This document shows positions 1-35,100 of a stretch of DNA of 35,100 nt, one piece after another. Each line of letters opens with the position of its first letter. Within the stretch, counting starts at the first letter, position 1. Under the pieces are notes generated by a model. It made no database searches and had not been told where the DNA came from. It saw only the letters and a program-made list of their open reading frames with translations. The stretch comes from Methanoregula sp. (GTDB lineage Archaea; Halobacteriota; Methanomicrobia; Methanomicrobiales; Methanospirillaceae). The stretch lies in NCBI RefSeq assembly GCF_003170075.1, contig NZ_PMZU01000022.1, positions 1-35,100 of the forward strand, written 5' to 3'. A program made the translations under genes and the position numbers.

Positions 1-399
1 CCATATCAGAGTTCACCACCCACAGATATTGAAAAGGAAAAATACTCTAATATGAGTAAATTTTTGCATAGGCTGGAACAACTTTCCAGATTCCAAATAA
101 AATTGGGTAGATTACAAAAATACTACTCTGAAAACGGCGATATAGATTTTAGACAAAAACGAATGGATGTCTTATTGGCTGTTGATTTGGCTCAATTAAG
201 TTGGACTAGGAATATTGGTACTGCCATCCTTATTGCCGGGGATAGTGATTTTGTACCAGCTGTTCAAACTGCAAAAGATGCTGGTGTTTTAGTAAAACTT
301 TATTATTCCAATTTTTCGGTTCATGACGAACTTCTAACATCTGCTGATGATAAAATATTGATCACTCGTGAAATGCTAGAAACGGTTGCGTTACATTAA
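1..399 (+). CDS. NYN-domain (LabA/DUF88-like) protein, 5' end missing
   Basis: The frame is open from base 1, so the visible part is the C-terminal part of a larger gene cut by the window edge; the ATG at 52 is probably internal. The first residues (PYQSSPPT), followed by KFLHRL and LGRLQKYY, resemble the linker after the first NYN acidic motif. The central MDVLLAVDLAQL and the later AGDSDFVPAV are the second and third acidic motifs of the NYN (PIN-like) nuclease fold. The family is thought to be metal-dependent RNases or RNA-binding proteins. The first acidic motif would lie upstream of the window. The gene is AT-rich compared with the hydrogenase genes, which suggests an accessory island. 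Family assignment is fairly sure; no substrate can be named. Confidence 0.75.
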   Translation, partial: PYQSSPPTDIEKEKYSNMSKFLHRLEQLSRFQIKLGRLQKYYSENGDIDFRQKRMDVLLAVDLAQLSWTRNIGTAILIAGDSDFVPAVQTAKDAGVLVKLYYSNFSVHDELLTSADDKILITREMLETVALH

Positions 400-1229
400 C
401 CAATCACTTTTGTTTATTAATCCCCACACACCTGTTTTTGTTGATTTACGCCAATCGGCATTTGCCGTATTAGGTCCATCCCAAAAAGGGCACAATATCA
501 CTTTATGAAGTAATAAGAATCTTTGCAATCATTTAAGGGCGCGGATCTCTACCGTTTTAACATATGGAAGATATTAACCAGTTATTCTTATTTTTCAAGC
601 TCCTGACAAGACCATAGATGTCCAGCCCCCTCAAAAGAGTGCTATCTCGCGGAAAACCGTAAATACTGCGTCCATGATCATGTTGAGTATTGGGGACCTA
701 TCCATTCGAATCGGAAGAATTCTGCATGATAAAACACCCGGGGCCGGTCCTCCCCCGATTCCCAATCATGGTCGTCTTGCACTTTTTTACAATCTAAATA
801 CGCAAAAAGTCACGCGATGCACCGTGCCACAAAACAGACACGATGTCACTTTACACTACACCTAAGTGGGGGGTGTAATTGTCAAATAGAGACGCAGATT
901 TTCGAAGGGTACGCTGCATTATATGAAGAAAAAAGCTGAATGTGATCAGCCGTTCACGCTGAATAAGCATGTAAAAGAGCGGCTGGATCAGTGGGATCAA
1001 GGTGTAAACACTCGAACATAATAAACGCGAATATCGGGCTCGAAAATTGAGAGAGGAACGTGAACGGGAATACAAGGTTCCCTGCCACACAGATTCTTAG
1101 CTGGTTTGGGTGACCATTGCTTGGTTGTGCCCGGACTGCGGACAGATGGTGAGGGATTAATTGAAGGATTGTGACAGATTCCGGAAATCAAAAGACAATA
1201 ATTATCGTTTCAAAATATAACCGGGGTTT
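400..1229. other. AT-rich gene-poor stretch
   Basis: No convincing intact gene is visible. Base composition is clearly lower in G+C than from 1882 onward, and short frames on both strands show no family resemblance. The only coding-like trace is the decayed frame at 923-1160, listed separately. The stretch looks like degenerating accessory DNA beside the NYN gene. Confidence 0.5.
923..1160 (+). pseudogene. decayed small gene with CPDCG motif
   Basis: A short frame from ATG 923 encodes a charged segment containing FTLNKHVKERLDQWD and stops at 1019-1021. A second frame, shifted by one base and open from 1008, continues with the very basic KREYRARKLREEREREYK, meets a TAG at 1098-1100, and resumes in the same frame with WLCPDCGQMV until 1160. 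Read together they look like one gene of roughly 75 codons broken by one frameshift and one stop. The family is not recognised; the CPDCG pair suggests a zinc-ribbon end. The pieces are short, so this could be chance. Confidence 0.3.
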
Positions 1230-1577
1230 GTGTTTTGCCAAAAATGCGGGAAAGAAAATCCAGAAGATAATAAATTTTGTAAGGAATGTGGTGCATCACT
1301 TGTTCAAACAAAATTATCCCCCGAACCCACTAACCCCGCATATCGATATTCTCCCGAACCAATCAGTATTATATTAGGATTGGCAATTATTGCCACCATG
1401 TATTTTTTGCCGTTAATCCCTTCTTATGCCAACAATCAGATTACTTTGGCAAAATACCAATCCCTATGCTCCGATTTTTTAGGATGTTCGGGGCCGCTTT
1501 CTTGGTGGTTTTATGCTGGGTGGCTGGCCGCCCTGTTTTTTATCATTATCGGCTTGTTGAATAAAACAAAAGTGTAA
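1230..1577 (+). CDS. zinc-ribbon membrane protein
   Basis: The 115-residue protein starts with GTG at 1230, directly ahead of the zinc ribbon: MFCQKCG (residues 1-7) and FCKECG (16-21) give two CxxC pairs. A proline-rich linker follows, then two hydrophobic segments at about residues 45-65 and 90-110. The segment between them has two further cysteines. This zinc-ribbon plus membrane layout is common in archaea and mostly of unknown function; a related layout occurs in this window at 22729-23247. The non-ATG start is chosen because the ribbon needs those first residues. No strong ribosome binding site is visible. The gene stands alone in AT-rich DNA. Confidence 0.6.
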   Translation: MFCQKCGKENPEDNKFCKECGASLVQTKLSPEPTNPAYRYSPEPISIILGLAIIATMYFLPLIPSYANNQITLAKYQSLCSDFLGCSGPLSWWFYAGWLAALFFIIIGLLNKTKV

Positions 1578-1881
1578 ACTTATTTTCGCCCCCTTTGCAT
1601 TTTCACAGTTAACAATGTGTTTTTTAAAAAATGAGATAATGCGCGTTCATGGATTATAAGCCAAACTTAATAAAAAAACTCCGCGACATCAGGGGTGAAA
1701 CTCCTTTTATTATTTGACCGTGATAACAGATTATTTTTGAAAATCTCGTAACCCGCACGCGAGCCCACATGCCGCACTTTCAAAACTGTGATATCAGAAA
1801 CGCTGTCGAATGTGATGGGTTGCAAAATGCGAGATACCGACTACCCTAAATTACAATGCGATGATATGAATTCGAACTTGC
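1578..1881. other. intergenic between accessory edge and Mbh operon end
   Basis: About 300 bases with no supported gene. A 22-codon frame starting at 1650 (MDYKPNLIKKLRDI) ends quickly and may be a remnant. The 3' end of the hydrogenase operon enters from the right on the minus strand. I see no clear T-tract terminator just beyond its stop. Confidence 0.4.
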
Positions 1882-2391
1882 TCACAATACCGCCCGTTTC
1901 CGGAGAATATCAGACAATACCTGCAGGTTATGGTTCAGGAATTCCCGGTCCTCATCTGACAGCTCTTTCTCCGGATGGGTGCGGTCCGGCTGGATCCCGA
2001 GCAGCGTGACCCTCGTCCCGATCTCCAGTTCAACATAGTCCATGACAACCGAAAGCGGGAGGGCGTGCGTCGAGAAGAGGCTTGCCTGGATGCGCTCAGG
2101 GTCGATGACCGCGATCGTGCCGGGCCGTGCTCCCATATCGGCTGCGTCGAGAAAAAGGGTGTGGTCCGGCTGGAACCGGCGGAGGGGGCCGGTGATACTC
2201 TCCGGGACCGTGCCGGCAAAGAATACGCCGACATCCGGTAAGTGCACCTGATCAATCCTTTTCGCCGCGACCATGCCAAGCCGGTCAAAGGGCTGGAGCT
2301 CGTCGCCAATACCAACGACCGCAATCCGGCGGGCATCCTTAAGCCTGATCCGCAGAGATGCCCCGGGATCCTCGCCGGAAAACCGGTTCAC
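1882..2391 (-). CDS. hycI: [NiFe]-hydrogenase maturation protease (HycI/HybD family)
   Basis: This 169-residue protein has the layout of the nickel-sensing endopeptidases that remove the C-terminal tail of hydrogenase large subunits. Near residue 25 the VVGIGDELQPFDRLG segment matches the family's N-terminal VGN...DDG region, although the usual second aspartate is replaced. LFLDAADMGARPGTI carries the middle acidic residue, and STHALPLS carries the histidine thought to bind nickel. It starts at GTG 2391 in a GTGA overlap with the mbhN stop, so it is translationally coupled as the last gene of the operon. Its likely substrate is the upstream MbhL, which has a 33-residue tail; the EchE in this window has none. 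Family is secure, substrate is inferred. Confidence 0.85.
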   Translation of the reverse strand: MNRFSGEDPGASLRIRLKDARRIAVVGIGDELQPFDRLGMVAAKRIDQVHLPDVGVFFAGTVPESITGPLRRFQPDHTLFLDAADMGARPGTIAVIDPERIQASLFSTHALPLSVVMDYVELEIGTRVTLLGIQPDRTHPEKELSDEDREFLNHNLQVLSDILRKRAVL

Positions 2392-2747
2392 GTAACCACG
2401 ATCTCCCCGTCAGTGCCCGAACTCGAGAGCTCATTTTTCAGGAATATCGCCCCGGTCGGGCAGTGCCGCTCACAGAGGCCGCAGCGGATGCACTTGTATA
2501 GTTTTACCTGCGGCCGTTTCTTCCGGTTAAGGGTCTTCCCGTTGAACTCAACCTCCCGTGGGCCGTCGATCATGGTGATGGCCCGGGCCGGGCAGACAAG
2601 GGAACACTTCGAACACCCGATACACTTCTCATCGGTAATGGCAACCCTCCCGCGGAATGCTCCCGGGATAGGGACTTTTTCCTTCGGGTAGAGGATCGTG
2701 ATCGGCCGTGACAGGAGGTTCTCAAACATCTCCCGCAGGACACTCAT
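2388..2747 (-). CDS. mbhN: Mbh-type hydrogenase polyferredoxin subunit, 2x[4Fe-4S]
   Basis: A 119-residue iron-sulfur subunit homologous to NuoI/MbhN/EchF. Two binding motifs are complete: CIGCSKCSLVCP and CIRCGLCERHCP, each followed by the usual Cys-Pro. The N-terminal RPITILYP segment is typical of the amphipathic helix that docks this subunit on the membrane arm. It passes electrons between soluble ferredoxin and the small subunit MbhJ. The ATG at 2747 overlaps the mbhM stop (ATGA). An in-frame extension upstream to 3077 exists but lies inside mbhM, so it is rejected. The N symbol is by position and homology to the Pyrococcus Mbh naming. Confidence 0.9.
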   Translation of the reverse strand: MSVLREMFENLLSRPITILYPKEKVPIPGAFRGRVAITDEKCIGCSKCSLVCPARAITMIDGPREVEFNGKTLNRKKRPQVKLYKCIRCGLCERHCPTGAIFLKNELSSSGTDGEIVVT

Positions 2748-3718
2748 GCATACACCCAGAGATAGTTCATGACGAGGACGATCCCGACCTGCACGATAGA
2801 AGCGCTGGCGATATATTTCCAGCCGATATCGTTCAGCTGGTCGATCCGGATACGGCCGGTTGCTACCTTTATCGAGGACAGTATAAGGAGCACGGCAAGA
2901 GTCTTTGCAAGAAACAGGAAAAAGCCGACAACCACCGCAAGCCAGGCCGGTGTGACTGCCCACGGCATCAGGGGGCCGCCCAAAAAGACGGCCGCTATAA
3001 GTGCGCTCCCGACGACAAACGACACATCGACTGTCAGGTCCATAATGGCGAGCCTGCGCCCGGTCAACTCTGTCCACGGCCCGGCAACGATCTCGGTCTC
3101 CGCCTCGGGAATATCAAACGGTGTCCTCTCCAGTTTTGCCTGGAGCCCGATCAAGGCAACAATAAAACCGATCGGCTGGAGGAAGACAAACCACATGTTT
3201 TTCTGCTGCCAGATAACGATCTCCGAGATCGACCAGGTACCTGCCATCAGGGCCGGGGTCATAAGAGCAAGGAAGAACGGCACCTCGTAAATAAAGAGCT
3301 GGGTGACTGAACGGATCCCCCCGATGGCAGAGAAGATGTTCCGGGAGAGCCAGCCCAAGAGGAAGAGCACGATGGTCGGGAGCGACATGAGATAGAGGAC
3401 GACAACGAGGTCGCCCTGGAATGCGAGCGGGCTGTTCCCGACGATGGGGATGTAGAGATATGCGGTCATGACCGCGGCGAGGGCGACAAGGGGTGCTGCA
3501 TCGAATATCACCCTGTCCACACCGGCCGGATCGATGACCTCCTTCCCCAGCATCTTGATGAAATCCGCAAACGGCTGGAAAAACGGCGGGCCTACCCGCT
3601 GCTGCATCCTGGCCGCGATCTTACGGTCCAGGAACGCGAGAAACAGGGCATACAGAAAAAGGAATAAAAAGCCCGGGAAGATGAGAATATAGATTAACCC
3701 GGACACAGGGTCAGTCAT
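2744..3718 (-). CDS. mbhM: Mbh-type hydrogenase membrane subunit, NuoH family
   Basis: This 324-residue, multi-helix protein is the NuoH/complex I ND1-type anchor that joins the hydrogenase arm to the membrane. The first loop KIAARMQQRVGPPFFQPF and the ERTPFDIPEAETEIVAGP motif are signatures of this family. The acidic residues in that loop line the cavity that couples electron transfer to ion movement. The gene overlaps mbhL upstream (stop and start share bases at 3715-3718) and mbhN downstream. It is more NuoH-like than the second copy, EchB, where the same loop reads RKSPFDLSTSHHAH. The assignment is secure. Confidence 0.92.
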   Translation of the reverse strand: MTDPVSGLIYILIFPGFLFLFLYALFLAFLDRKIAARMQQRVGPPFFQPFADFIKMLGKEVIDPAGVDRVIFDAAPLVALAAVMTAYLYIPIVGNSPLAFQGDLVVVLYLMSLPTIVLFLLGWLSRNIFSAIGGIRSVTQLFIYEVPFFLALMTPALMAGTWSISEIVIWQQKNMWFVFLQPIGFIVALIGLQAKLERTPFDIPEAETEIVAGPWTELTGRRLAIMDLTVDVSFVVGSALIAAVFLGGPLMPWAVTPAWLAVVVGFFLFLAKTLAVLLILSSIKVATGRIRIDQLNDIGWKYIASASIVQVGIVLVMNYLWVYA

Positions 3719-4896
3719 GGTCGCACCAGCCCCTGATCGCGGGAACGGTTGCGCCGTATCAACTCATCAAAGCTCATAACTCCTGTTTTTTTAGTCTGGC
3801 TGTCCAGAAGCGTGATCCTTGATGTGCATGACAGGCATGGATCGATTGCGGCAACAATCACGGGCAAGTCAGCAAGGTTCTGGTTGACAAGGCAGATGGC
3901 AACCGAGGTCCAGTTTGCCAAGGTCGGCGTGCGGATATCGACACGTTCCACCTTGTCAGTCCCGTTTGTCCGGATAAAATGCGCCAGTTCTCCCCGCGGC
4001 GCTTCGTACCGGGAGAGGATCTCCCCGGTGGGCGCATTTCTTGGTGCGGTAACACGGATCGGTCCTTCCGGGAGATTTTCAAGGCAGTAGCGGACAATCT
4101 TGAGGCTCTCCCAGAGTTCCCCGATGCGGACACGCGTCCTGCCATAGACATCCCCGTTTGTATCGGTCACCACGTTCCAGGGCACGTCTGCATAGGCAAG
4201 GTACGGGTCATCCTTCCGGGTATCATAATCCACACCGCTTGCGCGTGCCGTCGGCCCGACGGTCCCGTACCTGAGAGCCTCCTCTTTTGAGAGCTTGCCG
4301 ACACCCCGGAACCGGATGAGCATGGTCTCCTCGCTGTTCACCATGTCCACGTATTTTTTTATCCGTTCTTCGAGATTTGGCAGTCGCTCCAGGGCGGCAG
4401 TCACCTGGGCAGGCGTCAGGTCACGGCGGACGCCCCCGACTTCGTTCATACCATAGTGGACCCGGTTCCCGCTCATCTCCTCAACCGTATCTTGGACCGC
4501 CTCCCGGTCGCGCCATGTCCACATGAAGAGGGTATTGAACCCGATGACATGTGCAGCCACACCCAGCCAGAGAAGGTGGCTGTGCATCCGCTCCAGTTCC
4601 GCGATAATGGTGCGGATGTACTGGGCACGCGGTGGGACCTCGAGCTGCATGATCTCCTCGATTCCCTTGGCAAATGCCGTTGAGTGGGCGTGGGAACAGA
4701 TCCCGCAGACCCGCTCCAGGAGGGGAAGGACCCGGATAAAGTCGCGCTGTTCGGCGGCCTTCTCGACTCCCCGGTGGTTATACGAAAGGTCAAGTTCGAG
4801 GCGGACAATCTTTTCACCTTCGATAACAACCTTGAAATTCACCGGTTCCTTGAGGGCGGGATGATGCGGGCCGATGGAGACAACAACCTCGGGCAT
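3715..4896 (-). CDS. mbhL: [NiFe]-hydrogenase large subunit, Mbh-type (group 4)
   Basis: The 393-residue catalytic subunit carries both nickel-binding pairs: RVCGICS (C64, C67) and DPCLSCTSR (C354, C357). It is therefore a true hydrogenase and not a complex I NuoD homologue, which lacks these cysteines. After R360 there is a 33-residue C-terminal tail, which in this family is removed by a HycI-type protease once nickel is inserted; such a protease closes the same operon. The expected reaction is reversible H2 production or uptake coupled to ferredoxin and to ion translocation. The ATG at 4896 follows the mbhK stop by two bases. Very secure as group 4 [NiFe]; the Mbh subtype comes from the operon order. 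Confidence 0.95.
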   Translation of the reverse strand: MPEVVVSIGPHHPALKEPVNFKVVIEGEKIVRLELDLSYNHRGVEKAAEQRDFIRVLPLLERVCGICSHAHSTAFAKGIEEIMQLEVPPRAQYIRTIIAELERMHSHLLWLGVAAHVIGFNTLFMWTWRDREAVQDTVEEMSGNRVHYGMNEVGGVRRDLTPAQVTAALERLPNLEERIKKYVDMVNSEETMLIRFRGVGKLSKEEALRYGTVGPTARASGVDYDTRKDDPYLAYADVPWNVVTDTNGDVYGRTRVRIGELWESLKIVRYCLENLPEGPIRVTAPRNAPTGEILSRYEAPRGELAHFIRTNGTDKVERVDIRTPTLANWTSVAICLVNQNLADLPVIVAAIDPCLSCTSRITLLDSQTKKTGVMSFDELIRRNRSRDQGLVRP

Positions 4897-4898
4897 TT

Positions 4899-5378
4899 TC
4901 AGGTCCTCTCCACTTTTATGCCCCCGTAGAAGGTATCCGGGCCAGGCTTCCAGTCCTTCCGCAGGGGAAATTCGTTCGCCGGCCAGTCTTCGTTTAACAT
5001 GATCCGGTTCAGGTTGGTATTGCCGGTAAAGGTGATGCCGAAAAGGTCGTGGATCTGTCGTTCGTAGATCGCCGCAGGTGGGAGGATATCAGAGGTTGTC
5101 GGGATCGCCGGCTGATCCCGCGTGAGTTCAATGGCGATAGAAAGAACCATGCGGTGAGGGCCGGTCAGGTGGTAGATCAGTTCAAGCGTCCTTGTGTTAT
5201 CCACCGCACTGATGGTGATCAGGCGGTCGCACCCGAGCATGGCCTGGGCCGTCTTTATCGTATCATGGACCTTGTCCGGTGTCGTTGTTATCCTGATACG
5301 GTTTTTCCGGACCAGTTCCGAATTCCCGAATTCCTTCATCTTCCCTGCGACCATGTCCAGCGTCAGCGGGCCGGTCAT
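4899..5378 (-). CDS. mbhK: Mbh-type hydrogenase NuoC-like subunit
   Basis: The 159-residue soluble subunit belongs to the NuoC/30-kDa family, which packs on the large subunit. The signature is YERQIHDLFGITFTGN in the C-terminal half, followed by LNEDWPANEFPLRKDW, the usual W-P-x-FPLRKD ending of this family. It binds no cofactor and is structural. The ATG at 5378 overlaps the mbhJ stop (ATGA), consistent with coupled translation of J, K and L. It is longer than the second copy EchD (123 residues), which lacks the FPLRKD end. Confidence 0.9.
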   Translation of the reverse strand: MTGPLTLDMVAGKMKEFGNSELVRKNRIRITTTPDKVHDTIKTAQAMLGCDRLITISAVDNTRTLELIYHLTGPHRMVLSIAIELTRDQPAIPTTSDILPPAAIYERQIHDLFGITFTGNTNLNRIMLNEDWPANEFPLRKDWKPGPDTFYGGIKVERT

Positions 5379-5908
5379 GGTACCACCTTACAGATGTTCG
5401 TGTCAGTACCGGTAACCGGGACGGCCTTTTTCTGCCGCCACTCCTTCCCGCCATGGGCCGCATCCTCGTGGACGAGGTTCAGGCATGTCACGACGCCATT
5501 GATGATTTCGTCCGGGCGAGGCGGGCAGCCGGCGACATAGACATCAATGGGGATTACTCTGTCAACACAGTCCATCATGTGGTACAGGCCGTGGAATACC
5601 CCCCCTGACGCACCGCAGGCACCCATGGCGATCACATATTTCGGCTCGGGTATCTGTTCCCAGACACGGCGCAGGCGGGACGCCTGTTTCAGCGTGACGT
5701 GGCCGGTGACTATCAGGATATCGGCATGCCGGGGCGAGCCCTTGACAAGCATCCCGAAACGCTCGATATCAAACCGGGGCATCAGACATGCGATAATCTC
5801 GATATCACAGGCATTGCAGGCACCGCTGTTAAAGATCGTAATCCAGGGTGATTTCATCCGCGCCCAGTTCACGAGACGCTGGCTCATGCCGGCTGCCGGG
5901 ACTGCCAT
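5375..5908 (-). CDS. mbhJ: [NiFe]-hydrogenase small subunit, NuoB family
   Basis: This 177-residue subunit holds the single [4Fe-4S] cluster next to the NiFe site. Its four ligands are visible: C31 and C34 in GACNACDIE, C98 in GACGASGG and C128 in AGCPPRP. The pattern is that of NuoB/PSST and of group 4 small subunits. The start at 5908 is favoured by a strong ribosome binding site, GGAGGTGAT at about 5917-5925. This is the first strong site inside this half of the operon, where most other genes start by overlap. A 43-codon frame separates it from mbhI. The assignment is secure. Confidence 0.93.
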   Translation of the reverse strand: MAVPAAGMSQRLVNWARMKSPWITIFNSGACNACDIEIIACLMPRFDIERFGMLVKGSPRHADILIVTGHVTLKQASRLRRVWEQIPEPKYVIAMGACGASGGVFHGLYHMMDCVDRVIPIDVYVAGCPPRPDEIINGVVTCLNLVHEDAAHGGKEWRQKKAVPVTGTDTNICKVVP

Positions 5909-5910
5909 GG

Positions 5911-6042
5911 TTAATCATCACCTCCGTGGGAAAATATAAACCCATGGATCGGGACATTTCCGCCGGCATTGTGCCGGAAACCACAAACGTCCTCTGGCTG
6001 CCCCCCCGGGACACCGGTATACAGACGAATACATGTTCTCAT
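5911..6042 (-). CDS. 43-codon frame between mbhI and mbhJ, unknown
   Basis: An ATG at 6042 overlaps the mbhI stop (ATGA), as at most junctions of this operon, and opens a 43-codon frame that ends in TAA at 5911-5913, two bases before the mbhJ start. The predicted peptide is not hydrophobic, has two cysteines, and is rich in glycine and histidine near its end (FSHGGDD). I recognise no family. It may be a real small subunit or chaperone-type peptide. It may equally be a chance frame in a 130-base spacer whose last part is the mbhJ ribosome binding site. Confidence 0.3.
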   Translation of the reverse strand: MRTCIRLYTGVPGGQPEDVCGFRHNAGGNVPIHGFIFSHGGDD

Positions 6043-6368
6043 TGCTCCCACCTCAGGACCGTTACCGCAACCGCCATGATGACCAGGTACCCGAGAGGCC
6101 CCCAGAGGGGTGCATCGGGAGGGGAGGTTGCAAGAACGAGTGCTGCCACGTGCACGACCGTGAAGAACAGGGCCACGTAGAAGAACTGGTACCCGGGCTG
6201 CCAGACCTGCGCCACCGCAACTTCGCCGCCGACATAGGGCATGGTCTTGTTGACGGACGGTATAGATGCCGGTGCAACCGTGCGGGACCACCAGTAAATC
6301 AGGCACCCGATCACAAGAGCATCCACCATGATGGTAATCGGTGACGCCATGAGATCCCACAGCAGCAT
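6039..6368 (-). CDS. mbhI: small membrane subunit, MbhI/NuoA-like
   Basis: The 109-residue protein has about three hydrophobic helices. The PYVGGE segment followed by FFYVALFFTVVHVAALVLA resembles the YECG loop and second helix of the NuoA/ND3 family, and its place just ahead of the small subunit matches MbhI in Pyrococcus. This subunit links the antiporter-like part to the hydrogenase module. Its ATG directly follows the mbhH stop (TGA-ATG, no gap). The identification relies on position as much as sequence. Confidence 0.7.
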   Translation of the reverse strand: MLLWDLMASPITIMVDALVIGCLIYWWSRTVAPASIPSVNKTMPYVGGEVAVAQVWQPGYQFFYVALFFTVVHVAALVLATSPPDAPLWGPLGYLVIMAVAVTVLRWEQ

Positions 6369-7829
6369 TCATGCCACCCCCCACGTGAAGATCTGCCCGG
6401 CTGCATGCGAGATCCAGGTAAACGACTCCGGGAAAAGCCCGAAATAGACCGTGACAATCGCGAGAAATACCACGGCGGTAACCACCGGGAAGGGAATTGT
6501 TATCCGGTGCACGGGGCACCGGTCGCCTTCCGTCCCATAGAACATGAGCGTCGATATGATCGGCACATAATACCCAAGGGAAAGAGCGCTGTTCAGGACA
6601 AGGACCAAGGCAAGAACGACGCCGCTCATCATCGAGGTCGCCATGCCGGCCTGTACAAGGAGCAACTTCCCGAGAAAACCGGCAGTGAAGGGAACACCGC
6701 TCAGTCCGAAAATGAAGATATCAAAGGAGATGCCGAGAAGGGAATGTTTTGCACCCAGCCCCCTCATCTGTGCAGTCTCGTAGGATCCTGCATCCCGAGC
6801 AAACGTATCTGTGGCGATGAACGCTCCCGCCTTCATCATCGTATACGCGATGGCATAATAGAGGCCGGCAGTGAACCCCAGGGGCAGGTTATAGACCATG
6901 CCGATTCCGAACCCGAGGAGGATATACCCCGTCTGGGCCACGCTTGAGTATGCAAGGACATACCGGAGATCCCGCTGGTTGAGTGCAAGAAGATTTCCCG
7001 CTGTCATGGTCAGGACTGCAAAAAAAATGACGAGGATGCCAATGGTCTTGGGAATACCGCCGGCAGGCAGGGCAGAGAGGGTAAGAAACAATGCAATCAG
7101 GACACCTATCTTTGTCGGGCCCACCATGATCGCGGTAACCCCCACAGGTGCCCGGGCATAGGCATCCGGAAGCCAGGTGTGCAGTGGGACGATCGCCAGT
7201 TTCACCCCATACCCGAGCAGGATCAGGATGGCTGCAAAGATTACAAGCGACGGGTCTGCACCGGCAAGGGCTTTGGGGAGTTCTGACAGGTTCAGGGTAT
7301 GCCCGATGAGGTACAGGATTGCCACCCCGAAGAGGGCGGTCAGCGTCCCCACAACTCCCTGCAGCATGTATTTCATGGCCGACGAAAGCGCTGCCGGATC
7401 TTCCTTGTGACGGTAGGCGCACAGGGCATATACCGGGATGGCCGACAGCTCGACCATGACAAAAATAGTGAAGAGGTCATTTGCAAACCCTATTGCCATC
7501 GCACCGGCCAGTGCAAACAGGAAAAGCGGATAATACAGGTGGACCGGCCCTTTCGGATCAAGGCTCCCTTCAGAAGCCCATGCTGACACAGCACCAATCC
7601 CCGTGACAAGAAGTCCCCCGGTAATGCCGGTAAACGAGAGAGGAGAGAGTGTGGCGTGCCGGGCAATCACGGAAAGCAAAATAAAGAAGGTTCCAAGGAG
7701 TATCAGAGCGGTCAGCGTCCCGCTCCAGTGACGGAGGTTTTGCGGAAGGATCTTCGTGATGAAATAGATCGCTATGCCACACATTGCGACAACAAGGGGG
7801 GTGGCAGCCGCAATATCAGCGGGTATCAC
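6369..7829 (-). CDS. mbhH: antiporter-like subunit, MbhH/MrpD/NuoN family
   Basis: A 486-residue protein with about 14 helices, of the proton-translocating antiporter-like family. The key residues of a working ion channel are present: a glutamate in VMVELSAIPVYA (TM5), a lysine in GYGVKLAIVPLHTWLPDAY (TM7), a lysine in GPTKIGVL (TM8), and a lysine in AYTMMKAGAF (TM12). It starts at GTG 7829 in a GTGA overlap with the fused subunit upstream. With the two modules of that fusion it makes three antiporter-like units in one hydrogenase, more than the single MbhH of Pyrococcus Mbh. The ion moved, H+ or Na+, cannot be read from the sequence. Confidence 0.88.
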   Translation of the reverse strand: MIPADIAAATPLVVAMCGIAIYFITKILPQNLRHWSGTLTALILLGTFFILLSVIARHATLSPLSFTGITGGLLVTGIGAVSAWASEGSLDPKGPVHLYYPLFLFALAGAMAIGFANDLFTIFVMVELSAIPVYALCAYRHKEDPAALSSAMKYMLQGVVGTLTALFGVAILYLIGHTLNLSELPKALAGADPSLVIFAAILILLGYGVKLAIVPLHTWLPDAYARAPVGVTAIMVGPTKIGVLIALFLTLSALPAGGIPKTIGILVIFFAVLTMTAGNLLALNQRDLRYVLAYSSVAQTGYILLGFGIGMVYNLPLGFTAGLYYAIAYTMMKAGAFIATDTFARDAGSYETAQMRGLGAKHSLLGISFDIFIFGLSGVPFTAGFLGKLLLVQAGMATSMMSGVVLALVLVLNSALSLGYYVPIISTLMFYGTEGDRCPVHRITIPFPVVTAVVFLAIVTVYFGLFPESFTWISHAAGQIFTWGVA

Positions 7830-10800
7830 AAGCCCACCCCCAGGATGACCACCGCGACGAGGGCGACAAGGACACTCCCGAACATGGCGATATTCCAGTT
7901 TGCATCACGGTTTTCCATACCCATGGCGACCTTCCCGGCAGTAAAGAGCGTGAGGGCTGCAGCGACTGCACAGCGGTAGACACGCACGAAAACCTCCTGG
8001 AGACCGCCGGCAAAGGCGGTAATGCCATGAGCCAGTCCCAGATAGGCCACGTCAATATCCCGGATGTGCGTTTCATGAGGCAGGAGGATCTTCCGCCCGA
8101 CCGCAAAGAAGAAGAGCACGGCAGCGCCAAGGACCAGGAGGGCACTGGCCAGATGCTCCGGGTCATATGCCAGGTACGTGGTCGGGTAGGGCAGGAAACC
8201 GTAGAGGATCTGCGGGAATATCCCGATGATGATGCATAATGCTGCAGCACCGAGCATGCCGGCCTGCATGAGGAGTGGCGGGTCCGAGGCCTCGGTGCTG
8301 CCCGGGCGTAAAAATGCGAAATATCCCAGCTTGAGGAAGGATAAGCATGTCCCGAAGGACGCGATCTCAAGGAGTACCCAGAGCCAGAAACTGGTGTTTT
8401 GCGCGGCCATGAGCACCATCCCCTTGGAAACGTAGCCGTTGAAGAGCGGCACTCCTGAGATCGCGAATGCCGCGATCCAGAATGCAAACGCCGTGACCGG
8501 CATCTTTTTCTGGAGCCCGCCGATGCGGCTGAGCAGGTTCTCACCGGTCTTCCATATAATCACGCCAACCACCATGAACAGGAGCGTCTTGTAAAGGATA
8601 TTGTTGACGAGGTGGGCCATGCCACCGTCAAGGCCGAGCTGCCCGATCCCGTTTGCTGCTCCCAGCCATCCCAGGATCCCAATCCCGGCGACCATGTAGC
8701 CAACCTGGGAGATGATATGGTACGAGAGGAGACGGCGCATATCATTCTGGAAGACCGCAAACGTTACGCCATACACGGCCATGAGCGCCCCCATAAATGC
8801 AATATATTCTGTCCCCGGCTGGGCCCGTGCAAGGAGATACACCGCTGCTTTCGTAGTGTAGACGCACAAAAAGACACTTGCGACGAAGTTGGCCCGGGGG
8901 TAGGCATCCGGAAGCCAGGTGTGCAAGGGGATAAACGCCATATTCACGCCGATCCCAAGGACGATCATCACGGTTGCCCACAGCTGGTAGGTCGCATTGG
9001 GAATGCCGGCAAGAGGCCCGACTATGGGGGAACCCGCCCCTAAAAAGAGCAGGGCGATCCCGGCAGAAAGGAGGGCCCCCCCGAGACCATGGAAGAGGAG
9101 GTAGCGGTATCCCGCCCGGATCGCTTCCCCGCCTTCCTGCCAGATGAGGAACGTCGAGGTAATCGCCATGAGCTCCCAGAAGATCAAGAGGGTGATCCAG
9201 TCCCCTGCAAAGACCACACCAAGCGAGGCGCCGGCATAGAGCAGGGCAAAAAGGTGGAGACGGGGTGCTGCAACGGCTGCGGCATAGAGGATTATAAGGA
9301 ACGTGATGATCGCAAAGATGACCCCCGTCAGGTACGAGAGGCTGTCAACTCTCAGAAGGATCAGGGTATACCCGGCAAAGGGGAGATCCCATTGCATCAC
9401 GCCAAGAGCAGCCGTGCCGGCAAAGGCCCCTCCGGGAAGGAGGAGGACATCGGCAAGAGCGAGCCCGCCGAGAAGAATGAGCCCGGCCTGCCGTGCACGC
9501 CCCTTTAGTGCCAGCACGAGCGGTGCACCGATAAGGAAGATCAGGAATGGCGGGATCGCGGTACCAGGTACCAGGGTTCCTGATGCGAGTACCGCAGTAT
9601 GGGTCACGCTCGCCGCAACCTGGGCACAGAGAGCGAACGGGCTAAGAGGATACGCAGTCCAGAGGCCAAGGACCAGTGCTCCTGCTGCGGTCACCAGTAT
9701 CGGGGCACGGAGTGTCATGCGGACCTTCGGTATTTTACCTTCGGACTGCCCGAAAAATGCCCGCATGATGATGGGCAGGAAATACGCAAGGTTCAGGACG
9801 CTCGCTGAAATGAGGAGAAGGAGAATCCACCACATACTGATATTTCCTGCACCAATTCCCAGCGAGAGATAGTACTTGGCGATGAACCCTGCCATGGGGG
9901 GCAGCCCTACCATGCTCAGGGTTGCAAGGGTGAATGCACCAAACTCCCATGGCATTTTCCGGCCGATACCATCGAGCTCAGAGATCTTTTTCTTCCCGGT
10001 CTCCACGGCCACTGCACCGGCAACAAAAAACATGGTCAGCTTGCCGAACGCATGGGCACAGAATGCATAGGTCGCCCCGATCACCGCGGCAGCTCTCCAA
10101 GCATCAGAAACCCCGGATATCCCGGGCGGCACCAGCACGGCAGCGCCCAGGATCATGTAACTGAGCTGGCTGATCGTGGAGTACGCGAGCCTGAGTTTGA
10201 AGTCATCCTGCAGCAGCGCAAGGAGAGAGCCGACGATAATCGTGATGACTGCTACTGCAATGACGATGTTCTGAAGCCCCAGCCCCGCCATCAAGCCGGG
10301 CCCGTACAGGTACAGCATAACGCGGAAGAGCCCGAAAACACCGGCATTCACAACGGCAACGGCATGCAGGAGCCCACTGACGGGTGTCGGGGCGATCATG
10401 GCACTGGGCAGCCACCCGTGAACCGGGACAAGCGCTGCCTTGACGGCAAAACCCGCCAGGAGGAGGAGAAAGGCAAGCCGGGCAAAGTCGGGGGCTATGG
10501 CTGCGATACCGGGATTGCCACCGGCAACAAAGTCAAGGGTGTTTCCCATAGCGAGCAGGATCATCATCCCCGCGACGATCGCGACTCCCCCGGCCTGGGT
10601 GTAAAAGAGATACTTCCTCCCTGCTGCAAGCGCTTCCCGCGTCTCGGTATGGACAACAAGAGGCCATGCGGCAATGGCAAGGATCTCGTAGAACACGAAC
10701 ATTGAGAAGAGGTTGGAGGAGAGTGCAATCCCCATGACCGACCCGATGGTGATGGCAAAGCTGGCATAATATCGCGTTTGCGCATGTTCCCTGAGCCCAC

Positions 10801-11113
10801 GCATATAGCCGATACTGTACACGGTCGTAATGATCCAGAGCAGTGAGGCGAGGAATGCGAACATGAGGCCGAGGGCATCGGCAGCGAACTGGAGGGAGAG
10901 GCCGGGAAGTATCTGGAGCGAAGGAGTGGAGATAGCTTGTGCTACAAATGCCGAGGGGAGGGCGAGGATGCAGAAGAGGAACGTCAGGACCGCAGATGCA
11001 AGCGACGCGGCTTCGCGGGCATCCGGGCGGTTGTTCAGAAGTATCACAAAACCGGTCCCGATAAACGGCATCGCAACGATAAGAACAAGCATCCACGGCT
11101 GGACCGCCATCAC
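7826..11113 (-). CDS. fused double antiporter-like subunit (two NuoL/M/N modules)
   Basis: This 1095-residue protein contains two complete antiporter-like modules in tandem. Module 1 (about 1-500) shows YEILAIAAW (TM5 Glu), GFAVKAALVPVHGWLPSAM (TM7 Lys), APTPVSGLLHAV and AHAFGKLTMFF (TM12 Lys). Module 2 (about 510-1010) shows FWELMAITSTF and PLHTWLPDAYP, then TTKAAVYLL and LYKTLLFMV. At the TM7 lysine position of module 2, however, the residue is asparagine (GIGVNMAFIP, N724). About 80 residues with further helices follow. The start is GTG 11113, overlapping the mbhG stop, or ATG 11110 just after. No stop or frameshift separates the modules. The likely role is ion pumping driven by the hydrogenase. 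Confidence 0.88.
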   Translation of the reverse strand: MMAVQPWMLVLIVAMPFIGTGFVILLNNRPDAREAASLASAVLTFLFCILALPSAFVAQAISTPSLQILPGLSLQFAADALGLMFAFLASLLWIITTVYSIGYMRGLREHAQTRYYASFAITIGSVMGIALSSNLFSMFVFYEILAIAAWPLVVHTETREALAAGRKYLFYTQAGGVAIVAGMMILLAMGNTLDFVAGGNPGIAAIAPDFARLAFLLLLAGFAVKAALVPVHGWLPSAMIAPTPVSGLLHAVAVVNAGVFGLFRVMLYLYGPGLMAGLGLQNIVIAVAVITIIVGSLLALLQDDFKLRLAYSTISQLSYMILGAAVLVPPGISGVSDAWRAAAVIGATYAFCAHAFGKLTMFFVAGAVAVETGKKKISELDGIGRKMPWEFGAFTLATLSMVGLPPMAGFIAKYYLSLGIGAGNISMWWILLLLISASVLNLAYFLPIIMRAFFGQSEGKIPKVRMTLRAPILVTAAGALVLGLWTAYPLSPFALCAQVAASVTHTAVLASGTLVPGTAIPPFLIFLIGAPLVLALKGRARQAGLILLGGLALADVLLLPGGAFAGTAALGVMQWDLPFAGYTLILLRVDSLSYLTGVIFAIITFLIILYAAAVAAPRLHLFALLYAGASLGVVFAGDWITLLIFWELMAITSTFLIWQEGGEAIRAGYRYLLFHGLGGALLSAGIALLFLGAGSPIVGPLAGIPNATYQLWATVMIVLGIGVNMAFIPLHTWLPDAYPRANFVASVFLCVYTTKAAVYLLARAQPGTEYIAFMGALMAVYGVTFAVFQNDMRRLLSYHIISQVGYMVAGIGILGWLGAANGIGQLGLDGGMAHLVNNILYKTLLFMVVGVIIWKTGENLLSRIGGLQKKMPVTAFAFWIAAFAISGVPLFNGYVSKGMVLMAAQNTSFWLWVLLEIASFGTCLSFLKLGYFAFLRPGSTEASDPPLLMQAGMLGAAALCIIIGIFPQILYGFLPYPTTYLAYDPEHLASALLVLGAAVLFFFAVGRKILLPHETHIRDIDVAYLGLAHGITAFAGGLQEVFVRVYRCAVAAALTLFTAGKVAMGMENRDANWNIAMFGSVLVALVAVVILGVGL

Positions 11114-11433
11114 AGGTCACCACCCCGTGAAAGCCGGGAAATGGCAGCAATATCGAAAGTCTTGTACACCCTTCGCAGCAGGATGACCAGTGCCAGCGCG
11201 ACACCTGCAACGACCGCCTCGATGGCGATCAGGGTGATGACCACTGCCTGGGACACCCCCACGTCACCGGCAAGATATCCCCCCAGAACAAAGAGAAGGC
11301 TGACCCCTTTTCCGAGAAATTCGAGCCCCATGACCATTTTGATCAGATTACAGCGGGCAATCAGACTTGCAAGCCCGATAGCAAAGAGTGCACCGGCGAC
11401 AAGCATAATCACCGGCGCAAGAGCGGGGATCAT
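11110..11433 (-). CDS. mbhG: small membrane subunit, MbhG/MrpC/NuoK family
   Basis: A 107-residue, three-helix protein. The middle helix LIKMVMGLEFLGKGVSLLFVL and the third helix with VVITLIAIEAVVAGVALAL carry the two conserved buried glutamates of the NuoK/MrpC family, which take part in ion translocation. The start at 11433 is chosen over an upstream in-frame ATG at 11541 because it overlaps the preceding stop (ATGA) and begins exactly at the first hydrophobic helix. The longer form would add 36 non-hydrophobic residues that lie inside mbhE. Confidence 0.85.
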   Translation of the reverse strand: MIPALAPVIMLVAGALFAIGLASLIARCNLIKMVMGLEFLGKGVSLLFVLGGYLAGDVGVSQAVVITLIAIEAVVAGVALALVILLRRVYKTFDIAAISRLSRGGDL

Positions 11434-11672
11434 GGCTGCGTCCTCCGGGAATAATTCAGGCCAAGGAGCAGGAGGATTGACATGACACCGGCAAGCATGA
11501 TGAACCCCTGGAGGATCACCTCGTACGTGCGCCCTTTCCACAGCGCTTCACCTGCCGCTACCACCAGAGGGGGGGTGACCGGCCAGGAAGTAAAATGCGG
11601 GATCACGATCACAATAAAAAGGAGAAGAAAAACCACGCCCATGAACAACGCACAGGCATTTTTTGCATTCAT
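11430..11672 (-). CDS. mbhE: small membrane subunit, MbhE/MrpB-like
   Basis: An 80-residue protein with two hydrophobic helices, one at the N-terminus and one near the end, joined by a short polar loop that includes GRTYEVILQGF. The layout resembles the MbhE/MrpB N-terminal family, in which the loop ahead of the second helix carries a conserved acidic residue. It sits between mbhD and mbhG as in Pyrococcus Mbh and overlaps both neighbours by four bases. Sequence identity in this family is weak, so position is the main support. Confidence 0.65.
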   Translation of the reverse strand: MNAKNACALFMGVVFLLLFIVIVIPHFTSWPVTPPLVVAAGEALWKGRTYEVILQGFIMLAGVMSILLLLGLNYSRRTQP

Positions 11673-11932
11673 GTGCGCACCTTTTCCTCTTCGCCACCCG
11701 CAAGGACAAGGGCCACGAGCAAGAGAACTGCCACAAGGCCTGCGCCAACCGTAAGCTCAAGGGCACCGGCGTACGCGGATGACAGGACGAAAAACAAGGT
11801 TGCAAGACCTGTACTTGAGATCGCGAATGCAATAACCGCCCGGATGAGATTTTTCTGCAACACCGCGATCAGTGCCATGGCAACCGTCGCCACGCCGATT
11901 GCAAGCACGATAATAACGTCAGGTCCTGGCAT
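11669..11932 (-). CDS. mbhD: small membrane subunit, MbhD (DUF4040-like); first gene of Mbh operon
   Basis: An 87-residue protein with three predicted helices. The segment QKNLIRAVIAFAISSTGLA followed by LELTVGAGLVAVLLL matches the DUF4040/MbhD family, also found as a domain of MrpA: a basic loop, then a helix with an essential acidic residue before GAGL. It is the first gene of the operon; upstream is a 479-base spacer. No gene resembling MbhA, MbhB, MbhC or MbhF (MrpE, F and G type) precedes it, so the complex lacks that part of the Pyrococcus sodium antiporter module. Confidence 0.78.
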   Translation of the reverse strand: MPGPDVIIVLAIGVATVAMALIAVLQKNLIRAVIAFAISSTGLATLFFVLSSAYAGALELTVGAGLVAVLLLVALVLAGGEEEKVRT

Positions 11933-12112
11933 CGGGTATCACGCCCCCCTGCCAGAATCCTGGTGCCGGTCCGCGGGTTGAACAGAAGCCGTTCCCCGGC
12001 GTGGGGAAAAAAACGCTGAGTGAAAAAAGACCCCTGCTCCCTTCAACACTGGGTTAACAGAACGGGAGGGATCGGTCATGGTAATCTTCCGGGGTTACCT
12101 GCAATTCCCCGC

Positions 12113-12129
12113 CATTCTGCGGCAGAATG
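12113..12129. repeat. perfect 8-1-8 palindrome in the inter-operon spacer
   Basis: CATTCTGC and GCAGAATG flank a single G with no mismatch. At DNA level this is a typical two-fold operator for a dimeric regulator; as RNA it could form only a strained hairpin unless the inner pairs open. It lies about 180 bases ahead of mbhD and about 280 bases beyond the end of the Ech operon. Confidence 0.5.
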
Positions 12130-12390
12130 CCGGTTTTCATGATGATTTTGTTGGTAATTCCACTACATAGCTGGTGATTTCCATTCTTTACTCGATGATT
12201 TCATCTTATCACAACAGAGAGCATAAACCTTTGGTTGCACCGCATGCCGGAACATTTATCTTCGTAAACGTCCCGATGTATCCACTCTCTGGAAAAAAAC
12301 ACGGGCCAAAAACAGGCAGGAAGTCATCTGAAGGTTTTTAAAAGAAATGGTGACGGTCTGTCAAACCGGGCTATCCCTGATCCGGTTTCA

Positions 12391-12411
12391 GGAAAACAAA
12401 AAATGTAAAAA
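12391..12411 (-). terminator. T-rich terminator of the ech operon
   Basis: Starting directly at the base after the echF stop, the minus strand reads TTTTTACATTTTTTGTTTTC. T-rich tracts of this kind without a strong hairpin are the usual intrinsic terminators in archaea. The position exactly at the operon end supports the call. Confidence 0.6.
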
Positions 12412-12795
12412 TTATTGGTTAGGTTCATCCTTTTTTTCCGGCTTGGCCGGTTTTACGTACGTGATCGCGAAGACCTCGACGGATTTTTCCACAGCCGGCC
12501 CCGTATACTGGGTATCCATAAAGAGGCACTTCGACGGGCAGGTGTCAACACAGGAGCTGCACACAACGCAGCGGAACCGGTCGATCTGCCAGGTTTTCGC
12601 TTCCTTGTTCAGCAGGATCGCCTGCGACGGGCATTTCTTCACGCAGATACTGCAGGAAATGCACTTGCTACCGTCATACGCTACGTGCCCCCGCGTGAGA
12701 CCCGTCTTTTTCGCGGGCTGGTATGGGTACAGGATCGTGGCTGGCCGGCTCATGACGGTCTTTAAGGCCGTCTTTGTCATCTCGAAAAAGCCCAT
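12412..12795 (-). CDS. echF: Ech hydrogenase ferredoxin-like subunit, 2x[4Fe-4S]
   Basis: A 127-residue NuoI-family iron-sulfur subunit. It has CISCSICVKKCP and CVVCSSCVDTCP, each complete for a [4Fe-4S] cluster, and the N-terminal RPATILYP segment found also in MbhN. It carries electrons from ferredoxin to EchC. It is the last gene of the six-gene operon and starts six bases after the echE stop. The two copies in this window (MbhN and EchF) differ clearly outside the cysteine motifs, so they are not a recent duplication. Confidence 0.92.
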   Translation of the reverse strand: MGFFEMTKTALKTVMSRPATILYPYQPAKKTGLTRGHVAYDGSKCISCSICVKKCPSQAILLNKEAKTWQIDRFRCVVCSSCVDTCPSKCLFMDTQYTGPAVEKSVEVFAITYVKPAKPEKKDEPNQ

Positions 12796-12801
12796 CGCAG
12801 A

Positions 12802-13881
12802 TCACCGCTCCGTACAGCTGATACAGGGATCGATCGACAACACGATCACCGGGACATCGGCAAGCTCACAACCCTGTAGCATTTTGATAAGCGACGGGAT
12901 GTTGGACAGGGTCGGCGTCCGGATCCGGGACCGGACCAGGAACTTGGTCCCGTTACCCTTGATGTAATGGACCAGCTCGCCACGGGGCTGCTCGGCACGG
13001 CAGAAGAACTCGCCATTGGGAGCACCGGTCACCTTGACCTCGATCGGACCATCCGGGATCTTCCGGATCGCCTGCTGGATCAGGTCGATGGAACTGAAGA
13101 GTTCCTTGCACCGCACGAGGCAGCGGGAATAGGCGTCCCCGCAGCTGTCCGTGACCATCGAAAAGTTGAGTTTCCCGTAGGCAGCATACCCGGTCTTGCG
13201 CAGGTCGATCGCGACGCCGCTCCCCCTGCCGGTCGGCCCGACCGCACCGAGGTGATAGGCATCCTCGCGGGAAAGAACCCCGACATTTCGTGTCCGGTGC
13301 CGGACAGTATCGTCGTGGAGGAAGACATTGGTCAGGTCCTCGATCTCCTTTCTGATACTGTCAAGGTTGCTGCTCATTTCGGCGAGTTTCTCGTTCGCGA
13401 TATCTCGCCGGACCCCGCCGATCTTGCAGGTGCCCTGGATTACCCTGCCACCGGTTGTCTGTTCGAACACGTCAAGGATCCGCTCCCGTATCCTCCACGC
13501 GTTCATGAACAGGTTTTCAAAACCGAAAGAATCGGCAAAGAGCCCCAGCCAGAGGAGGTGGGAGTGCAGCCTTGAGTACTCGGACCATATCGTCCGGAGG
13601 TAATCGGCACGCTCCGGCACCTCGATATTCATGATCTGTTCGACACCGACACAGTAGGTCATGCCGTGGATGAAACTGCAGATCCCGCAGGTGCGCTCGG
13701 CAACATAGACGTATTCGGTGAACTCCCGTTTCTCCACGAGTTTCTCGAATCCCCGGTGGATGTACCCGATTGAGGGGATGACATCGACCACCCTCTCGTC
13801 CTCGAGCACGAGGTCGAGGTGGATCGGTTCGGGAAGGACCGGATGCTGGGGCCCGAAGGGGACGATGATCTGCTTTGTCAT
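12802..13881 (-). CDS. echE: Ech hydrogenase large subunit
   Basis: The 359-residue catalytic subunit has both NiFe pairs: RTCGICS (C65, C68) and DPCISCTER (C353, C356). The protein ends exactly at R359, so there is no C-terminal tail to remove; the same is described for Ech and CooH large subunits and contrasts with MbhL in this window. The reaction is ferredoxin-linked H2 turnover coupled to an ion gradient, which in methanogens supplies reduced ferredoxin for CO2 reduction or biosynthesis. It overlaps echD by four bases. Secure. Confidence 0.95.
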   Translation of the reverse strand: MTKQIIVPFGPQHPVLPEPIHLDLVLEDERVVDVIPSIGYIHRGFEKLVEKREFTEYVYVAERTCGICSFIHGMTYCVGVEQIMNIEVPERADYLRTIWSEYSRLHSHLLWLGLFADSFGFENLFMNAWRIRERILDVFEQTTGGRVIQGTCKIGGVRRDIANEKLAEMSSNLDSIRKEIEDLTNVFLHDDTVRHRTRNVGVLSREDAYHLGAVGPTGRGSGVAIDLRKTGYAAYGKLNFSMVTDSCGDAYSRCLVRCKELFSSIDLIQQAIRKIPDGPIEVKVTGAPNGEFFCRAEQPRGELVHYIKGNGTKFLVRSRIRTPTLSNIPSLIKMLQGCELADVPVIVLSIDPCISCTER

Positions 13882-14249
13882 GGTTTCTCCCCTTTCACAA
13901 TAGTGACCCCGAACGGGTATTTCACCGATGTCCTGATGAAGGTGCCCTTGAAATCGATATTGATCCCCTTTACCTGAATACCGAAGAGATCATGCATCTC
14001 GTTCTCATACACGAATGCACCCCAGTACATACCGGTGATGCTCGGGATTTCCGTCTCGGCAGTAACGGTGATCCGCAGGTTTTTGAGGACATAGTCCTTG
14101 TCAAAGGAGTAATTGATCTCAAAGGCGTTGTCGCCTACCTTCGTGCATCCGATCTGGGCGAGCCGGTAGCCCTCATTCCTGCACTGTTCCACACTCCCGA
14201 TGAGTTTCCCGACATCGATGGGGATAATAGACTGCTCCTGTGTTATCAT
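13878..14249 (-). CDS. echD: Ech hydrogenase NuoC-like subunit
   Basis: A 123-residue protein of the NuoC family in its short Ech form. The signature YENEMHDLFGIQVKG is near residue 80, and the C-terminal W-P-FPLRKD end of the long form is absent, as is normal for EchD. It is a soluble structural subunit bound to EchE. ATGA overlap with echC. Confidence 0.88.
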   Translation of the reverse strand: MITQEQSIIPIDVGKLIGSVEQCRNEGYRLAQIGCTKVGDNAFEINYSFDKDYVLKNLRITVTAETEIPSITGMYWGAFVYENEMHDLFGIQVKGINIDFKGTFIRTSVKYPFGVTIVKGEKP

Positions 14250-14713
14250 ACGGAATCACCTGCCGGTTTTCTTGTGGCAGCCGGTCTGTCGTTCATCGCC
14301 TGCCTCTTTGCTTCCAGGATCCCGAGGGCCTTGACCACACCGTCGATAATTGCCTCGGGCCGGGCCGCACACCCGGGAACGAAGACGTCCACGGGGATCA
14401 CCTTGTCAATACCGCCCATCACGTTATAGCACTCCCGGAAGATGCCGCCGGACGCGGCACAGATGCCGATCGCCACCACGACTTTCGGGTCCGCCATCTG
14501 GTCGTATGTATTTTTGAGGATCTCCCGGTTCTGCTCGTTGACGCTTCCCGTGACGAGGAAGACATCGGCATGCTTCGGGTTGCCGGTATTGACAATCCCG
14601 AACCGTTCCACGTCATAGACAGGGGTCAGTGCCGCGAGCACTTCGATGTCGCACCCGTTGCAGGACGATGCGTCATAGTGGATGATCCAGGGGGATTTTG
14701 CCAGATAGGTCAT
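14246..14713 (-). CDS. echC: Ech hydrogenase small subunit
   Basis: The 155-residue NuoB-family subunit binds the proximal [4Fe-4S] cluster through C18 and C21 (SSCNGCDIE), C85 (GICAASGG) and C115 (PGCAARP). The start at 14713 is chosen because it overlaps the echB stop (ATGA) and begins with MTYLAKSPW, the usual first segment. An upstream in-frame start at 14809 would add 32 residues with no family match. The C-terminal tail after GILEAKR is basic and variable. Confidence 0.93.
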   Translation of the reverse strand: MTYLAKSPWIIHYDASSCNGCDIEVLAALTPVYDVERFGIVNTGNPKHADVFLVTGSVNEQNREILKNTYDQMADPKVVVAIGICAASGGIFRECYNVMGGIDKVIPVDVFVPGCAARPEAIIDGVVKALGILEAKRQAMNDRPAATRKPAGDSV

Positions 14714-15591
14714 GGCACGACCACCATCCTCAGGTAATACAATACCCCCAGGTTGATGACGCCGAGGGTTCCCGCAACGAGCCAGGCACTCCGGAGCGTC
14801 ATCTGCCACTTCACCCGCGATGTCGTGTTGTCGATGAGGATCTCAAGGAAATAGGCGATGATTATGGCCGCGATGGCGATGAAGGGGTTCCATGCAAAGA
14901 ACAGGTAGACAACCCCCAGCAGGAAGACGTACTCGTACCAGTGGGCGATCTCGATCCTTCCAAGGTTCGGGCCGGCAAAATCGGTCGTGACCCCCTTGAC
15001 AATCTCCTGGTGCGCATGATGGGACGTGGACAGATCGAATGGCGACTTCCTCAGTTTGATGGTCAGGACGATCAGGTAACCGATGAAGACACCCGGGAGG
15101 TACAGGATAATCGGCGTGGTGGACTGCACAATTGACCCCACATAGAAGCTTTTGGTCACCATGTACATCCCCACGGCCGTGAGGATGATCATCGGCTCAT
15201 ACGCGATGATCTGGATCAGTTCACGTTCTGCCCCGATATGGCTGTACGGGGAGAACGCTGCGTACGCCCCCAGCACGAGAAAGATATGCGAGAGCGTGAA
15301 CGCGAAGATCACAAGGAGCATATCCCCTCCGGAGAAGAAGAGGGCTCCCGCAACGGCCATGAAGACGAGGTAGCTCAGGGCATAGAAGTTCTGGGTCGTC
15401 GTGACGACAAGGTTCTCCTTTTCGAAGAACTTCCCGACATCGTAGAAGGGCTGGAGGAGGGGCGGCCCGACCCGCCCCTGCATCCGGGCAGTCACCTTAC
15501 GGTCGATCCCGGCAATAAGCCCCCCCAGCACCGGCGCGAGGAGCAGGTAGATGATCGCTTTGACGATCGCTTCGTACGGTTCCGGGATCAC
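14710..15591 (-). CDS. echB: Ech hydrogenase membrane subunit, NuoH family
   Basis: A 293-residue multi-helix anchor of the NuoH family. The loop KVTARMQGRVGPPLLQPFYD is the family signature; the second loop RKSPFDLSTSHHAHQEIVKG is the Ech variant. The start is placed at GTG 15591, which overlaps the echA stop (GTGA) and yields an N-terminus running straight into the first helix. An ATG at 15642 would add 17 residues that lie inside echA. With EchA it forms the membrane arm of the complex. Confidence 0.92.
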   Translation of the reverse strand: MIPEPYEAIVKAIIYLLLAPVLGGLIAGIDRKVTARMQGRVGPPLLQPFYDVGKFFEKENLVVTTTQNFYALSYLVFMAVAGALFFSGGDMLLVIFAFTLSHIFLVLGAYAAFSPYSHIGAERELIQIIAYEPMIILTAVGMYMVTKSFYVGSIVQSTTPIILYLPGVFIGYLIVLTIKLRKSPFDLSTSHHAHQEIVKGVTTDFAGPNLGRIEIAHWYEYVFLLGVVYLFFAWNPFIAIAAIIIAYFLEILIDNTTSRVKWQMTLRSAWLVAGTLGVINLGVLYYLRMVVVP

Positions 15592-17519
15592 AGGATCACC
15601 CCTACGATCATGATTAAGGCAATGAGGATAAGGCCCCAGCACACGAGCGTGCCGGTCATGAAGAGTTTTTCCTCACCGAAGTAGTTTTTCAGATAATAAT
15701 TCGAGAGCACAAGGTCGTGGGAGATCCCCATTGAACCTGTATACTTCATGCCGCCTTCCGTGGTCATCCCGCCCATATACGGCGGCGCCATCCGCGGCGC
15801 CTTACCGGTGAACAGCATGGAGAACGGCATGATGATCAAGAGGCCGAGCATCAGGAGCATGATCGTGATATTGGCCTGCGCGAGCCGCGTCGTCTCCCCG
15901 TAAATCTGCATCACGAACGGCTCGATGAGTGCCGAGGAGATCAGCGGGAAGATCAAGGCAACTATGACGACGAGCCCGGTGAGTATGTACAGGACTGCCC
16001 ATTTCTCCGGCCTGATCCCGGTCTCCAGGTTCTCCTGATGCCGCATCACCGAGATGATCTTCCCCATCCACTTGCACCAGAAGAAGAGGCTGGCCGAACC
16101 GCCGAATGCAAGGATGACGATGAAGACGAGGCCGAAGGGGGCGGTGATGAACGCCTCTATCGCTGCCCATTTGGAGATGATCATACCAAACGGTGCAAGG
16201 AACATACCGGCCATGCCGATGAACATCATAACGGCAAGCTTCGGCATGCGCTCGATGAGTCCGCCCATATCCTCGATATCCCGGCTGCCGATACGGTTTT
16301 CCACCGTGCCGACGCAGAGGAACAGGAGCGATTTCGCGACCGCATGGAAGATCATCAGGAGGATCGCTACCCACATGAGGTTGTAGGTTCCCACACCGGC
16401 ACAGGCGACGATCAGCCCGAGGTTCCCGATGGTGGAATAGGCAAGCACCCTTTTTGCATTGCTCTGTGATATTGCCATGCAGGAGGCCAGGAGGAACGTT
16501 ATCCCGCCGACGAGGGCAATCATGAGGCCCTCGGTAGTGCCGGTCAGGACAGGGGCGAACCGTAGGATAATATACACCCCGGCCTTTACCATCGTGCTGG
16601 AATGCAGCAGGGCCGAAACCGGCGTGGGGGCAACCATGGCACCCAGGAGCCAGGACGAGAACGGCAGCTGGGCTGCTTTTGTGAGACCGGCAAAACTGAT
16701 CAGGACTGCGGGGATGATGGCAAACACGTATCCCGAATGGATCAGGGTATTGAGCTCCAGCAGTCTCCCGGACGGGTCCATTGCCGCAATATAGATCAGG
16801 GCAGCGGCAAACGCGACCCCGCCCAGCAGGTTCATGGAGAGAGCGAGGAAGGCATTGTTGGTCGCCTCTTCGGTCTGGGAATACCCGATCAGGACAAACG
16901 AACAGAAGGTCGTGATCTCCCAGAAGAAGAGGATCCAGACAAGGTTGTTGGAAAAGACCAGTCCAAACATGGCGGAGAGGAAGGCAAACAGCAGGAAAAA
17001 GAACATCCTGCGACGATCCTTAATCTCCGGATGGTGCTGGTGATAGGTCTCCATGTAGCCCAGCGAATAGACACAGATCAGGCTCCCGATGATCCCGACA
17101 ATGAGCGCCATGATGATCGAGAGCTGGTCGAAAAAGAGGTTATAGCTCAGTTCGATATGCCGGCCATACGTCATCTCGAACCAGAGGATCAGGGCAGCCT
17201 GAACAAGGACCAGGATCACAGCAGAATATTTCTTGTGCCGGATACCGAGGTAGAGCAGGTAAACCGCAATCACCAGCTCGATGATGATCATGACAAGATC
17301 GACCGGCCCGCTTGAAACGGCGTAGGTGATCAGGCCCTTATCAAACCCGACAGCGAGCAGATAGAGCGATACCGCACCGATGCCCAATGCGGAAATCTTG
17401 ACTATCCAGCTGGTATCAAAGCTTTTTCCTGCAAAAAGCAGGACGATCGCAGATATCAGCGGAAAAAGGATCAGAAACAGCAACAACTGAATGATTTGCA
17501 CCAGATACCCTCCCTCCAT
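15588..17519 (-). CDS. echA: Ech hydrogenase antiporter-like membrane subunit
   Basis: The 643-residue NuoL-family subunit is the only antiporter-like module of this complex. The channel residues are all present: Glu in FFWEITTFCSF, Lys in AGLTKAAQLPFSSWLLGAM, the APTPVSALLHSSTMVKAG segment, and Lys in HAVAKSLLFLC. An ATG at 17519 opens the frame. However, its second to fourth codons form a GGAGGGAGGG ribosome binding site placed well for a GTG at 17501, so the protein may begin six residues later (VQIIQLL). It is the first gene of the operon and diverges from hppA across 440 bases. Confidence 0.93.
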   Translation of the reverse strand: MEGGYLVQIIQLLLFLILFPLISAIVLLFAGKSFDTSWIVKISALGIGAVSLYLLAVGFDKGLITYAVSSGPVDLVMIIIELVIAVYLLYLGIRHKKYSAVILVLVQAALILWFEMTYGRHIELSYNLFFDQLSIIMALIVGIIGSLICVYSLGYMETYHQHHPEIKDRRRMFFFLLFAFLSAMFGLVFSNNLVWILFFWEITTFCSFVLIGYSQTEEATNNAFLALSMNLLGGVAFAAALIYIAAMDPSGRLLELNTLIHSGYVFAIIPAVLISFAGLTKAAQLPFSSWLLGAMVAPTPVSALLHSSTMVKAGVYIILRFAPVLTGTTEGLMIALVGGITFLLASCMAISQSNAKRVLAYSTIGNLGLIVACAGVGTYNLMWVAILLMIFHAVAKSLLFLCVGTVENRIGSRDIEDMGGLIERMPKLAVMMFIGMAGMFLAPFGMIISKWAAIEAFITAPFGLVFIVILAFGGSASLFFWCKWMGKIISVMRHQENLETGIRPEKWAVLYILTGLVVIVALIFPLISSALIEPFVMQIYGETTRLAQANITIMLLMLGLLIIMPFSMLFTGKAPRMAPPYMGGMTTEGGMKYTGSMGISHDLVLSNYYLKNYFGEEKLFMTGTLVCWGLILIALIMIVGVIL

Positions 17520-17693
17520 AAATATGGGTATTTTTCATTATTAATCATATTGAATTGCATATGAACAGCAGTTTTCAGGGAAGATATTCAAAAAAACGAT
17601 GCCCGGTGCCGCTCCCGGATAAAAATCCGGCGTATTAGTTCTCCGTTACAGTTACCGTATCCCTTTTCCCGTGGTGCACAGGGAGTCCCATAG

Positions 17694-17710
17694 GGATAAA
17701 AGTTTAATGT
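17694..17710 (+). promoter_or_regulatory. TATA-like promoter ahead of hairpin array
   Basis: GGATAAAAGTTTAATGT reads as a purine-rich BRE-like A tract followed by TTTAATGT. Transcription would be expected to begin about 25 bases downstream, near 17728, which is where the first hairpin begins. The match of spacing and structure is the reason for listing it. Confidence 0.35.
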
Positions 17711-17728
17711 TACAAAAATGCACTAATA

Positions 17729-17822
17729 CTGTCCTGAGGACAGGTGGCCGGCGTGGCGGGGGTTCCCCGGTATTATGGCACCGTCCTGAAGGGTGCATCA
17801 AAACGGGCAGGGTACTGCCCGT
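17729..17822 (+). ncRNA. candidate structured RNA: four hairpins in a row ahead of hppA
   Basis: Four consecutive inverted repeats occur within 94 bases. 17729-17743 is CTGTCCT-G-AGGACAG. 17757-17769 is CGGGG-GTT-CCCCG. 17778-17796 pairs GCACC with GGTGC around nine bases. 17803-17822 pairs ACGGGCAG with CTGCCCGT around GGTA. A TATA-like element sits about 25 bases before the first. The RNA would be either a separate small RNA or a long structured leader of hppA, which starts at 17960. I match it to no known riboswitch or RNA family. Chance hairpins are possible in GC-rich DNA, but four in tandem without mismatch is notable. Confidence 0.35.
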
Positions 17823-17913
17823 ATCAGTTGTCAAACCTGATGGAGTATGGATCACGGTACTACCGGCTGTTCTGTCAATTGCGTTTTACGTCATGATACA
17901 GAACCAGCCCTGT

Positions 17914-17953
17914 ACTTAAAAAGGATGAGTGAGCCATAGCACCGCAGGGAGGT
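17914..17953 (+). promoter_or_regulatory. hppA promoter and ribosome binding site
   Basis: ACTTAAAAA at 17914-17922 is a TATA-like box with its expected start near 17945. GGGAGGT at 17947-17953 is a strong ribosome binding site six bases ahead of the ATG at 17960. If this promoter is the main one, the hairpins upstream are outside the hppA transcript and would be a separate RNA. Confidence 0.5.
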
Positions 17954-17959
17954 CAGGGA

Positions 17960-20020
17960 ATGATCGAAACAGCATTACTCGTTGTCATTGTGATATGTGT
18001 TATCGCACTGGCCCTCGCTGCGATCCTGGCGCGTAATCTCCTCTCTCAGGATGAGGGGACGCCCAAGATGCGCGAGGTCTCCGATGCGATCAAGGTGGGT
18101 GCAGAAGCATTCATCAAGCGTCAGTACTCGACTATCGCCATTATTGCCATCGTGCTCGCCGTGGTGATCTTTGCCGTCTATTACTTCACCGGACAGCAGT
18201 CGCTTGCCATGTATACGGCATTCGCGTATATCGTCGGTGCCACCTGCAGTGCAGTTGCCGGTGTCGTCGCAATGTCCATTGCGGTCAGAACGAACATCCG
18301 CACGGCAGCAGCTGCCCAGCACAGTGACGGAAAGGCACTCGACTTCTCGTTCCGCGGCGGAGCGGTCTCCGGCCTGATCATCACCTCGATGTCACTCCTC
18401 GGGGTCTCACTGACGTACATCGCACTCGGGGCAAACCCGCAGACCACCCCCTTCGTCATCATCGGGTTCGGTTTTGGTGCCTCGTTCGTGGCACTCTTCG
18501 CCCAACTCGGCGGCGGTATCTACACCAAGGCCGCTGACGTCGGTGCAGACCTTGTCGGCAAGGTTGAGGCCGGTATTCCCGAAGACGATGTCCGGAACCC
18601 CGCTACCATCGCCGACCTCGTTGGCGACAACGTTGGCGACTGTGCCGGCCGTGGTGCTGACCTCTTCGAGTCCACCGCTGCCGAAAACATCGGTGCAATG
18701 ATCCTCGGTGTCGCGCTCTTCCCGGTCTTCGGTGTCAATGGTATCCTCTTCCCCATCGTCATGTGTGCGCTGGGTCTCCTCGCAAGCATGATCGGTATCC
18801 TCTCTGTCAAGGGCAAGGACGGTGCCGACCCGATGGACGCCATGAACCGGGGGTATTACATCACGGCGATCATCTCCGCGGTCTTCCTCTTCTTCGGAGT
18901 CCGGTGGCTCCTCGGGGCAGCAACCGGCTGGATGTACTTCTTCTTTGCAGGTCTCGTCGGTATTGCACTCTCCGTGTGTTTCCTCCGGGTCACCCTGTTC
19001 TATACCGACCACCACTACCGCCCGGTAAAGGAGATCGCTGACGCCTCTGAAACAGGAGCCGCCACGAACATCATCACCGGGTTCTCGGTCGGTCTCGAAA
19101 CCACCGCAATTCCTGCAATACTCATCGGCCTCTCCCTCCTGATCTCCTACTGGTGCGGTACCATGAGCGGTATCCAGAATGGCGGCCTCTACGGAACTGC
19201 CGTTGCAACCGTGGGTATGCTGATGGTCTGTGCGTACGTCCTTGCCATGGACACCTTCGGACCTATCGCCGACAATGCCGGAGGTATCGTCGAGATGAGC
19301 CAGGCACCCGAGGAAGTCAGAAAGCGCATGGACAAGCTCGATGCGGCTGGTAACACCACGAAGGCACTCACCAAGGGATATGCCATCGGCAGTGCATCCC
19401 TCGCTGTATTCCTGCTTTTCAACGCGTATATGGCCGACATTGCCAAGCTGACCGGCAAGGTATTCGATGTCGTCAACCTTGCAAGTGTGAACGTCTTTGT
19501 CGGGGCACTCCTCGGCGCGATGCTGGTCTTCCTCTTTGCCAGCTTCGCCATCCGCGCTGTTTCCAAGACCGCACAGTCTGTCATCGAAGCTGTCCGCATC
19601 CAGTTCAAGGACCCGGCCATCATGGCAGGCACCAAAAAGCCTGACTATGCAGCAGTCATCGATATCACGACCCAGGGTGCGCTCAAAAACATGGTCATCC
19701 CCGGCATTCTTGTGATCGGGTTCCCGATCATCATCGGCGTCACCATGAAATACCAGGCCCTCGCCGGCTTCCTCATGGTTGCGACCATCACCGGTATTCT
19801 CCTTGCCCTGATCCTCAATAACAGCGGCGGTGCATGGGACAATGCCAAGAAATTCATTGAAAGCGGTGCACACGGCGGTAAGGGCAGCGAGGCCCACAAG
19901 GCAGCCGTCATCGGCGACACGCTCGGCGATCCGTTCAAGGACACTGCCGGCCCGTCACTCCACGTGCTCATCAAGCTCCTTGCTACGCTGACGCTCGTGC
20001 TCGCGCCGCTGTTTATCTGA
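17960..20020 (+). CDS. hppA: membrane-bound proton-pumping pyrophosphatase, K+-independent type
   Basis: A 686-residue, about 16-helix protein. It hydrolyses pyrophosphate in the cytoplasm and pumps ions outward. Signature motifs are present: DVGADLVGKVE (about residue 192), GDNVGDCAGRGADLFES (about 221), and the C-terminal DTLGDPFKDTAGPSLH. In the GNTTKA motif the fifth residue is Lys468. Family work shows that Lys here marks the K+-independent, H+-pumping class, and Ala the K+-dependent class that includes Na+ pumps. It stands alone as a transcription unit with its own promoter and T-tract end. It would recover energy from biosynthetic pyrophosphate next to two hydrogenases that use or build the same gradient. 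Confidence 0.96.
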   Translation: MIETALLVVIVICVIALALAAILARNLLSQDEGTPKMREVSDAIKVGAEAFIKRQYSTIAIIAIVLAVVIFAVYYFTGQQSLAMYTAFAYIVGATCSAVAGVVAMSIAVRTNIRTAAAAQHSDGKALDFSFRGGAVSGLIITSMSLLGVSLTYIALGANPQTTPFVIIGFGFGASFVALFAQLGGGIYTKAADVGADLVGKVEAGIPEDDVRNPATIADLVGDNVGDCAGRGADLFESTAAENIGAMILGVALFPVFGVNGILFPIVMCALGLLASMIGILSVKGKDGADPMDAMNRGYYITAIISAVFLFFGVRWLLGAATGWMYFFFAGLVGIALSVCFLRVTLFYTDHHYRPVKEIADASETGAATNIITGFSVGLETTAIPAILIGLSLLISYWCGTMSGIQNGGLYGTAVATVGMLMVCAYVLAMDTFGPIADNAGGIVEMSQAPEEVRKRMDKLDAAGNTTKALTKGYAIGSASLAVFLLFNAYMADIAKLTGKVFDVVNLASVNVFVGALLGAMLVFLFASFAIRAVSKTAQSVIEAVRIQFKDPAIMAGTKKPDYAAVIDITTQGALKNMVIPGILVIGFPIIIGVTMKYQALAGFLMVATITGILLALILNNSGGAWDNAKKFIESGAHGGKGSEAHKAAVIGDTLGDPFKDTAGPSLHVLIKLLATLTLVLAPLFI

Positions 20021-20033
20021 AATAATTACCATC

Positions 20034-20042
20034 TCTTTTTTT
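20034..20042 (+). terminator. T-tract terminator after hppA
   Basis: Fourteen bases after the hppA stop the plus strand reads TCTTTTTTT without a preceding strong hairpin, the usual form of intrinsic terminator in archaea. Confidence 0.55.
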
Positions 20043-20103
20043 GATCCGGTCACGGTTTGTACTCCCCCCACAGGTAGTCCAACCGTATTTCAGGTTGGAA
20101 AAA

Positions 20104-20250
20104 ATGACCAAAGTGCCCCCCGGGCCTGATACCCTCCTGCCGGTAAAAAAGCAGAACTGGATTAGGAAAACCCCGCAACGGATCTCCTACTCTGACCTTG
20201 ATTACGCGCTTTCACGGGAAGATAAAAAGGATCTGGTAGTATCCGGATAA
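20104..20250 (+). CDS. possible small protein, 48 residues, unknown
   Basis: A frame from ATG 20104 encodes a basic N-terminal half (LLPVKKQNWIRKTPQRI) and an acidic-basic end (SYSDLDYALSREDKKDL). I recognise no family. The ATG follows five to six As right after a hairpin (20078-20099) whose right arm, GGTTGGA, would be the only possible ribosome binding sequence, so the hairpin could hide it. The frame may be chance; the only support is the non-random look of the C-terminal half. Confidence 0.25.
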   Translation: MTKVPPGPDTLLPVKKQNWIRKTPQRISYSDLDYALSREDKKDLVVSG

Positions 20251-20335
20251 CGGCCGGAACATGGATCACGAAAAGCAGTTGTAACCTGAAGGAGCCCTGA
20301 AGCGAGGATAAAATGGGCACTGGAAAACAGCGGGA

Positions 20336-22567
20336 TCAACTGCATCCGGTCCAGCCGCAGTGCTTGCAGATCCCCTGGTTGCAGCCCTCGCCGAAGTCAA
20401 GGGGCTCCTTGCACTCAGGGCAGAGCCGCTGCTCCCCGGTCTTTTTGATATTCCAGTCGTTTAAGGTTGAGATGCTCTGGTTTTTGGCCGAGAGTTCGAT
20501 GCACCGCCCGACCACGTCCGCACAGGAATGGCCTTCCGAGGAGGGGTTCTTGATAGCGGAGATACAGTTCACTTTTGCGAACTGCTTGACGAACTTCCCG
20601 TAGGGCACGCCGCTCTGGAGACCGGTGCTGATTGCACGGCCAAGGGCGCTGCTGTTCGCGTCGCACCCCCCGCTTCCGACCGTCCGGATAAAGACCTCCA
20701 TGGGTTTTCCGTCCATCAGGTTCACCGTCACATAAAGACGGCAGCACCCGGACTGGCAAAGATACGTTCGGCCGGCCAGCTCCTTGGGCCGGTCGATGGA
20801 CAGCGACGGGATCTTCTCCAGTACCGTTCTTTTGGCCGTTGAGGCCGTGGCAGGCTCCGGGTGCATACGTACTGCGGCGGGGGCGGGCGTCTTATCCTTT
20901 AATGCGAGCACGACATCATCCCTGCTCCCCATCCGGTAGATGGTGATTCCCTTGAGGCCGAGTTTCCACGCCATCATGAGCGCCTCCTCACAGTCCTCCT
21001 TTGTCGCAGAGCCGGGCATGTTGATGGTCTTACTGATCGAGGCATGGACATGCTTCTGGAAACTGGCCTGCATCCGGATGTGGTCCCGCCACGGGATGTC
21101 AAGCGCCGTCTTGAAGAGCGTGAGGAACCCTTTCGGCAGCCAGTGCAGGTCCTGAATCGTCCCGGTCTCGTGGACGTGGGCGATGACCTCTTCAGCCTTC
21201 TTTGCCCGCTCGTCGCCGGCAAAACCCATATCGGACAGGGTATGCACGAGCGCTTCCCTGAATACCGGATTCACGATGATAAAGGTCTTCCCTACCGTAT
21301 TCTTCCTTGTGTAGGCAAACGAGAAGACCGGCTCGATACCGCTCGAACACCCGGCAAGGAGCGAGATCGTCCCCGTCGGGGCGACCGTCGTCATCGCAGC
21401 GTTCCGCACCTTAAAGTCCTTCCAGATGCTCCCTTCCCATGCGGGGAAGGTTCCCAGTTGTTCGGCACGTTTGTGAGATTCATCGACTGCCGTATCGGTC
21501 ACGAGTTTCATGATATGCTCGCACCACACTCGCCCTTCTGGGGAATCGTAAGCGAGGCTGATCATGAGCATTGCATCGTGAACACCCATGACGCCAAGGC
21601 CGATCTTGCGGGTTTTCCGTGTCGCCACGCCGATCTGCGGGATGGGAAAGACGTTCTTCTCGATCACGATATCGAGGAAACGTGTCGCCATCCGAGCGGT
21701 CTCGCGGAGCAGGTTCTCATCGAGAACTCCATCGTGGACACAGGCGGCAAGGTTGATGCTCCCAAGCACGCAGCTCTCGTACGGGAGAAGCGGCTGCTCA
21801 CCGCAGGGGTTCGTGGTGTCGATATCGCCGAGCAAAGGTGTCGGGTTGTGCCGGTTGATCTCGTCATAGAAGAGGATGCCCGGCTCGCCGTTTTTCCAGA
21901 TCCCCTCAACAATGCCCGTCCAGATCTGGCCGACCGTGACTTTTTCCCCCGAGTGGGGGTTCGTGAGCCAGACGTCGTCGAACTTGCGCTTCTCCACGAG
22001 ATCCATGAACTTGTCATTCACCATCACGGAGATGTTGAAGTTGGAGAAATCGCCCTCCTTCTTCTTTGCGGCAATAAACGCGAGGATGTCGGGGTGCCAG
22101 ACATTGAGGATCCCCATGTTTGCCCCGCGCCTGCGGCCACCCTGCTTGATCACGTCGGTGGCCGCGTTAAAGACCCGCATGAACGAGATGGGGCCGGAGG
22201 CGACGCCTTCGGTGGACTGGACGGGGGAGCCCTCCGGACGGATGTGCGAGAAATTGTACCCGGTACCCCCGCCGGTCTTGTGGATGATCGCCCCTTCCTT
22301 CATCGCATCGAAAATCCCGTCGATGGAATCCGGGACCGGGAGGGTAAAACAGGCCGAGAGCTGCCCGATATCGGTACCCGCGTTCATGAGGGTCGGGGAG
22401 TTTGGCAGGAAACGCAGCGAGACCATCGCCTCATAAAAACGGGCTCTTTCGGTCTCATCGTCTGCCAGGGCCGAGGCTACCCGGCGGCAGACATCTTCGT
22501 AGTTCTTCTCTCCTTTCCGAAGATAGCGTGCGGAGAGGATGCTGTCGACGACGGATGGTGGGTTCAT
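20336..22567 (-). CDS. nrdJ: adenosylcobalamin-dependent (class II) ribonucleoside-diphosphate reductase
   Basis: A 743-residue reductase that makes deoxyribonucleotides with a thiyl radical formed from adenosylcobalamin. Visible are the radical-site NPCGEQ (N253, C255, E257), the disulfide partner in LSACFTLPV, and the phosphate-binding PTGTISLLAGCSSG. A TSCPD-type region follows (SGCCRLYVTVNL, GSGGCDANS), then a C-terminal zinc ribbon, CPEC...CKHCGWTGC, thought to help re-reduce the enzyme. The frame extends upstream to an ATG at 22633, but a TATA box at 22595-22603 lies inside that extension, so ATG 22567 (MNPPSVVD) is chosen with a leader of a few bases. No class I subunit is nearby. The cobD gene at 29352-30311 serves its cofactor. 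Confidence 0.95.
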   Translation of the reverse strand: MNPPSVVDSILSARYLRKGEKNYEDVCRRVASALADDETERARFYEAMVSLRFLPNSPTLMNAGTDIGQLSACFTLPVPDSIDGIFDAMKEGAIIHKTGGGTGYNFSHIRPEGSPVQSTEGVASGPISFMRVFNAATDVIKQGGRRRGANMGILNVWHPDILAFIAAKKKEGDFSNFNISVMVNDKFMDLVEKRKFDDVWLTNPHSGEKVTVGQIWTGIVEGIWKNGEPGILFYDEINRHNPTPLLGDIDTTNPCGEQPLLPYESCVLGSINLAACVHDGVLDENLLRETARMATRFLDIVIEKNVFPIPQIGVATRKTRKIGLGVMGVHDAMLMISLAYDSPEGRVWCEHIMKLVTDTAVDESHKRAEQLGTFPAWEGSIWKDFKVRNAAMTTVAPTGTISLLAGCSSGIEPVFSFAYTRKNTVGKTFIIVNPVFREALVHTLSDMGFAGDERAKKAEEVIAHVHETGTIQDLHWLPKGFLTLFKTALDIPWRDHIRMQASFQKHVHASISKTINMPGSATKEDCEEALMMAWKLGLKGITIYRMGSRDDVVLALKDKTPAPAAVRMHPEPATASTAKRTVLEKIPSLSIDRPKELAGRTYLCQSGCCRLYVTVNLMDGKPMEVFIRTVGSGGCDANSSALGRAISTGLQSGVPYGKFVKQFAKVNCISAIKNPSSEGHSCADVVGRCIELSAKNQSISTLNDWNIKKTGEQRLCPECKEPLDFGEGCNQGICKHCGWTGCS

Positions 22568-22594
22568 GGCTGGACCTGTGCTGTTTTTATTGAA

Positions 22595-22603
22595 GTATAA
22601 AAA
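22595..22603 (-). promoter_or_regulatory. nrdJ TATA box
   Basis: The minus strand reads TTTTTATAC, centred about 32 bases ahead of the ATG at 22567. This predicts a transcript starting some six bases before that codon. It decides the start against the longer frame beginning at 22633. Confidence 0.6.
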
Positions 22604-22696
22604 GGACTGTTCAACGGGTGAAATATTGCTCATGGATCGAATTATAGGTTGTTGTCTGCTGTGCGTGAAGGATCGGCGGCACCGCCGTCATGAGAA

Positions 22697-22704
22697 TTTA
22701 TATT
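22697..22704 (+). promoter_or_regulatory. TATA box of the zinc-ribbon gene
   Basis: TTTATATT lies 25 bases before the ATG at 22729, so the transcript would be leaderless or nearly so. It is divergent from the nrdJ promoter about 95 bases away. Confidence 0.6.
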
Positions 22705-22728
22705 GGGGTGAGCTGACAACAGTAGTTC

Positions 22729-23247
22729 ATGACCAGGTTCTGCAACACCTGCGGCGCCCCGGTGCCTGAAACGGCAAAATTCTGCAATGAATGCGGTGCC
22801 AGGCTTCCCGGCCCGGTTTCACCGGGACAGCCTGAGCCCGCGCAGGATGCCGGTGGGCAGAAAAGCACGTTCCTTGCTCTCGCCGGTTCGACGTTTGTCC
22901 CCGGCCTCGGCCAGGTATACGAGGGCAATATCCTCAGGGGATACCTCGTGTTTCTCGGCACCATCTTCGGGTTCTTCCTCTTTATCGTTCCCGGTCTCGT
23001 CATCTGGCTGTACGGCATATATGATGCCTATTCGACGGCAGACCGGATGAACAGTGGCACCATTCCCTTCCGGCCGGCGCCCGCCCTCCACATGGTGATC
23101 TTTGTTGTCGTGGCGATCATCGTCGCTATCGTAACCTTCATCGCGATCATGTACCTGGTTTTCTCTCTCGCCGGCCAGTCCGGGCTGTCCTCGACCCAGG
23201 GGAACACGGATATCACCAATCTGATCAGGCAGGCAGGAGTTATATAA
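22729..23247 (+). CDS. zinc-ribbon membrane protein
   Basis: The 172-residue protein begins with a double-CxxC zinc ribbon (RFCNTCG, residues 3-9, and KFCNECG, 17-23), followed by a Pro/Gln-rich linker and then three or four hydrophobic segments. The first membrane part, PGLGQVYEGNILRGYLVFLG, is the G-Q-x-Y-x-G-x-x-x-G pattern of TM2/DUF5683-like membrane domains. The last helix (about 120-150) is rich in Val and Ile. Function is unknown; such proteins are common in methanogens. The start is supported by the TATA box 25 bases upstream. It ends shortly before the convergent FAS1 gene. Confidence 0.75.
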   Translation: MTRFCNTCGAPVPETAKFCNECGARLPGPVSPGQPEPAQDAGGQKSTFLALAGSTFVPGLGQVYEGNILRGYLVFLGTIFGFFLFIVPGLVIWLYGIYDAYSTADRMNSGTIPFRPAPALHMVIFVVVAIIVAIVTFIAIMYLVFSLAGQSGLSSTQGNTDITNLIRQAGVI

Positions 23248-23262
23248 ATTCGCGGCCCCCGG

Positions 23263-23679
23263 TTACCGGGGGATAACAACCCTGTCGATACCGTGGATCA
23301 CGCCGTTTGTGCAGGCAATATCGGGAATGGTCACGGTTGCCCCACCGAAAATGACCTGACCACCCTTTTCAGTTATTTCAACGGTGATGCCGAGACGCGT
23401 CTTGGGGAAATTCAGTTTCTTTATCGTGCTGCACGAGAGGTTCCCGAACATGATATGGTACTGGAGGACGCGGAAGAGCTGTCCTTTGGGGTCGGCCATG
23501 AGCCCGTCAAGGGTTTCTTTGGGGAGCAGCCGGAATGCCTCGTCGGTCGGCGCACAGACTGTATACGGCCCCTTCCCGGCGAGCACCGCGTCAAGCCCGG
23601 TTACCTGGATCGCCTTTGTCATCAGGGAAAACCGGCCGTCTGCGGCCAGCGTCCCGGTGATAGTCTCTGATGGTGTCAT
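23263..23679 (-). CDS. fasciclin (FAS1) domain protein
   Basis: The 138 residues are almost exactly one FAS1 domain. The first conserved box is TVCAPTDEAFRLLP at about residues 40-53, the YHI motif is in LQYHIMFGN, and the second box is GVIHGIDRVVIP at the very end. No signal peptide or membrane anchor is present, so unlike most FAS1 adhesion proteins it should be cytoplasmic or exported by other means. The role is unknown. A TATA-like GACTTTTAAGG lies just upstream of the ATG on the minus strand. Confidence 0.88.
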   Translation of the reverse strand: MTPSETITGTLAADGRFSLMTKAIQVTGLDAVLAGKGPYTVCAPTDEAFRLLPKETLDGLMADPKGQLFRVLQYHIMFGNLSCSTIKKLNFPKTRLGITVEITEKGGQVIFGGATVTIPDIACTNGVIHGIDRVVIPR

Positions 23680-23781
23680 GTCAGATTGTCCTTAAAAGTC
23701 CCGGATACTCTCTTTGTCGCGCCCGGGTAAAAACCTGTTTTTCCCGACCCAACGCCACGTGCCGGGGTATCCCGGTATCCT

Positions 23782-23964
23782 TCAGCAGCCAGATCCCAGA
23801 TCAACCGTCATATCGTTTGCGAGCCGGCTGTACCTCTTCGGGTTTGCCTCGAACTGCTTCTTGCAATAGTTGCAGCAGAAATAGTATTCAGTATCCCTGT
23901 ATGTGCTCCTGAACTGAGCGTTCTCCTCGTCAACTATCATGAAACAGACCGGATCGGTGGCCAT
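23782..23964 (-). CDS. YHS-domain small protein
   Basis: This 60-residue protein is a single YHS domain: ATDPVCFMIVDEENA, then YFCCNYCKKQFEANPKRY. The domain is found in heavy-metal handling proteins and is often linked to metal binding through its cysteines. The start at 23964 is supported by AAGGAG at 23973-23978, eight bases ahead. The transcript probably begins near 24101 and carries a long folded leader, listed separately. No metal transporter gene is adjacent, so the ligand is unknown. Confidence 0.82.
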   Translation of the reverse strand: MATDPVCFMIVDEENAQFRSTYRDTEYYFCCNYCKKQFEANPKRYSRLANDMTVDLGSGC

Positions 23965-24026
23965 GTCATCTTCTCCTTTACAGTATTCTCACCATCTGGC
24001 GCATCTCCCAGATAAAGGTGTGGGAA

Positions 24027-24101
24027 TGGTGCGGAGGGCTGGAACCTCCCGGGGGGTCACCCCACATGAGCACATAACCCCCCTGCGATACCAACGCACT
24101 A
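24027..24101 (-). ncRNA. candidate structured leader, tRNA-like, ahead of the YHS gene
   Basis: On the minus strand a seven-pair stem closes the element (TAGTGCG at 24101-24095 with CGCACCA at 24033-24027, one G-T pair). Inside are a GG-containing loop TTGGTAT flanked by TGCG/CGCA that competes with the closing stem, six Gs pairing with six Cs (24078-24083 with 24051-24056) around 21 bases, and GGAGG-TTCCAGC-CCTCC (24049-24033), which looks like a T-arm. A TATA-like CTTTTTAACC lies about 25 bases ahead. About 60 bases separate it from the YHS start. It could be a cis-regulatory leader or a decayed tRNA; it matches no family I can name. Confidence 0.4.
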
Positions 24102-24116
24102 CCTGGTTGAGGGATC

Positions 24117-24127
24117 GGTTAAAAAGG
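24117..24127 (-). promoter_or_regulatory. TATA-like promoter of the YHS transcript
   Basis: The minus strand reads CCTTTTTAACC. The expected start about 25 bases downstream falls at 24097-24101, the outer edge of the folded element. The spacing supports a transcript that carries the element at its 5' end. Confidence 0.4.
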
Positions 24128-24201
24128 GTTTGGTGGGGGGGTCAGACGACCGGTTTCATCATCACTGTGCAGATCTCATTGTAGAGCGTTTTCATCCCGG
24201 C

Positions 24202-25020
24202 CTACCGCCACGTTACTTGCAATGGCTTGCGCCGGGGGATTCCGTAGACCTTGTACTGCGGGTGGCCGAACATCATCGCATAGGCACATTTCCTTCCGGC
24301 AGGGAGACCGAGTTCCTTCTGGAGCGGTTCATAGGAGGTGGCGGCCATTGCGACAAAACCCGCCCAGCAGGTGCCGATCCCAAACGCCGGGGCAGCGATA
24401 TCAAAATGCGTGAGGGCGATGATGGCGTCAACGGATGCAACAGGATTGCCCTCCGGGATGTGGGCGACAAGGAGGTGCGGGGCGCCCCGACAGATGACGT
24501 CATTTCCGCTTTCCCAGGCACCGAGTAATACCGGGATATAGCCGCTCATCGGATGCGCGGAGTTCACGAGCGTCTTCATCCATTCGATGGTCAGCCCGGC
24601 GATCTTCTGTACATTTTTTGGGTCGTGGACAACTATCCACTCCTCCGGCTGCCCGTTACCTCCCGAGGCAGCGTACCGGGCGATGTCGAGGATCTCAAGG
24701 ATCTTCTCTTTCGGTACCGGGTCTTTCGTGAAACGCCGGACGGACCGGCGTTTCTTGAGGTAGAATGCCATGGAGTCAGGAAAGATGGTACCGGCACCGG
24801 CCGGCAGGGGCACCTTCTCATCCGGGCGATCGTTTAAGAGGAGCGCCTGCGACGGGCAGGAGACTTCGCAGTGCCCGCACCGGATGCACATGGCGGCCTT
24901 GCTATCCTGCACCTTTGGCAGGGTGTTCTCATCTGCCGGGTCGACAATTGACATCGGGCAGACGAATGAGCAGATCCCGCAGCGGGTGCAGAGATCTTGG
25001 TTAACGAGAATTGTTGCCAT
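24202..25020 (-). CDS. ferredoxin-nitroreductase fusion protein
   Basis: The 272-residue protein joins a two-cluster ferredoxin to a nitroreductase. Residues 1-65 hold CTRCGICSFVCP and CIRCGHCEVSCP, complete for two [4Fe-4S] clusters. From about 85 the nitroreductase part begins with KKRRSVRRFTKDPVP, followed by ARYAASGGNGQPEEW (FMN-binding region) and a C-terminal GIGTCWAGF and MMFGHPQYK. Proteins of this layout are common in anaerobic archaea and use FMN with electrons from low-potential donors; substrates are mostly unknown. The ATG at 25020 (MATILVNQDLC) is preferred over 25053 because the domain starts there and AGGATAG lies upstream. It diverges from the AlkD-like gene. Confidence 0.88.
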   Translation of the reverse strand: MATILVNQDLCTRCGICSFVCPMSIVDPADENTLPKVQDSKAAMCIRCGHCEVSCPSQALLLNDRPDEKVPLPAGAGTIFPDSMAFYLKKRRSVRRFTKDPVPKEKILEILDIARYAASGGNGQPEEWIVVHDPKNVQKIAGLTIEWMKTLVNSAHPMSGYIPVLLGAWESGNDVICRGAPHLLVAHIPEGNPVASVDAIIALTHFDIAAPAFGIGTCWAGFVAMAATSYEPLQKELGLPAGRKCAYAMMFGHPQYKVYGIPRRKPLQVTWR

Positions 25021-25139
25021 ATCTTTACTATCCTTTTGTATACTTTTGTGCAATGGCCGTATCGGGTTCTTATTGGTATCAATACCTTCCTCCCCGCAAG
25101 GCCATATCCCTTATCCCCCCTCCCACCCCACCATGGTTA

Positions 25140-25868
25140 ATGGACCCGGTTATCTCACGTATCCGGCAGGAACTTGAAAGTCAGGCTGATCCACAGATCC
25201 AGCAGACCTCAAAACGCTTTTTTAAGGACGACATTGCGTGCTATGGCATGAAGACCGCATCGGTCATGGCTCTTGCAAAAAAGTACTGGAAGGAGATAAA
25301 ACACCGGGAAAAACAGGAGATCTTCGCGCTCTGCGAAGAGCTCTACCGAACGGGATACTTGGAAGAGTCCTTTATCGTCTCGAACTGGGCCCATGCCCTC
25401 TCCGGCCGGTACAAGCGGGAGGATCTTGCGGTGTTCCGGCGCTGGATTGACACGTACATCTCCAACTGGGCGTCCTGCGACGGGTTCTGCAATCACACGA
25501 TGGGGGACTTTATTGAACAATACCCGGAATATACGGCCGAGCTTAAGCAATGGACGCAATCTGGGAATCGCTGGATGCGGCGGGCGGCGGCAGTCTCCCT
25601 GATTATCCCGGCAAAACATGGAAAGTTCCTTTCCGAAGCGATTGAAATTGCCGATCTACTCCTGACCGACAGCGACGATATGGTGCAGAAAGGCTACGGC
25701 TGGCTCCTCAAAGAGGCAAGCCGGCAGCACCAGGCAGAGGTATTTACGTATGTCATGCAGAACAAAAAAGAGATGCCCCGGACGGCGCTGCGATATGCAA
25801 TCGAGCTGATGCCAAAAGAAATGAAGGCTGATGCGATGAAAAAAGATCACTTGAGTGAAAAAAAGTAA
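25140..25868 (+). CDS. AlkD-like DNA alkylation repair glycosylase
   Basis: The 242-residue all-helical protein belongs to the HEAT-like AlkC/AlkD DNA glycosylase family, which removes alkylated purines such as 3- and 7-methyl adducts without base flipping. The central segment NWASCDGFC carries the Trp-x-x-x-Asp pair of the catalytic centre, and RWMRRAAAVSLI carries the conserved arginine. KDDIACYGMK at the N-terminus is also typical. The frame is open from 25011, but the ATG at 25140 (MDPVISRI) gives the family's usual length. No ribosome binding site is seen, so the message is probably leaderless. It stands alone, divergent from the nitroreductase fusion. Confidence 0.85.
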   Translation: MDPVISRIRQELESQADPQIQQTSKRFFKDDIACYGMKTASVMALAKKYWKEIKHREKQEIFALCEELYRTGYLEESFIVSNWAHALSGRYKREDLAVFRRWIDTYISNWASCDGFCNHTMGDFIEQYPEYTAELKQWTQSGNRWMRRAAAVSLIIPAKHGKFLSEAIEIADLLLTDSDDMVQKGYGWLLKEASRQHQAEVFTYVMQNKKEMPRTALRYAIELMPKEMKADAMKKDHLSEKK

Positions 25869-25877
25869 CCAACCGGC

Positions 25878-26000
25878 TTATGCCGGTGCTGTTTTCTCTT
25901 CAAAAAGGTATTTCCAGACAAACGCCGCCGCCAGCGCACCGATTATCGGCGCGAGGATGAGACCCCAGAGCTGGGCAAGAGCGGTCCCTCCGGCAACCAT
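25878..26000 (-). pseudogene. aquaporin (MIP family) C-terminal remnant
   Basis: Forty codons on the minus strand encode AGGTALAQLWGLILAPIIGA, followed by AAAFVWKYLF and a short polar end. This is the last transmembrane helix of an aquaporin: the G-x-A-L-x-Q-L-W-x-x-x-x-A-P-x-x-G pattern is the family's end. Upstream the frame turns into unrelated sequence near the 5' end of the serpin gene, and none of the NPA motifs or other helices occurs nearby. It is therefore a truncated gene, most likely cut when the serpin gene arrived or by deletion. A short independent protein is much less likely. Confidence 0.6.
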
Positions 26001-26096
26001 AGTCACGACAATACTGGCAGAGGAGTTGGAAGGATAACTATGAAAAAAATCGCACTCAACGCCAGATTTAACAAACCGGGCAGCCACTGAGGAACT

Positions 26097-27434
26097 ATGA
26101 AACACGGATTCGTTGCTCTGCTTGCCTTGTTATCGGTGCTCGCGCTGGGTATCCTTATCGCAGGTTGCACCGAAACGCCGGGACACACCAATACCCCGTC
26201 AACCTCTCCCACGTTATCTGCCGGCCCGACATCGGAGATCACACCGGCAGGGGGCAGGAACACCATCTCAGGGGACCTGAGCGTTGTGACCGCAAACAAC
26301 CGGTTCACCTGCGACCTGTACCGTGAGCTTGCAAAGGACAGCCCGGAAGGAGAGAGTAATATCTTCTTCTCGCCGTTCTCCATCTCTTCTGCCCTCGCCC
26401 TCACATACGAGGGGGCACGCGGTACAACCGCTGACGAGATCCGGTCGGTTTTTTACTTCCCGGCAAATACCACCCGCCTCAGGGAGGGGTTTGCTACGGT
26501 CAACGCGGCGATCAACAGCAGGAATGCAGGCTACACCCTGAGTACGGCTAACGCCCTCTGGGCCGAGAGAAAATACACCTTCCTACCGGAGTACACCAGC
26601 ACTGCAGAACAGTACTATGCTGCAAACACGACCAACCTTGATTTTACCGGCCAGCCCGAGGTCTCACGCCAGACCATCAACAGCTGGGTAGCAGACAAGA
26701 CCAATGACAAAATCCTAAATCTGCTGCCTGCCGGGAGTATCAGTTCCCTGACCCGGCTTGTGATCACCAATGCCGTGTATTTCAAGGGCACGTGGCAAAA
26801 ACAGTTCGATGTAAACATGACCACCGATGCCCCGTTCAGAACCCCTGCCGGCTCAACAGTCACGGTCAGGATGATGCAGCGGACAGATAAGGATGCCATC
26901 TACCCGTATGCAGAGACTGCGGATCTCCAGATGCTCTCACTACCGTATACCACCACCAGCGGGAAGGGACTCTCCATGGTGGTCCTCCTCCCCAAAGGAG
27001 ATAACCTCTCCGCAGCAGATCCGTACCTCGACCCGGCCAACCTCTCGGTTCTGGAGCAATCGGCATCATCCCGGCGGGTCATGGTGTATATCCCGAAATT
27101 CAAAATTGAGACCCAATACTCCCTTCCGGAAACGCTTGGCACTATGGGAATGCCCACGGCATTCTCCGACAGCGCAGACTTCTCCGGCATGGATGGAGCC
27201 CGGGACCTGTATATCAGCGATGTGATCCACAAGGCGTACATTGATGTGAACGAAGAGGGGACTGAAGCGGCCGCGGCAACAGCAGTGGTAATGAATCTGG
27301 CTGCAGTAGCACCCGGTCATGAAGAACCGGTACCCGTGTTCCGGGCCGACCACCCGTTCCTCTTCCTGATACAGGACAATGATAGCGGGACGATCCTCTT
27401 TGCCGGGCGGATTGTAAACCCAAACGGCACCTGA
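26097..27434 (+). CDS. serpin, predicted lipoprotein protease inhibitor
   Basis: The 445-residue protein is a full-length serpin. A signal peptide ends in LIAGC with lipobox Cys24, so it should be anchored outside the membrane by a lipid, with a Ser/Thr/Pro linker to about residue 60. Core motifs include NIFFSPFSISSALAL, ITNAVYFKGTWQKQFD and VFRADHPFLFLIQD. The reactive loop hinge EEGTEAAAATA has small residues throughout, as in inhibitory serpins. Counting from the hinge puts Ala at both P1 and P1' (NLA-AVAP), suggesting an elastase- or subtilisin-like target. A GAGGA site lies before the ATG. Serpins are uncommon in archaea, so transfer is possible, but codon use does not obviously differ. 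Confidence 0.93.
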   Translation: MKHGFVALLALLSVLALGILIAGCTETPGHTNTPSTSPTLSAGPTSEITPAGGRNTISGDLSVVTANNRFTCDLYRELAKDSPEGESNIFFSPFSISSALALTYEGARGTTADEIRSVFYFPANTTRLREGFATVNAAINSRNAGYTLSTANALWAERKYTFLPEYTSTAEQYYAANTTNLDFTGQPEVSRQTINSWVADKTNDKILNLLPAGSISSLTRLVITNAVYFKGTWQKQFDVNMTTDAPFRTPAGSTVTVRMMQRTDKDAIYPYAETADLQMLSLPYTTTSGKGLSMVVLLPKGDNLSAADPYLDPANLSVLEQSASSRRVMVYIPKFKIETQYSLPETLGTMGMPTAFSDSADFSGMDGARDLYISDVIHKAYIDVNEEGTEAAAATAVVMNLAAVAPGHEEPVPVFRADHPFLFLIQDNDSGTILFAGRIVNPNGT

Positions 27435-27468
27435 AACGCGGATCGATCTGTAAAGAGCAGGCAGTTGA

Positions 27469-27500
27469 CCCGGGGAACCCGGGCAGGCACCCTCATTTTT
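27469..27500 (+). terminator. hairpin terminator after the serpin gene
   Basis: CCCGGG-GAA-CCCGGG at 27469-27483 is a perfect six-pair hairpin, followed 12 bases later by five Ts at 27496-27500. The gap to the T-tract is larger than usual, and the T-tract lies inside the end of the convergent gene. Confidence 0.4.
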
Positions 27501-27786
27501 CCGGACCGGTCGTAAGGTCCTTTTCCCTTATGGTCACGATCCGCGCTCCTTCATCGTCGTACAGCATGACCCGGCCCTTAAGACCGTTCAGCCTGCACGA
27601 CGTAATCAGATTTCCGGTCATGATGTGGATCACCGGTTCAGTCTCCGGATCGGCCGTCTCACCGGGCCGGGGCTCCCGGGCGAGAACGAAATCCTCATGT
27701 TTTTTTAAGGCTGATAAGAGCATCTTCTGGATATTCTCTGACGAAAAAACACGTGAAATCTTCCGGCGCTGAACCCTTCCAACCAT
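27493..27786 (-). CDS. conserved-looking hypothetical protein, 97 residues
   Basis: I do not recognise a family. The protein starts with a basic stretch (MVGRVQRRKISRVF), followed by a helix-rich part (SENIQKMLLSALKKHEDF), an acidic Pro/Glu linker, and a compact beta-rich end: HIMTGNLITSCRLNGLKGRV, then MLYDDEGARIVTIREKDL. This end looks like a small barrel or Sm-like fold, but that is a guess from pattern only. The frame runs up to 27855. ATG 27786 is preferred because a TATA-like TTTTTTAAG lies about 25 bases ahead of it, implying a leaderless message. It is convergent with the serpin gene. Confidence 0.55.
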   Translation of the reverse strand: MVGRVQRRKISRVFSSENIQKMLLSALKKHEDFVLAREPRPGETADPETEPVIHIMTGNLITSCRLNGLKGRVMLYDDEGARIVTIREKDLTTGPEK

Positions 27787-27878
27787 GCAGGAACATACCG
27801 TATCCGGGCTTAAAAAAGATTTCACCCGGAATACAATCCTTCCCGCACGATTCATCGGACACAGGGATTATAAAAAAA

Positions 27879-28469
27879 TCAGATCCCGAGATTTTTCAGG
27901 AAACGCTCGTGGAGCCGGAGATCCCCGCCAAGCTCCGGGTGGAAGGCAAGCGCCATGTACCGCCCCTTCTCGGCCGCGACGATTCCCCGGTCCAGTGTCG
28001 CAAGCACATGAACACCTGCCCCGGCTGCAGTAACAACCGGTGCCCGGATAAAGATTGCATGGAAGGGGCCGCCGTCAAGCCCTATGACCGGAATATCAGC
28101 CTCAAATGACTCCTTCTGCCGGCCAAACGCATTCCGGTCCACGGTCATGTCCATGAGCCCAAGCGTATGAATCCGGGGGTCGGCGGCATCGGTCGCCATC
28201 AGCACCATGCCGGCGCAGGTCGCAAAGATCCCCCCCTTGAAGGTGCGGATCGGTTCGTAGAGCCCGTTCCTCTCGATCAGCCGCGAAATAGTGGTGGACT
28301 CCCCGCCCGGGAGCGCAAGCGCTGAGCAGCCGTCAAGATCCACAGGGTTCCTGACCTCGACAACGGTAGATGCCTTCCCGCAGCCGCGCCCCGCAAGTGC
28401 CGCTGAAAAAGCGTCGATGTGCTCGCTCACGTCTCCCTGTAACGCGAGAACGCCGATCTTAACGTCCAC
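27879..28469 (-). CDS. pdxT: pyridoxal 5'-phosphate synthase glutaminase subunit
   Basis: The 196-residue class I glutaminase supplies ammonia to PdxS. The catalytic triad is visible: Cys85 in [10 protein letters not shown] and the His and Glu of AFHPELGGD near the end. [10 protein letters not shown] at about residue 48 is the family motif that binds glutamine. The N-terminus is [16 protein letters not shown], which fixes the start near GTG 28469 (MDVKIG), 11 bases inside pdxS. An upstream ATG at 28532 would add 21 residues read from pdxS. It is the last gene of the purA-pdxT operon. Confidence 0.95.
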
Positions 28470-29355
28470 GGGTCTGCAGCACCTCATCGGCCCTGAGGGT
28501 GTGGACATCGAGGCCCGGCATCGCGTCGCCAAGACCCGTACTGACCTTTGCGATCACCTTTGCGTCACTATAGTGGTTGACCGCTTCCACGATTGCCTTT
28601 GCCATCTTCTCCGGGTTCGAGGATTTGAAGATCCCGGAACCTACAAAGACGCCGTCAGCCCCGAGCTGCATCATCATGGCAGCATCCGAGGGAGTGGCAA
28701 TACCACCAGCCGAGAAGTTCACAACCGGGAGCCGGCCGCGGGTTGCGCACTCGATGACGAGCTCTGCCGGGGCCTCGATGCTCCGTGCATAGCTGATGCG
28801 CTCCTGCTCGTCCATGCCCTGCACCTTGCGGATATCGCCCATGATCGCCCGCATGTGGCGCACGGCTTCGACAACGTTCCCGGTCCCTGCCTCGCCCTTG
28901 GTACGGATCATTGCCGCACCTTCGTTGATCCGCCGCAGCGCCTCGCCGAGGTTCCGCGCCCCGCAGACAAACGGAACCTTGAACAGTTTCTTATCGATAT
29001 GGTATTCCTCGTCGGCGGGGGTAAGCACTTCGCTCTCATCGATCATATCGACGCCGAGCACTTCGAGCACCTGTGCCTCGACAAAATGGCCTATCCTGAC
29101 TTTTCCCATGACGGGGATCGAAACCGCGTCGATAATTTCCTGGACCTTTTCCGGGTCCGCCATCCGGGCGACACCGCCCTGCTTTCTGATATCGGACGGC
29201 ACCCGTTCAAGCGACATGACTGCGACGGCCCCGGACCTCTCGGCAATCGTTGCCTGCTCGGCATTGACGACATCCATGATCACGCCCCCCTTCTGCATGG
29301 ATGCAAAACCGCGCTTGAGAAGCTCAGTACCAAATCTCAGTTCTTCCAGTTTCAT
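28459..29355 (-). CDS. pdxS: pyridoxal 5'-phosphate synthase, PdxS subunit
   Basis: The 298-residue barrel enzyme builds PLP from ribose 5-phosphate, glyceraldehyde 3-phosphate and ammonia from PdxT. The two reactive lysines are K85 in VMGKVRIGH and K153 in [10 protein letters not shown]. The N-terminus carries [18 protein letters not shown], and [18 protein letters not shown] is the usual central stretch. It overlaps cobD upstream by an ATGA and pdxT downstream. The PLP product is needed by the aminotransferase at 32221-33378. Confidence 0.97.
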
Positions 29356-30311
29356 ATACCAGTACTATAGATCAACCAAGCCAATAAAATAAGTGTACCT
29401 GCGGCAATTGCCGCAAATGCAAGGGTCACCGCCCTGAGAGCACGAACGATTGCCGGGCCCCCGTCTTCAAGCGATTGCTCCCCCCCGTCACCGATTGTAT
29501 AGACCCCGGGCTTCTCAAACTGTATCCTGCAGCCCCCGGCCATTGCAGCCATCACGATGCCCCCGTTGAAGCCCGGGCGTTTCTTCCCGTCCCGGCGCAT
29601 CACCCGCCACGCCCGGGCAGCAGTACCCTTCGTGAGGAAATAGGCCAGAAGGAAGAACGTAGTGATCCGGGCCGGGATGTAGTTGAGAATGTCGTCCATC
29701 CGGGCGGAGCACCAGCCCAGCCGGGCCCGCTCGTCCCGGTACCCGAGCATCGCGTCCATCGTGTTTGCGGCACGGAATACCGCCGCTCCCGCAAGCCCGA
29801 GTCCGAAAAGAGAGAGCAACGCGAAGTAAAAAAGAGGGGAGACGATGCTGTCGGTGAGGTTCTCGGCCATGGACTCGTACGCGGCCGACCGGATATGCCC
29901 GGCATCGAGCTGTGCCGTCTCCCGGGAGACCATCCGTTTCACCCGTTCACGGCCTGCATCCACGCCGTTTTCGAGCGCAGCAACCACCCCGAGCGCATGC
30001 TCCTCAAGCGACCGCCAGGCAAAACAGCATTTCAACAGGAACGGTGCGCCGATAAGAAATACCAGCCGCGGGGTATAGTTCCCGAACAGGAAGAACGGGA
30101 GGGCAAAAAGGCAGACCGTCACCAGCCAGAAGAAAATACCCACCGCACGCTGGATGCGGGGGGAATACCGGGCCGGTTGTCCCCACCAGCCGATGAACCG
30201 GCCAAGAAGCGCGACAGGGTGGAACGCAGAGTGCGGATCTCCGATGAGCCGGTCAACAGCAAGCGCGAGAAAGAGAACTGCGCCGGCAAGGATCAGGTCT
30301 GTCGGTACCAT
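29352..30311 (-). CDS. cobD: adenosylcobinamide-phosphate synthase (CbiB/CobD)
   Basis: The 319-residue membrane protein attaches the aminopropanol-type arm to adenosylcobyric acid in cobamide synthesis. The first helix and loop [18 protein letters not shown] are the family signature, followed by GRFIGWW. Later motifs [19 protein letters not shown] and [12 protein letters not shown], plus NYIPARIT, are also typical of CbiB. In many genomes the name cobD is used for this enzyme and cbiB for the same family. Cobamides are needed for methyl transfer in methanogenesis and for the class II reductase at 20336-22567. It overlaps its upstream neighbour by 19 bases and pdxS by four. Confidence 0.95.
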
Positions 30312-30868
30312 ACGAAAAGTGCACCGACAATAAGGACGATGAATGCCGCGATGTTGATAATCTCAATTTTGGTATAGTACCAGATGCTGTACAGAACAAG
30401 ACCCAGAGCCATCGCCACCATCAGGAGGTGCGGCCGGCCGTGGGCTTCAGGCTGGACGGGGGGTTCTTTTTCGAGAACCTGTGGCCCCCTTGTGGGTTTT
30501 ACGATGACTTCGACCCTCAGGGTGGCCTTCATTGCGCCATAGCCTGCGATAATGTCGATGTCAAAAAAGCCCGGGGCGCAGTCTTTCCGCAACGATATGC
30601 CGAGCGCTACTTCGTCGATCACGTACATGTTCTCGTGGAAAAAATCCGTAAACATGCCGGCATTGGATGTCGTTGCCGTGATATGGATGGGGGCGCCCCG
30701 GTTCACAAACCGGATCTTAAAGGTGTTCCCGCACTCGACATGCGCATTCTCCTTTGGAACTTCGATGGAGTTGATGCTCGACCGGTTGAGATAGACCTCG
30801 GTCATCGCACCGTCTCCGGCCGGAATATCCGTAACCGCCAGAAGTTCAAATGGCAGCAGGGATTTCAT
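30293..30868 (-). CDS. membrane-anchored DUF protein (DUF7524-like)
   Basis: The 191-residue protein has a beta-rich N-terminal domain: TEVYLNRSSINSIEVPKENA opens it and IDIIAGYGAMKATLRVEVIV closes it. A Pro/Glu linker at about residues 128-142 follows, then two hydrophobic helices at the C-terminus. The LNRS...IEVP start and GYGA end recall archaeal DUF7524 proteins from memory; function is unknown. The N-terminal part has no signal peptide, so it is probably cytoplasmic, with the tail in the membrane. It overlaps cobD by 19 bases and follows the Trm112-like gene by 11, so it belongs to the operon. Confidence 0.65.
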   Translation of the reverse strand: MKSLLPFELLAVTDIPAGDGAMTEVYLNRSSINSIEVPKENAHVECGNTFKIRFVNRGAPIHITATTSNAGMFTDFFHENMYVIDEVALGISLRKDCAPGFFDIDIIAGYGAMKATLRVEVIVKPTRGPQVLEKEPPVQPEAHGRPHLLMVAMALGLVLYSIWYYTKIEIINIAAFIVLIVGALFVWYRQT

Positions 30869-30879
30869 GGTATCACCGG

Positions 30880-31059
30880 TTATTTGGGGGTCTGGGGAAG
30901 GAGATTGGGGATGCCCTCATGGATGGGATAATCCACATGACAGGCAGCGCAGTTCAGGTTACCCTCAAGGATCTCTTTTTCATCCTCTGTATCTACCCGG
31001 AGCACGAGGTCGCCCTTGCAGACGGGGCAGCAGAGGATGTCCATGAGCGAACGTTTCAT
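30880..31059 (-). CDS. Trm112-like zinc-ribbon protein
   Basis: A 59-residue protein: MDILCCPVCKGDL at the start and LNCAACHVDYPIHEGIPNLL at the end are the two halves of the Trm112/UPF0434 family. CPxC and CxxC form a zinc site, and the Y-P-I-x-E-G-I-P-x-L-L ending is diagnostic. Family members activate class I methyltransferases acting on tRNA, rRNA or release factor. Its ATG overlaps the purA stop (ATGA), so it is part of the operon, yet no methyltransferase gene lies in the window; the partner must be elsewhere. The partner and exact role remain open. Confidence 0.85.
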   Translation of the reverse strand: MKRSLMDILCCPVCKGDLVLRVDTEDEKEILEGNLNCAACHVDYPIHEGIPNLLPQTPK

Positions 31060-32069
31060 TTGTATTCTTTCCTTATATCGATGATCTGGGTGAGTTCTGG
31101 CCCGGTGGAGATGAGGGTGATTGGGCAGCCGATGTCGTCTTCGGCAGTTTTTAAGAAGTCTTTTGCCTTTTTGGTAAGCTTGCTGTACTCGGTGAGCCCG
31201 AAGCAGGCCTTGTCCACCCGGTCGATACCGGTGATCGCTGCCTGCGTGCAGCCGTTGATCATCGCAGAGTACCGGGCCATCTTGCCGTCCCAGCCGCCGA
31301 TCCGGCGCTTCCGGTGGGTGACCGTGCCGAACTCCTGGATGCCCATCGCGTCCGACTTCTCCGAGGTCATCTCGGTGGAGAACGGACCTTCGCCCACCCG
31401 GGTCGGGTAGGCCTTGAAGACCACGATCACGTCGTCAATTTTTGTCGGGCCGACACCATTATCCGCGGCGATCTGGGAGGCAGAGGTATCCTTGCTCGTG
31501 ACAAACGGGTAGGTCCCGTAATAGAGCGAGATTCCAAAACCCTGGGTCCCTTCCAGAAGAACGGTCTGGCCGCTTTTTAAGGCATTGTTGAGGGCGAGGG
31601 GGACATCCAGAAGGTACTCGGCAAGTTCCGGCACATCTTTTGCCTGCGGGGCGACCCGCATCACCCGGTCGGCGTTTGCCGGCCCGCACCCGGAACCGGT
31701 GCTGCCAATCTTCTTTGAAAGGTACGCGCTGCCCTTGTCACGGGCAATATGGTCCTCGGTGATAATACCACAACGCTTGTCGACAAAGATCCGGCCTTTG
31801 ACACCCAGTGTCTCGACCTCGTGCTTGAGGACTCTGGGATCGACGAGTACCCCGCTACCGATACAGAGTTTTGCTTTTTTATAGACAAAACCGGACGGCA
31901 CCATCCGGACACTATATTCATGGTCGCCGACCTGAACCGTGTGCCCGGCATTCGGGCCTACGCCACCGCGGGAGATGATGACAGGTTCATCCGCATGCGC
32001 GATGTGGGCAACGATCTTGCCCTTCCCCTCATCTCCAAAAAATCCACCTACGATAATAGTACAGCTCAT
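31056..32069 (-). CDS. purA: adenylosuccinate synthetase, short archaeal form
   Basis: The 337-residue enzyme joins IMP and aspartate with GTP in the first step from IMP to AMP. GGFFGDEGKGKIV is the nucleotide-binding loop with the catalytic Asp, GGVGPNAGHTV holds the catalytic His, and VLLEGTQGF and RRIGGWD are further conserved sites. Bacterial enzymes are about 430 residues; this shorter length is normal for methanogen enzymes. A possible TATA (CTTTATTG) lies about 40 bases upstream on the minus strand. It opens the operon that runs down to pdxT. Confidence 0.96.
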   Translation of the reverse strand: MSCTIIVGGFFGDEGKGKIVAHIAHADEPVIISRGGVGPNAGHTVQVGDHEYSVRMVPSGFVYKKAKLCIGSGVLVDPRVLKHEVETLGVKGRIFVDKRCGIITEDHIARDKGSAYLSKKIGSTGSGCGPANADRVMRVAPQAKDVPELAEYLLDVPLALNNALKSGQTVLLEGTQGFGISLYYGTYPFVTSKDTSASQIAADNGVGPTKIDDVIVVFKAYPTRVGEGPFSTEMTSEKSDAMGIQEFGTVTHRKRRIGGWDGKMARYSAMINGCTQAAITGIDRVDKACFGLTEYSKLTKKAKDFLKTAEDDIGCPITLISTGPELTQIIDIRKEYK

Positions 32070-32220
32070 TGGAGTATCATGTAGTGTAGGGCGGATAGGG
32101 CAATAAAGTCTGCCCTGAACCGTAAAACCGCAGGGATCAGGACTGCCATTGATAGAACCGGGTCAGAAGCGGATCAGTAAACCCGGGAATGGGCCGGCCC
32201 TTCCCGGCCTTGTTCCCCGG

Positions 32221-33378
32221 TTATAAACCGTTGACGAAAGTTTCCATCCGGCCGAGGGCCTCGTTGAGATCTTTCCGTGAGACCGCGTAGGCGCAGCGGA
32301 GGTGATAGTCCCCGCCGCTGCCAAAGACGCTGCCCGGTACGACTGCTACCCGCTGCTCCTTAAGCAGCCGTTCTGCAAACTCCACATCAGAAAGCCCGGT
32401 TCCTTTCACCGAAGGGAACGCGTAGAATGCTCCCTCAGGCACATGGCAGGAAAGACCGATCTTGTTGAGGCCGGCTACGAACATGTTGCGGCGGAGCCGG
32501 TACTCGTTGACCATGCTCGTCTTCTCATCCTCCGCCGAGCGGAGTGCCTCAAGTGCACCGACCTGCCCCATCACCGGGGCGCAGAGCATCACGTACTGAT
32601 GGATCTTGAGCGCTGCGTCGCAGATCTCCTGTGGCGCACAGAGGAAACCCACCCGCCAGCCGGTCATAGCATACGCCTTGGAGAAACCGTTGAGGGTGAT
32701 CGTCCGCTGCCAGAGATCTTTTACCGTGGCAGGGGCTGTGTGGGAATTCTCGTACGTGAGTTCCGAATAGACCTCGTCGCTGATGAGCAGGAGATCCCGG
32801 TCGGTCACGATATCCGCGATGGGTTCGAGATCCTCCTTTTTCATAATCGCACCCGTCGGGTTGTTGGGGAAATTGATGATCAGGGCCTTAGTCTTATCCG
32901 TGATCTTTTCCTGGAGCGTGTCCGGGTTGAGCCTGAAATGATCCTGTTCGGTGCACTCGACTGGAACGGGTATCCCTCCGGCGAGCGTGACGCAGGGTGC
33001 ATAAGAGACATAACTGGGCTCGGCAATCAGTACTTCGTCACCGGGGTTGACTATGGCGCGGACCGCGATGTCAAGCGCCTCGGACACGCCGGTGGTGATA
33101 ACCATCTCGTCGTCAGCCGAGTATTTGAGCTGGTAGCGGCTCGCAAGGTGGGCCGAGAGCGCATCGCGGAGCGTCTGGAGCCCCCGGTTCGATGTATAGG
33201 AGGTTACGCCCTGTTCGATGGAGTAGATGCCGGATTCACAGATGTTCCACGGGGTCCTGAAATCGGGCTCACCGACACCAAGGGAGATTACATCATCCAT
33301 GGTGAGAGCCAGATCAAAAAATTTCCGGATGCCTGAAGGCGGGATCTGCTGAGCACGCTCTGAGACAAACATTCGCAT
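32221..33378 (-). CDS. PLP-dependent aminotransferase, class I/II (aspartate/aromatic type)
   Basis: A 385-residue fold-type I aminotransferase. The PLP lysine is K234 in NGFSKAYAMTGWRVGF, the Asp that binds the pyridine ring is in SDEVYSELTY, and NFPNNPTGA is the substrate-arm motif. The N-terminal ISLGVGEPDFRTP is typical of the subgroup that includes archaeal aspartate and aromatic aminotransferases; the precise amino acid cannot be told from sequence alone. It lies nine bases after an Lrp/AsnC regulator on the same strand, suggesting shared transcription and amino-acid control. Confidence 0.92.
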   Translation of the reverse strand: MRMFVSERAQQIPPSGIRKFFDLALTMDDVISLGVGEPDFRTPWNICESGIYSIEQGVTSYTSNRGLQTLRDALSAHLASRYQLKYSADDEMVITTGVSEALDIAVRAIVNPGDEVLIAEPSYVSYAPCVTLAGGIPVPVECTEQDHFRLNPDTLQEKITDKTKALIINFPNNPTGAIMKKEDLEPIADIVTDRDLLLISDEVYSELTYENSHTAPATVKDLWQRTITLNGFSKAYAMTGWRVGFLCAPQEICDAALKIHQYVMLCAPVMGQVGALEALRSAEDEKTSMVNEYRLRRNMFVAGLNKIGLSCHVPEGAFYAFPSVKGTGLSDVEFAERLLKEQRVAVVPGSVFGSGGDYHLRCAYAVSRKDLNEALGRMETFVNGL

Positions 33379-33387
33379 GATGCCACC

Positions 33388-33882
33388 TCAGAAGGAGTAC
33401 GGAAGGCGTTCGGTTTCCTGTTGCTCAAAAAGGGTGTTGCCATTCTCCTTGTAGGACTTCATGACAATAAGCGTCGCCGTCTCGCGGATCCGGTCCATCG
33501 GGGCGACGTGCTCCGAAACAAACCGGGAAACCTCCTGCATGTTCTTCCCGCTCACCATAAGCTGGAGATCATAGGTACCGGTGATCAGGCGAAGCGTCCG
33601 CACCTGCCTGAACCGGGAAAGCCGTTCGGCAATCCTGTCGTACCCGAAGTCCCGCTCGGGGCTCACTTTCAGCTCGATAATGGCCGACACCTCGCTGTTT
33701 CCTGCCTTCTCCCAGTTGATGACCGTGGTGTACTTACGGATAATCTTGTTCTCCTCAAGGGCGTGGATCCGTGCTTCCACCTCAGCCGGAGTAAGGTTGG
33801 TCATCGATCCGATTTCCTGTGCAGACAGCCGGCTGTTCTCCTCAAGAATCCGGAGGAGTTCGAGATCCTTGTCATCCATCAC
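33388..33882 (-). CDS. Lrp/AsnC family transcriptional regulator
   Basis: The 164-residue protein has an N-terminal winged helix-turn-helix (DKDLELLRILEENSRLSAQE, then EIGSMTNLTPAEVEARIHAL) and a C-terminal RAM/AsnC ligand-binding domain with GTYDLQLMVSGKN. In this family amino acids bind the RAM domain and change oligomer state. Its position immediately ahead of an aminotransferase suggests it controls that gene and probably itself. It follows the Orc1/Cdc6 stop by three bases, so it may be read from the same transcript. Confidence 0.92.
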   Translation of the reverse strand: MMDDKDLELLRILEENSRLSAQEIGSMTNLTPAEVEARIHALEENKIIRKYTTVINWEKAGNSEVSAIIELKVSPERDFGYDRIAERLSRFRQVRTLRLITGTYDLQLMVSGKNMQEVSRFVSEHVAPMDRIRETATLIVMKSYKENGNTLFEQQETERLPYSF

Positions 33883-33885
33883 ACA

Positions 33886-34671
33886 TCACCTGAACCACGT
33901 TTTTAACCATTTTGCTTCCATCTGATTTATATCGAGATCTTTTAACCCGTTCAGCCGCGGATCGTTGAGCACGACCTCGCGGATCTTGCCGGTATTTGCA
34001 TCGAACCACATCTCCTTTGTACGCCCGTACCGGCCCCGGCTCACGACACGGGTATTGATCACACCCAGCATGTTGAGCTCCGAGATAAGGTCGGTGATCC
34101 GACGGTGGGTGAGGATGTCGAGCTGGATGCTGGGCGCTATATCCTGGTAAATGCGCGAGACCTCCCCGCTCGTGAAGATATTCTGGCCCAGATGCTCCAG
34201 CGTCAGCATGGAAAAGAGGATCAGCTTGCTCTGGGCAGGGAGCGTCGCGATACACTCGATCATACTGTCGGTCTCGATCTTGGCCTGCGCCTGTTTCACA
34301 TGCTCTTCGGTTACCTGCTTTGACTCGTCCCTGTCGGCAAGTTCCCCGGAGATCCGGAGGAGGTCTAAGGCCCGCCGCGCGTCACCGTGTTCCTGCGCTG
34401 CAAGTGCCGAGCAGAGCGGGATCACACCTTCGGCAATTGCGCCATCTATAAAAGCGCCGGTGGCGCGCTGTGTCAGGATATCAACCAGCTGCGGTGCATT
34501 ATACGGGGGAAAAACAATCTCCTCTTCCGAAAGCGAGGAGAGTACCCGGGGGTCGAGGAAGTCCTTGAAGCTGAGATCGTTGGAGATCCCAATAATACTG
34601 ACCTTGGAGTTCTTGAGATCTGAGTTGATCCGGGTCAGGTTATACAGGGTATCGTCGCCGCTCTTTTTGAC

Positions 34672-34692
<21 letters not shown>
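33886..34692 (-). CDS. Orc1/Cdc6 replication initiator, C-terminal fragment
   Basis: From the Walker B motif LDEIDKL (34692-34672) downward the protein is archaeal Orc1/Cdc6. Next come [16 protein letters not shown], then sensor 1 in [18 protein letters not shown], sensor 2 in [18 protein letters not shown], and a C-terminal winged helix ending in KTWFR. It recognises origins and loads the replicative helicase. About the first 130 residues, including Walker A, are missing and replaced in frame by a Lon ATPase segment. The gene in the real genome is presumably intact; the fusion here is most likely an assembly artefact. Nearest downstream is the Lrp regulator, three bases away. Confidence 0.88.

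Positions 34693-35100
<408 letters not shown>

Follow-up and report, generated by a model that had tools for sequence, protein, structure and literature searches.

What becomes of an antiporter-like subunit that lacks the lysine of transmembrane helix 7 (TM7)? The pair formed by a TM5 glutamate and this lysine has been called absolutely conserved, and current mechanisms treat it as essential for both Mrp and complex I (PMC7419157, PMC9802314). The question is raised by a gene of Methanoregula sp. in a stretch of 35,100 nucleotides (contig NZ_PMZU01000022.1, hereafter the window), in which two such subunits are joined into one protein and the second carries an asparagine at the TM7 place. We asked whether the fusion is real, whether the asparagine is a peculiarity of this protein, and what may have taken over from the lysine.

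The fused gene and its hydrogenase cluster

The open reading frame runs on the minus strand from 11113 to 7826, begins with GTG and contains no internal stop. In a Pfam search Proton_antipo_M was matched twice along the 1095-residue protein, which bears out an earlier, preliminary description of two antiporter modules in one uninterrupted chain. The gene shares a four-base overlap with each adjoining gene (Table 1). In module 1 the corresponding residues are Glu143, the TM7 lysine Lys225, the TM8 residues His250 and Asn256, and Lys413. The TM7 lysine is present in all relatives of this module (M1; 106 separate and 17 fused). The TM8 lysine is lost here, with Asn256 in its place, a substitution that the preliminary description had passed over.

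The order of genes is NuoK/MbhG-like, fusion, MbhH/NuoN-like, ND3-like, MbhJ, K, L, M and N, with the NuoJ/MbhD-like gene and the gene of an 80-residue membrane protein upstream of the fusion. Both the [NiFe] large subunit with its two CxxC motifs and the J-K-L-M-N order are those of an Mbh hydrogenase. A search for MrpE and MrpF, two of the four components of a sodium module (homologues of MrpE, MrpF, MrpG and MrpB), gave no matches in the source genome, while the positive controls matched, and we therefore file the cluster as Mbh-like rather than as Mbh proper. Modules 1 and 2 and MbhH give this hydrogenase three antiporter-like subunits, as had been counted before, and no detected sodium module of the MrpE/MrpF type.

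Immediately upstream of the Mbh-like cluster (2388-11932) is an Ech-type hydrogenase cluster (12412-17519). This adjacency is retained at most fused loci and is inverted in one (L066). Additionally, two other genomes (G002, G184) have a second cluster of the Mbh-like kind, whose MbhH-like subunit has Glu at the places of both the TM8 and the TM12 lysine.

Table 1. Coordinates of the features discussed. Positions are those of the window unless a locus is named.
Feature	Position	Strand	Basis
Fused double antiporter-like subunit M1-M2, 1095 aa	7826..11113	-	ORF; two Proton_antipo_M stretches; intact in 14/199 genomes
Module 1, residues 1-504, MrpA/NuoL-like head	9602..11113	-	Residue positions; M1 relatives
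Junction of modules, residues about 500-515	9569..9616	-	End of M1 relatives, start of M2 relatives; low-confidence zone of full-length model
Module 2, residues 505-1095, NF009310 family, MrpD2-like	7826..9601	-	691-bit match; model pLDDT 90.5
TM5 Glu647	9173..9175	-	Glu in all module 2 relatives but 1 (n=164)
TM6 His675, codon CAT	9089..9091	-	161/164 module 2 relatives; 0/257 other subunits
TM7 Asn724, codon AAT	8942..8944	-	Asn in 154/164 module 2 relatives
TM8 Lys755	8849..8851	-	Lys in 164/164 module 2 relatives
TM12 Lys897	8423..8425	-	Lys in 164/164 module 2 relatives
Lateral amphipathic helix, residues 1021-1063, then last TM helix	7925..8053	-	Helix 517-559 of module 2 model
NuoJ/MbhD-like subunit	11669..11932	-	Oxidored_q3 and MbhD, both weak matches
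80-aa membrane protein, possibly rest of split NuoJ/MbhE	11430..11672	-	Position; conserved in fused loci; no family match
NuoK/MbhG-like subunit	11110..11541	-	Oxidored_q2
MbhH/NuoN-like third antiporter-like subunit, usual Glu and Lys residues	6369..7829	-	Proton_antipo_M; best NCBIfam model NuoN
ND3/NuoA-like small subunit, MbhI place	6039..6368	-	Oxidored_q4, E 0.0024, below cut-off
MbhJ/NuoB-like subunit	5375..5908	-	Oxidored_q6
MbhK/NuoC-like subunit	4899..5378	-	Complex1_30kDa
MbhL, [NiFe] large subunit, two CxxC motifs (CGIC at 64, CLSC at 354)	3715..4896	-	Pfam
MbhM/NuoH-like membrane anchor	2744..3718	-	NADHdh
MbhN/NuoI-like ferredoxin subunit, start estimated	2388..2747	-	Fer4 families
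M1 + M2 complex I-like cluster, Candidatus Marinimicrobia	L165 1568-16608; similar L130, L132, L133, L158, L181, L195
MbhH-like subunit with double Glu	L063 7754-9277 (G002); L068 9963-11486 (G184)

The survey of relatives that had been proposed for the fusion found it intact in 14 of the 199 genomes of the order, at 15 loci with 68-100% identity and no stops, and all fused relatives keep the asparagine. One of the 14 is a one-contig genome (G064); in a further genome (G184) the fusion is cut off at a contig end. Wherever the neighbours of a fused locus are visible, they form the same type of Mbh-like [NiFe]-hydrogenase cluster. Methanoregula and Methanospirillum bins are among the named carriers, and a more distant fusion (60% identity) occurs in a Euryarchaeota bin. 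A 55% identical fused gene was also seen in a bin labelled Planctomycetota (L125 9623-12919), possibly through misbinning or transfer between domains.

In a quick tree search the fused copies of module 1 clustered together, as did those of module 2. The fused halves had as neighbours M1 and M2 proteins from stand-alone clusters of the Mrp type, which may be haloarchaeal. The simplest reading is that the fusion arose once. The source genome is a draft in 77 contigs, and an error of sequencing or assembly might be suspected; its probability is practically negligible, since the same fusion and asparagine recur across these 14 genomes, one of them a single contig, and the asparagine is written with a mixture of AAT and AAC codons.

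Asparagine and histidine in the module 2 family

Against the NCBIfam model NF009310 (MrpD-like, 584 positions, curated cut-off 564 bits), module 2 scored 691 bits, with its best stretch at residues 519-1054. Members of this family, here called M2, formed one clade with the fused copies of module 2 (support 100 in the quick tree search). The family is widespread in many bacteria and archaea. Its genes are mostly separate; in stand-alone clusters of the Mrp type they adjoin M1, frequently together with a third MrpD-like gene, and they also occur in complexes with NuoB/C/D/H-like genes, which are complex I variants.

In complex I-like clusters such as the one of Candidatus Marinimicrobia listed in Table 1, NuoL is apparently replaced by M1 and M2, giving four antiporter-like subunits, an arrangement that recalls the 'green' complex I already described. 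The TM7 residue of M2 in these NuoL-less clusters is Asn, or Cys in the case of L158. A complex I-like cluster in an Actinomycetes bin (L183 891-15360) has five consecutive antiporter-like genes, namely NuoM-like, NuoN-like, an extra M1-like, M1 and M2.

Module 2 has Proton_antipo_M, broken TM7 and TM12 helices, the TM5 glutamate and the TM8 and TM12 lysines of an antiporter-like subunit; Glu647, Lys755 and Lys897 had been recognised correctly in the preliminary description, and the TM11 lysine is retained as well. Of the two modules, only module 1 has the TM7 lysine. In a profile alignment of module 2 relatives with solved structures, Asn724 fell on the TM7 lysine of MrpA, MbhH and MbsH' and on the glutamate of MbsH. 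The lysine is not strictly defining for antiporter-like subunits, because HycC and MbsH lack it. In the Lys-His-Lys chain the TM11 His is replaced by Asn at residue 838 of module 2; His and Asn vary here among fused relatives.

The TM7 residue of 164 distinct M2 sequences was Asn in 154, Lys in 7, and Cys, Ser and His in 1 each; the relatives were gathered with the M2 family as query, and these counts describe the sampled family and are no census. Among 257 other antiporter-like subunits (M1, the third subunit, and the MbhH/NuoN and EchA/NuoL types) it was Lys in 256 and Glu in 1. Counts of distinct sequences leave out duplicates, the NuoM of L158 (13397) and, from the M2 groups, the MbhH of L126. 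Counted with duplicates, the module 2 rows used AAT 66 times and AAC 97 times. Because of this distribution and the use of both codons, the sequences mark the asparagine as a family signature under purifying selection, and neither an error nor a lesion. It had been taken for an oddity of this protein; it is in fact family-wide, and the separate-gene relatives also carry Asn, whereas a lysine in related genomes would have pointed to an error.

Three other accounts of the missing lysine were tried and rejected. An assembly artefact or sequencing error was ruled out by the 14 genomes and the synonymous codons, and decay of module 2 by conservation across relatives. A replacement lysine moved into the channel was not supported by the scan for family-specific residues, which gave no conserved Lys, and no substitute aligned there.

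The residues that the scan found fixed in M2 and rare elsewhere are Trp646, Trp658, Arg670, His675, Asn724, Thr753 and Asp1019. The basic residues gained are thus the TM6 histidine and an arginine substituting for lysine at 670. His675, present in 161 of the 164 M2 sequences and none of the 257 other subunits, accompanies every asparagine, and it is retained where TM7 has Cys, Ser, His or one later Lys. The TM7 lysine and the TM6 histidine occur together in four M2 sequences, some near the base of M2; therefore the histidine does not exclude the lysine. The sequences fit an order in which the histidine came first and the lysine was lost later, an order that is unproven because the tree is unrooted. 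Since M2 is a single clade, common ancestry may account for part of the covariation of Asn and His.

Modelled alone, module 2 gave a pLDDT of 90.5 and a pTM of 0.88. In the model TM7 is discontinuous, with Asn724 where it breaks, and the C-terminal part forms a lateral helix and then the final TM helix; the best matches among solved structures are MrpA and NdhF. By its predicted architecture module 2 may be of the MrpD2 type; the likeness lies in the lateral helix and in a gene order shared with complex I clusters of bacteria, a comparison of architecture and not of sequence. The model of the full-length fusion (pLDDT 61) was too poor for contacts. As a rough estimate, counting residues from the helix ends, Glu647, His675 and Asn724 would lie at a like depth. 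In a hand alignment, which we take as a lead, His675 presumably stands one helical turn before the TM6 position of ND2, ND4 and Nqo12, which would be Gly679 in M2. At that position, TM6 side chains lie between the Glu and the Lys in mammalian ND2 and ND4 (PMC10396290), and one joins the Glu/Lys pair in Nqo12 (PMC11496545).

A proposed re-wiring and its rivals

The gene is a natural fusion of M1 and M2. For M2, which we take to be an old family, these results allow us to propose, with a probability of about 0.6, that the TM5-Glu/TM7-Lys pair has been re-wired to Glu647-His675-Asn724 and not lost. His675 would be the titratable partner of Glu647 and do the job of the TM7 lysine, and the TM7 place, freed from the need for a charge, would usually be occupied by Asn. 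Module 2 would conduct protons via Lys755, Lys842 and Lys897, and the fusion would hold M1 and M2 adjacent at a 1:1 ratio. The Glu-Lys pair of complex I and Mrp is held to act as an electrostatic gate for protons (PMC7419157, PMC11496545), and a histidine could therefore serve. In Paracoccus ND4, removal of the charge of the TM7 lysine (K232Q) impaired catalysis (PMC9802314), which suggests that plain neutralisation is costly without compensation. Against the re-wiring stands MbsH, which lacks the TM7 lysine yet has Gly at the site of the TM6 histidine in the profile alignment. As far as we looked, HycC and MbsH both lose the lysine without this histidine. The broader statement that a large, old archaeal and bacterial branch swapped the supposedly universal TM5-Glu/TM7-Lys switch for a histidine-gated TM5-Glu/TM6-His/TM7-Asn unit is one we make tentatively, at somewhat less than even odds.

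Three other readings accept the asparagine as real. Glu647, His675 and Asn724, all plausible ligands, might form a Na+ or K+ site; with the lysine charge gone from beside the glutamate, the site could hold a metal ion, and M2 would carry or gate sodium and not protons. Antiporter clusters of the Mrp type often contain M2, and the TM5 Glu of MrpD lies on the proposed sodium route in Mrp (PMC7419157, PMC9568556). However, the source genome has no MrpE or MrpF match, M2 occurs in complex I variants too, and the lysines along which a proton channel works are fully retained, so that we consider a cation site unlikely. A shade more doubtful is a harmless neutral variant, in which M2 simply needs no TM7 lysine and the TM6 histidine is unrelated. 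HycC with Leu and MbsH with Glu at the TM7 place are precedents (PMC9474812, PMC7684303), and K-to-A replacements were of little consequence when tested by complementation in Bacillus (PMC4938563), but a neutral site would drift, and the near-fixation of Asn through both of its codons argues otherwise.

The preliminary description had also raised the possibility that module 2 is a structural element, that is, a spacer or an anchor of the lateral helix that moves no ions. The lost TM7 lysine would agree with this, given the impaired complex I of the Paracoccus mutant. Nevertheless, across 164 relatives Glu647, Lys755 and Lys897 scarcely vary and a new histidine is conserved beside them, for which a spacer would have no need. 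We regard this role as distinctly improbable and prefer the re-wired pair.

The hydrogenase itself may couple an ion flow to the reduction of ferredoxin with H2, or run in reverse. More channels per two electrons would help hydrogenotrophic methanogens at low H2.

Significance and comparison with known systems

Because so broad a family shows one consistent alternative, it amounts to a natural experiment on the TM5-Glu/TM7-Lys pair. If the TM6 histidine replaces the TM7 lysine, the job of the pair would be an electrostatic gating that can be moved between helices and is not lysine-specific; one channel in each of the Mrp-type antiporters, the complex I variants and this three-channel hydrogenase would then run on a different coupling chemistry. 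M2 also provides a natural set of TM7 replacements (Asn, Lys, Ser, Cys, His) against an unchanged TM6 His, and the fusion a single chain that holds two adjacent channels.

It is worth stressing what is already known: loss of the TM7 lysine (HycC, MbsH), an MrpD-like pair in complex I, and Mbh-like operons in Methanomicrobiales. In the open-access literature we found no report of an M1-M2 fusion or of the Asn/TM6-His signature. Methanomicrobiales were described with an Mbh-like hydrogenase beside Ech, as here, and we saw no mention there of the fusion or of the TM7 residue (PMC2686161).

The NF009310 (PRK12668) family, annotated as 'Na(+)/H(+) antiporter subunit D', resembles module 2 in having Asn and the TM6 histidine in nearly all members; these are mostly separate genes of about 590 residues, whereas module 2 is joined to M1. 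The MBH and MBS complexes of Pyrococcus furiosus (6CFW, 6U8Y) have the J-K-L-M-N order and the NiFe large subunit with two CxxC motifs in common with our cluster. MBH contains a single antiporter-like subunit and MBS a pair, with a sodium module; our cluster has three, and no detected MrpE or MrpF. MbsH of MBS is likewise without the TM7 lysine, having Glu219 (PMC7684303). In HycC of the Escherichia coli formate hydrogenlyase the lysine is lost and the TM5 glutamate kept, as in module 2 (PMC9474812), but HycC is the sole antiporter-like subunit of its complex and has Leu (Leu208) where module 2 has Asn. A likeness in architecture may also be seen to 'green' complex I, in which a pair of adjoining MrpD-like subunits, MrpD1 and MrpD2, replaces NuoL and the second bears the lateral helix (PMC9040806), as module 2 does in its model. 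There the pair is encoded by two genes and belongs to an enzyme of the NADH/quinone type, whereas the Methanoregula gene is a single fusion and serves a [NiFe] hydrogenase.
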